Assembly (NCBI GenBank): GCA_026002855.1
Contig: BPGD01000001.1
Location: forward strand, 2,364,001 to 2,428,000
Length of the DNA stretch: 64,000 nucleotides
Direction: 5' to 3'
DNA from: Bryobacteraceae bacterium
Lineage (GTDB): Bacteria; Acidobacteriota; Terriglobia; Bryobacterales; Bryobacteraceae
A program made the position numbers and the translations under genes. Shown piece by piece: positions 1-64,000 of the stretch (the stretch's first letter is position 1; the number at the start of each line of letters is the position of its first letter). A model generated the notes under the pieces. That model was not told the DNA's origin. It saw only the letters and a program-made list of their open reading frames with translations, and did not search any database.

Positions 1-1
1 C

Positions 2-397
2 CCGGCCGAGCGGCGCCGGCTGGAACGGATGCCGCCTCAGGAGCGGGCGGCGGCGCGGCGGCTGCTGGGTGCGGCGAGAGGGGCGCTGGCGCAGGCGTTG
101 GGCGTGCCGGCGGCCGGGGTGGCTGCTGTGGCCGATCTGTCGCCGCTGCTGGAGGGCGCGCAGTCGCTGCGCGCGGGCGCCTGGAGCGTGCAGCGCGTGC
201 CCTCGCCGCCGGGAGTCTATGTGTTTGTCGCCGCGCCTGGCGCGCGCTGGGGCTATCGTCTGGCGGGCTGGCGGCTTGGGCGGGCCGCAGCGTCAGCGGC
301 CCGGTTCGCGCAGACGGGCGGCGAAGGCGGCGCCGCGCCGGAAGCGCGGCCCGGCGGCGCCACGCTCGACTTCCCGGGCCAGCTCCTCGAGCGTTAG
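2..397 (+). CDS. Possible 3' part of an unknown gene entering from the left
   Basis: An open frame without a visible beginning runs from the window edge on the plus strand to a stop near 397. The middle part (GVYVFVAAPG, RWGYRLAGWRLG) looks more protein-like than a random GC-rich frame. However, it would overlap the 3' end of tyrA on the opposite strand by about 100 bases, which is unusual. I do not recognise a family. It could be a spurious frame, with the real neighbour ending before 293. Confidence 0.3.
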   Translation, partial: PAERRRLERMPPQERAAARRLLGAARGALAQALGVPAAGVAAVADLSPLLEGAQSLRAGAWSVQRVPSPPGVYVFVAAPGARWGYRLAGWRLGRAAASAARFAQTGGEGGAAPEARPGGATLDFPGQLLER

Positions 398-1138
398 GCC
401 GAAGCGGCGCAGCGCCGATACAATTTCGTCGCGGTTTGTTTCGAGAATGTCCTGCCAGATGTCCCAGCCGCTGAGGGCGAGCCGCGTCATGTCCAGCAGG
501 CCGGGGCCGGCCGCGCCGGCGACGCTTTCCGCCTCACTGCACTCGCCGAGCGCGGCTGCCAGTGCGGTGGAGATCATCTGCGGCAGGTGGGAGCTGAGCG
601 CGACGATGCGGTCGTGTTCCTCCGGAGTGACCACGCGCGGCTCGGCGCCGATCCGTTCCACCCAGGAAAGGAACGTGCGCGCCGCGGGCGTTTCCAGGTC
701 TTCGCGCCGCGCCGGCGCAAGCAGGTACGGGCGGCCGCGGAACAGGTCCGCGTCGGCCTCTTCCACGCCCCGCTTCTCCTTGCCCGCCATCGGATGTCCG
801 CCGAGAAACAGCGCGCCGCGCAGATTGCGTCCCGCATCGCAGATGCGCCGCTTGGTGCTGCCGGCGTCGGTGACGAGGGCGCCCGTGCGCGTGCGGCCGT
901 CGAGTTTCGGGATGGCGTCGAGAATGGCGCGGATCGGGCCGGCCAGATAAATCAGGTCGGCGCGCGCGGCGGCGTCTTCGAATTCCGCGCCCGCGTCGAT
1001 GGCGCCGCGTCTGACCGCGGCAGCGATCGTGCGCGGAGAGCTGACGCCGAGGATGCGGCCGCCAAATCCCGCCTTCCGGAGCGCCAGGCCGAAAGAGCCG
1101 CCAATGAGGCCCACGCCAATAATGGCCACGGTTTCCAT
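293..1138 (-). CDS. tyrA: Prephenate dehydrogenase (TyrA family)
   Basis: Oxidative decarboxylation of prephenate to 4-hydroxyphenylpyruvate with NAD(P), the committed step to tyrosine; cytoplasmic. The 281-residue protein opens with the dinucleotide-binding loop IIGVGLIGGSFGLALRKAG. It also has the family's GGHPMAGKEKRGVE segment and SSHLPQMIS, which hold substrate- and cofactor-site residues. I start at METVAI (1138) because the Rossmann strand begins there; an upstream in-frame extension has no such character and would run into aroF. It is the last gene of the aromatic operon, 7 bases after aroF. No C-terminal ACT domain is present, so tyrosine feedback control by that route is not expected. 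An arogenate-using enzyme cannot be excluded. Confidence 0.9.
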   Translation of the reverse strand: METVAIIGVGLIGGSFGLALRKAGFGGRILGVSSPRTIAAAVRRGAIDAGAEFEDAAARADLIYLAGPIRAILDAIPKLDGRTRTGALVTDAGSTKRRICDAGRNLRGALFLGGHPMAGKEKRGVEEADADLFRGRPYLLAPARREDLETPAARTFLSWVERIGAEPRVVTPEEHDRIVALSSHLPQMISTALAAALGECSEAESVAGAAGPGLLDMTRLALSGWDIWQDILETNRDEIVSALRRFGLTLEELAREVERGAAGPRFRRGAAFAARLREPGR

Positions 1139-1145
1139 GGCCGTT

Positions 1146-2174
1146 CTAGAAACTCCTTCCCAGCGCCGCGGCGACGGCGCGCAATTGCCGGGCGAGCTCC
1201 AGGAATTGCCGCGGCTCCAGCGACTGGGCGCCTTCGGCGAGGACCTTCGACGGATCGGGGTGAACGTCGACCAGCAGGCCGTCGGCCCCGGCGGCGAGCG
1301 AAGCCAGCGCGAGCGAAGGCGCCATGTCACGCCGGCCCGCGGCGCGGCAGGGATCGGCCATCACCGGCAGGTGCGAGAGCTTGTGCAACGCGGGGATCGC
1401 GGTGACGTCCAGCGTGTTCTTCGTGTAGGAACCGTACGTGCGCACGCCGCGCTCGCAGACGATCACGTCCGGGTTGCCGGCGTCGAGGATCATGTCGGCG
1501 CTGACGAGCAGCTCCTGGAGCGTGGCCGCCGGCGAGCGCTTCAGCAATACCGGCCTGCGGGCGCGGCCGGCGGCGCGCAGCAGCGGATAGTTCTGCATGT
1601 TGCGCGAGCCGATGAGCAGCACGTCGGCGTGCTCTTCCACCAGCGCGACGGCGCCAGCTTCGGCGATCTCGCCGACGAGGAACATGCCGAAGGTTTCGGC
1701 GGCGCGCTTCATCAGCCGCAGCGATTCGGCGTCCGGCCCCGCAAGGCTCGCGGGCGAAAGATGCGCGCGGAGGCTGCCGGCGCGGAACAGCCGCGCGCCC
1801 CCGCGCGCGGCCAGCTCGGCGCAGCGGAACAACTGCTCTTCGCCTTCCACGCTGCCGGGCCCGGCCAGCAACACTACGCGCGGCCCGCCGATTTCGACCT
1901 CGTCGGTTCGCTCGCCGGCGAGGCGGATGCGCGTGCCTTCCGGGCGGGCCGCCCGTGCCGCGCGCTGATACGGCGTCATCACGCGGTAGCATTCCATCAC
2001 GCCGGGCATCACCTTGAACTCGTCGGGATCGACCAGCTCGGAAGGCCCCACCGCGCCCAGCACCGTATGCACGGCGCCGGTGGAGCGGTGCACGTTGAAA
2101 TCCAGTCCGATGAGCTTCTCGATGACGGCCTCGATCTGCTCCTCGGTGGCGCCCTTTTCCATGATGATGATCAT
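1146..2174 (-). CDS. aroF: 3-deoxy-7-phosphoheptulonate (DAHP) synthase, type I-beta
   Basis: First step of the shikimate pathway: phosphoenolpyruvate plus erythrose 4-phosphate to DAHP. The 342-residue protein has an N-terminal ferredoxin-like regulatory domain (about residues 1-70: MIIIMEKGATEEQIEAVIEK...) and a TIM-barrel with GPGSVEGEEQL, the LLIGSRNMQN segment and the metal/substrate region PVMADPCRAAG. This is the Thermotoga/Bacillus-like layout. Its ATG overlaps the stop of the chorismate mutase gene by 4 bases (ATGA), indicating translational coupling. In related species the mutase and DAHP synthase interact for feedback control; adjacency here fits that but does not prove it. Confidence 0.93.
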   Translation of the reverse strand: MIIIMEKGATEEQIEAVIEKLIGLDFNVHRSTGAVHTVLGAVGPSELVDPDEFKVMPGVMECYRVMTPYQRAARAARPEGTRIRLAGERTDEVEIGGPRVVLLAGPGSVEGEEQLFRCAELAARGGARLFRAGSLRAHLSPASLAGPDAESLRLMKRAAETFGMFLVGEIAEAGAVALVEEHADVLLIGSRNMQNYPLLRAAGRARRPVLLKRSPAATLQELLVSADMILDAGNPDVIVCERGVRTYGSYTKNTLDVTAIPALHKLSHLPVMADPCRAAGRRDMAPSLALASLAAGADGLLVDVHPDPSKVLAEGAQSLEPRQFLELARQLRAVAAALGRSF

Positions 2175-2473
2175 TGGTCCTGCTCCCTGTTCAGGCGCTC
2201 CCGCTGAAGGAGGCGCATCTCGTCAATGATGCGCTCGAACAGGCGTCGCACCGCCGCCTCGGAGAGCGGGCCTGGATTGTGGATGGTCACGTTACGAAAG
2301 ACTTCTTCCTCCCGCTTGGGTTCATAAACGGGCAGAGAAACGGCCTTCTTGACGTCGCCGATCTGCGCGGCCACGACGGCGCGGCGGTTCAGCAATTCGA
2401 GAATCTGCAAGTCCAGCACGTCGATCTGCCGCCGCAGCCCGTCAAGCGCCGCCTGCGCCTCTTCCAGCGTCAT
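2171..2473 (-). CDS. Chorismate mutase (AroQ class)
   Basis: Rearranges chorismate to prephenate, feeding phenylalanine and tyrosine synthesis. The product is about 100 residues and all helical. The first helix carries LRRQIDVLDLQILELLNRR with the conserved arginines, followed by QIGDVKK and a C-terminal helix IIDEMRLLQRE. This is the size of a monofunctional AroQ enzyme. I start at MTLEEAQ (2473), whose ATG overlaps the trpA stop by 4 bases. An upstream in-frame start eight codons earlier would overlap trpA more and is less likely. It sits between trpA and aroF, so both branches from chorismate are co-transcribed. Confidence 0.9.
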   Translation of the reverse strand: MTLEEAQAALDGLRRQIDVLDLQILELLNRRAVVAAQIGDVKKAVSLPVYEPKREEEVFRNVTIHNPGPLSEAAVRRLFERIIDEMRLLQRERLNREQDQ

Positions 2474-3267
2474 TGTCTTCCGCTCAGCTCCCTGCACAGC
2501 CCCTCGAGCCTCGCTTCCAGTTCCTCATCCGCGCTTTCGTCCACCACGCGCATCACGGCGCTGCCGACCACGGCGCCATCGGCGTACCGTCCCACCTGCT
2601 CGACGTGCTCCCGCCGCGAGATGCCGAAGCCGACGGCGAGCGGCAGCGGCGTGCGTGCCCTCAGCCGGTGCACCAGCTCCTCCACCGATCTCTCCACCGT
2701 GTCCCGCGCGCCGGTGACGCCGGTGCGCGAGACCACGTAAACGAAACCGCTCGAGTAGCGCGCCACCAGGTCCAGGCGTCGGTCCGTGCTGGTGGGCGCG
2801 GCGAGGAAAATGCGGTCCAGCCCGTGGCGGCGCATCGCCTCCACCGGTTCTTCGGCTTCTTCGACGCTCAGGTCGGTGACGAGCACGCCATCGACGCCGG
2901 CCTGGCGGGCGTCGCGGCAGAGCCTGTCGAAACCGTAGTGTAAAAGAGGATTGATATAGCTGAAAAGAACGATGGGAATTTCGCTGTTACGGCGGATTTC
3001 GGCGGCGATTTCCAGAACGCGCTCTACCGTGGTTCCCGCCTTCAGCGCCCGCTCCGACGCCTGCTGGATGACCGGCCCGTCGGCGATGGGGTCGGAAAAG
3101 GGCACGCCCAGTTCGAGGATGTCGGCGCCGCCTCTTTCCATCGCCAGGGCGAGCGCTGGAGTGCGCTCCGGGCGCGGGTCGCCGGCGGTGAGGTAGACGA
3201 CGAGCGCGGGCCGGCCGGCGGCGCGGGCCTCGGCGAACCGGCGGGAAATCCGTTCACTCGGTTCCAT
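2470..3267 (-). CDS. trpA: Tryptophan synthase alpha subunit
   Basis: Cleaves indole-3-glycerol phosphate to indole and glyceraldehyde 3-phosphate, passing indole to TrpB through the alpha2beta2 tunnel. The 265-residue TIM barrel shows the family motif [18 protein letters not shown] with the catalytic Glu and Asp positions, [15 protein letters not shown], and the phosphate-binding end [11 protein letters not shown] plus [10 protein letters not shown] start at [11 protein letters not shown] (3267), the usual N-terminus; it overlaps the trpB stop by 14 bases. The gene follows trpB as in most trp operons. Confidence 0.95.
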
Positions 3268-4474
3268 TGTCCTGATCCAGTTCCGGAAAATTTTCGCGAT
3301 AAATGTCGGTGTCTTTATCGCCCCTTCCGGAGAGATTGACGATGAAAATTGCGCCCTTCGCGGCCGGGGCGCGGCGGATCGCCTCGGCCACCGCGTGCGC
3401 GCTTTCGAGCGCGGGAATGATCCCTTCGGTGCGCGCAAGCCGCCGCGCGGCCTCGAGCGCCTCCCGGTCGCTGGCCGAAACGTATTCGGCGCGGCCCTGG
3501 TCGTGAAGCCAGGCATGTTCGGGGCCGACGAGCGCATAGTCGAGCCCGGCCGAGACGGAATGAGTCAGCAGCACCTGGCCGTCGCCGTTTTGCAGGAGGT
3601 AGCTGTAAGCGCCCTGGAGCACGCCGGGCGAGCCGCCGGCGAAGCGGGCCGCATGCTCTCCGGGCACGAGGCTGCGCCCGCCCGCTTCCACTCCGACCAG
3701 GGCGACGCGCTCATCGGAGATGAAGGCAGAGAAGATCCCGATGGCATTCGATCCGCCGCCCACGCAGGCGATCACCGCGTCCGGCAGCCGCCCGGCGCGA
3801 TCGAGGATCTGGCGCCGCGCCTCTTCGCCGGTCACCCGGTGGAACTCGCGAACCATCAGCGGGTAGGGATGCGCGCCCAGGGCGGAGCCGAGCAGGTAGT
3901 GCGTGGTGGCGACGTTCGTCACCCAGTCCCGCATCGCCTCGCTGACGGCATCCTTCAGCGTGCGGCTCCCCGTTTTCACCGGCACTACCTTCGCGCCGAG
4001 CAGGCGCATGCGGAAGACGTTGAGCCGCTGCCGGCGCATGTCTTCCTCGCCCATGTAAACGACGCACTCCATGCCGAACAGGGCGCACACCGTGGCCGTG
4101 GCGACGCCGTGCTGGCCCGCGCCCGTTTCGGCGATGATGCGGCGCTTGCCCATGCGCCGCGCCAGCAGAATCTGGCCCAGGCAGTTGTTGATCTTGTGCG
4201 CGCCGGTGTGGAGCAGATCCTCGCGCTTGAGGAAAATGCGCGCGCCGCCCAGCTCGGCGCTCAGCCGCCGCGCCTCATACAAGGGCGTGGGCCGCCCGGC
4301 GTAGGTCTCCAGCAACTCCTTCAGTTCGCGCTGGAACGCTTCGTCCCGCTGCGCCTCCCGGAAAGCCTGCTCGAGCTCTTCGAGCGGCGCCATCAGCGTC
4401 TCCGGCACGTAGCGGCCGCCGTACGGGCCGAAGTGCCCGCGTTCGTCCGGCACCTGCGTAATGTTGTCTTTCAT
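3254..4474 (-). CDS. trpB: Tryptophan synthase beta subunit
   Basis: PLP enzyme that joins indole and serine to tryptophan. It has 406 residues, a normal length for TrpB1. Visible landmarks: [13 protein letters not shown] at the N-terminus, the PLP lysine in [24 protein letters not shown], the phosphate loop [10 protein letters not shown], and a C-terminal NLSGRGDKD. The ATG overlaps the trpF stop by 4 bases. All key residues seem present, so it should be active with the TrpA encoded next. Confidence 0.96.
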
Positions 4475-5061
4475 TCCGACTCCCGCACCGCCCGGATGAA
4501 TTCCCTCACCCGGACCGCATCCTTGCGGCCTGGCGCGCTTTCAAGCCGCGAACAGGCGTCCACGCCCCACGGCCGCACGGCCGCAATGGCCTCTCTCACA
4601 TTGTCCGGCCCCAGGCCCCCGGCAAGCACGATCCTTGCCGGAAGGCCGCGTACCAGTTGCCAGTCGAAGGTTCTGCCCGTGCCGCCGCGCTGTGCTCCGG
4701 CGGGCGCGTCCACCAGAAACGCCTCCGCTTCGAATTGTTCCATTTCCCGGCGCAGCTCCGGTCCCGCTTCCAGCGCCTTCCACCAGCGCAACCGCGGAAC
4801 GCCGCACTGGCCATGAAGCTGCGCGATCTCGACGCCGGCGGCCGCCGCGATGGCCTCAATGTCTTCGGCCGCCGAGTCCACGAAGACGCCGACGGCGAGC
4901 ACGTTGCCTGGCAGCCGCTCGATGATCTGCGCCGCCCGTTCCGGGCGGATGTAACGCGGGCTGCGGGGCCAGAAATTGAACCCGAGCGCATCGGCGCCCG
5001 CGTCGCAGGCGGCCAGCGCATCTTCCAGCGCAGTGATGCCGCAGATCTTGATGAGCGTCAC
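4471..5061 (-). CDS. trpF: Phosphoribosylanthranilate isomerase
   Basis: Amadori rearrangement of phosphoribosyl-anthranilate to CdRP in tryptophan synthesis. The 196-residue TIM barrel starts with the conserved [18 protein letters not shown], including the catalytic cysteine in KICGIT. It has [17 protein letters not shown] and a C-terminal [10 protein letters not shown] and [10 protein letters not shown] (GVD-SSGVE-like). One altered position is worth noting: the usual SSGVE appears as CSRLES, common in divergent TrpF. The start overlaps the trpC stop by 4 bases. Confidence 0.93.
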
Positions 5062-5846
5062 TCGCCTCTCAACTCCCTGAGCGTCCGCTCCGGGTCGCCG
5101 CTGGTCATGAGGTGCTCGCCAACAAGAAACGCCTGGTAGCCGGCCGCGGCCAGCCGTTCGATGTCGGCCCGGCCGTGGATGCCGCTTTCGGCCACGCGCA
5201 CCGCATGGCGGGGCAGCCGGGCGGCGAGGCGTTCGGCCGTCTCCAGCGTCACCTCGAACGTGCGGAGGTCTCGGTTGTTGACGCCGATCAGGTCGGCGCC
5301 GGCCTCGAGCGCCTTGTCGAGATCGGCCTCGTCGTGCACCTCCACCAGCGCCGCCATGCGGTAGCGCGCCGCGGCGAGGCGGAACTGCTCAATTTCCTTT
5401 GCCGTAAGGATCGCCGCAATCAGCAGCACCGCGTCCGCGCCCGCGGCGGCCGCTTCCACGACGTCGATTTCGTCGATCGTGAAGTCCTTGCGTAAAACCG
5501 GCAGGTATGCGGTGGCTCGCGCGGTTTTCAGATCGCCCAGCGATCCCTGGAAGAATTGTGCGTCGGTGAGCACGGAGAGCGCCGCGGCACCGCCGGCGAA
5601 GTAAGCGCGGGCAAGGGCTCCGGGGTTGAAGTCCGCCGCGAGAACGCCCCTGCTCGGCGACGCCTTTTTGATTTCCGCAATGATGGCGGGCTGGTGGCGC
5701 TCCAGCGCGGCGCGGAAGTCCCGCCGCTGGCCGGTCTGAAACTGCGCGGTGAGCTCGAGGCTGCGCCGCAGGCCGAGTTTTTCCGCTACTTCGGCCTTCT
5801 TCACTTCGACCATGCGGGCAAGGATGTCGGGCAGCGTCGGCTCCAT
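5058..5846 (-). CDS. trpC: Indole-3-glycerol phosphate synthase
   Basis: Closes CdRP to indole-3-glycerol phosphate. The 262-residue protein shows IIAEIKKASPSRGVL (catalytic lysine and glutamate), LPVLRKDFTIDEIDV, VEVHDEADLDKAL, IGVNNRDLRTFEV and AESGIHGRADIERL, the complete active-site set. It is the first gene of the overlapping trp/aro operon. A TATCGT box lies 14 bases before the ATG. trpE, trpG and trpD are not in the window, so the rest of the pathway is elsewhere. Confidence 0.95.
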   Translation of the reverse strand: MEPTLPDILARMVEVKKAEVAEKLGLRRSLELTAQFQTGQRRDFRAALERHQPAIIAEIKKASPSRGVLAADFNPGALARAYFAGGAAALSVLTDAQFFQGSLGDLKTARATAYLPVLRKDFTIDEIDVVEAAAAGADAVLLIAAILTAKEIEQFRLAAARYRMAALVEVHDEADLDKALEAGADLIGVNNRDLRTFEVTLETAERLAARLPRHAVRVAESGIHGRADIERLAAAGYQAFLVGEHLMTSGDPERTLRELRGE

Positions 5847-5860
5847 CGGGGGAAATTCTC

Positions 5861-5866
5861 ACGATA
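5861..5866 (-). promoter_or_regulatory. Probable -10 box of the trpC-tyrA operon
   Basis: TATCGT on the minus strand, 14 bases before the trpC ATG, predicts a transcript with a leader of less than 10 bases. No clear -35 is seen and there is no room for a classical trp attenuator after it. The upstream Gfo/Idh gene ends only 54 bases before trpC, so read-through is also possible. Confidence 0.35.
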
Positions 5867-5900
5867 GCAGATTCGCCGCGCTGCCCGTCCTTTGCGAGCC

Positions 5901-7163
5901 TCAGAGCTTCCGGACGTCGAGGCCGGCGTCCCACTTTTCGCCGCTGCGGACCACCTCTTCGTAGGTCAGCGTGCGGCCGGTGTAGGCGGCCGTGCGGCCG
6001 AGGATCGCGCTGAGCGTGCTTTCGGCGCCCTGTTCGGCCTCGTTGATGAAATTCCCGCTGGCGATGCTGGAAATCCAGTGACGCTCCCTTTCGGCGTCGG
6101 CGTCTTCGATGGCGCCCTTGAACGCGCCGGTGACGGCGGCTTCGGTTCCCGTCTTTTCCGGCTTGCCGACGCCGGGCGCGTCCCAGGGGCGGCGCCCGGT
6201 GATGCGCACCGGCGCGTCATAGCGCAGCTCGGCGTTGCCCTCGGTACCAAAGAGCCGCACGCCGACATCCCATTCGCCCTCGATGAACTGCGTTGAGGTG
6301 ACGGTGATGTGGATGTCGTTGGGGTAGGTGAAGGTGACGTTGAAGTGGCTGGCGCAGTCGCCCTGGTCGCGCCGTCCGCGGCGGCCGCAGACGCCCTGGG
6401 CGGAGACGGGGCGTGCTCCAAGCAGCCAGTTGTTCAGGTCGACGAGATGGATGTTCTGCTCGACGAAGATGTCGCCGCTGAGTACCCGGTCATGGATCCA
6501 GTTGCGCAGCCGCCGCTCCTGGGGCGAGGCGTTTGGCCACTCCGGTCGGCGGATGGCGCCGGCGTAATAGTGCGACAGGCCGCAGACCACGCTGCCGATC
6601 TGCCCGTCGCGGATGCGGCGGTGCATTTCCACATACGGCGGCGCGTGGCGGAGCTGGAACCCGATGGCGAGGCTCAGCCGTCCCTGAGCCTTCTTGCCGC
6701 TCTCGATCACGTTGAGGCAGCCGGCCACGTCCACCGCCACGGGTTTCTCGCAATAGACGTGTTTGCCCGCGGCCACGACCCTGGCCAGGTGTTCGGGATG
6801 GAAATAGGGCGGCGTCGCGATCTGCACCGCATCGATGGCCTTTGATTCCAGCAGGCGGTCGAGCGAGTCCGGCCCGGAGAACAGTTGCGAGCGGTCGATG
6901 GCCGGCTTGCCCGCCCTGGCCGAAGCCGTATCCAGGCGGTCCTTGGCCTTGGCGAGCTGCCCTTCAAACAGGTCGCCGAGCGCCGTGACCACGGCATCGG
7001 TGTTTGTAATGAACGAAGCGGCGACGCCCGTGCCGCGTCCGCCGCATCCAAACAGCGCCAGCCGCACCGCCGAGTTACGCTGTGTGCCCCGCACGAGCTC
7101 CGGCCGGATGATGTTGAACGCCGCCGCTCCGGCGGCGCCGAGGAAGGATCGTCTTTGCATCAT
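5901..7163 (-). CDS. Exported Gfo/Idh/MocA-family oxidoreductase
   Basis: NAD(P)-dependent dehydrogenase family acting mostly on sugars and inositols. The 420-residue protein begins with a twin-arginine-like export signal (MMQRRSFLGAAGAAAF). A Rossmann domain follows (LALFGCGGRGTGVA, IATPPYFHPEHLARVVAAGKHVYCEKPVAVD with the family EKP lysine), then the C-terminal alpha/beta domain. An AAAGGAG-type ribosome site (CAAAGGAGTTC) precedes the ATG. Many acidobacterial and planctomycete members carry such Tat signals; the substrate is unknown. It follows two other secreted-protein genes on the same strand with short gaps, suggesting joint use of an external carbohydrate. Confidence 0.85.
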   Translation of the reverse strand: MMQRRSFLGAAGAAAFNIIRPELVRGTQRNSAVRLALFGCGGRGTGVAASFITNTDAVVTALGDLFEGQLAKAKDRLDTASARAGKPAIDRSQLFSGPDSLDRLLESKAIDAVQIATPPYFHPEHLARVVAAGKHVYCEKPVAVDVAGCLNVIESGKKAQGRLSLAIGFQLRHAPPYVEMHRRIRDGQIGSVVCGLSHYYAGAIRRPEWPNASPQERRLRNWIHDRVLSGDIFVEQNIHLVDLNNWLLGARPVSAQGVCGRRGRRDQGDCASHFNVTFTYPNDIHITVTSTQFIEGEWDVGVRLFGTEGNAELRYDAPVRITGRRPWDAPGVGKPEKTGTEAAVTGAFKGAIEDADAERERHWISSIASGNFINEAEQGAESTLSAILGRTAAYTGRTLTYEEVVRSGEKWDAGLDVRKL

Positions 7164-7182
7164 GAACTCCTTTGGCTGTCTT

Positions 7183-8961
7183 CTATCGCTTTGGCGGCAA
7201 CTTCTCCTCCGTCACCGTCAGGGTCTGGAAATCCAGAATGCGGCGCACGCCTCCGTGCGTCATCACGAGCCGCGGCTCGCCTGCCCTTGCGTTCAGGAAA
7301 GGGCCGCCAAAGGCGGGCCAGCCTGCATAATCCAGCGGCTTGCCGTCAATGCGCGGCGTTTCGCCGTAAGCGAACTCCATGGTCCTGCCGCGCAGCGTGC
7401 GGAAGACGACGCGTGGCTTTGGTTCCAGGGCGAAGTCGAGCTTCAGCGCGCGGATCGCTTTCCGGAACGCGTCCGTCGTAGGAAATTCGTCAACGCTGGC
7501 CGCCTGCACCACGGTGCCGTTTTTCAGATACGGACTGAACAGGCGCCGTCCGCCGCCCTGGATCGGCTTCCAAACGTAGGGCGCCAGCGGCCGGTAGGCG
7601 ATGCGCGCCCTGCCGCCGCGGCAGAGAATCCATCCGGACGGATCCTCTTCGAACTCTTCCAGGTCTTTCGAGAAGAATCCGTTGACATGCGGGAAGCGCG
7701 TGCCGGGCGGGATGTCGTAGAGCGCGATGACGGCGTCCTCGCTCTGCACGATCCGCTCATACGGCGAACCGCCCAGAAGCTTGTCCGGCGAATCGTAGGT
7801 GAGCTTCGACCGGTAGACGCCCTCCGTGCCGAAGTCGGGCGAAAAGGTGAAATACGTCTCCAGCTCCAGCAGGCCTGAATAAGGATGGAGCGAAAACAGC
7901 GTGTTGTGACGGCCCCGCGGATCGTCCAGCCGCCAGGTGACGTCCCAGGAATGCTGCTGGACGGGCTGAAGCACGCCGCCCTGGTCCGAGCTGACCGCGT
8001 AGTCCTTCGTCATGTAGGTCGTCTTGTAAACCGGGCCGTGCAGCTCGCTTTCGAACCGCCACCGGTTGCGCGTACGCTTCTTTTCGAGGTGCGTATACGG
8101 GCGGCTGCGGTCGGTGGCGATGCGGCCGAGGATCTCGGGCGGCTCGGGGCCTCCGGCCATGGCATAGAAGGCCGCATAGCTGCCGTAAGGCGGAGTTTCA
8201 TGGCCCTGGCCGAACAGCAGCCAGGCGAAGTCTGAACTGACGCCGGCCACTTTCTCCACCACCTGACGGTCGTCGGTGCGGGCGTGCGCGCCCACGTAGA
8301 TTCCGTCGAGGCTTTCGGCGGCGAAGTCGGCGGTGACCCACTCGATCATCATCGCCGCCTGTTTCTTCATGCGCGGATCCTCGGCCCACGCCGCCAGGTA
8401 GGCCAGCGGCAGCAGGTAGACGCCGATGTAGTGCGTACAGTCGTATTCGCCCTGGCCTTTCGTGGTGGTCAGCTTTACCCAGCTCTCGATCCAGCGCCGG
8501 GCCTCCTCCATGTTCTCTTTCGAGCTCTTGCCGTTGAACCATGCGTTGCCATCGAGCTCCGGCCACCGCTGCGCCATCAGGTACATCGACGTGTAATAAA
8601 GCAGCCAGTGGTTCTCCGTGTCGCCGCGGAACGGATAGTAGCGTTTCCAGGAGCGCTGGATCAGCACGCGCGTCGAGTCGCTGAGCTGGCCGCGGTCCAG
8701 GTAGGAGATGGCGGTCATTGGAAACATCCAGAACATGTCTCCGCTGATATCGCCTTCGAGCAGCTCGCGCAGGCGCTTTTCGGCCGCGGGCACATTCTCG
8801 CGCAGCCAGAGCCGTGCGGCGATGTTTCCGTAGCCGAGTTTGTCATCCGGCACACGGGCCGTCTTTTCGATCAGGCGCCGTCGGCGCTCTTCAAAGCCCT
8901 GGGCGGAAATTGACTCGCCGGCCAGCAGGGCCGCCACCAGCAAAGCCGCAGCCCGCCTCAT
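7183..8961 (-). CDS. Secreted protein of unknown function, possibly carbohydrate-active
   Basis: I do not recognise a named family. The 592-residue product starts with a signal peptide (MRRAAALLVAALLAGESISA, cleavage near SAQG). The first half is helical and rich in Trp/Tyr (RYYPFRGDTENHWLLYYTSMYLMA, EYDCTHYIGVYLLPLAYLAAW). The second half reads as beta strands (VTWRLDDPRGRHNTLFSLHPYSGLLELETYFTF). A helical toroid followed by a beta-sandwich is the layout of polysaccharide lyases such as heparinases, so that activity is an inference only. Start chosen at 8961 because CCAAAGGAGG lies just upstream and the ATG overlaps the previous stop by 4 bases. Confidence 0.6.
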   Translation of the reverse strand: MRRAAALLVAALLAGESISAQGFEERRRRLIEKTARVPDDKLGYGNIAARLWLRENVPAAEKRLRELLEGDISGDMFWMFPMTAISYLDRGQLSDSTRVLIQRSWKRYYPFRGDTENHWLLYYTSMYLMAQRWPELDGNAWFNGKSSKENMEEARRWIESWVKLTTTKGQGEYDCTHYIGVYLLPLAYLAAWAEDPRMKKQAAMMIEWVTADFAAESLDGIYVGAHARTDDRQVVEKVAGVSSDFAWLLFGQGHETPPYGSYAAFYAMAGGPEPPEILGRIATDRSRPYTHLEKKRTRNRWRFESELHGPVYKTTYMTKDYAVSSDQGGVLQPVQQHSWDVTWRLDDPRGRHNTLFSLHPYSGLLELETYFTFSPDFGTEGVYRSKLTYDSPDKLLGGSPYERIVQSEDAVIALYDIPPGTRFPHVNGFFSKDLEEFEEDPSGWILCRGGRARIAYRPLAPYVWKPIQGGGRRLFSPYLKNGTVVQAASVDEFPTTDAFRKAIRALKLDFALEPKPRVVFRTLRGRTMEFAYGETPRIDGKPLDYAGWPAFGGPFLNARAGEPRLVMTHGGVRRILDFQTLTVTEEKLPPKR

Positions 8962-9941
8962 CGCGCGCCTCCTTTGGCGGGGACGAAGGCCAGTTTGTAG
9001 ATGATGCTTCCGGGCAGGCCTTCGACACGCCACGTGCGGCCGGCGTCCTCGGACACATAGAGCGCCTCCTCGTGAACGCTGGCGTAGAGCCGGCCCGGCC
9101 GGTCCGGATCGAAGGCGACGCTCCAGACGTCCGGGCGCGGCAGCCCGCGGTTACGCGGCTCCCAGGTTGCGCCGCCGTCTTCGCTGATCATGACGCCGGG
9201 CCCCCAGCCGCAGACGGCGATGCGGCGCGCGTCGGCGGGGTCGAAGGCGATGTCGTAAAGGTTCCGGCCGGCGGCCGGGTCGCGCGCGGTGGCTTCGAAA
9301 GAGAGTCCGCCGTCGGTGCTGCGGAAGATGCCGCCTTTCTGCGTCACCGCGAGCCAGAAGCGCGCGTCGTGCGGCGACTGCTCGACGCGCATGGCCTGGA
9401 AGCCGGCGGCGCCGGCCAGATGCCACGTGCGGCCGCGGTCGTTAGAAACATAAAAGCCCGATTCTGTTCCAGCCACCATCCGGTCCGCGCTGGTGCGGTC
9501 GATGCGGATGGCCTTGCCGTAGTGTCGGGGCAGCCCGGCGGAGATCTCACGCCAGGTGCGGCCGCGGTCCTCCGAGATCCGGAAGCCGGCGGTGTGGCCG
9601 AAGGCCAGCACGCCCCCCGGGCCGGCGCTGATGTCCTGGAGCTCGGTCACCGTCTCGTCGGTGAGCACGCGCCAGCGGCCTTCGGCGTCGATGCGGATGA
9701 CGCCGTCGCCCGCGGCCACGTAAAGCGTCTCCGGCTCACCGGGCAGCCAGGCGAGGCCCGTCATCAACGGATGGCGGTAACCCGCGTTGATCCATTCGCC
9801 GGAGGGCTGCCGGACAAAGATTCCGCCCGGCAGCAGCGCCGCGCCAACCACCCATCCTTTTGTCGTGACTCCGAGCGCATGCAGGCGGTGCTCGGCGTGC
9901 GCGCACACGCACAGCAAGGCGATCCACACGAGCGGCCTCAT
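8958..9941 (-). CDS. Secreted beta-propeller with five Asp-box (BNR) repeats
   Basis: The 327-residue protein has a signal peptide (MRPLVWIALLCVCAHA). It contains repeated Asp boxes of the S-x-D-x-G-x-T-W type: SEDRGRTW, SNDRGRTW, STDGGLSF, SEDGGATW, SEDAGRTW. This is the pattern of sialidase-like or Ycf48/VPS10-like propellers. Catalytic residues of sialidases were not identified, so it is more likely a binding or structural propeller. I place the start at the ATG at 9941 because GATAAT lies 9 bases upstream (leaderless pattern); a TTG three codons earlier is the alternative. The stop overlaps the next gene. Confidence 0.7.
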   Translation of the reverse strand: MRPLVWIALLCVCAHAEHRLHALGVTTKGWVVGAALLPGGIFVRQPSGEWINAGYRHPLMTGLAWLPGEPETLYVAAGDGVIRIDAEGRWRVLTDETVTELQDISAGPGGVLAFGHTAGFRISEDRGRTWREISAGLPRHYGKAIRIDRTSADRMVAGTESGFYVSNDRGRTWHLAGAAGFQAMRVEQSPHDARFWLAVTQKGGIFRSTDGGLSFEATARDPAAGRNLYDIAFDPADARRIAVCGWGPGVMISEDGGATWEPRNRGLPRPDVWSVAFDPDRPGRLYASVHEEALYVSEDAGRTWRVEGLPGSIIYKLAFVPAKGGAR

Positions 9942-9950
9942 GCGGATCAA

Positions 9951-9956
9951 ATTATC
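9951..9956 (-). promoter_or_regulatory. -10 box for a leaderless transcript of the Asp-box propeller gene
   Basis: GATAAT on the minus strand ends 9 bases before the chosen ATG at 9941. Transcription would start at or within a few bases of the start codon. No Shine-Dalgarno sequence is present, which fits. Confidence 0.4.
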
Positions 9957-9974
9957 AGATCGCGGCGCCGCGGG

Positions 9975-12395
9975 TCAGAATCCGGTGATGCTGAACAGCA
10001 GCTCGGCGTTGCCGGCGCGGATGCGGAAACGGTTTGCGCCGGCGAGGATGCCCAGGCGCACGGTGATGCCGTAGACGCCTGGCGAATCCGCGTCGTAGTT
10101 GTTCGTGCCAACCACGCTGCCCGCATCGAGCGAGTCCACCGTGATCTCGGCGTTGCCGATGGGCACGCCGTTCGAGTCCACCAACCGGAAGAGGATGGCA
10201 TCCGTGATGATTCTGCCGCGCCGGGCCTGCGTTGTCTGGTCGAGCACCGTAAAGGAGGCGGGCTGTCCGTCCGTCGCCGCAAGCCAGTAAGGCACGCGGA
10301 GCACGGCCCCGCCTGAAGCGGCCTCCACCACGATGACTCCGTCGTAAGTTCCCGTTTCCGGCACAGCCTCCGGCCACTCCACCTGAAGCTGCGCCTCCGC
10401 GCCAGGCGCGAGTTCGCCCTGGCTCAGCGAGGCTGTGGGCGTCACCGGGCCATGACGCGCTTCCACACGGACGAAGTATGTTTCCGGATCCGTGCCTGTA
10501 TGCCTGATGATCAGGCTTTTTGGTTCAGGGACCGCTCCCGGCGACATAGCGCCGAAGCTCAGGGAGACTTCCGAGGCCACCAGCCGCGCTCCCACCGCGG
10601 CCGCCACATCGAGCAATCCCGCGCCGCCCCGCTGGATCCAGCTGGCCGCCTCGTCGTCCGATGGCGCCGACGAGTTGATCAACGCGGAGCGGATCGCCCC
10701 CGCGTCCAGCCCTGGCCGGGCGCTCTTGACCACTGCGGCCGCGCCGGCGACGAACGGCGCTGAAAAGCTCGTGCCATCGACGAAGGTATATCCGGTGGGG
10801 TCGTACATGGCACCGTTGAAGTCGAAGGTCTGAGTCGCCACCCAGAGGTCTGTACCGGTGGCCAGAAGGTCCGGTTTGATGGCGAGATCAACGTTCGGTC
10901 CGCGCGCGGAGAAGCCGGCCAGCCTGCCCGGCTGCTGTTCGACGCGGGAGAAAGTGAAATCCATGGTGACGGCGAGCGTGCCGTCGCCGGCCAGCCACGT
11001 GCGGATCTGCTGCCCGTTGTCATAGGAGATCATCATCGCCGGCAGCGTGGCCGAGCCGACCGCCATGGTGATGGCATCCGGAGAGTCCTCGCGCGCCTGC
11101 ACAATGGCGCCCACGGCGCCAGCGGCCTGCGCGTTGTTCAGCTTGGTCTCAAATGTGCATGAGCCCCGCTGAATGAGCGCGACCATGCCGGCGAGGCTTT
11201 CCTGTGGCAGAGGGTTGCAGGCGAGGCCGACGCCGTCCACGGCGGCGACGTCGGCGATTTCTCCGCTGACGGGCCCGGCCGGAATGGGGCCGTTGCCCGG
11301 GATGCTCAGCACGGCGGGGTGGTTTGCAAAGCGGAGGCTGAAGCCGAAGGTGCGGCTGTTGGTGCTGGCCCCAACGGAAATGGCCAGGGGCGCGGTGGCT
11401 GGCGAGGAGATCGAATTCCAGCCCGGGCCATTGTTGCCGGCTGAGACGACCACGATCGCGCCCGCGGCGGCGGCATTCTGCACTGCCTGGGCCAGCGTGT
11501 CCTCGTCGAGCCGCAGCGAGATGTCCAGGCCGAGGCTCAGGTTCAGGATGTCCATACCGTCGGCGAGCGCATCATCGATGGCCTGCAAGAGTGCGAAGTC
11601 ATTGGTGGTGCTGTTGAATCCGGGCGTGCCAAAGACGCGGTAGTTGCCGAGCCAGGCCCGCGGGGCGACGCCGCTTACCCATCCCATCGGGCCTTCGTGG
11701 GGAACGCCCGCGGCAACCATCGCCACGGCCGTCCCGTGGCCGACATGATCCCGGGCGGAGGCGTCCGGGTCCCAATAGTCGAGCAGAGCCACATAACTGC
11801 GGGCCACGATGATCTTGCCCGAGGTGAACTGCATGTTGAAATCGAAATCCGCCTTCGGAAAGCCATCCGGCGCCTGAAAGCCGTCCGGATTCAAGGCCGG
11901 GTGTGTCGTCTCGATGCCGCTGTCGATGATGGCGATCTTCACGCCTTCACCGGCGTGAGTCTCTCCACCGGCCAGTTGCCAGGCTTCGAGCACCTTGTGC
12001 AGCGGGAGGGCGGCATCCTGGGTCATCCGGTACTGTCGCACCGGGCGGACGCGCCGCACTCCGGGCAGCGATTCCAGCGCTTTGGCCTGCTCCTCGTCGG
12101 CCTCGACGAACAGGGCGTTGGCGGCGATGTTTACTGCGCCCTTCACCCGGACGCCCCTCTGCTCGGCCCACTGGCGCACGGCGGCCTGGCGTGAGCGCAC
12201 CGCGTCCACATGACGCCGCCATCGCGGCGCCGCACCGCGAAGACGCCCCAGCCGGCCCGCGGGCATTTCTTTGGCCGCCAACGCGGCAGCCGGTTGATCC
12301 GAAAGCTCCACCACATACCTACCGGGCGCCGCGTAAGCGCCCAGGCTGAGAAGCGCCGCAGTGGCGAGCGCGGCGGCCAACCTGCCCCGATTCAT
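9975..12395 (-). CDS. Secreted subtilisin-like serine protease (S8) with PA insert
   Basis: Extracellular endopeptidase. The 806-residue preproprotein has a signal peptide (MNRGRLAAALATAALLSLGAYA) and an I9-like propeptide (YVVELSDQPAAALAAK... up to about 110). The S8 triad is visible: Asp in IAIIDSGIETTHP (about 155), His in DHVGHGTAVA (about 218) and Ser in DGTSFSAPFVAGA (about 542). A protease-associated domain is inserted before the Ser (CNPLPQESLAGMVALIQRGSCTF). After about 600 come beta-rich, Ig-like segments, probably for surface or matrix contact. The start at 12395 gives the signal peptide directly; an upstream TTG/GTG would add only eight residues. It stands alone at the head of the minus-strand run. 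Confidence 0.92.
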   Translation of the reverse strand: MNRGRLAAALATAALLSLGAYAAPGRYVVELSDQPAAALAAKEMPAGRLGRLRGAAPRWRRHVDAVRSRQAAVRQWAEQRGVRVKGAVNIAANALFVEADEEQAKALESLPGVRRVRPVRQYRMTQDAALPLHKVLEAWQLAGGETHAGEGVKIAIIDSGIETTHPALNPDGFQAPDGFPKADFDFNMQFTSGKIIVARSYVALLDYWDPDASARDHVGHGTAVAMVAAGVPHEGPMGWVSGVAPRAWLGNYRVFGTPGFNSTTNDFALLQAIDDALADGMDILNLSLGLDISLRLDEDTLAQAVQNAAAAGAIVVVSAGNNGPGWNSISSPATAPLAISVGASTNSRTFGFSLRFANHPAVLSIPGNGPIPAGPVSGEIADVAAVDGVGLACNPLPQESLAGMVALIQRGSCTFETKLNNAQAAGAVGAIVQAREDSPDAITMAVGSATLPAMMISYDNGQQIRTWLAGDGTLAVTMDFTFSRVEQQPGRLAGFSARGPNVDLAIKPDLLATGTDLWVATQTFDFNGAMYDPTGYTFVDGTSFSAPFVAGAAAVVKSARPGLDAGAIRSALINSSAPSDDEAASWIQRGGAGLLDVAAAVGARLVASEVSLSFGAMSPGAVPEPKSLIIRHTGTDPETYFVRVEARHGPVTPTASLSQGELAPGAEAQLQVEWPEAVPETGTYDGVIVVEAASGGAVLRVPYWLAATDGQPASFTVLDQTTQARRGRIITDAILFRLVDSNGVPIGNAEITVDSLDAGSVVGTNNYDADSPGVYGITVRLGILAGANRFRIRAGNAELLFSITGF

Positions 12396-12564
12396 CCCAG
12401 GCACCTCACAGGGCGACACATGGACACATCAAAGCAGATTCCGGCGACAGGTGCGCGGTTTCGGGCCAGTGACGGCGCCGCTGACATTTAACATTTCTTC
12501 ACACCCGCCGGATCCCCTGCGGGGCCCGCCGCCCGTCTTCCTGTTTGAGATACTCGGATCGGAG

Positions 12565-14289
12565 ATGCGCTCTCCCCGGCCCATTTCAGTGCGCCCATGG
12601 CTGTTCCCCGTCGTCCTGATGGGGCTGTGCTCCATCCTCGGAGTGCTGCAGTACCGCTGGATTGACGAAGCCAGCCGGGCCGAGCGGGATCGCCTGCGTT
12701 CCTTTCTCCGCGATGCGCTCATCCGGGCCTCCACGGCACTCAATGCAGACCTGACGGCGGCCGTGGCGGCCTTTTTGCCGGCAGGACGTCCACCGGATCG
12801 TCCCATGACGCCCGCCGAGCTCGAGCAGGCATACGAGGACTGGAGCGGGACGACGCAACATGACCAGCTCTTCTCCTCCATTGGGCTGGCGGCCGTGCAC
12901 GGGCAGCGCCTGGCGCTGTGGATTCTGGATCCGCAGACGGGCCAGGCGCGCGAGGCGGAGTGGCCCCCGGCCTGGCAGGGCATCCGGCAGCGGCTGGAGG
13001 CGCGGCTGGATCCACAGGGCCACAAGGGGCGCGAATTCCTGTTTGGCCCGCCCCCTCCCGAACAGGCTCTGCTCTTTGAGATGTCCCGCTCGGGACGCGG
13101 CCCCGGCGAGCCGGGCCGCGGCTCCTGGCTCATCTTTGAATTGAATGCGTCCTATCTGCGGGACACGCTTCTGCCCGCGCATCTGCGGCGGCATCTGGGC
13201 GACGCCTTTCACGACTACCAGGTGGAGGTCGCCTACCGGAGCGATCCTTCGCGGGTTTTTTACCGGAATTCACCAGAGCCGCTGCGGGGTGCGCCGGACG
13301 CGGCCCTGGCCATCCTGGACCTGAACTACGACGAGCTGTTCCGCCGGCTCGCACCGCCGGGACCGCGGGCACCGGCGCGGCCCAGGATGGCTTCGGCCGA
13401 AATGGGCCGTTTGTGGCTGTCGGCCCGGCACCGCGCCGGGTCGCTCGACGCTGTGGTGGCGCACACAAGGCGGAAGAACCTGGCTGTCACCGGCGCCATC
13501 CTGCTCCTGATGGTGGCCGCGCTGGCCGCGCTGATTCTCTCCACCCGGCGGGCGCAGCGGCTGGCCGAATTGCAGATGGATTTCGTCACCGGCGTTTCCC
13601 ACGAGCTGCGCACGCCGCTCACGGTGATCCGCACGGCGGCCTACAATCTTCGCGGCAAGCTCGCGCAGAACCCGGCGATGGTGGAAAAGTACGGCGCGCT
13701 GATCCAGAAGGAAAGCGAGCGGCTGACGGACATCGTAGAGCAGGTGCTGGAATTCGCCCGTTCGAAGTCGGACCGCCCAAGGCGGGAGCTCGAGTCCGTC
13801 AGCGTCGAGGAGGTCGTAGGCGAGGCCGTGGCCGCCTGTCAGCCCCTTCTGGAGACTTCGGGCTGCCGGGTGGAGACGGTGATTCCGGACTCTCTTCCCC
13901 GGGTGCTGGCCGAGCCGCGGGCCCTGGCTCATGCAATCCAGAACCTGCTGACCAACGCCATCAAATACGGCGGCGGATGGGCGCGCGTATCGGCGTCGAC
14001 CCGGGGAGACTGGATCGAAATCTCCGTGGCGGACCGCGGGCCCGGCATCCCGTCCGATGAGCTTCCTCACGTGTTTGAGCCCTTTTTCCGCGGCCGCCGC
14101 GCCATCGATGAGCAGGTGCATGGCACCGGACTCGGGCTGGCGCTGGTGAAGAGCGCCGTGGAGTCCTTCGGTGGCGAAGTGGATGTGCGCAGCAGGCCCG
14201 GCGAGCTGACGGAGTTCGTTGTCCGCCTGCGGGCCGCTTCTCAGCCCGCAGCCGCGGCGGAGCCGGCAGTGCGGGGAGACGCGGCCTGA
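12565..14289 (+). CDS. Membrane sensor histidine kinase
   Basis: The 574-residue protein has a TM helix near the N-terminus (WLFPVVLMGLCSILGVLQY) and a periplasmic sensor region of about 270 residues with no domain I recognise. A second TM helix (VTGAILLLMVAALAALIL, about 308-328) follows. HisKA has the phospho-acceptor in DFVTGVSHELRTPL (about 345), and HATPase_c has the N, G1 and G2 boxes (LLTNAIKYGG, ADRGPGIP, GTGLGLALVKS). The chosen ATG is preceded by GATACT 10 bases upstream. Its stop overlaps the ATG of the response regulator (TGATG), so the two are coupled. Confidence 0.93.
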   Translation: MRSPRPISVRPWLFPVVLMGLCSILGVLQYRWIDEASRAERDRLRSFLRDALIRASTALNADLTAAVAAFLPAGRPPDRPMTPAELEQAYEDWSGTTQHDQLFSSIGLAAVHGQRLALWILDPQTGQAREAEWPPAWQGIRQRLEARLDPQGHKGREFLFGPPPPEQALLFEMSRSGRGPGEPGRGSWLIFELNASYLRDTLLPAHLRRHLGDAFHDYQVEVAYRSDPSRVFYRNSPEPLRGAPDAALAILDLNYDELFRRLAPPGPRAPARPRMASAEMGRLWLSARHRAGSLDAVVAHTRRKNLAVTGAILLLMVAALAALILSTRRAQRLAELQMDFVTGVSHELRTPLTVIRTAAYNLRGKLAQNPAMVEKYGALIQKESERLTDIVEQVLEFARSKSDRPRRELESVSVEEVVGEAVAACQPLLETSGCRVETVIPDSLPRVLAEPRALAHAIQNLLTNAIKYGGGWARVSASTRGDWIEISVADRGPGIPSDELPHVFEPFFRGRRAIDEQVHGTGLGLALVKSAVESFGGEVDVRSRPGELTEFVVRLRAASQPAAAAEPAVRGDAA

Positions 14290-14975
14290 TGAGCGCGCGG
14301 ATCCTCATCATTGAAGACGAGCCCGGCCTGGTCATGACACTCGCCGACATGCTGACCGCCGAGGGCTACCGGGTGGAGGCGGCGCAGGACGGGCCGGGCG
14401 GCCTGCGCAAGGCGCTCGATGGCCGCTACGACCTGATCATTCTTGACGTGATGCTGCCCGGCATGAACGGCTTCGAGGTCTGCCGCCACCTGCGGCGCCA
14501 GGGACGGGACACCCCGGTGCTGATGCTGACGGCGCGCGGCCAGGTGGCCGACCGCGTCGCAGGCCTGAAACTGGGCGCCGACGACTATCTGGCCAAGCCC
14601 TTTGCTCCCGAGGAGCTGTCGGCGCGGATCGAGGCGCTGCTGCGCCGGGGGAATAAGGACCATGCCAGGCAGCTCGCGCGTTTCGAATTCGGCGACGTGG
14701 CCGTGGACTTCGAGCACGGCGTGGCGACCAAGGCGGGCCGGCCCGTGCCGCTTGCCGGGAAGGAGCTCCAGCTTTTGCGCTACCTGGTGGAGCGCCGCGG
14801 CCAGACTGTGTCACGGGAAGAGCTGTTGCAGAGCGTGTGGGAATACTCCAGCGGCGTCACGTCGCGCACCGTGGACGTCCACATCGCCTGGCTGCGGCAG
14901 AAACTGGAGGATTCGCCGCAGTCGCCGCGCTGGATCCAGACGGTGCGCGGCGTGGGCTACCGGTTCGTGCCCTAG
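14289..14975 (+). CDS. OmpR/PhoB-family response regulator
   Basis: The 228-residue protein has a receiver domain (acidic pair IEDE, phospho-Asp in LIILDVMLPGM, conserved Lys in AKPF) and a winged-helix DNA-binding domain (LAGKELQLLRYLVERRGQTVSREELLQSVW ... RTVDVHIAWLRQKLE ... VRGVGYRF). It is the partner of the kinase encoded just before it. Targets are not evident; the divergent subtilase gene 170 bases upstream of the kinase is a candidate. The 3' end overlaps the convergent epimerase gene by 4 bases. Confidence 0.95.
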   Translation: MSARILIIEDEPGLVMTLADMLTAEGYRVEAAQDGPGGLRKALDGRYDLIILDVMLPGMNGFEVCRHLRRQGRDTPVLMLTARGQVADRVAGLKLGADDYLAKPFAPEELSARIEALLRRGNKDHARQLARFEFGDVAVDFEHGVATKAGRPVPLAGKELQLLRYLVERRGQTVSREELLQSVWEYSSGVTSRTVDVHIAWLRQKLEDSPQSPRWIQTVRGVGYRFVP

Positions 14976-15826
14976 CCGGCCTCCGGCCTGCTGGCGGCCA
15001 GCGTCAGCGCGAGCCCTTCCCGCAGGCTTGTCCGTGGCATCCAGCCCAGATCGCGCCGGGCGCGCTCCACGCTGGCGTACATGTCCAGCACTTCTTCGGG
15101 ACGCTGCCTGCCCAGGTCCACGAGCGGCTTGTCGACGCCCGCCAGTTCACAAAGAAGCCGGACGAGTTCGCCGATGCCCGCCGAGGCGCCGCTGCCCGCG
15201 TTGTAAATTCCCTGGCTGTCGGTTGCGGCCAGCTGCCCGAGCAGATCCACGAAATCGGCGATGAAGAGAAAATCGCGGCGGGGGCGCGCATCCATGACTT
15301 CCACGCAGTCCCTGGCGGGATCCACCACCTGGCGGATCAACGTGGGGATGAGAAACTCGGCCCGCTGCCCCGGACCGTAAAGATTGAAGGGCCGCACGAT
15401 CGCCAGCGGTACATGGAAAGCCTTCGCGTAGTAACGTGCAGCCTCTTCCGCGAGGATCTTGCTGTGACCGTAGGGGTGGAAGGCCTCGATCGGGTGATCT
15501 TCATCCACCGGCAGATACCGCGGCCGCCCGTAGACGTAGGAGCTGACCAGAATCATCCGCGCGCGGTGCCGGCGGCAGAACTCGAGCACATGGACCGTGC
15601 CCAGCACGTTCGCCCGGTAAAAGGCCGCCGGATCCTGCCAGCTTTCGGCTACCGAGGAGCGCGCGGCCAGGTGAATGACCACTTCGGCCGGCGGCGCCTG
15701 AGGCATTTCGCGGGCGAGGTCTCCGTGTCCCATGTCGAGACCGGTCAACTCATGCCCCTGCGCCTGGAGATGGGGAACCAGATGGGATCCGACGAAGCCG
15801 CGCGCGCCAGTGACGAGGATTTTCAA
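14972..15826 (-). CDS. NAD-dependent sugar-nucleotide epimerase/dehydratase (extended SDR)
   Basis: The 284-residue extended short-chain dehydrogenase has TGARGFVGSHLVPHL (Rossmann loop), VIHLAARSSV, catalytic Ser/Tyr/Lys in VSSYVYG and YGHSKILAE, and RPFNLYGPGQ. It acts on a nucleotide-activated sugar in the cytoplasm; the exact substrate cannot be read. It is the last of four genes in a cassette (glycosyltransferase, SDR, nucleotidyltransferase, SDR) that probably makes and transfers a modified sugar to a surface glycan. Start codon overlaps the previous stop by 4 bases. Confidence 0.85.
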   Translation of the reverse strand: MKILVTGARGFVGSHLVPHLQAQGHELTGLDMGHGDLAREMPQAPPAEVVIHLAARSSVAESWQDPAAFYRANVLGTVHVLEFCRRHRARMILVSSYVYGRPRYLPVDEDHPIEAFHPYGHSKILAEEAARYYAKAFHVPLAIVRPFNLYGPGQRAEFLIPTLIRQVVDPARDCVEVMDARPRRDFLFIADFVDLLGQLAATDSQGIYNAGSGASAGIGELVRLLCELAGVDKPLVDLGRQRPEEVLDMYASVERARRDLGWMPRTSLREGLALTLAASRPEAG

Positions 15827-16536
15827 GGCAGCAGCACCTGCTTGATCGGGCCCTCGAACTCCTCGACGGCCTGCACGTAGTCGTCCGGCCGCCCGATATC
15901 GCGCCAGTAGCCGGGATGTTCGTGTACATGGACCGGTTCCCCGGCGGCGAGCATGTCGCGCATAAGGTGGTCGAATCCATAGCTGGTGTTGGCGGGGATG
16001 AACTCCAGCGCGCGCCGGCTCACCGCGTAGACGCCCATGCTGACCAGGTACGTCGAAGAGGGCTTTTCGTGGAAGCCGGTGAGGCGGCCCGCGGAGTCCG
16101 CCTCCAGCACGCCGTAGTCGATGACGTGAACGCGGCGGCTGGCGGCGATCGTGAAGGAACGCCTCGCAAGAATGTGCTCGCCGAGGAAGGCGCGGAAATC
16201 GAGGTCGGTGAGCACGTCGCCGTTCATCACCAGGAAATGTTCGGGCAGGTCAGGGATCAGCCGGAGCGGACCCATCGTGCTGAGCGGCCGGTCTTCCAGC
16301 GAATAGTCGATCTGCACGCCCCAGCGGCTGCCCTCGCCGAAAAAGGCGCGGATCAGCTCCGCCTGATGGTTCACCGCCAGCGTGATGCGGCGGAACCCGT
16401 GCCGGACCAATTGCCGGACGACGACCTCGAGCACCGGGTACTCGCACACCGGCATCAGCGGCTTGGGCAACACTACCGTGTACGGACGCAGCCGCGCGCC
16501 CTGGCCGCCGGCAAGGATGACGGCGCGGTCAGACAT
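15823..16536 (-). CDS. Sugar-phosphate nucleotidyltransferase
   Basis: Activates a sugar 1-phosphate with an NTP. The 237-residue protein has the NTP-transferase signature AVILAGGQGARLRPYTVVLPKPLMPV at its N-terminus, FLVMNGDVLTDLDF (metal-binding Asp) and a typical end (GYWRDIGRPDDYVQAVEEF). The length is that of a core NTP_transferase domain without a C-terminal left-handed helix or CBS pair. Start at MSDRAV (16536) removes an upstream stretch with no family character; it overlaps the preceding SDR gene by 8 bases. Confidence 0.87.
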   Translation of the reverse strand: MSDRAVILAGGQGARLRPYTVVLPKPLMPVCEYPVLEVVVRQLVRHGFRRITLAVNHQAELIRAFFGEGSRWGVQIDYSLEDRPLSTMGPLRLIPDLPEHFLVMNGDVLTDLDFRAFLGEHILARRSFTIAASRRVHVIDYGVLEADSAGRLTGFHEKPSSTYLVSMGVYAVSRRALEFIPANTSYGFDHLMRDMLAAGEPVHVHEHPGYWRDIGRPDDYVQAVEEFEGPIKQVLLP

Positions 16537-17521
16537 TGTAGATCTCCGGCTTGTAACGGCGCAGGTTGGCCGCATCGGAAAACCAGGCGATGGTCCGTTC
16601 CAGCCCCTGCTCCAGCGTGAGGGCGGGCGCCCACCCGGTAGCTCTCATCAGCCTGGACGCATCGCACAGCAGGCGCCGCACTTCGCTTTTCTCCGGGCGC
16701 AGCCGCTCCGGGTCCTGCTCGAGCTCGGCCTCGCGGCCCATCAGCCGTGCAATGAGCCGGTGCAGCTCGGCGATGCTGATCTCCCGGCCGGTGCCGATGT
16801 TGAAGACTTCCCCGCAGCCGTTCTCGGCTCCGGCCACGGCCATCAGACCGCGGCAGGTGTCTTCAACGAACGTGAAGTCACGCGTCGTAGTGGCGTCCCC
16901 CAGCCGCACGCGGCTGCAGCCAGCGGCGATCTGCGTGATGATCGTCGGGATGACCGCGCGCGCCGACTGACGCGGCCCGAAGGTATTGAACGGGCGCGCC
17001 ACGGTGACCGGGAGGCCGAACGAATAGTAAAAGCTCAAGGCGATGGCGTCCGCGCCGATCTTGCTGGCGGCATAAGGCGACTGGCCGCAGAGTGGATGCG
17101 ACTCGTCAATCGGCACAAAACGCGCCGTGCCGTAGACCTCGCTGGTCGATGTGTGCACGAATCGCTCCAGCCCATGGCGGCGCGCCGCCTGGCAGAGGTT
17201 CAGCGTCCCCTGAACGTTGGTCTCCACATAGCTGGCGGGCGCGCGATAGCTGTATGGGATGGGGATCAGCGCTGCCAAATGGAAGACCACTTCAGCGCCC
17301 TCGAGCAGCTCCTTGCAGAGGTGCGGATCGCGGATGTCGCCGGTGATCACCTTCACCGACTCAAGACAGGGGACGTCTTCCAGCCAGCCCCAGTGGTTGA
17401 ACGAGTTGTACAGCGCGAGCGCCGTCACTTCGGCTCCGGCCGCGACGAGTTGCTCCACCAGGTGCGAGCCGATGAACCCGTCGGCCCCGGTGACCACCAC
17501 GCGCTTGCCCTGCCAGTTCAT
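16529..17521 (-). CDS. NAD-dependent 4,6-dehydratase-like SDR (LegB-like)
   Basis: The 330-residue extended SDR has TGADGFIGSHLVEQL, HLAALIPIPYSY, TSTSEVYGTA, YAASKIGADAIA (catalytic Tyr/Lys) and RPFNTFGPRQSARAVIPT. The stretch LALYNSFNHWGWLED resembles the segment seen in LegB-type nucleotide-sugar 4,6-dehydratases, which suggests a UDP-HexNAc-derived deoxysugar, but this is an inference. Start at MNWQGKRV (17521). A TATCAT box lies 12 bases upstream with GAGAGGCAGGAC in between, so an internal promoter is possible despite the 10-base gap to the glycosyltransferase. Confidence 0.83.
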   Translation of the reverse strand: MNWQGKRVVVTGADGFIGSHLVEQLVAAGAEVTALALYNSFNHWGWLEDVPCLESVKVITGDIRDPHLCKELLEGAEVVFHLAALIPIPYSYRAPASYVETNVQGTLNLCQAARRHGLERFVHTSTSEVYGTARFVPIDESHPLCGQSPYAASKIGADAIALSFYYSFGLPVTVARPFNTFGPRQSARAVIPTIITQIAAGCSRVRLGDATTTRDFTFVEDTCRGLMAVAGAENGCGEVFNIGTGREISIAELHRLIARLMGREAELEQDPERLRPEKSEVRRLLCDASRLMRATGWAPALTLEQGLERTIAWFSDAANLRRYKPEIYNV

Positions 17522-17531
17522 GTCCTGCCTC

Positions 17532-18854
17532 TCATGATAGCCGCGCGCCGGATCTGGCCCGCCTTTCCATGAGCACGGCATGCAACTGCTCCGCCCGCCG
17601 GCTCCAGGTGGACGCCCGGGCCTCCCTGCGCCGGGCCGCCTCGAGTTCCGGACCCTCCTCGCGCAGGGCCGCGGCCACGGCGCGGGCGAACTCCTTCGGC
17701 GTGGCGGCCTGATACACGAGGGACGCGAACCTGTCCAGCTCGCGCATGCGTCCTGCGGCCACCGGGAGTCCGAAGTGAAAATACTCGTAAACCTTCAGCG
17801 GATCCGTAAACGGCGCAAGCTCGCCGCGGAACGGGATCAGCCCGATGCGGAACCCTCCCAGAAGCGCGGGCGCTTCCCTGTGCGGGATTTCTCCGGCCAG
17901 GACGACATTGGCGAAGCTGGAGAGAGTCCGCCGGACATGCTCTGATGGCTTGCCCGCGAGGACGAAGCGGACATCCGGCAGCGCACGGGCAGCGGCTTCC
18001 ACGGCCTCTGTCCAGAACCAGTCCTCGATGGCGCCAAGATAGCCGGCCACAGGCTCGCGCGTGCGCCCTGAGGAAGGCTCCGGCCAATCCGGCACCCCAT
18101 TTCTGATCAGGGCGCACCGGGGCCGGATGTCGGGCAGCGCGGAACAAAAATGCTCCTGGAGACCGGCGGCGGAAAAGATCACCAGATCGGCGGCGCTCAT
18201 GGCTTCTGGCTCGGCCCGGGCGATCTCGGGCGCCATGTTGGAAAAGCCGGCCAGCCAGTCATGGCAATCATAGGCGAGCAGGCCGCCCCATGCTTGCCGC
18301 AGCGCCTGCGCTGCGTCCGTCCACGTGGGCAAGGCAAACAGAATGTCCGCCTGGCTGGCGGCGGCGCGCCGCAGCGCCCAGTCCAATGCCTCAAACACGG
18401 CCCGGCTCTCGGCCGGCGCCAGTAGACGGTGGTGGAACACCGGTTCCCGAGGCAGTGGAGCGTGGACCTCGAAGAGCCGTTCATCCAGTTGGGCAAGCGC
18501 CGGCCTGCGGGCCCGCCACGGCGCCGCGGGGTATTCCCGCCCGAGGTGCGGGTTGAACAGAAAACAGCGGTGTCCAAGCACCGCCAGCTGGCGGGCTAGC
18601 TGCTGGCTCCGCTGGAGGCGGTGGTGCCAGTCGGTCATCGGGAAGATGACGACATCGGGCCATACGGGGTGAGGCGGCGGAATGTCGAGGCGGGCGGGGC
18701 CGCCTGCGAACTCATGGGGCGGCTGCCAGCATCGGTCAAACTCAGGGGGCTTGCCGGCGGGATGGAGGGGAAAATAAACCGTCCGGAGGTAGAAGGGACG
18801 AATGCGTTCCCGCCAGCGCTCCAGCGGGTTTCCTCGCCGATTTCCGTCTCGCAT
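17532..18854 (-). CDS. Glycosyltransferase (GT-B fold, GT4-like)
   Basis: The 440-residue protein shows a GT-B layout. The N-terminal acceptor domain includes FPMTDWHHRLQRSQQLARQLA. The C-terminal donor domain has VAGYLGAIEDWF, VRFVLAGKP, and an E-x7-E-like region GFRIGLIPFRGELAPFTDPLKVYEYFHFGLPVAA, typical of GT4-type enzymes. No TM helix is seen, so it probably works at the cytoplasmic face of the membrane on a lipid-linked glycan. It heads the sugar cassette that continues with two SDRs and a nucleotidyltransferase. Confidence 0.85.
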   Translation of the reverse strand: MRDGNRRGNPLERWRERIRPFYLRTVYFPLHPAGKPPEFDRCWQPPHEFAGGPARLDIPPPHPVWPDVVIFPMTDWHHRLQRSQQLARQLAVLGHRCFLFNPHLGREYPAAPWRARRPALAQLDERLFEVHAPLPREPVFHHRLLAPAESRAVFEALDWALRRAAASQADILFALPTWTDAAQALRQAWGGLLAYDCHDWLAGFSNMAPEIARAEPEAMSAADLVIFSAAGLQEHFCSALPDIRPRCALIRNGVPDWPEPSSGRTREPVAGYLGAIEDWFWTEAVEAAARALPDVRFVLAGKPSEHVRRTLSSFANVVLAGEIPHREAPALLGGFRIGLIPFRGELAPFTDPLKVYEYFHFGLPVAAGRMRELDRFASLVYQAATPKEFARAVAAALREEGPELEAARRREARASTWSRRAEQLHAVLMERRARSGARLS

Positions 18855-19024
18855 GAGGTGGATGGGGCCGGCGGCCGGGCGGGCGGGGCCCTGTATCAGT
18901 CTAGCCGAACGGTAGGCAGTAGGCTGGTTGAGGTCTCGGGCAGGGCATTGCTCCGGCGGCCAGGCCCGGCAATCGGGCGGGCGGCTGGACAGTTTCGTTT
19001 CGGAAATTTCCGGAAGGGTCCCCC

Positions 19025-19053
19025 TTTACAAAGGGTTATGGCTTTGATATAGT
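19025..19053 (+). promoter_or_regulatory. Strong sigma70-type promoter in a gene-free gap
   Basis: TTTACA (19025-19030), 17 bases, TATAGT (19048-19053) on the plus strand. Each hexamer differs from consensus at one position. No gene starts downstream on this strand before a terminator at about 19113-19140, so it appears to drive a short RNA. Confidence 0.6.
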
Positions 19054-19059
19054 AAAGGC

Positions 19060-19141
19060 TCCACCACCCGCCAGGAGCGGGAGGGATTTCCCCCATCCGC
19101 CCCCCTCCCGCTCCCCCAACGCCCCATGGGGGTTTTTCTTT
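19060..19141 (+). ncRNA. Candidate small structured RNA
   Basis: Transcription from the promoter just upstream would give an RNA of about 80 nt. It contains a perfect 12-bp stem (GGAGCGGGAGGG at 19074-19085 with CCCTCCCGCTCC at 19103-19114). A second G/C stem follows (CCCCC at 19113-19117, GGGGG at 19128-19132) and then a U-rich end (19133-19140), like an intrinsic terminator. The two stems overlap by two bases and may compete. No known RNA family is recognised. It could instead be a terminator for read-through transcripts; the good promoter argues for an RNA gene. Confidence 0.45.
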
Positions 19142-20121
19142 TATCCGCCCGAAGTCAGCGCTTCGAGGTGCGCTGCCGCGGCCCGGGGCATTCCAGCGAG
19201 CGAGTAACCGCCCTCCAGCACGCTCACCAGCCTGCCCCCGGCCCAACGGTCTGCGATCTCGAGCACGATTTGCGTCAGCTCTGCAAAGTCGCCATCGCGG
19301 AGACGGAACAGTCCGAGCGGATCGCCTTCCCGGGAATCGAATCCGGCCGACACCAGCACCAGCGCCGGGCGGAACCATTCCATCGCCGGCACGAGCCTGC
19401 GGCGGAATGCGCTCAGGATCTCTCGACGACCGGCGCCGGCGGGGAAGGGGCAATTCATGGTCGTCCCTTGGGCCGGGCCATTGCCGGTTTCGTCTGGCCA
19501 TCCCGTACCCGGATACCACGGCGCCTGGTGCGTGCTGAAGAAGAACACGCTTGGGTCGTCGTAGAAGATGTCCTGCGTGCCGTTGCCATGGTGAACGTCC
19601 CAGTCGACGATGAGGATGCGGTCGACGCCCCAGCTGCGGCGGGCGTGGCGCGCGGCGATGGCCACGTTGTTGTACAGGCAGAAGCCCATGCCGCGGTTCA
19701 GCGTGGCGTGGTGGCCGGGCGGGCGCACGGCGGCGAAGGCGTTGCGCGCGCGGCCGGAAAGCACCGCATCCACGGCCGCCATGGCGGCGCCGGCGGCGCG
19801 GCGGGCGCTGGAGTCGGCGTGCGGGCTCAGGTGCGTGTCGCCTGTGCTCAGCAGGGCCGCGCGGCGCGCGATGTCTTTCCGAACGATGTTGATGTATGCG
19901 CGGGTGTGGCACAGGTGCAGGTCGTCGTCAGTGGCCTCCCGCGGCTCGGCCGCCGTCGTCCGGGCCAGCAGCCCCTCGCGCTCCAGATGCGCATGCAGGG
20001 CGCGCAGGCGCTCCGGCGACTCGGGATGTTCCGGCGGAGGCTGATGCAGCAGGCAGGCGTGGTCGAAAACAAAAGCCGTCCGCACTGTTTCGGCCTTGCG
20101 CTCCGTGTCCCCGGACTGCAT
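19141..20121 (-). CDS. Histone-deacetylase-family (AcuC-like) amidohydrolase
   Basis: Zinc-dependent deacetylase fold. The 326-residue protein shows AAVRPPGHHATLNRGMGFCLYNNVAIAARHA (catalytic His pair), VDWDVHHGNGTQDIFYDDPSVFFFSTHQ (zinc-binding Asp-x-His) and LVSAGFDSREGDPLG (third zinc ligand), all as in active class II/AcuC-like enzymes. The substrate may be an acetylated protein such as acetyl-CoA synthetase or an acetyl-polyamine; context does not decide. It is divergent from the permease pair. CAGAAT lies 7 bases before the ATG, another possible leaderless start. Confidence 0.9.
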   Translation of the reverse strand: MQSGDTERKAETVRTAFVFDHACLLHQPPPEHPESPERLRALHAHLEREGLLARTTAAEPREATDDDLHLCHTRAYINIVRKDIARRAALLSTGDTHLSPHADSSARRAAGAAMAAVDAVLSGRARNAFAAVRPPGHHATLNRGMGFCLYNNVAIAARHARRSWGVDRILIVDWDVHHGNGTQDIFYDDPSVFFFSTHQAPWYPGTGWPDETGNGPAQGTTMNCPFPAGAGRREILSAFRRRLVPAMEWFRPALVLVSAGFDSREGDPLGLFRLRDGDFAELTQIVLEIADRWAGGRLVSVLEGGYSLAGMPRAAAAHLEALTSGG

Positions 20122-20202
20122 GGTTCACATTCTGCCAGAACCGGCGCCGCCGCCTGCCGGAAACAACCCGGGAACTCTGCCGCCGCCCGTGCGTATGTCC
20201 AT

Positions 20203-21561
20203 ATGCAGGATAAAACCGTGAGCAGCATTGCCGAGCCCCGCCCCGCAGCCGTCTCAGCGAGGGTCGCCCTGGAATTGCCGCGCGGCCGAATGCACGCCGG
20301 CCAGCAGGCGGCGGATCTGGTGCGGCAGACGCTTCGTAACATCCGCCGCAACAGGCTCCGCAGCTTTCTCACGCTGTTCGGCATCGCCTGGGGGATCGCC
20401 TCGCTGGTGTTGATGTCGTCGCTGTCGGAGGGCTTCCGTCAGGGGCAGCGGAAGAACATGTCCCAGATCGGCGACAACATCGTGTTTGTGTTTGGCGGCG
20501 TCACCGAGGAGCAGGCGGGCGGGCAGCGGGCCGGCCGGCGCATCCGGCTGCGTGAGTCCGACATTGAACTGATCCGCGCCAATTGCCCGGCGGTGGCGGT
20601 GGTCTCGGCCGAGCACAAGACGTGGGACGTGCCGGCGCGCAGCGCCAGCAACGCCGGGCGCTTCCTCACCGTGGGCGTGAATCCCGAATACCTGAAGCTG
20701 CGCAACCTGCCGGTGGCGATCGGCCGCACCGTCTCTGAGGCGGACGTGCGCGAGGCGCGCCGCGTTGCCGTCCTCGGGGCCAGCGTCCGGAAGCAGCTCT
20801 TCGAGCACAACCCGGCGCCTGTTGGCGAGCGCATCTACATCAACAACTATCCGTTCCAAGTGATCGGCGTGATGAGCGAGAAGGAGCAGAACAGCTCCTA
20901 CGACGGCTGGGACAACGACAAGATCCTGATCCCGCACACCACGCTGCTGCGCGACGCGCCGGCCGACCGGCAGGTTTACGCCGAGCGCCGCGTCCATGGT
21001 TTCCTCTACCGGCCCGCCGACGTTTCGAAGTGGGAGGAAGCGCAGCGCCAGGTGCGCGAGATACTGGCCCGCGCACATGGTTTTTCGCCGACCGACAAAG
21101 GCGCGCTCCAGATCTTCGACTCCATCGAGAGCGCACAGATGTTCGATTCGATTTTCAATGCGACGGAGATCTTCCTGGGCGCAGTGGCGCTGGTGACGCT
21201 GTCGCTCGGCGGCATTGGCGTGATGAACACGATGATGATCGCCGTGGCGGAGCGGACCCACGAAATCGGGCTCAAGAAAGCGCTGGGCGCGACACGGCGG
21301 CGCATTCTGCTCGACTTCTTTCTTGAGGGAGGTTTTCTTGCCGTGTTGAGCGGCGCTGCCGGGCTGGTGCTCACGTTCCTCATCTCCGGCGCCGTGAACT
21401 CGCTGCCGCTGCCGACGATGTTCGCCGGTCTCCCCATTCAGTGGAAGACGGTGGCTCTGGCGACTCTCGCCCTGGGAGCGGTGGCCGTCGCCTCCGCCCT
21501 TCCGCCGGCGCGCCGTGCGGCCCGGCTCACGCCGGTGGAAGCGCTCCGCGAGGAGAGGTGA
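20203..21561 (+). CDS. ABC transporter permease, MacB/FtsX type
   Basis: The 452-residue protein is predicted in the inner membrane. It has an N-terminal TM helix (RSFLTLFGIAWGIASLVLMSSL), a periplasmic MacB-type domain of about 220 residues (INNYPFQVIGVMSEKE) and the three-helix FtsX domain at the end (FLGAVALVTLSLGGIGVMNTMMIAVAERTHEIGLKKALGAT...). MacB-type permeases transmit force across the membrane rather than forming a channel. The start is uncertain: 20203 is used, but 20290 (just before QTLRNIRRNRLRS) is equally possible; neither has a clear ribosome site. No ATPase or membrane-fusion gene lies nearby. Confidence 0.85.
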   Translation: MQDKTVSSIAEPRPAAVSARVALELPRGRMHAGQQAADLVRQTLRNIRRNRLRSFLTLFGIAWGIASLVLMSSLSEGFRQGQRKNMSQIGDNIVFVFGGVTEEQAGGQRAGRRIRLRESDIELIRANCPAVAVVSAEHKTWDVPARSASNAGRFLTVGVNPEYLKLRNLPVAIGRTVSEADVREARRVAVLGASVRKQLFEHNPAPVGERIYINNYPFQVIGVMSEKEQNSSYDGWDNDKILIPHTTLLRDAPADRQVYAERRVHGFLYRPADVSKWEEAQRQVREILARAHGFSPTDKGALQIFDSIESAQMFDSIFNATEIFLGAVALVTLSLGGIGVMNTMMIAVAERTHEIGLKKALGATRRRILLDFFLEGGFLAVLSGAAGLVLTFLISGAVNSLPLPTMFAGLPIQWKTVALATLALGAVAVASALPPARRAARLTPVEALREER

Positions 21562-21564
21562 GTC

Positions 21565-22824
21565 ATGGGCTGGCGATATATCCTCAGGGAAAGCGTGGCG
21601 GCCCTGCGCTTCTACCGCCACCGCACGCTGTTCACCACGCTCAGCCTCGCCTGGGGCGTGGCGTGCTTTGTTCTGCTGATGAGCTACGGCGAAGGCTTTC
21701 AGCGCGCGCTCGTCAAGGCATTCACCGCCGTCGGCCAGGACCTGATCATCACCTTCGGCGGGCAGACCAGCCTCCAGGCGGGAGGGATGCGCGCCGGGCG
21801 CAGCATCCGCCTCGAATACGATCACGCGCAGGTGCTCAAGGAGAGCGTTCCGCTGGTTGAGTTCCTCTCGCCGGAGATCATGCGGCACGGACTGAGAATG
21901 CAGTACCGCGGCAAGCAGAAGGAGGCCACCGTCCGCGCCGTCTGGCCCGAGTACGGCATCGTGCGCAACATCCGGATCACCGATGGCCGCTGGATCAACG
22001 AGGAGGACCGTCAGCGGCGCCACCGCGTGGCCGTGCTCGGCTATGAAGTAGCCCGGGAGCTGTTCGGCGAAGCCCCGGCGGTGAACGAGGAAATCACGCT
22101 CAACGGGATGCGGTTCACGGTGATCGGCGTGATGAACAACAAACTCCAGATCTCGAATTACAATCGCCGCGACAACCAGTGCGTCTTCATCCCTTACGAG
22201 ACGTTTTCCGTCTTTGGCGACATCCAGCACCCGTGGTTCTATGTCTGGCGTCCGGTGACGCCGGACGCGCGCGAACAGGCCATCCGCATGGTGCGCGCGA
22301 AGCTGGCCGAGCTGCACCGCTTTTCGCCCAACGACGAGAAAGCGGCGGAGATCCTCGCGTTTTCAAAGTTCATGAACATCATCAACGGCATGTCGCTGGC
22401 GGTGAAGCTGCTGCTCGGCTTCATCGGCGCGCTGACGCTTGCCATCGGCGGCGTCGGGCTGGCCAACATCATGCTGGCTTCCGTGCTGGAGCGCACGCGG
22501 GAGATCGGCACCATGCAGGCGCTGGGCGCTCCGCGCCGCGTGATCCTGCGCCAGTTCCTTTGCGAAGCGGCTCTCGTCGTCGCGGCCGGGGGCGCGCTCG
22601 GCGTTCTCCTCGGGTGGGGCGCGACGGCGGTGATCGGCTCCATGCCGTTCCTGGGGCCCGCGTTTCGGGACAACACGGGCGTCGGCGACATCCGCCTGGC
22701 GGTCGGGCTGAAGCCGGTGCTCGTTTCAATGGGCGTCCTGTGCGTCGTCGGGCTCCTGTCGGCGCTCGCGCCGGCGGTACGCGCCGCGCGGCTGGACCCG
22801 ATCGAGGCGCTGCACTACGAATAG
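21565..22824 (+). CDS. ABC transporter permease, MacB/FtsX type (second)
   Basis: The 419-residue protein has the same architecture as its neighbour: N-terminal TM (HRTLFTTLSLAWGVACFVLLMSY), periplasmic domain (ITLNGMRFTVIGVMNNKLQ) and C-terminal FtsX helices (LLGFIGALTLAIGGVGLANIMLASVLERTREIGTMQALGAPRRV). It begins 3 bases after the first permease stops, so they are co-translated and probably form a heterodimer. The ATP-binding subunit must come from elsewhere. The pair arose by duplication and is clearly diverged. Confidence 0.87.
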   Translation: MGWRYILRESVAALRFYRHRTLFTTLSLAWGVACFVLLMSYGEGFQRALVKAFTAVGQDLIITFGGQTSLQAGGMRAGRSIRLEYDHAQVLKESVPLVEFLSPEIMRHGLRMQYRGKQKEATVRAVWPEYGIVRNIRITDGRWINEEDRQRRHRVAVLGYEVARELFGEAPAVNEEITLNGMRFTVIGVMNNKLQISNYNRRDNQCVFIPYETFSVFGDIQHPWFYVWRPVTPDAREQAIRMVRAKLAELHRFSPNDEKAAEILAFSKFMNIINGMSLAVKLLLGFIGALTLAIGGVGLANIMLASVLERTREIGTMQALGAPRRVILRQFLCEAALVVAAGGALGVLLGWGATAVIGSMPFLGPAFRDNTGVGDIRLAVGLKPVLVSMGVLCVVGLLSALAPAVRAARLDPIEALHYE

Positions 22825-22833
22825 CCGCGGCGC

Positions 22834-22839
22834 TATACT
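22834..22839 (+). promoter_or_regulatory. -10 box for a leaderless MFS gene
   Basis: TATACT ends 9 bases before the TTG start of the MFS gene and there is no ribosome site. Transcription would begin at or near the start codon. Confidence 0.45.
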
Positions 22840-22848
22840 CGTCCCACG

Positions 22849-24105
22849 TTGCGATTCTTCGACGGCGTCTTCACCGCGCCGCGCTGGCGCGCGCTCTGGG
22901 CGGCGCAGCTCGGATTCCTGCTGGACGCGATGGACGTGCTGCTCTACGTCTTCGCGCTGGCGGCGCTGCGCGCCGATTTCGGCTGGAACAATGCGCAGGC
23001 GGGCCTGGCCGCCTCGGCCACGCTGCTGGCGAGCGCCGCCGGCGGCGTGGCGGCGGGCTTCGTCTCCGACCGCATCGGCCGCCGGCGGACGCTGATCTAC
23101 ACGATTCTGCTGTACTCGTTGGCATCGGCCGGCACGGCCACTTCGCGTTCGCTCGGCGAACTGGTCTTCTGGCGCGCGCTCGTCGGTCTTGGCCTGGGCG
23201 GCGAGTGGAGCGCCGGTGCAACGCTGGTGGCGGAATGGTGGCCTGCGGAGCACCGCGCCAAGGCCGCCAGCTTCATGCAATCCGGCTGGGCGCTGGGCTA
23301 CATGGCGGCGGCCGGACTGACGGCGCTCATCCTGCCGCGCTTCGGCTGGCGCGTGCTGTTTCTGTCAGGCGTGCTGCCCGCGCTGCTCACCCTGTACATC
23401 CGCCGCCATGTGGAAGAACCGCAGGTGTGGCGCGAGCAGCGGGCGCGGGCGCGCTGGGACGCAATCTTCCGCCCGCCGCTTCGGCGTTTCACCGTGCTCG
23501 CCACGGGGCTGGCCACCAGCGTCCTGTTCGCCTACTGGGGCGTGTTTACGTGGCTTCCCGGTTTCCTCTCGCTGCCCGCGGCAGAAGGCGGCGCGGGAAT
23601 GGGCGTGGTACAAACCAGCGGATTTGTGTTCGCCGTGCAGGCGGGCGCGTTCGCCGGGTATCTCAGCTTCGGGGCGCTGGCGGACCGCTTCGGGCGGCGG
23701 CCGGCGTTCGCGTTCTATGTGGTGGCGGCGGCGCTGCTGGTGCCGCTGTATGGCATGGCGCCGCGCCACTGGCCCGCGTTGCTGTTCTGGATGGGGCCGC
23801 TGATCGGATTCTTCGGAACCGGCTTCTTCTCGCTGTTTGGCGCGATGCTCGCCGAATTGTATCCCACGGCCGTGCGCGGCGCGGGGCAGGGCTTCGCCTA
23901 CAATTTCGGCCGTGGACTCTCGGCGCTCGCCCCTGTCGTGGTCGGCGCGCTGGCCGACCGTCACGGCGTGGGCGCGGCGCTGGCCATCAACGCCGGGTTC
24001 TTCCTGGCCGCGGCCGCGCTTGTGTTCCTCCTGCCCGAAACAAAAAGCACGGATCTTTCTTCGGTGGGCGGGCCGCGGCCCGGCCTCAGTTCGCCTGCGC
24101 GATGA
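22849..24105 (+). CDS. Major facilitator superfamily transporter
   Basis: The 418-residue protein has 12 predicted TM helices. Family signatures include DRIGRRRTLIYT between TM2 and TM3, the related ADRFGRRPAF in the second half, and GLGLGGEWSAGATLVAEWWPAEHRAKA, typical of aromatic-acid/metabolite:H+ symporters. It takes up an organic acid or sugar by proton symport; the substrate is not known. The start is TTG at 22849; the next ATG is well inside the first helix. It overlaps the convergent RhaT-like gene by 20 bases. Confidence 0.88.
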   Translation: MRFFDGVFTAPRWRALWAAQLGFLLDAMDVLLYVFALAALRADFGWNNAQAGLAASATLLASAAGGVAAGFVSDRIGRRRTLIYTILLYSLASAGTATSRSLGELVFWRALVGLGLGGEWSAGATLVAEWWPAEHRAKAASFMQSGWALGYMAAAGLTALILPRFGWRVLFLSGVLPALLTLYIRRHVEEPQVWREQRARARWDAIFRPPLRRFTVLATGLATSVLFAYWGVFTWLPGFLSLPAAEGGAGMGVVQTSGFVFAVQAGAFAGYLSFGALADRFGRRPAFAFYVVAAALLVPLYGMAPRHWPALLFWMGPLIGFFGTGFFSLFGAMLAELYPTAVRGAGQGFAYNFGRGLSALAPVVVGALADRHGVGAALAINAGFFLAAAALVFLLPETKSTDLSSVGGPRPGLSSPAR

Positions 24106-25108
24106 CGGCGATGGCGGCGACGAGGACCGCGACGCCCGTCCACATCAGGCGCATGGCCTGCGCGCCCGCGCCTTTCCATTCGCCTGTCGCCGCGCCCCAG
24201 ACGTTGGCCATGATGATCACCGTGCTCATGAAGATGGGCCAGCCGAGCACGCCGCCAAGCGGCCCCATCGCCGCCGCGCCCATCCCGTAAATGCTGACGC
24301 CCGTGTACCACAGCAGCCCCATCAGCGCCGCACCCGCCCAGTACCAGCCGCGCGCCTCCGGGCTCGAGTAGACGGCCCAGCTACGGTTCCTGCCGAGCAG
24401 ATACACGGCGTAACCGGCATTGACGAAGAACCCGCCGCCCAGCGCGAGCGCCCAGAGGGCGTTGCCGGCGAAGTCCGCGCTGGCGCCCAGGCGGATGGCC
24501 TCCTGCTTGAGCGGCTCGCCGAAAACGAAACCGAAATTCAGCGCCGGCGACAGCACGCCGGAGGCGATGCAGATCAGCAGCCCCGTGAAGGCGCCGCCGC
24601 GCTTCGCCGCGGCCGCCCGGGGGTTCTGCGCCCGCTCGCGCAGCGCCCCGGCTCTGGAGCAAAGGATGATGCCGGCGACGACCAGCAAGAGTCCGGCCAG
24701 CAGGATCTGTCCGCGCCGCGAGAACAATTCCGCCGGATTCTGTATCAGCAGCGGCAGCAGCGATCCGAGGCTTGAAGTGATGCCCAGCACAATCGCGAAG
24801 GTCAACGCCATGCCCACGCGGTCGATGGCGAGCCCGAACAGCGTCGAGCCCGCGCCCCAGCCCACACCGCACAGCACGATGAGGGCGAGCGTTGCGGCGC
24901 TGGTGGAAGAGACCGCCTCGAAGAAGGGCGGCACCGTGAGCAGCGCCAGCAGCAGCGGCAGCACAACGAGGCCGCTGATCGAATAGATGAGCCACGTGTT
25001 CTCCCACTTCCAGGCGGCCATTCTCTTCATCGGCAGTGCGAAACTGCCATGGAGCACTCCCCCGGCGACCACGGTGAGCGCGGCGGTCCAGCTTGCGGAT
25101 TCCTGCAT
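24086..25108 (-). CDS. RhaT-like (L-rhamnose/H+ symporter family) permease
   Basis: The 340-residue protein has about 10 TM helices. The N-terminal GGVLHGSFALPMKRMAAWKWENTWLIYSI and the GVGWGAGSTLFGLAIDRVGMALTFAIVLGI segment are characteristic of the rhamnose-proton symporter RhaT family within the drug/metabolite superfamily. Sugar specificity is inferred from the family only, as no rhamnose catabolic genes lie nearby. It follows the thyX-like gene by 33 bases on the same strand. A TGATAT box lies upstream, so it may have its own promoter. Confidence 0.82.
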   Translation of the reverse strand: MQESASWTAALTVVAGGVLHGSFALPMKRMAAWKWENTWLIYSISGLVVLPLLLALLTVPPFFEAVSSTSAATLALIVLCGVGWGAGSTLFGLAIDRVGMALTFAIVLGITSSLGSLLPLLIQNPAELFSRRGQILLAGLLLVVAGIILCSRAGALRERAQNPRAAAAKRGGAFTGLLICIASGVLSPALNFGFVFGEPLKQEAIRLGASADFAGNALWALALGGGFFVNAGYAVYLLGRNRSWAVYSSPEARGWYWAGAALMGLLWYTGVSIYGMGAAAMGPLGGVLGWPIFMSTVIIMANVWGAATGEWKGAGAQAMRLMWTGVAVLVAAIAVIAQAN

Positions 25109-25141
25109 GGCTTCAGGACAGGAATATCACAGGTGCGCGCG

Positions 25142-26563
25142 TCAGCGGACCAGCGGGTCCTCTACCCACGGCGGCGTGGCCTCGATCAGCCGTCCCAGCT
25201 CCGGCTCCACGCGCTCCATCTCCCGCTTCATCTCCCACGCCGCGCGCCGGTAGCTGAAGTGGCCCTTGACGCCGCTGCGCAGGCGGATGATGTATTCGGC
25301 CTCGGCGAAGTCCATCTGGAACAGGAAACGCCCGCGCGTGGCGAATGGCAGCAGGTAGTGCGAGGCCCGCTCCGGCAGGCGCGCGGCGGCCTGCCGCGCC
25401 GCTTCGAGCGCGCCGCGGTATTCCTCTTCCAGCCGGGCTTCACGGATGGCGTCTGGCGTGTCAAAGCCGTGCCCCCACGTCCACTCCTGCCGCGTCTGGT
25501 GGCAGCGGCGGTGCCGGTGCAGGTCGCGGTAGGCGCCGATGTCGATGCGCAGGTCGAAGGCGTAAGGCGCGCTGCGGAAGGCGCGCAGCAGTTCATCGCG
25601 GCGTCCGCGCGGGCCGAGGGCGGCTTCCAGCACTTCCATCTGACGCGCGCGGCTCCAGGAGCGCACCGTCTCATACAGCGGCTCGAAAGGCCACGCCGTG
25701 ACCGAATACAGCAGCGTGGCAGCGATCCCTGCCAGCGGCTCTTCGACCCGGGTGAGCCGCACCGGGCCCGGCTCGGCGCCGCTCCACGGGCCAAGGTTCT
25801 GCTGCGCCCACTCGGACACGGCGCGCCATGCGGCAGCGGGGTATGGGTCCGCATCCACATACTTTGCGAGCGTCGGCGCCAGCGGCTCGTGCGCCTCGCC
25901 TTCAAACCAGACGACGTCCGGCGGGCGGGCGCACGCAGCGGCCGCTTCATCGCCGATCTCGCGCAGCTCGGCATAAGCCGACGCACGCCAGCGGCGGATC
26001 TGCCGTTCCAGCGTCCGGATGCTGGTCACCTGCCCGACCCCCGTCGGCACGCCAAGGAACAGCAGATAGCGCGCCACATCAAAGGCGCGCGCCGCGATGT
26101 TGCGTTCGTAAGCCTCCGGACGCATCGACTCCGGCCGCCGCAGCTTCTCTCTCAGGTGCTCTACCATCCGCGCATGCACGCGCCGGTAGGCATCGAGCAG
26201 CGCCCGCGCCGCCGCCACGTAAGTCTCTGCGGCCTCGCCGGCGGCCTCCGGCGGCGTCACGAAGCCGCCGCGCGCGAAGTCCTGGTAGCGCGACGAGCGC
26301 GCCTGGCCGTCCCAGAGAGGCTCGTCTTCGATCTCGATGGCGGCCAGTTCGCTGATGCCTTCAAAGCTCAGCGCCAGGTGGCCCAGGTCGGCGATGGAGG
26401 CGTGGCCGTACTGGAAATAGAAGCTTTCCAGAAATTTCGAAGAATCGTGCGCGCGGACCCACTCCACGGACTCGCGGATCGAGTCCGGCGAGCGGCTGTA
26501 ACGCGCCAGCGCGTAGGCGAGCTTTTCGGGCGGCATCGGCCCGGCGGAGATGACACGAGGCAC
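25142..26563 (-). CDS. Tandem-domain FAD-dependent thymidylate synthase (ThyX-like)
   Basis: ThyX makes dTMP from dUMP with methylene-tetrahydrofolate and FADH2. The 473-residue protein is about twice the usual length. The first half has FQYGHASIADLGHLALSFEGIS and RSSRYQDF (about 91), which matches the S-x-R-Y end of the ThyX motif without the preceding RHR. The second half has YRDLHRHRRCHQTRQEW (RHR about 349) without the usual following Ser. The two halves may therefore supply complementary parts of one active site. GTG start at 26563 with TATCAT 7 bases upstream. It is divergent from dut, which supplies dUMP. Confidence 0.82.
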   Translation of the reverse strand: MPRVISAGPMPPEKLAYALARYSRSPDSIRESVEWVRAHDSSKFLESFYFQYGHASIADLGHLALSFEGISELAAIEIEDEPLWDGQARSSRYQDFARGGFVTPPEAAGEAAETYVAAARALLDAYRRVHARMVEHLREKLRRPESMRPEAYERNIAARAFDVARYLLFLGVPTGVGQVTSIRTLERQIRRWRASAYAELREIGDEAAAACARPPDVVWFEGEAHEPLAPTLAKYVDADPYPAAAWRAVSEWAQQNLGPWSGAEPGPVRLTRVEEPLAGIAATLLYSVTAWPFEPLYETVRSWSRARQMEVLEAALGPRGRRDELLRAFRSAPYAFDLRIDIGAYRDLHRHRRCHQTRQEWTWGHGFDTPDAIREARLEEEYRGALEAARQAAARLPERASHYLLPFATRGRFLFQMDFAEAEYIIRLRSGVKGHFSYRRAAWEMKREMERVEPELGRLIEATPPWVEDPLVR

Positions 26564-26569
26564 GGCTGC

Positions 26570-26576
26570 TATGATA
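26570..26576. promoter_or_regulatory. Shared symmetric -10 element of two divergent leaderless genes
   Basis: The heptamer TATGATA reads TATGAT on the plus strand, 8 bases before the dut GTG, and TATCAT on the minus strand, 7 bases before the thyX-like GTG. The two start codons are only 20 bases apart. No ribosome site fits in either direction, so both mRNAs are predicted to be leaderless and the two polymerases to compete for one element. Confidence 0.65.
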
Positions 26577-26583
26577 GCGGGCA

Positions 26584-27015
26584 GTGCGCATCCGAGTGAA
26601 CCTTCTGCACCCTGACGCCATCCTTCCCCGCTACGCGCACGGCCCGGAAGAAGACGCCGGGATGGATCTCCATGCGGTGGAGGACGTGCTGCTGGAGCCG
26701 GGCGTGCCCGCGCTGGTGCCGACCGGACTCGCCATCGAACTGCCGCCGGGCCTGGAGGCGCAGATCCGGCCGCGAAGCGGCCTGGCGCTGCGCCATGCCA
26801 TTACGCTGCCCAACGCGCCGGCGACCATCGACCCCGGCTACCGCGGCGAGATCCGCGTCATCCTGCTCAATCTCGGGCGCGCCCCGTACTGGGTGCGCAA
26901 GGGCGACCGCATCGCCCAGATGGTCATCGCACGTTACGAGGCGATCGAGTGGGAAGAAGCCGAGCTGAGCCCGTCGAGTCGCGGCGCGGGCGGCTTCGGC
27001 AGCTCAGGCCGCTGA
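26584..27015 (+). CDS. dut: dUTP diphosphatase (dUTPase)
   Basis: Hydrolyses dUTP to dUMP and diphosphate, keeping uracil out of DNA and feeding dTMP synthesis. The 143-residue trimeric-type dUTPase has all five motifs: [42 protein letters not shown] and the C-terminal [11 protein letters not shown]. The GTG start directly begins the MRIRVNLL strand. It is divergent from the ThyX-like synthase, so two consecutive steps (dUTP to dUMP to dTMP) share a promoter region. Confidence 0.96.
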
Positions 27016-27087
27016 GCGTGGCGCTTGCACCCGGCCGGGCGACGCGATAAACAGGATCTGGTGATCTGAAATCAGGAGGCTCCCGTC

Positions 27088-28479
27088 ATGCTCACCCGCC
27101 GCACGTTTCAGGCCGCCCTCTGCGGGCTGCCGTTTTCCGGCCTGCTCCGCGCCGACGAATTCGAAGCGTTCCGCGCCATGCCCTGGAACGGCTGCGCCCG
27201 CGTGGCGCGCGTCTACCTGGCCGGCCAGCCTCACTGGCCCAAGCCCACGCTGGACATCGAAGCCGAGCGGCGCGAGGTGGAGGCTCGCATCGCCGAGGCC
27301 GCGCGCAAGAACGCGCACCTGGTGGAACTGACCGGGGGAGAGCTGCTCCGGAGCGCCGACGAAGCCCGGGCGTGGGCCGCGCGCCAGCAGGACGCCGACG
27401 GCATCCTGCTGCTGCCGCTCACGCAGCCAACGCCCGGCTTCCGGGAGCTGATCGAGACCGCGCCCGCGCCCGTGCTCGTCTTCTCGCGCCCTTACGCCAC
27501 TCACGCGTGGGCGAGCGTCGCCGAGCTGCGCCGGGCGGGCCGGCGCGTGGACGTGCTCGCGTCTTCCAGCTACGGCGATCTCGACCCCTGGTTCCGGATC
27601 TTCCGCACCGCGCACCACCTGCGGATGAGCAAGGTGCTGGTCGGCACCGAGAACCCGCAGAGCCGCGCGCGGGCCGCCGAAGAGTACCGCAACGCCTTCG
27701 GCACCGCGTTCCAGTTCGTTTCCGGCGCCGAGCTCAAGAGCGCCTTCGCCGCCGCCGACCGCGACGAGGCCAGGCGCCTGGCCGGCGAATTTGTCCGCAA
27801 CGCCCTGCGCGTCGTGGAACCGAAGCCGGAGGAGATCGAAAACGGGCTGCGGATGCACCTGGCGCTCAAAGCGATCATGCTCAGGGAGCGCGCCAACGCG
27901 TTCACCATCGACTGCTTCGGCACGCTGATGGCCAACACCCTGCCCGGCTATCCCTGCATCTGCTGGAGCCGGCTGAATGACGCGGGCCTCTACGGCGTCT
28001 GCGAGGCCGATCTGCACTCGGCCATGACGCAGATGCTCGTCACCTCCTATGCCGGCGTGCCGGGATTCGTCAGCGACCCTGTCTTCGACCTCAGCCGCAA
28101 TGAAGTGATCCACGCCCACTGCGTCTCGGCCACGAAACTGAAGGGCCTCAGCGGTCCGGCATCGCCCTACATCATCCGCGATCATCTCGAGACCCACGAG
28201 GGCGCCGTGCTCCAGGTGCTGATGCCCTGCGACGAGACGATCACCGTGGCGCGCTTCGCCGGGCCGAAGAAGATGCTGGTCTCCACCGCCGTCGTGACCG
28301 GCTACGGCGACAGCGACCGCGGCTGCCGCTCGCAGATCCGCACCCGCGTCCGGGACGCCGAAAAGTGGCTCGAGAACTACCAGGCGGGCCTCCACCGCGT
28401 CATCTTCTACGGCGACCACACGCGGGCGCTCGAGCGGATGAGCCGCCTGCTGGGCTTCGAGCTCGTGTATGAAGGCTGA
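27088..28479 (+). CDS. Exported sugar-isomerase-like protein (L-fucose/L-arabinose isomerase fold)
   Basis: The 463-residue protein starts with a Tat-like signal (MLTRRTFQAALCGLPFSGLLRA) behind a good ribosome site (CAGGAGG). The rest resembles the L-fucose/L-arabinose isomerase superfamily: an N-terminal Rossmann-like part (DADGILLLPLTQPTPGF) and a C-terminal part with FTIDCFGTLM, CEADLHSAMTQML and EVIHAHCVSATKL, where metal-site Glu/Asp/His are expected. Export of such an enzyme is unusual for the family but frequent in acidobacteria and planctomycetes. The substrate is unknown; true isomerase activity is an inference. Confidence 0.65.
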   Translation: MLTRRTFQAALCGLPFSGLLRADEFEAFRAMPWNGCARVARVYLAGQPHWPKPTLDIEAERREVEARIAEAARKNAHLVELTGGELLRSADEARAWAARQQDADGILLLPLTQPTPGFRELIETAPAPVLVFSRPYATHAWASVAELRRAGRRVDVLASSSYGDLDPWFRIFRTAHHLRMSKVLVGTENPQSRARAAEEYRNAFGTAFQFVSGAELKSAFAAADRDEARRLAGEFVRNALRVVEPKPEEIENGLRMHLALKAIMLRERANAFTIDCFGTLMANTLPGYPCICWSRLNDAGLYGVCEADLHSAMTQMLVTSYAGVPGFVSDPVFDLSRNEVIHAHCVSATKLKGLSGPASPYIIRDHLETHEGAVLQVLMPCDETITVARFAGPKKMLVSTAVVTGYGDSDRGCRSQIRTRVRDAEKWLENYQAGLHRVIFYGDHTRALERMSRLLGFELVYEG

Positions 28480-28482
28480 CAC

Positions 28483-29763
28483 TCACTCCGCGTACGTCAC
28501 GCGGAAGCGCTGTCCGCGCGCCAGGCCCTCAATCTGAATGGCGCGCACGCGGTTGCCTTCGCGAAGCTGAATGCGGGCGCGGGCGTCGAGCTGGGCCGAA
28601 TCGCCGCGGTTGATGCCTTCATACAGGCGCGCCTCGACCCCGTCGTTGCCGATCCGTTCAATGCGCCCGCGGAACTGAAGGATGTCCGCGCCCAGGCGCG
28701 AGTCGAACCGGATCTGCACGTCTCCGCTGCGGCGGTCCATGGTCAGGAAGACGCCGCGCAGATCGTAGCCCGTGCCACCCTCTGGCGAGAACATGCCGGC
28801 GCCTGAGCCGCGCCAGCGAAAGGTATCGCCCCAGCCCGAACCCCATCCGCCGCCGCCCCAGCCCGTGGCGGGCGCGCCGTCCCATCCGGCGCCGCCCGGC
28901 GGGCCGCCCCAGCCCGTGCGGCCCTGCCCGGCGCCCCAGCCGCTGCCGCCGCTGACCGGCCAGACGCTGCCGCCGCGCCACTCGATGTCAAACGTGTAGC
29001 CCTCGCGGCCGCCCTGCGGATCTTCGATGCGGACGATGGCCAGTCCGCCGCTGGTGCGCGGATCGCCAATGAGTTCCTGCCGCCCGCGGCCGTCGATGCC
29101 GCGGAAGCGGAAGTCGGCCGGGTTCGACGGCAGCGGGGCCGTGCATTCCAGCCGGCGCCATGTGGCTGGCTGCCCGCTCACGGTGCGGATCTCGCCAGTG
29201 TCTCCGCGGATGCCCACTTCGACCACCCCGTCCACTTCCACTTCCGCGGTGCACTTGCCGCCCTCGCCTCCGCCGCCGCGGATGGCGGCGCGGATTGTTG
29301 CCGAGGCGCTGTCCCAGGACTCGCCGCGGTTCCGGCGCCAGCCGCCCGTGTTCCAGTCGGCGCCGGCGCGCCACTCGACGTCGAACGTGTAGCCCTCGCG
29401 GCCGCCCTGCGGATCCTCGATGCGCACCACCGCGACCCCGTTGTTCGTGCGCGGGTCATGCAGCAGCGCCTGACGCCCTCGCCCGTCCACGCCCTGGAAA
29501 CGGAAGTCGGCGAAGTTGCGCGGCATCGGTCCGGTACAGTCCAACCGGCGCCAGGCGGCTGGCTGCCCGCTCACGGTGCGCATGCGTCCCTCGCTGCCGC
29601 TCAGGGCTACCTCGGCCACGCCGTCCACCTCGACCTCGGCGGTGCACTTGCCACGGTCTGGGCTGCCGCCGCCGCGGATCCGCGCCTGGATCACCGCCTC
29701 ATTGCCGCTCCAGGCCTGCCCGTAGAGCAGCGACCCGGCCAGCATCAGCCATGCTGCTTTCAT
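28483..29763 (-). CDS. Secreted Gly/Trp-rich protein with two tandem modules
   Basis: I recognise no family. The 426-residue product has a signal peptide (MKAAWLMLAGSLLYGQAWS). Two near-identical modules of about 110 residues follow, each with RIRGGG or AIRGGGG...GKCTAEVEVDGV, TVSGQPA-WRRL-CT, ADFRF-G-DGRGRQ and RIEDPQGGREGYTFD-EWR. Then come a Gly/Trp linker (GWGGPPGGAGWDGAP...) and a C-terminal domain (RGVFLTMDRRSGDVQIRFDSRLGADILQFRG). Each module has two Cys, possibly a disulfide. The start is decided by the ribosome site: AGGAGG abuts the first ATG but is 6 bases from the second (29763). Confidence 0.6.
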   Translation of the reverse strand: MKAAWLMLAGSLLYGQAWSGNEAVIQARIRGGGSPDRGKCTAEVEVDGVAEVALSGSEGRMRTVSGQPAAWRRLDCTGPMPRNFADFRFQGVDGRGRQALLHDPRTNNGVAVVRIEDPQGGREGYTFDVEWRAGADWNTGGWRRNRGESWDSASATIRAAIRGGGGEGGKCTAEVEVDGVVEVGIRGDTGEIRTVSGQPATWRRLECTAPLPSNPADFRFRGIDGRGRQELIGDPRTSGGLAIVRIEDPQGGREGYTFDIEWRGGSVWPVSGGSGWGAGQGRTGWGGPPGGAGWDGAPATGWGGGGWGSGWGDTFRWRGSGAGMFSPEGGTGYDLRGVFLTMDRRSGDVQIRFDSRLGADILQFRGRIERIGNDGVEARLYEGINRGDSAQLDARARIQLREGNRVRAIQIEGLARGQRFRVTYAE

Positions 29764-29820
29764 GACCATCCTCCTGCTCGTTGTTAGTGTGCACGACGCG
29801 CGGCGCCGCCGCCGCGTTGC

Positions 29821-30705
29821 TCAATAGATCGGTTCGGACACGCGGTGGCCGTAGCGGTTGCTCTGGCTGAGCCGAACAAAATGGGAGTGCACCGCCTCCA
29901 CCACGTCCCGGATCGGGTTGGCGTTGCCCGGGATCAGGCTGCACATCACCGATAACACATACGGCCGTCCTTCCAGAAACACAATGCCCGCCTCGGTGCG
30001 CACGCCCGGCACGCTGCCTGGCTTGGACGCCGCCTCCACCCCGCGCGGCAGGGCGGCGCGGAAGTCGGCTTTGACCAGCTTCAGAATTTCCATCATGCGC
30101 CGGCTGGCGTCGCGGCTGATCAGCCGCTCGCGGTAGATGAACTCAAACAGGCGCGCCATTTCGAGCGGCGTTGACGTGTTCTCGTCGTTGCGCCGGGCGG
30201 CGGCCGAGTCCATCATCACCCGGCGCAGCCGAGTCGCCCGCAGCCCGAGCTGCGCCATGAGCTGATTCACGCTGTCCATGCCGACCAGCGAAATGATCCT
30301 GTTGGTCGCCGTGTTGTCGGAGTCCCGGATCATCAGCACCAGTAGCTCTTCGAGGGTCAGCTCGAGCGGCTGCGGGCCAAGCCTCGCGTCCAGCGTGCCG
30401 CTGCCGCCCGCCTTGTCCTTCTCGGTCAGCGCCACTTTCTGCTGAAGCGAAAGCGCGCCGGACTCGATCTTTTGAAAGGCGGCGGCGAGGATCGGCACCT
30501 TGATCAGGCTCGCCTGCGCCGTCACCAGGTCGCCATTCAGCGCGAGCGTTCTGCCCGAAGCAAGGTCGATGACCGCCACGCCCATGACGCCGTCGAAACG
30601 CTGGTCGATCTGCCGGAGCCGGTCCATCAGTTTCGCCTCGAGCAGGGCGCCCGGCTCCTGGGCGAGCAGCGGCAATGCAAACAGCAATGCGGCCAGGGTT
30701 CTCAC
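29821..30705 (-). CDS. Class A beta-lactamase-like serine hydrolase
   Basis: The 294-residue protein has a signal peptide (MRTLAALLFALPLLAQ). The beta-lactamase/transpeptidase fold shows the nucleophile in SLIK (about 65), the SDN loop in RDSDNTATN (about 127) and KPG in place of K-T/S-G (about 228). The omega-loop Glu-x-x-x-Asn is not clear. It may be a true penicillinase, a PBP-like peptidase, or a non-lactamase relative such as those common in acidobacteria. GTG start at 30705; a -10 box shared with crcB lies just upstream. Confidence 0.75.
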   Translation of the reverse strand: MRTLAALLFALPLLAQEPGALLEAKLMDRLRQIDQRFDGVMGVAVIDLASGRTLALNGDLVTAQASLIKVPILAAAFQKIESGALSLQQKVALTEKDKAGGSGTLDARLGPQPLELTLEELLVLMIRDSDNTATNRIISLVGMDSVNQLMAQLGLRATRLRRVMMDSAAARRNDENTSTPLEMARLFEFIYRERLISRDASRRMMEILKLVKADFRAALPRGVEAASKPGSVPGVRTEAGIVFLEGRPYVLSVMCSLIPGNANPIRDVVEAVHSHFVRLSQSNRYGHRVSEPIY

Positions 30706-30710
30706 GGGAG

Positions 30711-30717
30711 TAGGATA
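30711..30717. promoter_or_regulatory. Second shared symmetric -10 element (beta-lactamase-like gene/crcB)
   Basis: The heptamer TAGGATA gives TAGGAT on the plus strand, 8 bases before the crcB GTG, and TATCCT on the minus strand, 6 bases before the GTG of the hydrolase gene. The start codons are 19 bases apart. The geometry is almost the same as in the thyX/dut gap. Confidence 0.55.
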
Positions 30718-30724
30718 ACGATAA

Positions 30725-31114
30725 GTGAGCTATGTGTGGATCGCCGCCGGCGCGGCCCTCGGCGGAATGTTGCGTTACTTCCTTTCCGGCGTGGCGGCGC
30801 GCCTCGCCGGAGAGACCTTCCCCTGGGGCACGCTGCTGGTGAACGTGACGGGCTGCCTGTTCATCGGCTTCTTCGCTTCGCTGGCCGGGCCCGAAGGCCG
30901 GCTGATCGTTCCGTCCAACGTGAGGCTGTTCGTGATGACGGGTTTCTGTGGCGGCTACACGACGTTCTCCACGTTCAGCTACGAGACGCTCCGCCTGCTT
31001 CAGGACAGGGAGTGGGCCTATGCGTGCTGGAACATCGCCGCCAGCCTGCTGCTGTGCCTGGCGGGCGTGTGGGCGGGTTATCAGGCGGCCATGCTGCTGA
31101 ATCAGAGGCATTGA
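30725..31114 (+). CDS. crcB: Fluoride channel CrcB/FluC
   Basis: Dual-topology, dimeric fluoride exporter of the inner membrane. The 129-residue protein has four TM helices with the family motifs GGMLRYFLS, TLLVNVTGCLFIGF (pore Asn) and the Na+/F- site region TGFCGGYTTFSTFSYE. The GTG start gives the standard N-terminus. There is no space for a fluoride riboswitch between the promoter and the start. It is followed 3 bases later by a DUF190 gene, a known neighbour of crcB. Confidence 0.95.
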   Translation: MSYVWIAAGAALGGMLRYFLSGVAARLAGETFPWGTLLVNVTGCLFIGFFASLAGPEGRLIVPSNVRLFVMTGFCGGYTTFSTFSYETLRLLQDREWAYACWNIAASLLLCLAGVWAGYQAAMLLNQRH

Positions 31115-31117
31115 CAG

Positions 31118-31462
31118 ATGGAACTCCCCCAGGACGCGGTTCTGTTGCGGATTTTTCTCGGGGAAAGCGACCGCTACGGCAAGCGGCCGCTTTACGAGGC
31201 CATCGTGCTGAAGGCGCGCGAGCTGCACATGGCCGGCGCCACCGTGCTGCGCGGCCCGATGGGCTTCGGAAAGTCCTCCCGCCTCCACACCGCCAAGCTC
31301 GAGCGCCTGAGCGAGGATCTGCCATTCATCATCGAAATCGTCGACTCAAAGGCGAAGATCGAGACGTTTCTCCCGGTAGTGGACGAAATGATACGCGAAA
31401 GCGGGTCGAGCGGCCTGGTCACATGGGAAAGCGTCAAGGTGCTCCGTTACGGGCAGGCCTGA
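31118..31462 (+). CDS. DUF190 family protein (PII-like)
   Basis: The 114-residue soluble protein has the ferredoxin-like, PII-related fold of DUF190: LLRIFLGESDRYGKRPLYEAIVLKAREL, GATVLRGPMGFGKSS and DLPFIIEIVDSKAKIETFLPVVDEM. DUF190 proteins are regularly encoded beside CrcB channels and are thought to modulate transport by binding a small ligand. Stop-to-start spacing after crcB is 3 bases. Its last 40 bases overlap the next gene. A paralog lies at 61137-61442 beside a metal efflux pump. Confidence 0.9.
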   Translation: MELPQDAVLLRIFLGESDRYGKRPLYEAIVLKARELHMAGATVLRGPMGFGKSSRLHTAKLERLSEDLPFIIEIVDSKAKIETFLPVVDEMIRESGSSGLVTWESVKVLRYGQA

Positions 31463-33909
31463 TTCTGGCCGCGCTGCCGGCCGCTCTTCTGGCGGCGGCT
31501 CTGCTGGCACAGCACGATGCTCCGCACCGGCCTGGCACCACCGCCCCGGCGCCCCTTCCCAAAAAGACCGGACCGCTGCGGAGAGCGCAAATGCTGCTGC
31601 GGGAAGGCCGGACCGAGGAGGCCCGCCGCGAACTGGAGCGCCTCATCCAGGCCGGAGCCGGCGACGCCATGACCTGGTATCAGCTGGCGCGCAGCTACCT
31701 GCTTGACTTCTACTCCGGCCCGGACCCCGTCAAACGCCGCACTGCGTTAAGCCTGGCCATGGAGGCGCTGGACACGTCCCTGCGGCGCGATCCGGACCAC
31801 ATACCTTCGCTGAAGGCCAAAGCCGTCATCCACGCCCGCGCGGAGCTGCTGTATTACGACCCGAACCTCGCCTACGAACTGGCCGCCCGGGTCGCAAAGC
31901 TGGAGCCGAACTCGTTCGGCTTCCTGCTCAACCTCTCGGACTGGATGAGCGGCGAGGTGCGGTTCACAGGCGAAACGGGCCAGCGCGTGCCGCACGACCC
32001 GCTGATCGGCCTCGACCGCGCAATCGACCTGCTCGACCAGGTCATTGACGGCTCCATGCCCTACAGCAATGAGGAGCTCACCGCGCTGGCCACGATGGCA
32101 AAGACGCTCGTGCGCCGCGGCAATTTCCAGGAGTCGCTGCTCTATTTCCGCCAGGCCCTGGAACGGACAAAGGAACCCGTGCTCGTGCATGAGCTGCTGC
32201 GGGAGATGGGCGCGGCCTGTTACCGCATGGGCGATTACGGCGAAGCCGCCCGGCTTTTCTATCAGGCGCTTCAGATCAACAACAATCACGTCGATCAGTG
32301 GCTGCTGAAAGTGGCCATGGATCAGCTCCCCGGCCAGCCGCCCCCGGTTCCCAGACAGTTTCTCTTTCCGGCGCGGCCGCTGCTGCCGCGGCCCGGCGAG
32401 AGCCCGCTGCTTGAGTTTGAAGACATCGCCCCGCGGCTCGGCATCGACCGCTTCGACGGCAATGGCACGGCCGCCTGGGCCGACTATGATGGCGACGGCG
32501 ATCTCGACCTGTTCGAGGCCGGTAGCGGCGAATTCATCCGCGTCTACCGCAACGACGGAGGCCGCTTCGTCGATGCAACCCGCGAGGCGGGGCTCTCCCA
32601 GGCGCCCTCGGGCTACAGCCTGAACCTCGTCGATTACGACAACGACGGACGCCCGGACCTGTACATCTCGCTGAACGGCTGGAGCGGCCCGATGAAGAAC
32701 CTGCTGTTCCACAACACCGGCGGCCGCTTCGAGAACGTGACGGACAAGTCCGGCGCCGGCGACCCGGGCGACGGCTTCGTCTCGCTCTGGGCCGATTTCG
32801 ACAACGACGGCCTGCCCGATCTCGCCATCGCCAACGGCGTGCTCAAGGACGGCAGCGTCCCGCAGATCTACCGCAATAACGGCGACGGCACATTCACCAA
32901 CATGACGCGGCAGGCTGGCATCATCGAGCCTGCCGAGTACGGCGCCATCGGCATCGCGCTTGGCGATTATGACCGCGATGGCCGCGTCGACATCCTCATC
33001 AACGGCCTCGACCCCGCGCCCAACCGGCTCTACCGCAATCTGGGAGGCTGGAAATTCCGCGAGGTGGCGCGCGAGGCCGGCATCGTGCAGCCCGTCCACA
33101 ACGGATTCGTCTGCTTCTTCTTCGACTACAACAACGACGGCTATCCGGACGTGCTCACCACCAGCCTGGCCGCCTGGGAATCTGTCGTCGCCTCCCTCCG
33201 TCTGGATTACGCCGTGCCGAAGACGCGCGTTCACCCGGACTCGAGCCGTCTCTTCCGCAACAACCGTAACGGCACGTTCACCGACGTCACCTACGAGGCC
33301 GGCCTGCACTACCCCGTCGGCGTGATGGGCGCCGGGGTTGCCGACCTGGACAATGACGGTTATCTGGACCTCTACCTCGGCGTGGGCGACCCGCAGATGT
33401 CGCGGCTCGAACCGAACCGTTTCTTCCGGAACAACGGCGACGGAACCTTCAGCGACGTGACGGACTACGTGAAATTCGCCCGGCCAGGAAACAAGGGCCA
33501 CGGCGTTGCATTCATCGACTGGGAAGACGACGGGGACCTCGACATTTATGCGCAATTGGGTGGTCATTATCCCGGTGATTTTGCCCGAAATGCGTTTTAC
33601 CGAAACCTGAAAGGCAACCGGAATTCGTGGCTTCAGGTGGACCTGAAAGCGGTCCAATCCAACAGGGACGCTCTCGGCGCGCAGCTCACGGCGCGGGCCG
33701 GCCCGCTGCTCGTGTACCGCGAGGTCAAGGGCAGCGAAGGGTTCGGCGCCACCAGCCAGCGCCGTCAGCATTTCGGGCTCGGCGCCGCGCGCAGGGTGGA
33801 CTCGCTCGAGATCCGCTGGCCTTCCGGCGAGGTCCAGACAATCCAGGGGCTGGACGTGAACCAGATCATCGAAGTGGAAGAGGGCCGCGGGTGGCGGCGC
33901 CTCCGGTGA
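31423..33909 (+). CDS. Secreted TPR and FG-GAP/ASPIC-UnbV (CRTAC1-like) protein
   Basis: The 828-residue protein has a hydrophobic N-terminus (AGLILAALPAALLAAALLA) for export. A TPR region (about 45-300) includes AQMLLREGRTEEARRELERLIQ and CYRMGDYGEAARLFYQALQ. Eight or so FG-GAP/VCBS repeats follow with Ca-binding D-x-D-x-D/N-G-x-x-D loops (WADYDGDGDLDLFEAG, VDYDNDGRPDLYIS). A C-terminal ASPIC/UnbV domain (NRDALGAQLTARAG, LEIRWPSGEVQTIQGL) closes the protein. This layout is very common in acidobacteria. The ATG lies inside the DUF190 gene, a 40-base overlap, but gives the only start with a signal segment. Confidence 0.85.
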   Translation: MGKRQGAPLRAGLILAALPAALLAAALLAQHDAPHRPGTTAPAPLPKKTGPLRRAQMLLREGRTEEARRELERLIQAGAGDAMTWYQLARSYLLDFYSGPDPVKRRTALSLAMEALDTSLRRDPDHIPSLKAKAVIHARAELLYYDPNLAYELAARVAKLEPNSFGFLLNLSDWMSGEVRFTGETGQRVPHDPLIGLDRAIDLLDQVIDGSMPYSNEELTALATMAKTLVRRGNFQESLLYFRQALERTKEPVLVHELLREMGAACYRMGDYGEAARLFYQALQINNNHVDQWLLKVAMDQLPGQPPPVPRQFLFPARPLLPRPGESPLLEFEDIAPRLGIDRFDGNGTAAWADYDGDGDLDLFEAGSGEFIRVYRNDGGRFVDATREAGLSQAPSGYSLNLVDYDNDGRPDLYISLNGWSGPMKNLLFHNTGGRFENVTDKSGAGDPGDGFVSLWADFDNDGLPDLAIANGVLKDGSVPQIYRNNGDGTFTNMTRQAGIIEPAEYGAIGIALGDYDRDGRVDILINGLDPAPNRLYRNLGGWKFREVAREAGIVQPVHNGFVCFFFDYNNDGYPDVLTTSLAAWESVVASLRLDYAVPKTRVHPDSSRLFRNNRNGTFTDVTYEAGLHYPVGVMGAGVADLDNDGYLDLYLGVGDPQMSRLEPNRFFRNNGDGTFSDVTDYVKFARPGNKGHGVAFIDWEDDGDLDIYAQLGGHYPGDFARNAFYRNLKGNRNSWLQVDLKAVQSNRDALGAQLTARAGPLLVYREVKGSEGFGATSQRRQHFGLGAARRVDSLEIRWPSGEVQTIQGLDVNQIIEVEEGRGWRRLR

Positions 33910-33941
33910 AGGCCGGCTCCCGCTTCCGGCACAATGGGGAC

Positions 33942-35588
33942 ATGGACGGCGGCCGGAGAGGCATGGGGATTGCGGCCGGGTGGGCCGCGCTGGCGGCAGC
34001 GGCCTTCGCGGTTGCGGGCGTGAGCCAGCCGGAGGCGGAGCCGTTCGAAGAGTTCATCGGCGTAGTCCCTTTCGTGCTCCGCAACGCTGCCACGCCGGAA
34101 AAGCACCAGATCGAGACCATGCCCGGCGGCGTCGCCGTCTTTGATTATGACAACGACGGCCTGCCCGACATTTACTTTCTCAACGGCGCGCCGCAGCCGT
34201 CGCTCGTCAAGTCCGGTCCCGAATGGTGGAACCGCCTCTACCACAACCTCGGCCGCTGGAAGTTCGAGGACGTGACCGAAAAAGCCGGCCTGGCCGGAGA
34301 AGGCTACGCCATGGGCGTGGCTGCCGGCGACTACGACAACGACGGCTGGACCGACCTCCTGGTCACGAGCGTTCACTTCAGCCGCCTGTACCGCAACCGC
34401 GGCGATGGAACGTTCGAGGACGTCACGGAAAAGGCGAGAATTCCCGCAACAGAATGGCCAATTTCCGCCGGCTGGTTCGACATGGATAACGACGGAGACC
34501 TCGATTTATTCATCGTGAATTATTGCCGCTGGGATCCGAAATCAGAACCATTTTGCGGCGACAGGCGCGCCGGATACCGCACCTATTGCCACCCGAAATA
34601 CTATGAGGGCCTGCCGAATACGCTCCTGCGGAACAACGGCGACGGCACCTTCACCGACATCTCGAAAAGTTCCGGCATTGCCGCAAAGACCGGCAAGGGG
34701 ATGTCCGTCCTGTTTGCCGACTACAACAACGACGGGCTGACGGACGTGCTCGTCACCAACGACACCGCGCCCAACTTCCTCTTCCGCAACGACGGCAACG
34801 GCCGCTTCACCGAGGTCGGCTTCGCCGCCGGCATCGCCATCGCCGACGACGGCCGGATCCTCTCCACCATGGGCGGCGAGTTCCGCGACCTCGACAATGA
34901 CGGGTGGCCGGACGTCTTCGTCACCGCGCTCGCCAACGAAACTTTCCCGCTTTTCCGCAACCTGGGCAACGGCGTCTTTCAGGACATCACCTACCGCAGC
35001 CGCATCGGCGCCGCCTCGCTGCCGCACAGCGGCTGGAGCCTCGGCGTGGCGGACTTCGACCTCGACGGCTGGAAGGACATCTTCACCGCCAACGGCGACG
35101 TGCAGGACAACACCGAACTGTTCTCCTCGCGCACTTCAAAGCAGCGCAATCAACTTTTCCTGAACCAGGGCGGGAAGACTTTCTTGAGCGTCCTTTTCGG
35201 CACGCCCGCCCAGCACCGCGGCGTGGCGCTGGGCGATTTCGACGGCGACGGGCGCGTGGACGCCGTGGTCAGCGCCCTGAATGAGCCGGTCAGGCTCTAC
35301 CGCAACCGCCTGGGCGGCGCACGCAACTGGGTGGCATTGCGACTGCGGGGCACGAAGAGCAACCGGGACGCCATCGGCGCCAGGGTCCGCCTCGTCGCAG
35401 GCGGCATGACGCAGTACAATCACGTTTCCACTTCCAGCGGTTACCAATGTTCCGGCGAAAAGACGCTGCGCTTCGGCATCGGCTCGGCAGCGAAAGCCGA
35501 CGAAGTGGAAATCACCTGGCCGGGCGGCAGGAAGCTGGTGCTGCGCGATGTGCCCGCCGGGCGCATCATTGAGGCCGCGGAGCCTTGA
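33942..35588 (+). CDS. Secreted FG-GAP/ASPIC-UnbV (CRTAC1-like) protein
   Basis: The 548-residue protein has an N-terminal signal segment (GIAAGWAALAAAAFAVAGVSQ). FG-GAP repeats carry Ca-binding loops (FDYDNDGLPDIYFLNG, GDYDNDGWTDLLVTS, FDMDNDGDLDLFIVN, ADYNNDGLTDVLVTN). A C-terminal ASPIC/UnbV module (KSNRDAIGARVRLVAGG, EVEITWPGGRKLVLRD) follows. It lacks the TPR region of its neighbour, which it follows by 32 bases; the two are likely co-expressed and probably interact or bind the same surface target. The function is unknown. The 3' end overlaps the convergent TPR gene by 23 bases. Confidence 0.85.
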   Translation: MDGGRRGMGIAAGWAALAAAAFAVAGVSQPEAEPFEEFIGVVPFVLRNAATPEKHQIETMPGGVAVFDYDNDGLPDIYFLNGAPQPSLVKSGPEWWNRLYHNLGRWKFEDVTEKAGLAGEGYAMGVAAGDYDNDGWTDLLVTSVHFSRLYRNRGDGTFEDVTEKARIPATEWPISAGWFDMDNDGDLDLFIVNYCRWDPKSEPFCGDRRAGYRTYCHPKYYEGLPNTLLRNNGDGTFTDISKSSGIAAKTGKGMSVLFADYNNDGLTDVLVTNDTAPNFLFRNDGNGRFTEVGFAAGIAIADDGRILSTMGGEFRDLDNDGWPDVFVTALANETFPLFRNLGNGVFQDITYRSRIGAASLPHSGWSLGVADFDLDGWKDIFTANGDVQDNTELFSSRTSKQRNQLFLNQGGKTFLSVLFGTPAQHRGVALGDFDGDGRVDAVVSALNEPVRLYRNRLGGARNWVALRLRGTKSNRDAIGARVRLVAGGMTQYNHVSTSSGYQCSGEKTLRFGIGSAAKADEVEITWPGGRKLVLRDVPAGRIIEAAEP

Positions 35589-36276
35589 GCCGCGCCTGGA
35601 TTTTCGAGCGCAGCACGAACGCCTCTTCGTAGTCCGGCCGCAGCTCCAGCGCGCGTTGCGCCACACGCAACGCCTCCTCCAGCCGGTCGGACTGCGCCAG
35701 CGCCAGCGCCAGCTCGAATCGCGCCTCGGGCGTCTCCGGTTCCTGCGCCGCTTCCGCTACCGGCACGGCCTCCGCCGCCCGGCCCTGCCGCGTGAGAAAA
35801 CGCGCGTAGGCCAGATGCGCCGTCTGTCGGGCCGCATCGTCGCGGGCGATGGCCGAGCGGAACCACCGTTCGGCTTCGTCAAAGCGCGTGAGCGCCTCGT
35901 AGCATTGGCCGAGGGCCGCTTCCACCCGGCCCTTCACCGGGTCATGACGAAGCGCGCGCCGCAGCGGTTCAATCGCCCTCTCGTAGAAATCCGCCGCGTA
36001 GTAGGCGCGCCCCAGGTAGTAGCAGGCGTCGGGCAGCGCGGGACTCAGCTCGCAGGCGCGCCGCAGCGGGTCGATGGAACCGTGATAGTCTTCGATCTTT
36101 GCATGCGCCACGCCCAGCGCTTTCCAGTACTGCGCGTTGTCCGGCGCCAGCCGTGCCGCTTCGGCGAAATACGGGATCGCGTCCGCCACGCGGTTCTGCG
36201 AAAACAGCGCCACGCCCTTGTCATAGGCGGCCTGCGCCTCCGGAGGCGGCACCAGCAGCAGGGCCAGCAGAAGCAT
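35566..36276 (-). CDS. Secreted tetratricopeptide-repeat protein
   Basis: The 236-residue protein starts with a signal peptide (MLLLALLLVPPPEAQA). Five to six TPR units fill the rest (AAYDKGVALFSQNRVADAIPYFAEAARLAPDN, CYYLGRAYYAADFYERAIEPLRRALRHDP, ALALAQSDRLEEALRVAQRALELRPDY). TPRs mediate protein-protein contacts; a partner cannot be named. It starts 14 bases after the DUF2891 gene ends, so the two form an operon. Confidence 0.8.
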   Translation of the reverse strand: MLLLALLLVPPPEAQAAYDKGVALFSQNRVADAIPYFAEAARLAPDNAQYWKALGVAHAKIEDYHGSIDPLRRACELSPALPDACYYLGRAYYAADFYERAIEPLRRALRHDPVKGRVEAALGQCYEALTRFDEAERWFRSAIARDDAARQTAHLAYARFLTRQGRAAEAVPVAEAAQEPETPEARFELALALAQSDRLEEALRVAQRALELRPDYEEAFVLRSKIQARLKAPRPQ

Positions 36277-36290
36277 TCCCAGTCATGAGT

Positions 36291-37361
36291 CTATCGCGCG
36301 CCCGCGGCGGCGGCGATGCCACGGCGTGTGGCGTGATACACCGCGAAGGAGCCCAGCCAGTGGCCGCCTTCGTAGTGCTCGGCGCGAATCGCCGCCAGCC
36401 CGGATTCCGCCAGCCTCGCCGCCAGCCGTTCGAGCGGCGCCCGCCGCGGATGTCCTCCGGGCAGCGCGGAGGCGATTCCCTCAAGCATCCACGCGCGGGA
36501 GAAATTCAGCCCGGCCAGATGATACAGCTTCCCGTCGGTCAAGTCCGTGACGCTCGTGGGCTCGAGTTCGATGCGCGGTAGAAAGCGCCGCAGCCAGGCG
36601 GCGAATTCGGCCGGCGGAAGCACCCGCCGCACCGCATCGGCCTCCGCCAGGCATGGCGAGAGAAAGTCCTCGCCGGAAGGCTCGTACGAGAGCGGGCAGG
36701 CGGTGTCGCGCAGATAATAGTCCCGGATTCGTGACACAAGCAGTGCTTCCAGATCCGCCCGCCGCGCCGTGCGGGCGTAATCGAGCGCGAGCCCGAGCGC
36801 AAACGCCGTGTTGGAGTGCTCGCCCGCGCGCACCGGCCGCGGCAGCCTCGGTAACCACGCCGTCAGACGCGCCACCGCCGCCTCCTCCAGCGGCCGCAGC
36901 GCGGCCGACCACCGCCGCGCGTCCACGTCGTCCCACTCGCGCAGCTCAGCCGCAAGCTGCAACAGCCACGCCAGTCCGTAAGGCCGCTCAAACGTCTGCC
37001 TTCCCGCGCCGTTCATGTAGGCCGCTTCCGCGGCCAGCTTTTCCGGCGTCAGGCTCCGCGCCAGCGCGCGCCGGGCCTCGGGCGTGAACGGCTCATAGGG
37101 ATAAAGGCGCGCCAGGCGCGCCAGCAGCCAGTGGCCATGAACCGCGGAGTGCCAGTCGTAGCAGCCGTAGAAGGCCGGCGTGAGTTCGCGCGGAGGCCGG
37201 GCGTCGTCATCGGAGTTGAGCACGTGGGCGATCTTGTTCGGATACTCGCGGTGCACGCAATCCAGCGCCAGGCGCGCCATGCGCGCAGCCAGGGCGGCGT
37301 CCATCGGCGCGGCCGCGGCCGGCAGAACGGACATCGACAACAGGACGAAACGGCGGATCAT
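36291..37361 (-). CDS. DUF2891 family secreted protein
   Basis: The 356-residue protein has a signal peptide (MIRRFVLLSMSVLPAAAA). It has the DUF2891 landmarks TPAFYGCYDWHSAVHGHWLLARL near the start, RPYGLAWLLQLAAEL, GEHSNTAFALGLALDYAR, SYEPSGEDFLSPCLAEADAVRRVL and EHYEGGHWLGSFAVYHATRRG at the end. The fold is probably an alpha/alpha toroid like glycoside hydrolases, but no activity is established for the family. TATCAT lies exactly 8 bases before the ATG with no ribosome site, so a leaderless transcript is likely. Confidence 0.85.
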   Translation of the reverse strand: MIRRFVLLSMSVLPAAAAPMDAALAARMARLALDCVHREYPNKIAHVLNSDDDARPPRELTPAFYGCYDWHSAVHGHWLLARLARLYPYEPFTPEARRALARSLTPEKLAAEAAYMNGAGRQTFERPYGLAWLLQLAAELREWDDVDARRWSAALRPLEEAAVARLTAWLPRLPRPVRAGEHSNTAFALGLALDYARTARRADLEALLVSRIRDYYLRDTACPLSYEPSGEDFLSPCLAEADAVRRVLPPAEFAAWLRRFLPRIELEPTSVTDLTDGKLYHLAGLNFSRAWMLEGIASALPGGHPRRAPLERLAARLAESGLAAIRAEHYEGGHWLGSFAVYHATRRGIAAAAGAR

Positions 37362-37369
37362 GGCTTGTG

Positions 37370-37375
37370 ATGATA
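37370..37375 (-). promoter_or_regulatory. -10 box for a leaderless DUF2891 gene
   Basis: TATCAT on the minus strand, 8 bases before the ATG at 37361. Same hexamer and near-same spacing as in front of the thyX-like gene. Confidence 0.5.
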
Positions 37376-37396
37376 GCAGGCGTGCAGATACGAAAC

Positions 37397-37426
37397 GGGC
37401 GCCGCCCCCGGCATGGGGCGGCGCCC
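37397..37426 (-). terminator. Terminator hairpin after gnd
   Basis: A perfect 12-bp stem, GGGCGCCGCCCC and GGGGCGGCGCCC, with a 6-base loop lies 22 bases past the gnd stop on the minus strand. The trailing T stretch is short (GTTTCG), so termination may be partial. Confidence 0.65.
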
Positions 37427-37448
37427 GCGGAGGGAGAGACAGGCGCGT

Positions 37449-38954
37449 TCAGACTTCCAGAATCGGCCGGCCAGGCTCGGGCCAGTCGATGTGGAAGAAC
37501 TTGCCGCGCGGCCGGTCCGTGCGCTCGAAGGTGTGCGCGCCGAAGTAGTCGCGCTGGCCCTGGATCAGGTTTGCCGGCAACCGTTCGGAGCGATAGCCGT
37601 CGTAATAGGCCAGCGCCGAGGAGAACGCCGGAATGGGCACCCCTCGTAGCGCCGCCTCGGCCACTACGCGCCGCCAGTTGGCCTGGCAGCGGTCGATTTC
37701 GCTCTTGAAGTACGGGTCCAGCAGCAGGTTCGGCAGTTGCGGGTCGCGGTCAAACGCTTCCTTGATCTTCTGGAGGAAGCGGGCGCGGATGATGCATCCG
37801 CCGCGCCAGATCATCGCGATCTCGCCGAACTTGAGCGTCCAGTTGTACTCCTTCTGCGCTTCGCGCATCAACTGGAAGCCCTGCGCGTAGGAGCAGATCT
37901 TCGACGAATACAGCGCGTCATGGATCGCCTGGAGAAACTCCTTGCGGTCGCCCTCGTACTTCTTCGCGGGCGGCCCGGCGAGCACCTTCGAGGCTGCCAC
38001 GCGCTCCTCTTTCAGCGCTGACATGAACCGCGCGAACACGCTTTCGGCGATCGTGTTGGCCGGCACGCCCATGTCCAGCGCATTCACCGACGTCCACTTG
38101 CCCGTGCCCTTCTGGCCGGCCGTGTCGAGGATATAGTCCACCAGATACCCGCCCGTGTAGGGATCCTTCTGCTGGAGGATGTCGGCCGTGATCTGAATCA
38201 GGAAGCTGTCGAGCACCCCCTGGTTCCATTCGGCGAAGACCTCGCTGCACTCGGGCGCGGTCATGCCAAGGTACTGCGTCATCAGCCAGTACGCCTCGGC
38301 GATCATCTGCATGTCGCCGTATTCGATGCCGTTGTGGCACATCTTCACGTAATGGCCGGCGCCGTTGGGCCCGATGTAGGTGCAGCACGGAACGCCGCCC
38401 ACGACGGGCTGGCCCGGCCTGGCGCCGGTGAGGGGCTTGCCTGTCTCGGGATCCACCTTGGCGGCGATGGCCGTCCAGATCGGCTCGATCTCCTTGTAGG
38501 CCTCGTAGTCGCCGCCCGGCATCAGCGAGGGGCCGAAGCGCGCGCCCTCTTCGCCGCCGCTCACGCCGGAGCCGATGAAGCGGATGCCTTTGGCTTTCAG
38601 CTCGCGTTCGCGGCGGATGGTGTCGTTCCAGTTGGCGTTGCCGCCATCGATCAGGATGTCGCCCGGCTCGAGCAGCGGCACAAGCTGTTCGATGACGGCA
38701 TCGGTGGGCGCGCCCGCCTTCACCATGATGATGATCCTGCGCGGGCGCTTCAGGCTGCCCACGAAGTCCTTCAGGTCGGCGAATCCGGCCAGCCCGCCGG
38801 GCGTGTTCGGGTTTTCGGCGATGAACTTTTCCATCGTCGCCGTGGTCCGGTTGTACACCGAGACGCGGAAGCCGTGATCCGCAATGTTCAGGGCGAGGTT
38901 CTGGCCCATGACGGCCAGGCCGACGAGTCCGATATCAGAGAGTTGATCTGGCAT
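37449..38954 (-). CDS. gnd: 6-phosphogluconate dehydrogenase, decarboxylating
   Basis: Converts 6-phosphogluconate to ribulose 5-phosphate and CO2 with NADP, in the oxidative pentose phosphate pathway. The 501-residue protein is the long, dimeric type. It has [22 protein letters not shown] (cofactor loop), [35 protein letters not shown] (substrate site), [23 protein letters not shown] with the catalytic Lys, and [10 protein letters not shown] at the C-terminus. It follows a sugar-acid kinase gene by 69 bases, which suggests a link between gluconate-type and ketodeoxygluconate metabolism. Confidence 0.96.
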
Positions 38955-39023
38955 GGTGCTTGCCTCTTCGGATGAATGCTGTTGCGGCCGCGGGCCCGGC
39001 GCCAGACCGGGCCCTGAAAGAAA

Positions 39024-40106
39024 CTACCTCTGAATGCGCGCCGAGCCGCCTTTGGCGAAGGCGCGCACCTGTTCAAGCGTTGCCATCGTCGTGTCGCCGG
39101 GGAAGGTGGTCAGCAGCGCGCCATGGGCCCAGCCAAGCTTCACCGCTTCCATCGGCTCTTCGCCGGCAAGCAGGCCGTAGAAGAATCCGGAAGCGAAGCC
39201 GTCGCCGCCGCCCACGCGGTCGTAGATGGGCAGCTCGGCCGTCGGCGCCTGGAACGTCTCCCCGTTGATCCACGCCACTGCGCTCCAGCTGTGATGATTC
39301 GTCGAATGCACTTCGCGCAGCGTCGTGGCGACGATCTTCACGTTCGGATACCTCTTCACCACGTCGCCGATCATCGCGATGAAGGCCGACGGATCCAGCT
39401 TCGATTTGGCGCTGACCTCCGGTCCCGGAATTCCAAGTCCGAGCTGGAGGTCCTCCTCGTTGCCCACCAGCACGTCCACATGACGGACGATGCGGTCGAG
39501 CACGCTGACCGCTTTTTCCTGCCCGCCCCAGATGCCCCACAGCTTGGCGCGGTAGTTCAGGTCGAACGAGGTCACCGCGCCCGCTGCCTTGGCCGCCTGC
39601 ATCGCTTCGATGATCAGCTCGCCGGTGGTCTCCGAAAGCGATGCAAAAATGCCGCCGGAATGGAACCAGCGCACGCCTTCGCCGAAGATCGCCTTCCAGT
39701 CGAAGTCGCCCGGCTTGAGCTGCGCCGCCGCCTCGTTGGAACGGTTGTAGAACACCACCGGCGGCCGCACGCCAAACCCGCGGTCCGAATACACCGTGGC
39801 CATGTTCGGGCCGTTCACGCCATTGTGCTTGAAGCGTTTGTAAAAGGCGCGAACGCCCATCGCGCGCACCCGCTCGGCGATCAGGTCGCCGATCGGGTAG
39901 TCCACCATGGCCGTGACGATGCCCGTCTTCAGGCCGAAGCAGTCAGCCAGGTTGGCCGCGCAATTGTATTCGCCTCCGGAGACGTGGATCTGGCACTCCG
40001 TCGCCTTGCGGAACGGGACGATGCCAGGGTCCAGACGGTGCACCAGCGCGCCGAGGCTGAGGAAATCCAGAGCGCCGGCGGAAGGGATGTTCAATCCGTA
40101 TTTCAT
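39024..40106 (-). CDS. PfkB-family sugar kinase, probably 2-keto-3-deoxygluconate kinase
   Basis: The 360-residue ribokinase-fold protein has a substrate-binding N-terminus (SLGALVHRLDPGIVPFRKATECQIHVSGGEYNCAANLAD) and the catalytic signature DRVGGGDGFASGFFYGLL (Asp about 300). The substrate-loop style with FDLNYRAKLW and AWGPKG-like interior matches KDG kinases, and co-location with gnd fits sugar-acid breakdown. The G in GGGD replaces the commoner A of GAGD, a frequent variant. Ribosome site CGGAGAG lies upstream. Other PfkB sugar kinases are possible. Confidence 0.78.
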   Translation of the reverse strand: MKYGLNIPSAGALDFLSLGALVHRLDPGIVPFRKATECQIHVSGGEYNCAANLADCFGLKTGIVTAMVDYPIGDLIAERVRAMGVRAFYKRFKHNGVNGPNMATVYSDRGFGVRPPVVFYNRSNEAAAQLKPGDFDWKAIFGEGVRWFHSGGIFASLSETTGELIIEAMQAAKAAGAVTSFDLNYRAKLWGIWGGQEKAVSVLDRIVRHVDVLVGNEEDLQLGLGIPGPEVSAKSKLDPSAFIAMIGDVVKRYPNVKIVATTLREVHSTNHHSWSAVAWINGETFQAPTAELPIYDRVGGGDGFASGFFYGLLAGEEPMEAVKLGWAHGALLTTFPGDTTMATLEQVRAFAKGGSARIQR

Positions 40107-40213
40107 CTTGCTCTCCGTGTGCCTGATCGTGATTTGGCGGCCGCGATGCGCGGGATCCGCCGCGCCGCCCGGCGTGCCCGCTCAAACGGCCCGCCCCGGC
40201 GCGGATCGATCCC

Positions 40214-40246
40214 ACTATATCAAACTGGCATGTCAGAAATCAGACA
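40214..40246 (-). promoter_or_regulatory. Promoter and possible operator upstream of the kinase/gnd genes
   Basis: TATAGT on the minus strand (40214-40219) is a good -10. The interrupted palindrome TGTCAGAAATCAGACA (40231-40246; outer TGTC/GACA and inner GA/TC symmetric) covers the -35 position. A repressor of the GntR size could bind there. The start of transcription would be about 100 bases before the kinase ATG. Confidence 0.4.
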
Positions 40247-40279
40247 CGGAGGTGGGGAACTCAGTTCCGGGCGCGCGGC

Positions 40280-40972
40280 TCAGGCCCCGCGCACTTTCCG
40301 GATCAGTTTCATCAGCGGGGCCGAGCTCAGCCGGCGGCGGCCCAGCTCGGCAAAGCGCGCCTTGGCCCGACTCTTCAGCAGGCGGAACTGCGTTTCCGTC
40401 AGCCCCATCTCCTCGCAGATCTGCTCCTGCGTCTGCTCGTAGAGGTAAAAACGCGTGAGGATCTCGCGGTCGCGGGGCGAAATGGACCGCAAGACCTCCA
40501 GCATCAGCTCGACGCGCTGTTCCCGCAGAATCGACTCTTCGGGATCGTGACGCGGGTCGGCCACGCGGCCGCCCAGCTCCAGCTCGCTCGCTTCCCTGCG
40601 CTGCTGAACCGCCTCCTCGATGTAGGCGGCGATCTGGCGCCGTACAATAGTCCTCACAAACCCCATCAGGCGCTCTGGTTCGCGCAGGCCCCCGCCCTGA
40701 ATGGAATGAACCACCACCAGGAACGTGTCATGCACGCGGTCGTCGAGATCCTGGGGCCCGAGATGCCGGCAGAGAAAAAACCGGATGCCCCGTGAAAACA
40801 GCCGGTACAGCTCCTCGATGGCCGTGCTCTCATTGGCACGGACCCCTTCCACCAGCTTCGTCCAGCGGCCGGGCATTGGCTGCGGGTCCGATGAAGGGTT
40901 CTCCGGCTCCCGGGAGCCGCGGCTCCCGTCAGGCTGACTGCTTTTTCTCGCAGGGTCGGGGTTCCAGGCCAT
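40280..40972 (-). CDS. ECF-type RNA polymerase sigma factor
   Basis: The 230-residue protein has sigma region 2 (about 38-105: AIEELYRLFSRGIRFFLCRHLGPQDLDDRVHDTFLVVVHSIQ) and sigma region 4 (about 155-210: VLRSISPRDREILTRFYLYEQTQEQICEEMGLTETQFRLLKSRAKARF), without region 3, as in ECF factors. A charged, Pro/Ser-rich tail of about 35 residues precedes region 2. No anti-sigma gene is adjacent. It starts 6 bases after the TPR-CHAT protease gene ends, so the pair is co-transcribed. Confidence 0.9.
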   Translation of the reverse strand: MAWNPDPARKSSQPDGSRGSREPENPSSDPQPMPGRWTKLVEGVRANESTAIEELYRLFSRGIRFFLCRHLGPQDLDDRVHDTFLVVVHSIQGGGLREPERLMGFVRTIVRRQIAAYIEEAVQQRREASELELGGRVADPRHDPEESILREQRVELMLEVLRSISPRDREILTRFYLYEQTQEQICEEMGLTETQFRLLKSRAKARFAELGRRRLSSAPLMKLIRKVRGA

Positions 40973-40978
40973 GGGCGT

Positions 40979-43411
40979 CTAGTCCTTGCCGAGATGAAAG
41001 TAGGCAGCCCAATAACGGGGCTGGGCCCGCCACGTCCCGCTGCGGATCATGGCGGTTTGGGCGGCTTGCAATGCTGCGGAGGCGCGCGCGCCCACAAGGA
41101 GGTTCCGGTAATACTCCGTGAAAAACTCGCCGTCGTCGTCCACCGGCCACAGGCTGGCGATCACCGATTGCGCGCCTGCCGCCAGCCATGCGGTGGCAAA
41201 GCTGCGGATGCCCGCTCCGGCCTGGGAAGGCCCAAGCCCCGTCGAACATCCATTCAACACGACCCGCGCGGCGGGCTGCGGCAGCGACACGAGCGAGGCC
41301 GCGGTCAGCCCGTCCCGCACGCCGTCCCGGCGCAGCGAGAGCGCCAGATAGGGCTCGCCGACCGGAAAGAGGATGCGCAACGGACCCTCGGGTTGGGCCG
41401 AAATCCGCGTGCGGTAGGCCTGCTCTCCGGGCGCGGGCAGGACGTGCGTGGCAAAGTGGAGATCCGTCCAGTCATCGCGAAGGAAGGATTGCAGTGCATC
41501 CCGTGTGGCGTCGAAGCCGCTCAACGGTTGGACGCGCAGGCCCCGCGCCTGCCACAGGGCGGCAACGGCTTCCACTTCCCTGCCGCTCCCAGGCAGGTTG
41601 GGAAGCTCGAGTTCACCAGTTCCGCGTGGGTTGCCGCCTCGCCTCCAAAGCATGGACCAGGCGGCAGTCCAGCGCGTCGGCTTCGTGTGCCCCGCCTGCC
41701 AGCGCGGATCGGCCGTGTTGTGAACCAGACCGCCAACGGCCAGCAGCTTCCTGGGCGGAGAACGGAAATCCTCTTCCAACAACCAGAGGCCCGAGGGCAG
41801 GATCGTCAGCGTATGCGCTTCGCCCAGATATCGCGCTTCCTCTCCGGTCCCCATGCGAAGCGCCCCGAGTGGAACCACCAGCAAAACATCGTCGGCTGAG
41901 ATGAGCCATTCTTCGTTGACCAAAAACGCCTGCGGGAACTTGCCGAAAAGCTCTCCGAAAAGCTCGCCCGCCTCGCCGCCAGGATCATTTCCTGCCGCCA
42001 CAGCCTCGCGAAACTGCCGCAGGCGTCTCACCAGGCCATCACGATCAGCCAGCGCCACCCACGCAAAGGAAGTTCGCGTCACCGCCCAGGCCGCCGGCCG
42101 CTCCGCACCCAGCCAGAAAGTGAATGCCGTCTGCTCCGGCCGAAGCCTTGCCTGGACGGCGCGCAAAAGGCTCTGGGGAGAGACCGGCTGAGCCGGCTGC
42201 GTCAGGCCGGCATGGCGCAAGGTCGCGGGTGAGAGCCCTCTGGATTGCAGCCCGGACTCGGCGTTTCCACCCGTGCCCGCTCCCTGGCGCCGGCCAGTAC
42301 GCATCCGGATGATTCCCAGGGCGCGGCTTTGTTCCACTGAGGCCCAGGCCTCCACCGGCAGCGAAGGCGCGGCGTGCGCTTGGGCCAGGGAAGCGCTGAC
42401 ATACTGGTCAACCAGCTCGGCCAACATCACGTCGGCGGCGGCTTCCGCTCCGGGGTCGGGCAACACCGCGGCGCGCCAGTGAAAGACATCCTCCCAATAC
42501 TGCCGGCACGTTTCCAGGACTGCCGCGGGGCCATTCAAACGGGACTGCGCCTGCGCCTCCGCAGCCGCCAGCGTGAGGATGTTGACTCCGCCGGCCCCAG
42601 GCGCCCGGCTGGCGGGGATGCGCCGGAAACACAGCAGCGCTTCGCCCGGACTGCTCTGTGCCAACCGCAGCCTTCCCAGCAGAAGCCAGAAGGAGGAGGG
42701 ATCGCGCAGATGGTGGAGCGTGATCAGCCGGAACGAGTTTGCCAGCGCCGCTTCGGCCCGAACCAGATCGCCTTTGCTCAGCCGCCACTCCGCCAGGTCG
42801 TCCCAAAGATGCCTCTGCGTCTGCCAGTCGCCCGCCTTCTCCGCCTCGGCCATGGCTTCGATCCACAACTGCCGCACTCGGGCCTCGTCTCGGCGTTCGC
42901 GTTGCAGAGCCTGCCTCACCCGCTGTGCCAGCACGGCTGGCCGATACGGACTGGATTCAGGCATCAGGGAGACCGCCATCTCCAGCGAACGCTCCGCTTC
43001 CTGCCAGGCGCCCAGGATCCCGTAAAGAGACGCCAGATTCGACCAGATCCCGGCTTCCACCTCGGCCAGCCCCGCTGCCCGGGCGGCTTCCTGCGCCCGG
43101 CTCAGCGCCTCGAACGCCTCCCGATACTTGTGTTGGTACATGCGGGCGGCGCCTGCATTGCTGAACAGTTTGGCTGCACGCGGCAAATCTCCGCCATCAC
43201 GGGCACGCTCGGCCGCCAACAGAAACCAGCTCTCTGCGTCCCGGAATCGGCCTTCGGCCAACGCCCTGGATGCTTCCTGGGCCAGCCGTTTTGGGGGACA
43301 ATCGGGCGGGCAGGCTCCGCCTCGGTCCCCAATGGGGGCTGTCGCGGCGGTCAATGGCAGCAGTAAGGCAGCCAGCAGAACCACGTCCACACTTCCGAGG
43401 CCGGACTTCAA
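40979..43411 (-). CDS. TPR-CHAT protein (caspase-like peptidase)
   Basis: The 810-residue protein starts with a hydrophobic signal-like stretch (VDVVLLAALLLPLTAATA). TPR-like helices cover about 40-400 (LAQEASRALAEGRFRDAESWFLLAAERA, FEALSRAQEAARAAGLAEVEAGIWSNLASLY). A C-terminal CHAT domain covers about 480-805. The caspase-type dyad is intact: His in LHFATHV (about 654) and Cys in VVLNGCSTGLG (about 721). The end AAYFHLGKD is typical of the family. TTG start at 43411 with CAGGAG 2 bases before it, a weak site. The ECF sigma gene follows by 6 bases; a structured leader precedes it. Substrate unknown. Confidence 0.88.
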   Translation of the reverse strand: MKSGLGSVDVVLLAALLLPLTAATAPIGDRGGACPPDCPPKRLAQEASRALAEGRFRDAESWFLLAAERARDGGDLPRAAKLFSNAGAARMYQHKYREAFEALSRAQEAARAAGLAEVEAGIWSNLASLYGILGAWQEAERSLEMAVSLMPESSPYRPAVLAQRVRQALQRERRDEARVRQLWIEAMAEAEKAGDWQTQRHLWDDLAEWRLSKGDLVRAEAALANSFRLITLHHLRDPSSFWLLLGRLRLAQSSPGEALLCFRRIPASRAPGAGGVNILTLAAAEAQAQSRLNGPAAVLETCRQYWEDVFHWRAAVLPDPGAEAAADVMLAELVDQYVSASLAQAHAAPSLPVEAWASVEQSRALGIIRMRTGRRQGAGTGGNAESGLQSRGLSPATLRHAGLTQPAQPVSPQSLLRAVQARLRPEQTAFTFWLGAERPAAWAVTRTSFAWVALADRDGLVRRLRQFREAVAAGNDPGGEAGELFGELFGKFPQAFLVNEEWLISADDVLLVVPLGALRMGTGEEARYLGEAHTLTILPSGLWLLEEDFRSPPRKLLAVGGLVHNTADPRWQAGHTKPTRWTAAWSMLWRRGGNPRGTGELELPNLPGSGREVEAVAALWQARGLRVQPLSGFDATRDALQSFLRDDWTDLHFATHVLPAPGEQAYRTRISAQPEGPLRILFPVGEPYLALSLRRDGVRDGLTAASLVSLPQPAARVVLNGCSTGLGPSQAGAGIRSFATAWLAAGAQSVIASLWPVDDDGEFFTEYYRNLLVGARASAALQAAQTAMIRSGTWRAQPRYWAAYFHLGKD

Positions 43412-43443
43412 ATCTCCTGGATCCGCGAGGTCAGGATTCGTCT

Positions 43444-43578
43444 GAGGAGGGTACTAGAACTAGTAGTACCCTCCTCCCAGACTATATCAGATCCCCCTCA
43501 GGGGCACCAAACAAAATTTGGTGTTTCACCGAGTCGAAGTCCACCCTCCTGTGGAGTAGTCCTTTTTGACGAGGACTA
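43444..43578 (-). promoter_or_regulatory. Structured leader of the TPR-CHAT gene: three perfect hairpins
   Basis: On the minus strand between the 15-codon ORF and the TTG start lie three perfect stems. They are 7 bp at 43557-43578 (TAGTCCT/AGGACTA), 7 bp at 43505-43523 (CACCAAA/TTTGGTG) and 13 bp at 43444-43476 (GAGGAGGGTACTA/TAGTACCCTCCTC, 7-base loop). TATAGT just before the last stem could be an internal -10. The arrangement suggests attenuation or control of translation. With the 15-codon ORF this accounts for much of the 448-base gap. Confidence 0.5.
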
Positions 43579-43581
43579 TTC

Positions 43582-43629
43582 TCAGCAGAAATCCGGGGGG
43601 AAGATGATGATGATCGGGGAAGTACCCAT
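43582..43629 (-). CDS. 15-residue hydrophobic peptide ORF upstream of the TPR-CHAT gene
   Basis: ATG at 43629 is preceded by AAAGGAGG with a 5-base spacer, one of the strongest ribosome sites in the window. It opens the peptide MGTSPIIIIFPPDFC and stops with TGA. The run of four Ile, two Pro and the terminal Cys are striking. No family is recognised. It may be a leader peptide whose translation controls the hairpins downstream, a small membrane peptide, or a substrate or signal for the protease. A chance ORF is possible but the ribosome site argues against it. Confidence 0.5.
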   Translation of the reverse strand: MGTSPIIIIFPPDFC

Positions 43630-43859
43630 GCTCGCCTCCTTTCCTGTCTGGGCCGACCCGTGGGCCAGCCTGAGGCGACGCTAGAAAAGGGCAACTTCCC
43701 CGCGTTCCAGAAAATGTTGCAATCTGCTGATAAGAAATGAAAAATTCTCATTTGCGGGCTTGAGAGCCAGTTCCGGCGGAAGCCCTGCGCCGGTCACCCG
43801 CGCGCAATTTCTGCATCTTTTCATGCAGCAGCCCTACTGGGCTGAGGGAAGCTGATCCG

Positions 43860-45203
<1,344 letters not shown>

Positions 45204-45263
45204 CGCTCTGCCAGACCCGCGCCCTTACAGGGTGTGCCGGATCGCATGGCCTGCCCCGCGGAC

Positions 45264-46781
45264 TCAGTCCGCCGCCGGCGCTGCCGCCTGTTCTTCCACC
45301 GCCTCTCCGTTGGCGCTTCCAGCCGGTTCCAGTTCCGGCGCCTGAAGATGCCGCAGCGTCTTTTCCACTTCCCGTGCGCCGTTCAGCTCCTGGCCCGTCG
45401 CCGCGCCGAGATCGCGGAACCGCCGCGCGCTGACCAACACCCGCCGCTCCAGCGAGCCCGCAGCCTCGTTGTAAGACTGGATTGCGCGCTCCAGCCCGCC
45501 GCGCACCCCGTCGAAGCGGTCCACGAAGACGCAAAGGCGGTCGTAGAGTTCCTTGCCCAGGTTGGAGATCTCCTCGGCGTTCTTTGCCAGCCGCTCCTGC
45601 CTCCAGCCATAGGCCACCGCCTTGAGTAGCGCGATCAGCGTCGTCGGCGTCGCCAGCAGCACCTTGCGCTCGACGCCGTACTCGATCAGCTCCGCGTCGT
45701 GCTGCAACGCGGCGCTGAAGAACGTCTCGCCCGGCAGAAACGCAACAACAAAATCCGGCGCACGGCGGAACTGGTCCCAGTACGCTTTCGCCGAGAGCCG
45801 CTGCACATGTTCGCGAACCTGGCGGGCGTGGTCGGCCAGCAGCGCACGGCGCTTTCCCTCGTCCGTCTCTTCCAGCGACGCCAGATAGGACGACAGCGGA
45901 ACCTTCGCGTCCACCACGATCTCGCGGTCGTTGGGCAGCCGGATGATCATGTCCGGCCGCAGCCGCCCTCCGTCGCCCTCCACGCTTACCTGCTCCTCGA
46001 AGTCGCAGTATTCCACCATGCCCGCCATCTCCACCACGCGCCGCAACTGCATCTCGCCCCACCGGCCGCGCACCACCGGCGTGCGAAGCGCGTCCACCAG
46101 CCGCCGCGTCTCGCCGGCCGTCTCGCGCTGCGCCTCCTGAAGGAGCTGGAACTGCTTGGCCAGACCGGCGTACAGCTCGACGCCCTCTTTTTGCAGCGAC
46201 TCGAGCTTCTGCTGAAGCGGCTTGAGCATCTCTTCCAGCGCCTGGAGCCGCGCCTGCTGGTCGGCCTGCGCCAGCGTAAAGAAGTTCTCGTTGTTCCTGG
46301 CCAGCGCTTCGGCGGCCACGCCGCGGAACGTCTCGGCCAGCTTCTGTTGCGCCTGTTCCAGCAGGGCCAGCTTTTCAGCCTGCTGCTTTTCGGCTTCGTC
46401 CAGCCGCGTCAGCAGCGCGGCCTGCCGCGCCTCGAGCGCCGCAGCCTTTTCCTGAAGCGAGGCGATCAGCGCCTCTTTCTCCCGGAGCGTCTGCTCGAGC
46501 GGCGCAATCCGGGCGGCCCGCTCCTCGGCGGCCGCGCGCGCCGCGGCCGCCTCCATGGCCTGTTTTTGAAGCTCCGCGGCCCGCGCCCGCTCCTGCTCGA
46601 GCTCGCCGCGCAGCCGCTCATTGGCCGCCTCGCGTTCCTCCACGCGCGCCTTCAGCTCGGCCAGCTCCGCCTCGCTCGCGCTCAGCGACGGGGTTCCGCT
46701 CCCGCGGAGCAGGAAACCGGCCAGCAGCCCGCCGAGCATCAGCCCGGCGAGAAGAATTCCGAGATAGACGATGGGTTCCAT
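45264..46781 (-). CDS. rmuC: RmuC family protein
   Basis: The 505-residue protein has one N-terminal TM helix ([21 protein letters not shown]) and a long Ala/Glu-rich coiled coil (about 45-240). The RmuC nuclease-like domain follows ([72 protein letters not shown]). The E-D-K pattern (GEMQLRR, RPDMII, VDAKVP) is that of a PD-(D/E)XK nuclease. In E. coli RmuC limits inversion between short repeats. Start at MEPIVYL (46781), five codons inside the longest frame. Confidence 0.92.
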
Positions 46782-46855
46782 GGTGTGCCTGCCCACTTCC
46801 TTCGGTGGGAGCCGGGTGGCCGTGAATAGGCCGTTTGCCTGAACTCTGGCAAGGA

Positions 46856-46884
46856 AAAAGCCGCCCCCCGAGGGGGCGGCTTTT
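46856..46884 (-). terminator. Intrinsic terminator after nrdJ
   Basis: AAAAGCCGCCCCC, a 3-base loop and GGGGGCGGCTTTT form a perfect stem with A and T flanks. It sits 24 bases past the nrdJ stop and could work in both directions. Confidence 0.85.
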
Positions 46885-46908
46885 CCGCACTGAAAACCGG
46901 CAGACGCC

Positions 46909-49743
46909 TTATGAGCAGCCCGACGTGCTGCCGCAGTTTTCGCACTTGTAGCAGGAGCCGTTGCGCACCATGATGCCGCCGCATTCGGCGCACGCCGGCG
47001 CGTCTTCCATCCCGTCGGCGGGCACGAACTGGAGCTTCTGCTGCGGCTCGGGCTCGGTCGGCCGCAGCTTCGGCGTGTCGCCCACCTCGGGCGCCTCCAC
47101 CGCTTCCGGCCCCAGGAACTTCAGCGCCAGCCAGCGGAAGATGTAGTCCATGATCGATTTGGCGTACGGAATCTGCGGGTTGTTGGTGAAGCCCGACGGC
47201 TCGAACCGCACGTGGCTGAACTTGTCGACAAAAAACTTCAGCGGCACGCCGTACTGAAGGCCGTAGCTCACCGCGGTGGCGAAGCTGTCCATCAGGCCCG
47301 AGATCGTCGAGCCTTCCTTGGCCATGGTGATGAACAGTTCGCCCGGCTGGCCGTCCTCGTACAGGCCGACGGTGATATAGCCCTCGTGGCCCGCGATCGA
47401 GAATTTGTGCGTGATCGACTGCCGCTCATCGGGCAGCTTGCGGCGCGTCGGCCGGTACACGATCCTTTCTTCGACCCGCGCCGGCCCGACGCCCGGCACG
47501 CCGGCCTTCTTCTCGCCCTTGGCCGTGCCGGAGCTCAGCGGCTGCGCCCGCTTGGAACCGTCGCGGTAGATGGCCACCGCTTTCAGCCCCAGCTTCCAGC
47601 TCTCGATATAGGCGTTCATGATGTCGTCCACGGTGCTCTCCTCCGGCATGTTGATCGTCTTCGAGATCGCGCCGGAGATGAACGGCTGCACCGCCGCCAT
47701 CATGCGGATGTGGCCCATGTGGTGAATGAACCGCGTGCCGTTGGGCGCCTTGAACGAGCAGTCGAACACCGGCAGGTGCTCGGGCCTGACATGCGGCGCT
47801 CCTTCGATGGTGCCGGTGCTGTCGATGTAGCGCACGATCTCTTCCACCTGCTCCGGCCTGTAGCCCAGCCGGATGAGCGCCTGCGGCACCGTGTTGTTGA
47901 CAATCTTGATCACGCCGCCGCCCACCAGCTTCTTGTACTTGACCAGCGCCAGCTCAGGCTCAATGCCCGTCGTGTCGCAGTCCATCATGAACCCGATGGT
48001 GCCCGTGGGCGCGATGACCGTCACCTGCGAATTGCGGAAGCCCGTCCGGCGGCCCAGTTCCCAGGCGTTGCGCCACACCTGCTGCGCCGTTTCCAGCATG
48101 GCCGGCGGCACAAGCTTCGAATCGATGCCGTTCACCGCGTCCCAGTGCATCCGGATCACTTCCAGGAACGGCTCCTCGTTCACCGCGAAGCCCGGGCATG
48201 GCCCGATGCTTTCGGCGATGCGCGCGCTGGTCAGGTAGGCCTGGCCGCTCATGATCGCGCTGATCGCCCCCGCGTAGGCGCGGCCGGCATCGCTGTCATA
48301 GGGCAGGCCCAGCGACATCAGCAGCGCGCCCAGGTTGGCGAAGCCCAGGCCCAGCGGGCGGAAATCGTGAGAGTTGCGCGCAATCTTCTCGGTCGGATAA
48401 CTGGCGTTGTCAACAAGGATCTCCTGCGCCAGGATCAGCGTGTCCACCGCGTGGCGGAAGGCCTCCACGTCGAACTGCCCGGCCGCGTTGACGAATTTCA
48501 TCAGGTTCAGCGAGGCCAGGTTGCAGGCCGAGTCGTCCAGGAACATGTACTCCGAGCACGGATTGGACGCGTTGATCCGCCCCGAGTTCTTCGACGTGTG
48601 CCAGCGGTTGATCGTCGTGTCGAACTGCATGCCGGGATCACCGCACTGCCAGGTGGCCTCGGCGATCGCCCGCATCAGGTCGCGCGCGCGGTACTTCTTC
48701 ACCGGCTCGCCGCTCACCACCGAACGCGTCCACCATTCGCCGTCGTTCACCACCGCCTGCATGAATTCATCGGTGGCGCGCACGCTGTTGTTGGCGTTCT
48801 GGAAAAAGATCGACGAGTACGCCTCGCCGTCCAGGCTCGGGTCGTAGCCGGCCTCAATCAGCACGTGCGCCTTGCGTTCTTCCTTCGCCTTGCACCAGAT
48901 GAACTGTTCAATGTCCGGGTGGTCCACGTTGAGAATCACCATCTTCGCCGCGCGCCGCGTCTTGCCGCCGCTCTTGATCACGCCGGCGAAGGCGTCAAAC
49001 CCTTTCATGAAGGACAGCGGACCCGAGGCGCGCCCGCCGCCCTGCAACGGGCAGTTCTCTTCTCGCAGGGTGGAGAGGTTCGTCCCCGTGCCCGAGCCGT
49101 ACTTGAACAGCATGCCCTCGGTCTTGGCCAGCTCGAGAATCGATTCGAGCGAGTCTTCCACCGAGTTGATGAAGCAGGCCGAACACTGCGGCCGGTGCAC
49201 GCTGCGGTCGAGCTTCTTCACCGTGTCGGTCGCCTCGTCGTAATACCAGCCGTAGCCGCGGTGCTCGTCCTTCACACCGACGTTGAACCACACCGGCGAG
49301 TTGAACGACGCCTTCTGCGTCAGCATCAGATGGGCCAGCTCGTTGCGGAAGTTCGCCGCGTCCTCCAGCGAGCGGAAATAGCGCCCTTCGATGCCCCACT
49401 CGGTGATCGTGTCCACCACGCGGCGCACGAGCTGCTTCACGCTCGTCTCGCGCTCCGGCGTGCCCAGCCGCCCGTGAAAATATTTCGAGGCGACGATGTT
49501 GGTGGCCGTCTGCGACCAGTCTGCCGGAACCTCGACGTCTTTCTGCTCGAAGATCACCGCACCCTTGTCGTTGGCGATGGTCGCCGTGCGCAGCTCCCAG
49601 CGGATCTCGTCATAGGGCGTCTTGCCCGGCTCCAGCCGCGCCGTAAAGTACCGGGGGAATGGCACCCCCATCCGCTCCTCTTTCTTCAGATTCCTCCGAA
49701 GGGTTCTCCCTTGCGATGTCAGATCGACGCTGAGCTGTCCCAT
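46909..49743 (-). CDS. nrdJ: Adenosylcobalamin-dependent ribonucleotide reductase (class II)
   Basis: Reduces ribonucleotides to deoxyribonucleotides with vitamin B12, independent of oxygen. The 944-residue protein shows [20 protein letters not shown] (substrate-site Cys), [13 protein letters not shown], the active-site [21 protein letters not shown] and [27 protein letters not shown]-type domain follows ([27 protein letters not shown]). The C-terminal zinc ribbon is [26 protein letters not shown], with a final Cys pair likely used for re-reduction. The ribosome site CAGGAG precedes the ATG. Two NrdR boxes lie upstream. Confidence 0.96.
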
Positions 49744-49825
49744 CCTGCTTCTCCTGTTTTCATTGTCCCGAAGATCGCCCCCAGGATGAATGCTGCTTCA
49801 TCGGATTGTTATGGGGGCAATGAGA

Positions 49826-49855
49826 ACGATACCCCAAGATGTTGTGGTCGGTCAA
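49826..49855 (-). promoter_or_regulatory. nrdJ promoter
   Basis: On the minus strand TTGACC (49855-49850), 18 bases, TATCGT (49831-49826). It lies about 83 bases before the nrdJ ATG. One NrdR box fills the spacer and the other sits just upstream of the -35. Confidence 0.6.
49832..49847 (-). promoter_or_regulatory. NrdR box 1 (promoter-proximal)
   Basis: CCCCAAGATGTTGTGG (plus strand) matches the core of the NrdR consensus (C-W-A-n-A-T-n-T-W-G) at all core positions. It overlaps the spacer of the nrdJ promoter, where binding would block polymerase. Confidence 0.65.
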
Positions 49856-49862
49856 GAGAAAA

Positions 49863-49878
49863 ATTCTATATGATGTAT
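49863..49878 (-). promoter_or_regulatory. NrdR box 2
   Basis: ATTCTATATGATGTAT (plus strand) matches the NrdR core with one mismatch. It starts exactly 31 bases from box 1, three helical turns, the known spacing for paired NrdR sites. Confidence 0.6.
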
Positions 49879-49968
49879 GTTCTTTGATTCCAAGACGTTG
49901 CCGCCCCGCCCCGGCCGTACTCCGGCTCCGGGGCCGAAAACACCCCCGTGCCTGGCTTTCGGGCGGTC

Positions 49969-50874
49969 TCAGAGACCGTGGAGCAGGTCGTAGCCGTGAT
50001 CGGGAATGTGCGCCGGCAGGATCTCGCTCGTGTGGCCGTGGCGGGCGAAAATCTCGCGCATGAGCTCGCACACGCCCTCATGGCCGCGCTCGTAGAAGAC
50101 GAGCACGCTCGGGCCCGCGCCCGACAGCGCGCAGCCGAGCAGACCGGGCGCGCGCAACTCGAGCATCTCCGCGAGGCCCGGCACCAGCGGAGCGCGGTAG
50201 GGCTGGTGAAGGCGGTCCATCAGCGCTTCGTGGAAGGCATCGGTCGTCTGTGTCAGCATCGCCGCAATCAGCAGTGCCGAGCGCTGGATGTTGAACACGG
50301 CGTCTTCGCGCGAATAGGTCTGGGGCAGCACCGCGCGCGCCTGCGCCGTGGGCAGAATGAAGTCCGGCACAACGATCGCCACGCCGTAACGCGCGGGCAA
50401 CTGCATCCGCACGGCGCGCGTGATCCCCTCGCTGTCGATGGCGCTGGCGACGATGGAGCCGAGAACGGCCGCCGAGACGTTGTCCGGGTGGCCTTCGATG
50501 CGCGCCGCCTCGTCAAGGATGCGGTGGCGGTCCCATTCGAGCTGGAGGATCTCGTCGGCGATCACCACGCCCGCCACCAGCGCTGCGGCCGACGAGCCGA
50601 GGCCCTTGCCAATCGGGATGTCATTGCGGATCTCGAGCTCGATGGCCGGCATCGGACGGCCCAGATGCCCGGCCACCTGGAGCGCCGTCTGCCAGATCAG
50701 GTTGTCCTCGCCGCAGGAGATCATCTCCGCGTCGCGCCCCAGCGCTCGGATCTTCAGCGTCTCCGAGGGGCGGAAGCGGCACTCAAGATAAATGCTCAGC
50801 GCCATGCCCAGCGCGTCAAACCCGGGGCCCAGGTTCGCGCTGGTGGCGGGCACGCGGACTTCGGTCCAGCTCAT
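49969..50874 (-). CDS. thrB: Homoserine kinase
   Basis: Phosphorylates homoserine with ATP for threonine synthesis. The 301-residue GHMP kinase has VPATSANLGPGFDALGMAL at the N-terminus, the phosphate loop IPIGKGLGSSAAALVAG and C-terminal LSGAGPSVLVFYE. All are standard for ThrB. The ATG overlaps the preceding Gfo/Idh stop by 4 bases. Threonine synthase and homoserine dehydrogenase are not in the window. Confidence 0.95.
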   Translation of the reverse strand: MSWTEVRVPATSANLGPGFDALGMALSIYLECRFRPSETLKIRALGRDAEMISCGEDNLIWQTALQVAGHLGRPMPAIELEIRNDIPIGKGLGSSAAALVAGVVIADEILQLEWDRHRILDEAARIEGHPDNVSAAVLGSIVASAIDSEGITRAVRMQLPARYGVAIVVPDFILPTAQARAVLPQTYSREDAVFNIQRSALLIAAMLTQTTDAFHEALMDRLHQPYRAPLVPGLAEMLELRAPGLLGCALSGAGPSVLVFYERGHEGVCELMREIFARHGHTSEILPAHIPDHGYDLLHGL

Positions 50875-51893
50875 GCGCCCGCGAGCCGCACCGGCTGCCC
50901 CTTGCGGCAGCTCTCATAGATGCCCAGCACCACTTCCAGCGCCTTCAGCCCCTCTTCGCCGGAGACGAGCGGCTGCGTGCGGTTCTTCACCGCATTGCCA
51001 AAGTCGAGGAACTGCCGCTCGAACGGAGTGAGCGGAATGGCCATCGGGTCGCTGGCGCCGCTCATGACCTCTTTCTGCACGGGCGCGGGCTCGCCTTCGT
51101 CGTTCTCCACGTCCCAGGCGGTGAGCTTGTCGCCGGTGAAGATGCAGGTGCCGCGCGTGCCATGAATCTCGATCCTTTCCGGATACCCCGGCCAGAACGC
51201 CGTCGAGGACTGGATCACGCCCGTGGCGCCGCTCTTGTACTTCATCACCGCGCAGATCACGTCCTCGCTTTCGATCCTGTGCCGCGCGCCAAGCTGCCAG
51301 TAGCCGAAGACCTCATGCACGCCGCCGGTGAGATAGTTCAGCACGTCCACCTGATGCACGGCCTGGTTGATGAGCGCGCCGCCGCCTTCCACCGCCCAGC
51401 TGCCCTTGATCGGGCGCGCATAGTAGGCCTCGCTCCGCCACCACTTGACATAGGCGTCCGCCTGAAGAATCCGTCCGAGCCGTCCCTGCGCAATCGCCCT
51501 CCTGACGAAGATCGTCGAGTCGTCGAAGCGGTGCTGGCTCACCACACCGAGCACGATGCCGGCGCAGCGCGCCACCTCGATCATCTTCCGCGCCGTCTCC
51601 AGGTTGGTTGCAATCGGCTTCTGTACCTGCACGCTCTTGCCGTGCTTTGCGGCGATTTCCAGCGGCTGGAGACGGAAGTCGGGGAACGTGCAGACGTCGA
51701 CGAAATCGACCTCCGGGTGGCTGCACACTTCCTCGTATGTGGGCACGAACTGGCAGCCATACTGCGAGGCAAATTTCTCGCCCGCCTCGCGCGAGATGTC
51801 GGTGCAGACGGTGACCCGATACCCGATGTTGCGATACGCCTGGGCGTGCTTGTGGCTGATGGCGCCCGTGCCGATGATGCCAACGCGCAGCAT
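50871..51893 (-). CDS. Gfo/Idh/MocA-family oxidoreductase (cytoplasmic)
   Basis: The 340-residue protein has no export signal. The N-terminal Rossmann domain is MLRVGIIGTGAISHKHAQAYRNIG, followed by GKSVQVQKPIATNLETARKMIEVA, where the usual EKP appears as QKP, a change at the family's conserved Glu next to the catalytic Lys. Then WAVEGGGALINQAVHQVDVLNYLTGG is a typical GGG-x-x-x-D/N-x-x-x-H active-site helix. AAGGAGG lies upstream of the ATG at 51893. It is translationally coupled to thrB, but a role in threonine synthesis is not implied. Confidence 0.87.
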   Translation of the reverse strand: MLRVGIIGTGAISHKHAQAYRNIGYRVTVCTDISREAGEKFASQYGCQFVPTYEEVCSHPEVDFVDVCTFPDFRLQPLEIAAKHGKSVQVQKPIATNLETARKMIEVARCAGIVLGVVSQHRFDDSTIFVRRAIAQGRLGRILQADAYVKWWRSEAYYARPIKGSWAVEGGGALINQAVHQVDVLNYLTGGVHEVFGYWQLGARHRIESEDVICAVMKYKSGATGVIQSSTAFWPGYPERIEIHGTRGTCIFTGDKLTAWDVENDEGEPAPVQKEVMSGASDPMAIPLTPFERQFLDFGNAVKNRTQPLVSGEEGLKALEVVLGIYESCRKGQPVRLAGA

Positions 51894-52095
51894 GAGAACC
51901 TCCTTCGAACCGGGTGAACTCACTAGGATATCAGCGGCGGCCGGCGCCGCGGTGGTTCAACGGCCGGATATGGTTCCAATGCGCGGCGTCAGATTTGCAG
52001 TCTCATCGGGCGCTTCTGCCACCGTGCCTGGCCTGTGAGCAGCGCAAAGAATGACAATTCCTGACCCATGCAGGCCGCAGTTCAGATATGGGCAA

Positions 52096-52260
52096 TTACC
52101 GTGCCGGCCGGACAAGATGCCATGGAATGGCGCCATGCCTTGGGCAGGGCGGCGCCTTCTTGCCCTTCGCAATCACAATCTCGCGGTCGCATCGGGCACA
52201 TCTGTAGATGCCCGAAATGTCATTCGCTTCGCCGGTGCGGAGTATAATGTCCTTTTTCAC
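52096..52260 (-). CDS. 54-residue zinc-ribbon-like protein
   Basis: A small gene starting with GTG at 52260. The product begins KKDIILRTGEANDISGIY and continues with RCARC, EIVIAKGKKAPPCPRHG, ending in WHLVRPAR. Two paired ligands, C-x-x-C and C-x-x-H, make a one-zinc ribbon like those of rubredoxin-type or YjdM-like small proteins. GAGGAG lies 10 bases upstream. It begins 40 bases after the HNH nuclease gene ends, on the same strand, and shares its lower GC. The function is not known; a helper of the nuclease is a guess. Confidence 0.65.
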   Translation of the reverse strand: MKKDIILRTGEANDISGIYRCARCDREIVIAKGKKAPPCPRHGAIPWHLVRPAR

Positions 52261-52299
52261 TGTTTCTGCACTCCTCTTCGAAATAGGTCCGGGCGATAT

Positions 52300-52731
52300 T
52301 TAATCGTCCGGGTCTCGGGAAGCCCCGGCAGCGGCGCCGAGAATCAGGCCAGCCAGGGGGTGGAATCCCTGCAAAAGGGCAGGCAACACAATCGAACCCA
52401 TTGTCATGCCCGCCGCCACGTTTTCAATGACCGCCCTTTTCCGCTGCTTCCGATTCAGCGGGGAACGCTTCTTTCCGGCCCGTTTCCTGGCCGTTCGCGA
52501 AGATAGTTGTTGCTTTGATCGGTTGCATGATACGCAGGCCGCATACAGGTTGTTCAGATGGTCTGATCCACCTTTCGCGCGAGGGACGGAATGATCGATT
52601 TCCCAGGCGCCCTCCGTTTTGATTTTTCCGTAGGAATCAAAGCTCAGGAAGCGGTGACAGATATGACACTTTCCGGAAGTCCGGTCGAAGATCCGTCTCA
52701 GCTGCTCCTTGGTGACCCTGGGCACGCTCAA
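52300..52731 (-). CDS. HNH endonuclease with a C-terminal hydrophobic glycine-rich tail
   Basis: The 143-residue protein has an HNH domain (about 15-75): two zinc Cys pairs CHICHRF and CVSCNRSKQ flank the catalytic segment GAWEIDHSVPRAKGGSDHLNNLYAAC. A basic linker (RTARKRAGKKRSPLNRKQRKR) then leads to a C-terminal hydrophobic stretch with glycines (GMTMGSIVLPALLQ, LAGLILGAAAGA), which could insert in a membrane. I start at TTG 52731 because TATACT and TTCACC lie upstream and GGGAGG precedes it; a GTG 13 codons earlier lies before the -10. Confidence 0.75.
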   Translation of the reverse strand: MSVPRVTKEQLRRIFDRTSGKCHICHRFLSFDSYGKIKTEGAWEIDHSVPRAKGGSDHLNNLYAACVSCNRSKQQLSSRTARKRAGKKRSPLNRKQRKRAVIENVAAGMTMGSIVLPALLQGFHPLAGLILGAAAGASRDPDD

Positions 52732-52755
52732 ATTCCCTCCCTGCCGCGAATCGGG

Positions 52756-52784
52756 AGTATAGAATATCACGAGATTCGGGTGAA
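52756..52784 (-). promoter_or_regulatory. Promoter of the HNH/zinc-ribbon genes
   Basis: On the minus strand TTCACC (52784-52779), 17 bases, TATACT (52761-52756). Transcription would start near 52750, just ahead of the GGGAGG ribosome site. Confidence 0.55.
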
Positions 52785-53028
52785 TCCAATATTTTTTTCT
52801 TCCGAAGGATTCCCTGGGTTAATTATTTCCAATCGATTCGGGTATATCCCTTAGAATCCTGTACGCACATTTCGTTCTTATCCCCGCAAAAGACACGAAT
52901 ATTTGCGCGCTCGCGGCCGGCGTCGGATAGCCGCGTTCTGGAAACAGAGCATGCCGATCTGCAGGCCTGCCTGACTCGCCGCCGCTACACTCGCTGCCAC
53001 ATGGGCAGCGGCCCATGGGTAGCAGGAG

Positions 53029-53157
53029 ATGGTCCGCCGCCACCGCCCCATGCCAGGAGCTGGCGAATACCTTGTGCTCGAGGCCGAACTGTACATGCAC
53101 ACAGTCTTCTCCGACGGGCAGCTGTGGCCTGTGACCCGTGGGATGGAGGCCTGCCGA
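53029..53157 (+). pseudogene. Remnant of a PHP-domain protein gene
   Basis: The frame reads GAGEYLVLEAELYMHTVFSDGQLWPVTRGMEA, closely like the N-terminus of PHP phosphoesterases (LHMHTVFSDG with the metal-binding H-x-H). Here the first His is changed to Tyr. Similarity fades after MEACR, and the frame then runs into the tRNA. No rest of the gene is present. In the 548-base stretch 52732-53279 this is the only coding trace; the remainder holds the HNH promoter and an AT-rich part without features. Confidence 0.55.
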
Positions 53158-53279
53158 CGTTTCCAACCGGAGAACCGCGCCGAAACGCAAGTTCACGCGA
53201 ATGTTTGGGATAACGCACAGCCGCAGACGGCGATGGCGTCAAGCAAAACGGGGCGGCGGGAAGTTACGGTTCTTGGGTG

Positions 53280-53353
53280 TGGCTCCCCGGCATGGATTCG
53301 AACCACGATTCACGGCTCCAAAGGCCGCTGTCCTACCATTAGACGACCGGGGA
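53280..53353 (-). tRNA. tRNA-Gln (TTG)
   Basis: On the minus strand the acceptor arms TCCCCGG and CCGGGGA pair fully. The D-arm GTCTAATGGTAGGAC, an anticodon loop CTTTGGA with anticodon TTG, and the T-arm GTGGTTCGAATCCAT are present. The CCA end is encoded. This is a single gene of normal length (74 nt). Confidence 0.92.
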
Positions 53354-53372
53354 GCACCAGCTCTCTGACCAT

Positions 53373-53401
53373 AGTTTAGCGGGCCTTGCCTGCGGCTTCA
53401 A
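53373..53401 (-). promoter_or_regulatory. tRNA-Gln promoter
   Basis: TTGAAG (53401-53396), 17 bases, TAAACT (53378-53373) on the minus strand, about 20 bases before the mature tRNA. Confidence 0.65.
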
Positions 53402-53919
53402 CAGACGCCCGAAGCCGGGTGGAAGCTGTTTCCCCACAACCCACGAACCCTGAGGGTTGACAGCGGGGCAACGAGCATGCCACCCGGAAACACGCCCTCT
53501 GTCTGTGTCGTCACTGCATCACCGTCTGGTGGAGAAGCCGGATTCGGCTGGCGACCATCCGCGCTCGTGCTCGCGCTTCTGAGCCGCGACGGGAGCGAGC
53601 CCGCAGCGCGAGCGGAAGGAGCGGACATCGCCCCGCAGCCGGAGCCGCCGGTCATGTTCGGCCGCGCCGTTAGCCGCACGTTTTCGCATCCCTTGGCGCC
53701 CTTCACTCGCGCCTACAAAAAACGTTCCGGGCTGCGAGCGGAGCGAGTGCCCAAGAACGAGCCGAAGGAGACGTTCCTCGCTCCGGCCCGCCATCGGCCA
53801 TGCGCGCCTCTCTGGAGAGTCGCCTGCGGCTGAGGCCGTCCCCCGCGGCAACCGCGGGCTTCCTCCGTCGACACGGCCTTCGGCTGCGGCTCAGAACCCG
53901 CGTCTGCGCGTGGCGATGC
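53402..53919. other. GC-rich stretch without a recognised gene
   Basis: Open frames exist on both strands but none resembles a protein family. The bases show short repeated GAGCG/CGAGC-rich motifs such as GCGAGCGGAGCGAG. It may be decayed DNA between the tRNA and the sensor kinase gene. Confidence 0.4.
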
Positions 53920-56900
53920 TCATCGCGACTCAGACCGGGTCTCGTTCGGAGGAGACCCCCCGGCTGTGGCCGCCTGAGCCGCCTCCTGGACGGCCCGCAA
54001 GAGCTTCTCCGCCTCAAACGGCTTCGGGATGTAGCCGTCCATCCCCGCCCGGAGGCAGACCTCTTCATCGCCGCGCATGGCGTTGGCCGTGAGCGCGAGA
54101 ATCGGCCGGTGTCCGCCCACGGCGCGTTCCAGCGCCCGGATCTGCCGCGTGGCCTCGAGGCCGTCCAGTTCTGGCATCTGAACGTCCATGAGAATCACGT
54201 CGAAGTGCTCGCGACCGGCCAGCTCCACCGCCTTTCTTCCGTCTTCGACGCTCACCACCTCGTGCCCCTGACGGGTCATGAGCAGCTCGACCAGGCGGCG
54301 GTTTACGAGGTTGTCCTCAGCCAGCAGAATCCGAAGCTTCCTCGCCGGTTTGGAGGCCACGCCTGGCGACGACTCCCTGGTTCCGGCAGCGGGGGCTGGC
54401 GTTCGAGCGGGCGGTCCTGCCGCTTCCGAGCAGGCGCCGACGACGATCTCCAGCGTGAATGTCGATCCCTTGCCGGGTTCGCTTTCGACGCGGATCTCGC
54501 CGCCCATCAGACGGGCGAGCCGAGAGGAAATCGCCAGGCCGAGTCCGGTCCCGCCGAAACGGCGCGTAATCGACCCGTCGGCCTGGCGGAAGGCCTCGAA
54601 GATGGCATCCTGCTGGTCCGGCGGAATCCCGATGCCGGTATCAGCCACATGAAACCGCAGCCGGTGTCTTGTGGCGCCGGCGGGTTCGGCTTCCACGGCG
54701 ACGGAAACGCCTCCCTGCTCGGTGAACTTCACCGCGTTGTTCAGCAGATTCAGCAGCACCTGGAAGACGCGCTGCTCATCGCCGACAACAACTTCGGGCA
54801 CGCCGTCGCGGACGTCGAGGGTGAGATGCAAACGTTTCTCGACGGCTCGTGGCGCCACGGCGGACATCGCCTGTTCCACTACCTGCCGCGGCGAGAACCT
54901 CTCCTGCTGAATCTCCAGGTAGCCCGCCTCGATCTTGGACAAATCGAGGATGTCATTCAGCAGATGAAGCAGCCGGTTTGCCGAGACCTTCACCGTTTCC
55001 AGGTACTCCCGCTGTTCGGGAGTGAGTTCGGTGGAGAGGGTGAGGTCCGTCATGCCGAGAATGCCGTTCATCGGGGTCCGGATCTCATGGGAGATGTTAG
55101 CCAGGAACTCGTCTTTCAGGCGATTCGCCCGCTCACTGCGCTCCTTTTCCTCGCGCAACTGACGGGTGCGTTCCTCGACCGCCCGTTCGAGTCTGGCCTT
55201 CTCGCGCTCGTGCCGAACCCGGGATTGCTGCAAGTAAAGGAAAACGGAGGAGACGATAAGCAAAATCACGAGCGTGCGGAACAGCCAGTGGGCCCACCAG
55301 GGAGGCCGGATCCGGAATTCGAATACGGCCGGGCTTTCGCTCCACGAACCGGCGCCATCGAAGCCGCGAACCTCCAGCCGGTAGTTTCCCGGGGGCAGGT
55401 CCGGGAACTGCACTTCCGACAGACGGGTTTCCTTCCACTCGTCCGACAGCCCAACCAGCCTGTACAGGTAACGATGAGCCGACGGGCGGGCAAAGCGCAG
55501 CACGGCGAACTGAACCGTGAGCGTGTTGTCGGAATAACGCACTTCCGCGTGGTCTTCCGGCGCGAAAAGCTGCCGGCCGAGCCGCACGGAGGTGATCACC
55601 GTGCGCGGCGCGCCCGGGTACGGCCTGGCTGGGGATTCGTGAAACCTGGAAAGGCCGCCGCTGGTGCCAATCCAGACGGTCCCGTCCGGCTCGGCGAAGA
55701 AAGCATCCGTGTTGCAGTCGTCCCAGACGAGCCCATCGCTGCGCCGATATTGAACCCACGACTTGCCGTCATAAACCGCTACGCCCCGGTCCGTACCCAC
55801 CCAGAGGTGCCCGCGGGAGTCCACGCGTGCGAAATAGGTGAGTGCGGAGGGAAGCCCGTCGGCGGTAGTGAAGTGCCGGAAGCTGAGCCTCCCGTCCTTC
55901 CAGACGCCCCGTGTCAGGCCCGCGGGAATGTTGTAGACGAGCCAGACCTCGCCAGCAGGACCAAAACTGACGCCGTGAACGGAGTCGTCGAGCAGCCCAT
56001 CTTTCTTCGTGTAATGCTCCCAGCGCCCTCCGGCGAGCCGGAACAGTCCCTCTTCGGCTCCTACCCACACGTCCCCCGCCTTTCCGGCGGCCACTGTGAG
56101 CCCTTTGACAGGCGAACCGGAGGGAAGGGGGATCTCCGTGATGCGCCCCTCCGCATCGATGGCCGCCAGGCTGGGACGGCCGTAGGCCACAGCATACACA
56201 CGGCCGTCTTCCCCCGCGGCGAGACGCATGATGTCGGCGCCCTGTTCCGTGCCGGGAATCCGGAAACGCCGCACCGCGCCCGTTCGCGGATCCAGCCGGG
56301 TCAGCAGCCCACCCTGAGGAGCTGCCCAGATGGCGCCATCCGTGCTCTGGGTCATGGCAATCATGGCGCCACGGGGAAATTCCGCCGCACGGCGGAACCG
56401 GTAAACTCCGGCTGTCTTCTCGCCACGATAGACCCCGTCTCCGGTGCCGGCCCAGACCACGCCGCGCGAATCCACCACAACCTGCCAGACCGTCTCGTTG
56501 GCGAGCCCTTCGGCGCTCGAATAGCTCTCCCACTCCCCATAGCCGACCCAGCGAGCCAGTCCGCGGCCATTCATTCCGAGCCAGACGTTTCCCTCCCGAT
56601 CCAGATGAACGCTCGAGACAGAGTCCCCCGGCAGGCCGTTTCCCTTGCCGATGAGCTGCCAGTTTTTCCCGTCGTAAATCGCAATCCCGCCAAAGACCGG
56701 AATTAGCAGCCTGCCCAGGAAGTCCCCTCCCATCTGGGGCACCCAGGGACTTTGCAGATCGACCGGCGCCCGGAGCGGTTCAAACCGGGCGGCCCCTTTG
56801 CGGAGTACTTCGATCGTTGTCGCACTCCTCACGTACACATTGCCGTGGATGTCTTCGTAAAGGAAACTCCAGGGACCGGCGCCAGGTGTTGGCTGCGCTG

Positions 56901-57516
56901 CAGTCAGTTGGACCCGGTCCCGGCTGTCGAGCTCACAGAGATCCTTCGCGCAGCCGAACAAGACCCGGCCGCTGCGCGTCACCATCACTCCTGCCACCGC
57001 CTTCGCCCTCGGGCCGGTCGCCCCTGTGCGGGCCACGAGCTTGAACACCCAGTCGCCGGCCGGGCCCCGCCGCTCACCGATCACAAGACCCTCGCGGGTG
57101 GCGATATAAAGCCGGCCCGCTGCGTCCGAGGCCAGACCGCTCTTTCCGTTCACACGCTGCCCTTCCGGTCCAGGCAGGGGAACCAACACGAATCCCTGCC
57201 GGGAAGAACGATACAGGCCTTTGGTCGTTCCGAGCCACAGGGCGCCGTCCGGCGTCTGATGGATACTCAAGATGAAGGCCCCCGGGGCGAGGTCCTTTCT
57301 TCCGAACTCGACGAAGCTCTTCCCATCAAAACGGAAGAGCCCGTTCTGTGTTCCCACCCAGAGAAACCCCACCTGATCCTGGAAGATGCTCTCCACCGCC
57401 AGGTTGTTCAGCCCGCTGTCAAAGTCGTAGAGCTGGAAGAAGTACTGCTGCCCTGCCAAAGGGACCCAGACACCGGCCAGCAGAAGCCACAGCAGAAGGC
57501 GGGCGCGCATGCGCAT
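53920..57516 (-). CDS. Hybrid sensor kinase with two-component-regulator propeller
   Basis: The 1198-residue protein has a signal peptide ([16 protein letters not shown]). About 14 reg_prop repeats (about 25-640) form two seven-bladed propellers ([34 protein letters not shown]). A Y_Y_Y domain ([30 protein letters not shown]), a TM helix ([18 protein letters not shown], about 740-760), HisKA ([14 protein letters not shown], His about 810), HATPase_c and a C-terminal receiver ([11 protein letters not shown], phospho-Asp in [13 protein letters not shown] about 1110) follow. No HTH domain, so output goes by phosphorelay. Start at 57516 (ATG) is preferred over the adjacent TTG. Confidence 0.92.
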
Positions 57517-57626
57517 CAAACGATCTATCGGCGGGAAGGGCCCGCCGGTTCAGGGCGTTCCGCACAAAAACTGGGGTGAACCTCTTACCGTGGCTGCCCT
57601 CCGGCGGCTAGGATGAGAGGAAGAAG

Positions 57627-57980
57627 ATGAGCGAGCCGCCCGAGGAGCTGGTCGACCACATCATCACCCACCTGGGTGAGCAGCAGCCGGAGCTGATCGC
57701 CTCGATTGGAGATGAAGAAGTCCGGCGCCGCGTTCTCGCCGGCATCACCCGCGCTCATGCGCACCGTTTCGTTCAGCCGGAGTCCGTCACCGCCTTTGTC
57801 ACGCTGATGTTCCTGGTGGCGCCTGATTTCGACTCCCACCCGGCCATCGCCCGCGCCCTGCGGCTTCACGGATCCGAGCCCGACCGGCTCCGGCTGCTGT
57901 TCCAGCGCACGCGCGAAGAGGACTGGGACGAGGCGGCCGCCTCCTCGAAGGGGTGGCCGTCGATCCTGGGCGAGTCATGA
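57627..57980 (+). CDS. Small helical protein of unknown function
   Basis: The 117-residue soluble protein is probably all helical: LVDHIITHLGEQQPELIASIGDEEVRRRVLAGITRAHAHRF, then SVTAFVTLMFLVAPDFDSHPAIARAL, and an acidic, Trp-containing end (EDWDEAAASSKGWPSILGES). I recognise no family with certainty. GAGGAAGAAG lies before the ATG, and TAGGAT 12 bases upstream may be the -10. Its stop overlaps the start of the ATP-pyrophosphatase gene by 4 bases, so they are expressed together. It is divergent from the hybrid kinase. Confidence 0.65.
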   Translation: MSEPPEELVDHIITHLGEQQPELIASIGDEEVRRRVLAGITRAHAHRFVQPESVTAFVTLMFLVAPDFDSHPAIARALRLHGSEPDRLRLLFQRTREEDWDEAAASSKGWPSILGES

Positions 57981-58666
57981 GCGGCGGGCCCCGACGCGCC
58001 GTGGTCTCCTGGTCGACCGGCAAGGACTGTGCCTGGGCGTTTCACCGAATTGTCCGCAAAGGTGGCGTGGAAATCCAGGGGCTGCTGGCCACCGTGAACG
58101 CCGAATTTGGCCGTGTTTCCATGCATGGCGTGCGCCGGGAGCTCGCCCGGATGCAGGCCAGCGCGATGGGACTGCCGCTGATGGAAGTGGAGCTGCCTTG
58201 GCCGTGTCCCAACGAAGAATACGAGCGGCGGATGGCGGCGGCCTGCGCTCGTCTCCGCGCGGAGGGCATCGATACGCTGATCTTCGGCGACATCCACTTG
58301 GCCGACGTGCGGGCATATCGCGAAAGCCGTCTGGCCGGCACTGGAATCGAGCCCCTCTTCCCGCTGTGGGGTCAGGATCCCCCAAAGCTCATCCGGGAGA
58401 TGCTGGCGGCAGGTTTGCGCGCGAGGATCGTCTGCCTGGATCCGGCGCGGCTGGACCGGAAACTGGCCGGGGCGGAACTGACGGCCGCCACCGTTGATGC
58501 GTTGCCCGCACAGGTGGATCCGTGCGGGGAGAACGGCGAGTTCCATACGTTTGCTTTTGCGGGTCCGATGTTTTCGCGGCCGCTGGAGGTCCTCGCCGGC
58601 CCCGTCGTGGAGCGGGAAGGCTTCGTCTTTGCCGACCTGGTGCCGGCGGACTCGCGCCGCCGTTGA
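57977..58666 (+). CDS. Diphthine-ammonia-ligase-like ATP pyrophosphatase
   Basis: The 229-residue N-type ATP pyrophosphatase has the PP-loop SWSTGKDCAWAFH near the N-terminus, LIFGDIHLADVRAYRESR (the GD-I family signature) and DPCGENGEFHTFAFAGPMF. These are typical of the DUF71/Dph6-like family. Bacteria lack diphthamide, so the true substrate is another amidation or thiolation, and the bacterial role is unknown. Start at MSGGP (57977) overlaps the previous stop (ATGA). Confidence 0.88.
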   Translation: MSGGPRRAVVSWSTGKDCAWAFHRIVRKGGVEIQGLLATVNAEFGRVSMHGVRRELARMQASAMGLPLMEVELPWPCPNEEYERRMAAACARLRAEGIDTLIFGDIHLADVRAYRESRLAGTGIEPLFPLWGQDPPKLIREMLAAGLRARIVCLDPARLDRKLAGAELTAATVDALPAQVDPCGENGEFHTFAFAGPMFSRPLEVLAGPVVEREGFVFADLVPADSRRR

Positions 58667-58685
58667 TTTACAATGTCGGCAGGGT

Positions 58686-58762
58686 GGGCCCGTAGCTCAG
58701 CCGGATAGAGCGTCTGGCTTCGAACCAGCAGGTCGGGGGTTCGAGTCCCTCCGGGCCCGCCA
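58686..58762 (+). tRNA. tRNA-Arg (TCG)
   Basis: Acceptor arms GGGCCCG and CGGGCCC pair fully. The D-arm AGCTCAGCCGGATAGAGC, anticodon loop CTTCGAA with anticodon TCG, T-arm GGGGGTTCGAGTCCCTC and an encoded CCA are present. It is 77 nt. TACAAT at 58669-58674 is a suitable -10. Confidence 0.94.
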
Positions 58763-58807
58763 TCCTTGATCCCTACACCGACACCCATCGGTCAATCGAC
58801 CGGGTAA

Positions 58808-58990
58808 GCCAGAGGCGTATACCAGATCCCGCCGGGCGAACTCGCCGCCGTCGTCCAGTTCGGCCAGGTCCACCTGGACACGCCGGTCGCCAGGCCGCTT
58901 CTCCGGCAGGGAGTGCCCGTCGCTGTCCTGTCGCGATACGGGCATCAGCATTGGAACACAGCGGGCCGTGGCCGCTCACTTGAAGTTCAG
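58808..58990 (+). pseudogene. Probable cas1 fragment
   Basis: A 61-codon frame without start reads GVYQIPPGELAAVVQFGQVHL, DTPVARPLLRQGVPVAVLSRYG. It resembles the N-terminal beta domain of CRISPR integrase Cas1 (I-P-x-x-E/D-x-x-x-V-V-x-F-G-x-V then R-G-I-P-V-x-x-L-S-x-x-G). The catalytic C-terminal domain is absent and similarity ends before about 58990. It lies 45 bases after tRNA-Arg. No CRISPR array or other cas gene was found. A chance resemblance is possible. Confidence 0.45.
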
Positions 58991-59092
58991 GCTCCTCCGG
59001 CTCCAGGGCCGCGAGTAGAGCAGCGCGGAGCGCTGCAAGAACGAGCGGCCGCAGCGCGGTCCCGGCGCGAGCTGCGGCCCGTGGCAGTTTTC

Positions 59093-59185
59093 ATCCCTGC
59101 TGCTGTCCCGCCGGGTCGCGGGGGTTCGTTCCCGCGGCCTGCGGCCGCTGCACCGGCGGCTCTGTCTGGCGGGGACAGCAGGGAT
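59093..59185. repeat. Large imperfect inverted repeat
   Basis: ATCCCTGCTGCTGTCCCGCC on the left and GGCGGGGACAGCAGGGAT on the right pair with a small gap, enclosing about 50 GC-rich bases. No open frame of merit crosses it. With the cas1 fragment and the terminator at 59214 it accounts for the 515-base stretch 58763-59277, in which no intact gene is seen. Confidence 0.5.
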
Positions 59186-59213
59186 CGGGACAGGTCGTGC
59201 CGGCATAAAAGTG

Positions 59214-59233
59214 GCGCCGCCCGGAGGCGGCGC
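59214..59233 (-). terminator. Terminator of the 182-residue secreted-protein gene
   Basis: GCGCCGCC, loop of 4, GGCGGCGC: a perfect 8-bp stem followed on the minus strand by CACTTTTATG. It lies 44 bases past the stop at 59278. Confidence 0.7.
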
Positions 59234-59277
59234 GGCTCCCATCGCCGGTTGAAATCGTCAGGGCCGATGACGCCGGC

Positions 59278-59826
59278 TTAAATGGCCTTCTTGAAGAAAT
59301 GCACGATCTTCTTCCCGCCTTCTTCCGTGTAATACACGGTGACTTTTGCGGTCTTTTCTGATCCTTTTTCGATGTCCTTTCCGGCATCGCGCGCGGCCAG
59401 GTCGGTGAGGTGAAGCGTCTCCCGCCCGCCTTTTTCGGTCTCGACAATCATCTTCTTCCCGCCGCGGTCGATTTCACGCACGGTGTATGTCGACGCCTTC
59501 AGGCCGTCTTTGCCGATATGATCGACCGCTTCCGCCGATTTTTCTCCGCCCTTTTCAGTGTAATGGACGGCAACTGAAGTTCCCGCTTTGAGGCCGTGGA
59601 AAACGTCCCTGGCCGCCTCGCCGGTGTCGCGAAGGCCGTGAACCGCAGTCCGCGCGGTGAAGCGGAACGCATGCTCCGTTCCGTCCGCTGCCTTGACAAC
59701 AATCTTTTTGGCCGCAGAATCCAGCCGCAGCACCTCGCCCACCAGAACGCCGTGCTTCTCCTCGATGGCGCAGAGCGGCAGCGCGAGCGCCGCGGCCGCG
59801 AAAAGCATCATGATTTTCTTCAGCAT
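59278..59826 (-). CDS. Secreted protein with two Lys/Gly-rich repeat modules
   Basis: The 182-residue product has a signal peptide (MLKKIMMLFAAAALALPLCA). Two related modules of about 75 residues follow, each beginning with a strand-rich part (LDSAAKKIVVKAADGTEHAF; IDRGGKKMIVETEKGGRETL) and ending VAVHYTEKGGEKS or VTVYYTEEGGKK. This suggests two small beta barrels. No family with a function is recognised. AAGGAG lies 9 bases before the ATG. A single-gene transcript is likely, given the terminator. Confidence 0.65.
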   Translation of the reverse strand: MLKKIMMLFAAAALALPLCAIEEKHGVLVGEVLRLDSAAKKIVVKAADGTEHAFRFTARTAVHGLRDTGEAARDVFHGLKAGTSVAVHYTEKGGEKSAEAVDHIGKDGLKASTYTVREIDRGGKKMIVETEKGGRETLHLTDLAARDAGKDIEKGSEKTAKVTVYYTEEGGKKIVHFFKKAI

Positions 59827-59992
59827 GTTTGTCTTCTCCTTGTCTCTTCTTGTCTCTTCTTGCTCAGGCGTCCATCACCACACCGGGAGCGGGAGGAATC
59901 AGCGCATCTACAGGTTTCAGGTCGTGCGCCGATGGCAGAGCCTGCGGCGCACAGGGCTGTCTTCGCCGTCAGTGCCTGCGCGCCGCGGGCAG

Positions 59993-60412
59993 TTACTTCT
60001 TCCTGCCATGCAGTACGTGGTGTTCGTGCTTGCCCTTGGTCGCATGCACCAGCACGCCCTCTCCCTCCGGCTGCCAGATCTCGGAGAGAATGTACTGCCC
60101 GTTTACTTTGTCGAAAACGACCCGCGCATCCGACGAATTCTGCGCCGCCATGCGGGTGAGGATCTCCTCGACGGCAGAGGGTCCCTTCGGATTCGTTGTG
60201 CTGCTGACGACCACTGTTTCGTTGGTCGGGTGAATGATGAACTCGTAGTCGCCTGCGGGCAGGGTTTTCGTTCCTACCTTGAACGCGAAGGGAACGTTGG
60301 CCAGCACTGTGTCCGCAGCGAACACGGGTGCTGCCGTCAGAACCGCCGTCACTGCCAGGGCCAGCAGGACCCTTTGCCAGATGGCCGATCCATAAACGCG
60401 CTTGGTCTTCAT
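59993..60412 (-). CDS. Small secreted protein of acidobacterial type
   Basis: The 139-residue product has a signal peptide (AIWQRVLLALAVTAVLTAAPVFA). A beta-rich body follows: TVLANVPFAFKVGTKTLPAGDYEFIIHPTNETVVVSS, then VFDKVNGQYILSEIWQPEGEGVLVHATKGKHEHHV. Proteins with the VPFAF-V-G-x-x-x-LPAGDYEF start are frequent in acidobacteria and have no assigned function. The start at 60412 follows AAGGAAGGACAG. The His/Lys-rich tail may bind metal (speculation). Confidence 0.7.
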   Translation of the reverse strand: MKTKRVYGSAIWQRVLLALAVTAVLTAAPVFAADTVLANVPFAFKVGTKTLPAGDYEFIIHPTNETVVVSSTTNPKGPSAVEEILTRMAAQNSSDARVVFDKVNGQYILSEIWQPEGEGVLVHATKGKHEHHVLHGRKK

Positions 60413-60599
60413 TTTCTGTCCTTCCTTTCCGTCCAACCGGCCATTGCTGCCGGTTCTGATCCGACAGACGCACCCCGGACATTCCGCATTGCTAGCCCCG
60501 ATCAGGGAAAAATCACACTGAATTGGCGGGATCCATCTCGATGGGGAAACGCCGTGGGGCTCCTGGATGGGCGTCTTTGCCACGCGACGGCTCTATGGC

Positions 60600-61091
60600 A
60601 TGATTCAAGCGATGGCAGGATCCGAGGACCGGCCCCCGGCGCGGCATCAGGGCGGCCTGCGCGCGGCGGCCATATTCGAAGCCTCCAAGGGGCTGTTGGT
60701 GCTGCTCGTGGCGCTGGGCCTCGCCGAAATGTTGCACGGCAGTCTCCAGGAGGCCGCCGAGCATCTGCTGTTCCGCCTCCATATCAGTCCGCAGCGGCGC
60801 CTGGGCCGCGTGCTGCTGGATGCAGCCGCGCGTGTGTCACACCGCAGCCTCCTGCCGCTGGCGGCGCTGGCGCTGGCCTATTCCGCAGCGCGTCTGACCG
60901 AAGCCTGGGGACTGTGGCGCGGACGCGCCTGGGCGCAGTGGTTCGCCATCCTTTCGGGGTTCCTGTACCTGCCCTGGGAGATCTGGGCGCTATGGACCCG
61001 GCCGGACTGGATCCGCGCGGCGCTGCTGGCGGGCAATGTCCTGCTGGTGACGTACATGATCAGCGTGCGCCTGGGAGAGCGCCGCTCCTGA
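60600..61091 (+). CDS. DUF2127 family membrane protein
   Basis: The 163-residue protein has about four TM helices: GLRAAAIFEASKGLLVLLVALGLAEMLHG, LLPLAALALAYSAARLTEAWGLWRGRAWAQWFAILSGFLYLPWEIWAL and AALLAGNVLLVTYMISVRL. The R-x-x-A-x-F-E-x-x-K-G start and the EAWGLWRGRAWA loop are DUF2127 hallmarks. Function unknown. ATG at 60600 or 60612 are both possible; neither has a clear ribosome site. Confidence 0.78.
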   Translation: MIQAMAGSEDRPPARHQGGLRAAAIFEASKGLLVLLVALGLAEMLHGSLQEAAEHLLFRLHISPQRRLGRVLLDAAARVSHRSLLPLAALALAYSAARLTEAWGLWRGRAWAQWFAILSGFLYLPWEIWALWTRPDWIRAALLAGNVLLVTYMISVRLGERRS

Positions 61092-61136
61092 AGACGGCGC
61101 GGGCGAAGTGCCGCCCGGAAATGGCGCAAGCGCCGG

Positions 61137-61442
61137 TTACGCGGTCTCGACTTCGTGCAACGTGATCAGGCCCTCGACGACAATCTCTTTCAAACGCGGC
61201 AGCACCGGACGCAAAATGGCTTCTTCCTCGATGGCCACAATCATCACCGGGCGGTCGTCGGAAACGCCAAACAGGCCCTTGCGGTGCACCAGGCCGTGCC
61301 TGCCGTAGCCCATCCAGCCCAGCACGACGGTGGCGCCGGAGACATGGGCGTGCTGAAGCCGGCGCAGCACCTCTTCGTACAGCGGGACCTCGCCGATGCG
61401 GTCCGCTTCATTCAGGAACACGGTCAACTGGAGTTTTTTCAC
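61137..61442 (-). CDS. DUF190 family protein beside a metal efflux pump
   Basis: The 101-residue PII-like protein has LQLTVFLNEADRIGEVPLYEEVLRRLQHA, GATVVLGWMGYGRHG and DRPVMIVAIEEEAILRPVLPRLKEIV. It is a paralog of the DUF190 protein at 31118-31462, with the same order of motifs. The start overlaps the stop of the RND pump gene by 4 bases, so it is made with it and may sense metal or nucleotide and tune efflux. Confidence 0.85.
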   Translation of the reverse strand: MKKLQLTVFLNEADRIGEVPLYEEVLRRLQHAHVSGATVVLGWMGYGRHGLVHRKGLFGVSDDRPVMIVAIEEEAILRPVLPRLKEIVVEGLITLHEVETA

Positions 61443-64000
61443 GGAGCGATCTCCTCGCGGGGCGCGGTCTTTTTTGAGCTCAACGCGTACAGAGCGGGCA
61501 GGCCGAGCAGCGTGAGCAGCAGGGTGGACAGAAGCCCGCCGACCAGTACGGTGGCGAGCGGACGCTGGATGTCGGAGCCGATGCCGGTGGCCCGCGCCGC
61601 CGGCACCATCCCGAGCAGCGCCACGACGATCATCAGAAGCACGCCGCGGAAACGGGCGCCGGCGCCCTCGACGATCGCTTCCTTCAGCGGGAGGTCCGGA
61701 TCGGCGCGGCGGATGCGGTTGATTTCCGCGATCACCAGCACGCCGCTCATGACGGCCACGCCGAACAGGCTGATGAAGCCGACCGCGGCGGAAACGCTGA
61801 AATTGATGCCGCGCACGAGCAGGAAGAGAATGCCGCCGACGAGCGAGAACGGAACGTTCAGCAGCACGAGTCCGGCCCAGCGGGTGGAGTTGAACATCAT
61901 GAACAGCAGCGCGAAGATGATGGCGATCGTCACCGGGAGGATGAATGCCAGCCGCCGGCGCGCGCGGTCCAGGTTCTCGAACTGGCCGCCCCAGGTGACG
62001 CGGTAGCCCGCCGGCAGGCGGATGGCCTGCCGGAAGCGCCGCTGCGCCTCGGCGACAAAGCTGCCCTGGTCGCGGCCGCGAATGTTGGTGCGCACGGTGA
62101 TCTGGCGCTGGTTGTCACGGCGGGCGATGATGGTCGCGCCGTCGGAGATCTCGATGGAGGCGAGTTGGGCGAGCGGCACGCGGCCGCCGTCGCGGGTCGG
62201 CACCAGGATGTTGCCGATGGCATTGATGCTGCCCCGCGCCTCCGGCACATAGCGGACGGTGATATCGAAGCGGCGTTCGCCCTCGAACACGGCGCCCACG
62301 GTACGGCCGCCGATGGCCATTTCGATCACGTCCTGCACGTCGCGCACGTTGATGCCGAAGCGGGCCACGGCCTGCCGCGAGATCGAGATGCGGAGCTGCG
62401 GCTGCTCCGGCTCCTGTTCGATGGCCGAGTCCGCAGCGCCCGGCACCTGCCGCACGAGTTCCAGCGTTCTCTCGGCGTAGCCGCGCAGTGTGGCCAGGTC
62501 CGGGCCGCTGAGAATGACGGCCAGGTCGGCGGCCGAGCCGGTCACGGCTTCGGTCACGTTGTCGATGATCGGCTGGGTGAAGCTGAAGGCGGCGCCGGGA
62601 ATCTGCTCCTGGAGTTCGTGGCTGAGAACATCCACCAGCCGGGCCTTGGTCATTCCCCTGGGCCAGGTGTCGTAAGGCTTCAGGGAAACCAGAAACTCAT
62701 TGCGGTTCGGACCGTAGGGATCCGTGCCGGCGTCATTGCGGCCCGTCTGCGAGCTCACCAGCGCCACTTCGGGATGGGCGGCGATGATGCGGCGGATGAC
62801 GCCCGCCACCTCGGCGGATTTTTCCAGCGAAATGCCGGCCGGCAGGTTCGCGCGCACCCAGATGAGCCCTTCGTCGAGGGGCGGCAGGAATTCGACGCCG
62901 AGCCGTGCGGCCGCCACGCCGGCCAGCGCGATGGCCGCCGCAGCCGCCGCCAGCACCAGTTTCGGCCGCTCCAGCGACCGGGCGACGATGCGCCGGTAGC
63001 CCGCCTCCAGCCACGCAAACACCGGATTCTTCCACCCCGTGCGCCCGTCGCGCAACAGGTAAGTTGCCAGCGCCGGCACCAGTGTCAACGAAACGAGCAA
63101 CGAGCCCAGAAGCGCGTAGCAGACCGTGAACGCCATCGGCGTGAACAGCTTGCGCTCCACGCGCTCCAGCGTGAACAGCGGAAAATAGGCCGAGATGATG
63201 ATCACCAGTGAGAAAAAGATCGGCCGCTCGACTTCCAGTGCCGCGTCGCGAACGGTGCCGATGAGCCAGCCGTCTCCCAGCGTGGCGCCGGTCCGCCGGC
63301 GGTGCTCGAGCGTGTGGAGGATGTTTTCCACCATGACCAGCGAGCCGTCGACGATGATGCCGAAGTCCAGCGCGCCCAGGCTGAGCAGATTGGCCGGAAT
63401 GCCGGAAAAATGCATGCACACGAAGGCGAACAGCAGCGACAGTGGAATGGTCACCGCCGTCAGCACCGCTGCGCGGAAACTGCCGAGGAAGAAGACAAGC
63501 ACCAGCAGTACCACCGCCAGCCCCTCAACCAGCGTGCCGGACACCGTGTGCAGCGTGTGGTGGACCAGGTCCGTGCGGTCGTATATGGGCTCGATGGTGA
63601 CGCCCTTCGGCAGCCGGTTTTGACGCAGGTCCTCGACCGCCTCCTTGATGGACTTCAGCACCTCGGACGGGTTCTCGCCGCGGCGCATCAGCACAATGCC
63701 CTCGACGCCGTCGTGATCATCGCCGACGGCAAAAATGCCCGTGCGCGGCGCGGGCGCAATCTCCACCTTGGCGACGTCCTTGACAAACACCGGCACGCCG
63801 CCAGACTCGGCGACGACGATGTTTCCGATGTCGCTGACATCGCGGATGAGGCCGATGCCGCGGATCACCATCGCCTGCTGGCGGTTATCAAGCAGCGCGC
63901 CGCCGGCGTTGCTGTTGTTGGCCTGGATCGCCTCCGCCACGCGCGCAATCGAGAGGCCGTACTTGATCAGCGCCCCCGGGTCGATCTGCACCTGATACTG
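61439..64000 (-). CDS. CzcA/CusA-type heavy-metal efflux RND pump, C-terminal part
   Basis: The frame is open to the right edge, so the N-terminal portion (roughly 190 residues of a protein just over 1000) lies outside. The visible part has the pump head (QVQIDPGALIKYGLSIARVAEAIQANNSNAGG), TM helices with the RND signature region GALDFGIIVDGSLVMVENILH (Asp-rich TM4, VDGSLVMVEN), the second head half (QAVARFGINVRDVQDVIEMAIGGRTVGAVFEGERRFDI) and closing TM helices. The family exports Co/Zn/Cd or Cu/Ag by proton antiport. The metal cannot be told. CzcB/CzcC genes are presumably upstream. Confidence 0.93.
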   Translation of the reverse strand, partial: QYQVQIDPGALIKYGLSIARVAEAIQANNSNAGGALLDNRQQAMVIRGIGLIRDVSDIGNIVVAESGGVPVFVKDVAKVEIAPAPRTGIFAVGDDHDGVEGIVLMRRGENPSEVLKSIKEAVEDLRQNRLPKGVTIEPIYDRTDLVHHTLHTVSGTLVEGLAVVLLVLVFFLGSFRAAVLTAVTIPLSLLFAFVCMHFSGIPANLLSLGALDFGIIVDGSLVMVENILHTLEHRRRTGATLGDGWLIGTVRDAALEVERPIFFSLVIIISAYFPLFTLERVERKLFTPMAFTVCYALLGSLLVSLTLVPALATYLLRDGRTGWKNPVFAWLEAGYRRIVARSLERPKLVLAAAAAAIALAGVAAARLGVEFLPPLDEGLIWVRANLPAGISLEKSAEVAGVIRRIIAAHPEVALVSSQTGRNDAGTDPYGPNRNEFLVSLKPYDTWPRGMTKARLVDVLSHELQEQIPGAAFSFTQPIIDNVTEAVTGSAADLAVILSGPDLATLRGYAERTLELVRQVPGAADSAIEQEPEQPQLRISISRQAVARFGINVRDVQDVIEMAIGGRTVGAVFEGERRFDITVRYVPEARGSINAIGNILVPTRDGGRVPLAQLASIEISDGATIIARRDNQRQITVRTNIRGRDQGSFVAEAQRRFRQAIRLPAGYRVTWGGQFENLDRARRRLAFILPVTIAIIFALLFMMFNSTRWAGLVLLNVPFSLVGGILFLLVRGINFSVSAAVGFISLFGVAVMSGVLVIAEINRIRRADPDLPLKEAIVEGAGARFRGVLLMIVVALLGMVPAARATGIGSDIQRPLATVLVGGLLSTLLLTLLGLPALYALSSKKTAPREEIAP

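Follow-up and report, generated by a model that had tools for sequence, protein, structure and literature searches.

A symmetric -10 element as a probable bidirectional promoter of divergent thyX-like and dut genes in the Bryobacteraceae

The 20 nt that separate a thyX-like gene from a divergent dut gene in a Bryobacteraceae bacterium probably constitute one bidirectional promoter, read by the housekeeping sigma factor, with a mirror-symmetric extended -10 element and no conserved -35 element. To judge from the sequence of the junction and its relatives, the symmetric core most likely drives transcription of the two genes away from each other, and the symmetric -10 appears to be kept in the family. 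Both genes lie within the window, i.e. the whole stretch of 64000 nucleotides that was analysed (contig BPGD01000001.1, positions 2364001–2428000), and all coordinates below are positions in it.

The two genes and their products

The thyX-like gene (25142–26563, minus strand) encodes 473 amino acids from a GTG start and contains two Thy1 stretches, scoring above the cut-off of Pfam PF02511, and dut (26584–27015, plus strand) encodes a dUTP diphosphatase of 143 amino acids, again from a GTG start, with scores above the cut-offs of both NCBIfam NF001862 and TIGR00576. Position 26563 is the first ATG, GTG or TTG in the thyX frame, which itself stays open further upstream (552 codons), and residues R3 and V4 of the product are nearly invariant among 27 family proteins (most of the aligned rows begin past residues 1–2). 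In the dut frame, a TAG stop codon (26575–26577) is found just upstream of the GTG at 26584.

The genome, a single contig of 4.44 Mb, gave no ThyA match, and in it the thyX-like gene was the single Thy1-family ORF found and dut the sole PF00692 match found. Against the equivalog model TIGR02170 the protein scored 27.1 bits, below the cut-off of 87.9, and for this reason we call it ThyX-like and not canonical ThyX. Its Thy1 domain and ThyX fold are indicated by the PF02511 score together with weak Foldseek matches: the 50 matches listed were all ThyX/Thy1 chains, the best having an E-value of 5.3e-4 and being the sole one under 0.001, with rmsd values mostly over 8 and TM values (by target) of 0.45–0.57. 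The AlphaFold model of the protein has a mean pLDDT of 82.7, with values under 50 at residues 13–29 and 39–60, and a sequence search of the PDB with the protein returned nothing at 0.001. From its sequence and predicted fold, the ThyX-like protein is likely to be the thymidylate synthase of this genome, in an atypical form. dUTPase converts dUTP into dUMP and thymidylate synthase converts dUMP into dTMP, which are consecutive steps of dTMP supply. The functional link between the two products that was claimed in an earlier note on this DNA is plausible, given that the genome has no ThyA match and that one Thy1-family gene and one PF00692 dUTPase were found.

Inspection by eye of 27 sequences of this fused double Thy1 protein also revealed an invariant S-x-R-Y end in the first half (S90, R92 and Y93) and an invariant R-H-R in the second half (R350–R352; the same n=27), as if a single active-site motif, that of canonical ThyX, were split over the two half-copies.

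The junction and its conservation

The intergenic gap comprises positions 26564–26583, exactly 20 nt, and reads GGCTGCTATGATAGCGGGCA. Within it, the heptamer TATGATA (26570–26576; TATCATA on the other strand), which we assign as a symmetric -10 on both strands from its sequence and its conservation in the family, has its axis at 26573, i.e. at position -9 of either predicted promoter. On the plus strand, TATGAT (26570–26575) is followed by 8 nt and then by the dut GTG (26584–26586), and on the minus strand TATCAT (26576–26571) is followed by 7 nt and then by the GTG of the thyX-like gene (26563–26561). Direct reading therefore confirms the claim of the earlier note that a -10 can be read in TATGATA on either strand, at distances of 7 and 8 nt from GTG codons lying 20 bases apart. 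In terms of the leaderless TANNNT signal, the motif ends 7 nt (thyX) and 8 nt (dut) before the start codon; both coding regions start within 8 nt of the -10, and the gap itself is the putative promoter region. The heptamer forms the core of a perfect 11-bp palindrome, GCTATGATAGC (26568–26578, both strands; consensus GYTATSATARC), which is conserved beyond the -10 core and in which the -14 G of one strand pairs with the -4 C of the other strand.

The thyX-like gene was found in 183 of 200 genomes of the family (Bryobacteraceae, Acidobacteriota), with protein identities down to about 60%. From 110 loci (L003–L112, including our own locus L083), 91 were left after removal of identical thyX stretches, and seven of these were excluded as not divergent within 200 nt (five with no dut in the locus, one co-oriented and one at 390 nt), so that 84 of the 91 distinct loci, our own included, have a divergent dut within 200 nt. 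TATSATA was present in 69 of these 84 junctions, TAnnnTA in 76 and the full GYTATSATARC in 63, our own included in each case, as against means of 0.47 (maximum 4), 6.4 (maximum 17) and 0 (maximum 0) respectively in 300 dinucleotide shuffles, which do not model descent, the relatives being non-independent and many of the loci metagenome assemblies. TATSATA is missing from 15 of the 84 junctions and even TAnnnTA from eight. Counted as one locus per genus, in the 62 of 76 genera (72 with a match) that have upstream sequence for the listed match, 57 genera are divergent, of which 44 have TATSATA and 51 TAnnnTA in the approximately 100 nt upstream of thyX, the heptamer being missing from 13.

The earlier note had made a shared polymerase site depend on the heptamer persisting in relatives wherever the gene pair does, and these counts of junctions and genera support it. 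We refine it in that the conserved unit is longer, namely the GYTATSATARC of 63 junctions, which we read as two facing extended -10 elements. Within our own genome GYTATSATARC occurs once, at this junction; since the reversed-letter control also occurs once, a single genome says little, and the significance derives from conservation among relatives (TATSATA in 69 of 84 against a shuffle mean of 0.47). When the 69 loci were aligned on the heptamer, conservation peaked in the 11-bp palindrome, with a C immediately outside it on one side in 54 loci and a TT signal 9–10 nt from the axis (54 and 50 of 69), the usual place of the thyX TTG start. The distance from codon 1 of dut to the position aligned with codon 1 of thyX ranges from 20 to 138 nt across the 84 junctions. 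Two of the records, titled Arcobacter sp. (L005, DYJN01000003.1) and Acidimicrobiia bacterium (L022, VFZE01000071.1), carry thyX-like genes with 86% and 63% identity to the one in the window, and their labels look wrong.

Loci in which the pair is split or absent provide natural controls. Outside the family 49 genomes gave a thyX match; in the 20 of them that were examined, no dut match was found in the roughly 1.5 kb upstream of the homologue (0/20) and no heptamer in the 200 nt upstream (0/20), where TAnnnTA was present in 3/20. Among dut genes without a divergent junction (a match in 22 of 23 genomes; five of the 22 in-family, and one, L256 in G021, co-oriented with thyX), the heptamer was found in the 100 nt upstream of none of the 22 and TAnnnTA in two. 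Of five in-family genera without a divergent dut, one (g24) has the heptamer; the locus of in-family genus g35 (L217), which gave a co-oriented dut-like match in one search only, was counted only as not divergent, and loci L245–L249 and L252 were left out of the analysis. In genus g64, where another gene faces thyX (presumably RsfS-like, to judge by eye), neither TATSATA nor TAnnnTA is present at that place. The symmetry is thus tied to the divergent arrangement (69/84 divergent junctions against 0/20 for thyX, 0/22 for dut and 1/5 in-family genera), a linkage which serves as supporting comparative evidence and lies outside the published definition of bidirectional promoters.

Two individual loci are worth describing. 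In genus g24 (L208/L251, G023) the full palindrome is kept with no adjacent dut, the dut of that assembly being on another contig without the heptamer. One of the seven excluded loci, L076, retains TATCATA (by eye), and there the upstream gene is co-oriented.

Mirrored bases, start codons and alternative readings

To examine individual bases, the thyX-side -10 was chosen as a TANNNT 5–9 nt from the in-frame start, blind to the mirrored bases; this gave 67 of the 84 loci, the other 17 having no TANNNT at such a gap and being dropped from the base counts. At the junction, position -6 was occupied by A in 64 of these 67 loci, position -4 by C in 65 and position -14 by G in 61. Among 57 other leaderless-type -10s from a sample of our own genome the corresponding values were 10, 12 and 33, and among 46 -10s of other genes in the family loci they were 9, 11 and 26, both sets of control -10s being predicted and including chance matches. 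On these sequence counts, the -10s here generally prefer G at -14, and what sets the junction apart is its A at -6 and C at -4. These two bases complement T-12 and G-14 of the element on the other strand, so that two extended -10s facing each other are the best reading of the palindrome, and the near-fixed G at -14, A at -6 and C at -4 are as expected of two such predicted elements laid over each other. No conserved -35 was found in either direction across the 69 loci, the average best match to TTGACA being 2.72 on the thyX side and 2.20 on the dut side, with 2.66 and 2.62 respectively in shifted controls.

The spacing between -10 and start codon was assessed in a genome sample of 864 kb (40 stretches plus the window), comprising 572 genes, the two of the window included, which were called by a crude codon-score script made for the analysis. 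TANNNT precedes the first start at gaps of 6, 7 and 8 nt in 14, 6 and 11 genes (31 of 572), against a mean of 3.4 per gap (range 0–9) at 42 other gaps, and at the background rate approximately 24 of the 59 candidate leaderless-type -10s in the sample would be expected by chance. Other genes in the family loci likewise display a TANNNT peak, at gaps of 6–9 nt (16, 6, 8 and 12). In the heptamer loci, the thyX start lies 6–9 nt after the -10 in 57 of 69, and the thyX mRNA is probably leaderless in most family loci; its commonest putative start is TTG (39 of 67), an unusual leaderless start codon and as such a point against this reading. The spacing of dut is loose (6–15 nt in 61 of 69), and from it we infer a dut mRNA that is leaderless or has a leader of under about 9 nt, which would be too short for a Shine–Dalgarno helix. 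The proposal of the earlier note that both genes are leaderless is accordingly better supported for thyX than for dut. In the window, the predicted geometry permits zero to two leader bases per side.

We consider it unlikely that the heptamer serves one gene only, most probably thyX, with the other reading a by-product and dut transcribed from elsewhere. The tight spacing of thyX beside the spread of dut would suit such an arrangement, as would the heptamers retained in the two split loci L208 and L076, but the mirrored bases A-6 and C-4, either of which occurs in only about one-fifth of other -10s, are needed only by the opposite direction, and the heptamer is missing from all 20 of the out-of-family thyX homologues examined. 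A weak -35-like TTCACT, 18 nt upstream in the thyX direction and the single promoter-like site found in 26300–26850 (shuffle mean 0.0), also points to thyX; it belongs to the window only, and in the 69 family loci taken together -35 matches do not exceed those of the shifted controls.

It is very unlikely that a dimeric regulator of nucleotide genes instead uses the palindrome as its operator, with the promoter or promoters elsewhere or merely overlapping. A perfect 11-bp palindrome conserved past the -10 core would be in keeping with an operator; against this, it has one site in our own genome and 0–5 per genome across 151 genomes of the class, where the reversed-letter control has 0–7, and as these counts are no higher than the control there is no sign of a regulon. 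In addition, the axis falls at -9 of both predicted promoters, with the thyX start 6–9 nt on in the same 57 of 69 loci, and the outer G is a general -10 preference here (33/57 and 26/46). We rejected the operator as the main reading on the grounds that the palindrome is single-copy in our own genome and elsewhere no commoner than its reversed control. Chance symmetry, retained because close relatives have not diverged, is extremely unlikely, for although the gap is short (20 nt) and both TATGAT and TATCAT occur among the ordinary -10 types of our own genome (3/57 and 2/57), thyX identity goes down to about 60%, the rest of the gap shows little conservation of this degree, and 69 of 84 junctions (shuffle mean 0.47) and 44 of 57 genera contradict it.

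Relation to known promoters and proposed mechanism

The bidirectional promoter that we favour has published counterparts in which one -10 is common to both directions, -7T of each being paired with -11A of the other, and which have divergent starts 7–25 bp apart on opposite strands (most commonly 18 bp) and are used by opposing polymerases in a mutually exclusive manner (PMC12825309, PMC10268837). Our junction fits this geometry as a match in anatomy with predicted starts. Like the promoters of Warman and colleagues, as described there (PMC12825309, PMC10268837), it has a -10 readable on both strands with -7T and -11A reciprocal (TATGATA/TATCATA; TAnnnTA in 76/84 junctions), predicted starts about 18 bp apart, and divergent, functionally linked genes that would be served by one polymerase at a time. 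It is unlike them in that the gap is itself the putative promoter, -14G and -4C are mirrored, there is no conserved -35 and many genera retain the element; PMC12825309 nowhere uses the word ‘leaderless’.

In maps of transcription starts in M. tuberculosis, TANNNT is seen, in many cases extended by SRN or CGN, but no -35 (PMC3898074), and leaderless genes were reported in three of three Acidobacteria genomes at a mean of 13.3% (PMC3160421). With the leaderless TANNNT promoters of high-GC bacteria described there (PMC3160421, PMC3898074) our junction shares a -10 directly upstream of the start codon; those promoters are described there as one-way, whereas one -10 here appears to serve both strands. 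It also resembles the M. tuberculosis pair of PrpD (Rv1130) and its divergent regulator (Rv1129c), for both genes of which starts giving leaderless mRNAs are mapped (PMC3898074) and for which such starts are predicted in our case. No account of this junction was found among the papers listed on leaderless, bidirectional and divergent promoters that we covered, mostly non-subscription and at abstract level.

A general excess of two-sided shared -10s was not found in the 864-kb sample of our own genome, in which 43 divergent pairs lie close together. A TA...TA with an in-frame start to either side occurred three times, against two for AT...AT and none for ten other symmetric controls, which mostly contain G or C and are thus unmatched in composition. 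Two more divergent pairs in our own genome (L152:16853 and L146:6748) have a TAnnnTA core with close in-frame starts on both sides, and one of these has the same mirrored flanks (GCTATCCTAGC). Further copies of GYTATSATARC lie between closely spaced divergent starts in L183 (G124) and L186 (G056), according to crude gene calls; of 20 other family palindromes taken from among the matches listed, some lie between divergent starts, as in these two loci, and others inside or beside single genes (crude gene caller).

In the mechanism that we propose, the polymerase, presumably with the housekeeping sigma factor, would bind at a single site whichever way it faces: T-12, A-11, T-7 and G-14, as read in one direction, pair with A-6, T-7, A-11 and C-4, respectively, as read in the other. 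From the -10 geometry, transcription would start at or beside both GTG codons, at positions about 18–21 bp apart, for thyX at the G of its GTG or the preceding base (26563–26564, minus strand) and for dut at C26582, A26583 or G26584 (26582–26584, plus strand), and the resulting mRNAs of thyX and dut would have no leader or hardly any. With one polymerase at a time on the site, thyX and dut may be coupled through it. It is a more speculative possibility, which we rate at somewhat above one chance in three, that purifying selection acts in both directions at the same time, family-wide, on the 11-bp double extended -10, which would make up nearly all of the intergenic region and give two leaderless mRNAs, and that the exclusive orientation of the polymerase would fix the ratio of dUTPase to the sole thymidylate synthase.

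A question in the field is whether selection maintains symmetric -10s or whether most of them are noise that is tolerated. The present locus offers a natural comparison, the symmetry being found in most junctions where the pair faces each other and nearly always absent when either gene stands alone. Beyond the published cases it would add an element that is deeply conserved, a double arrangement that is nearly leaderless, and a symmetry that is almost never seen once the two genes are separated. If both transcripts are real, the family would possess a compact and deeply conserved bidirectional promoter that gives two near-leaderless messages and couples consecutive steps of dTMP supply.
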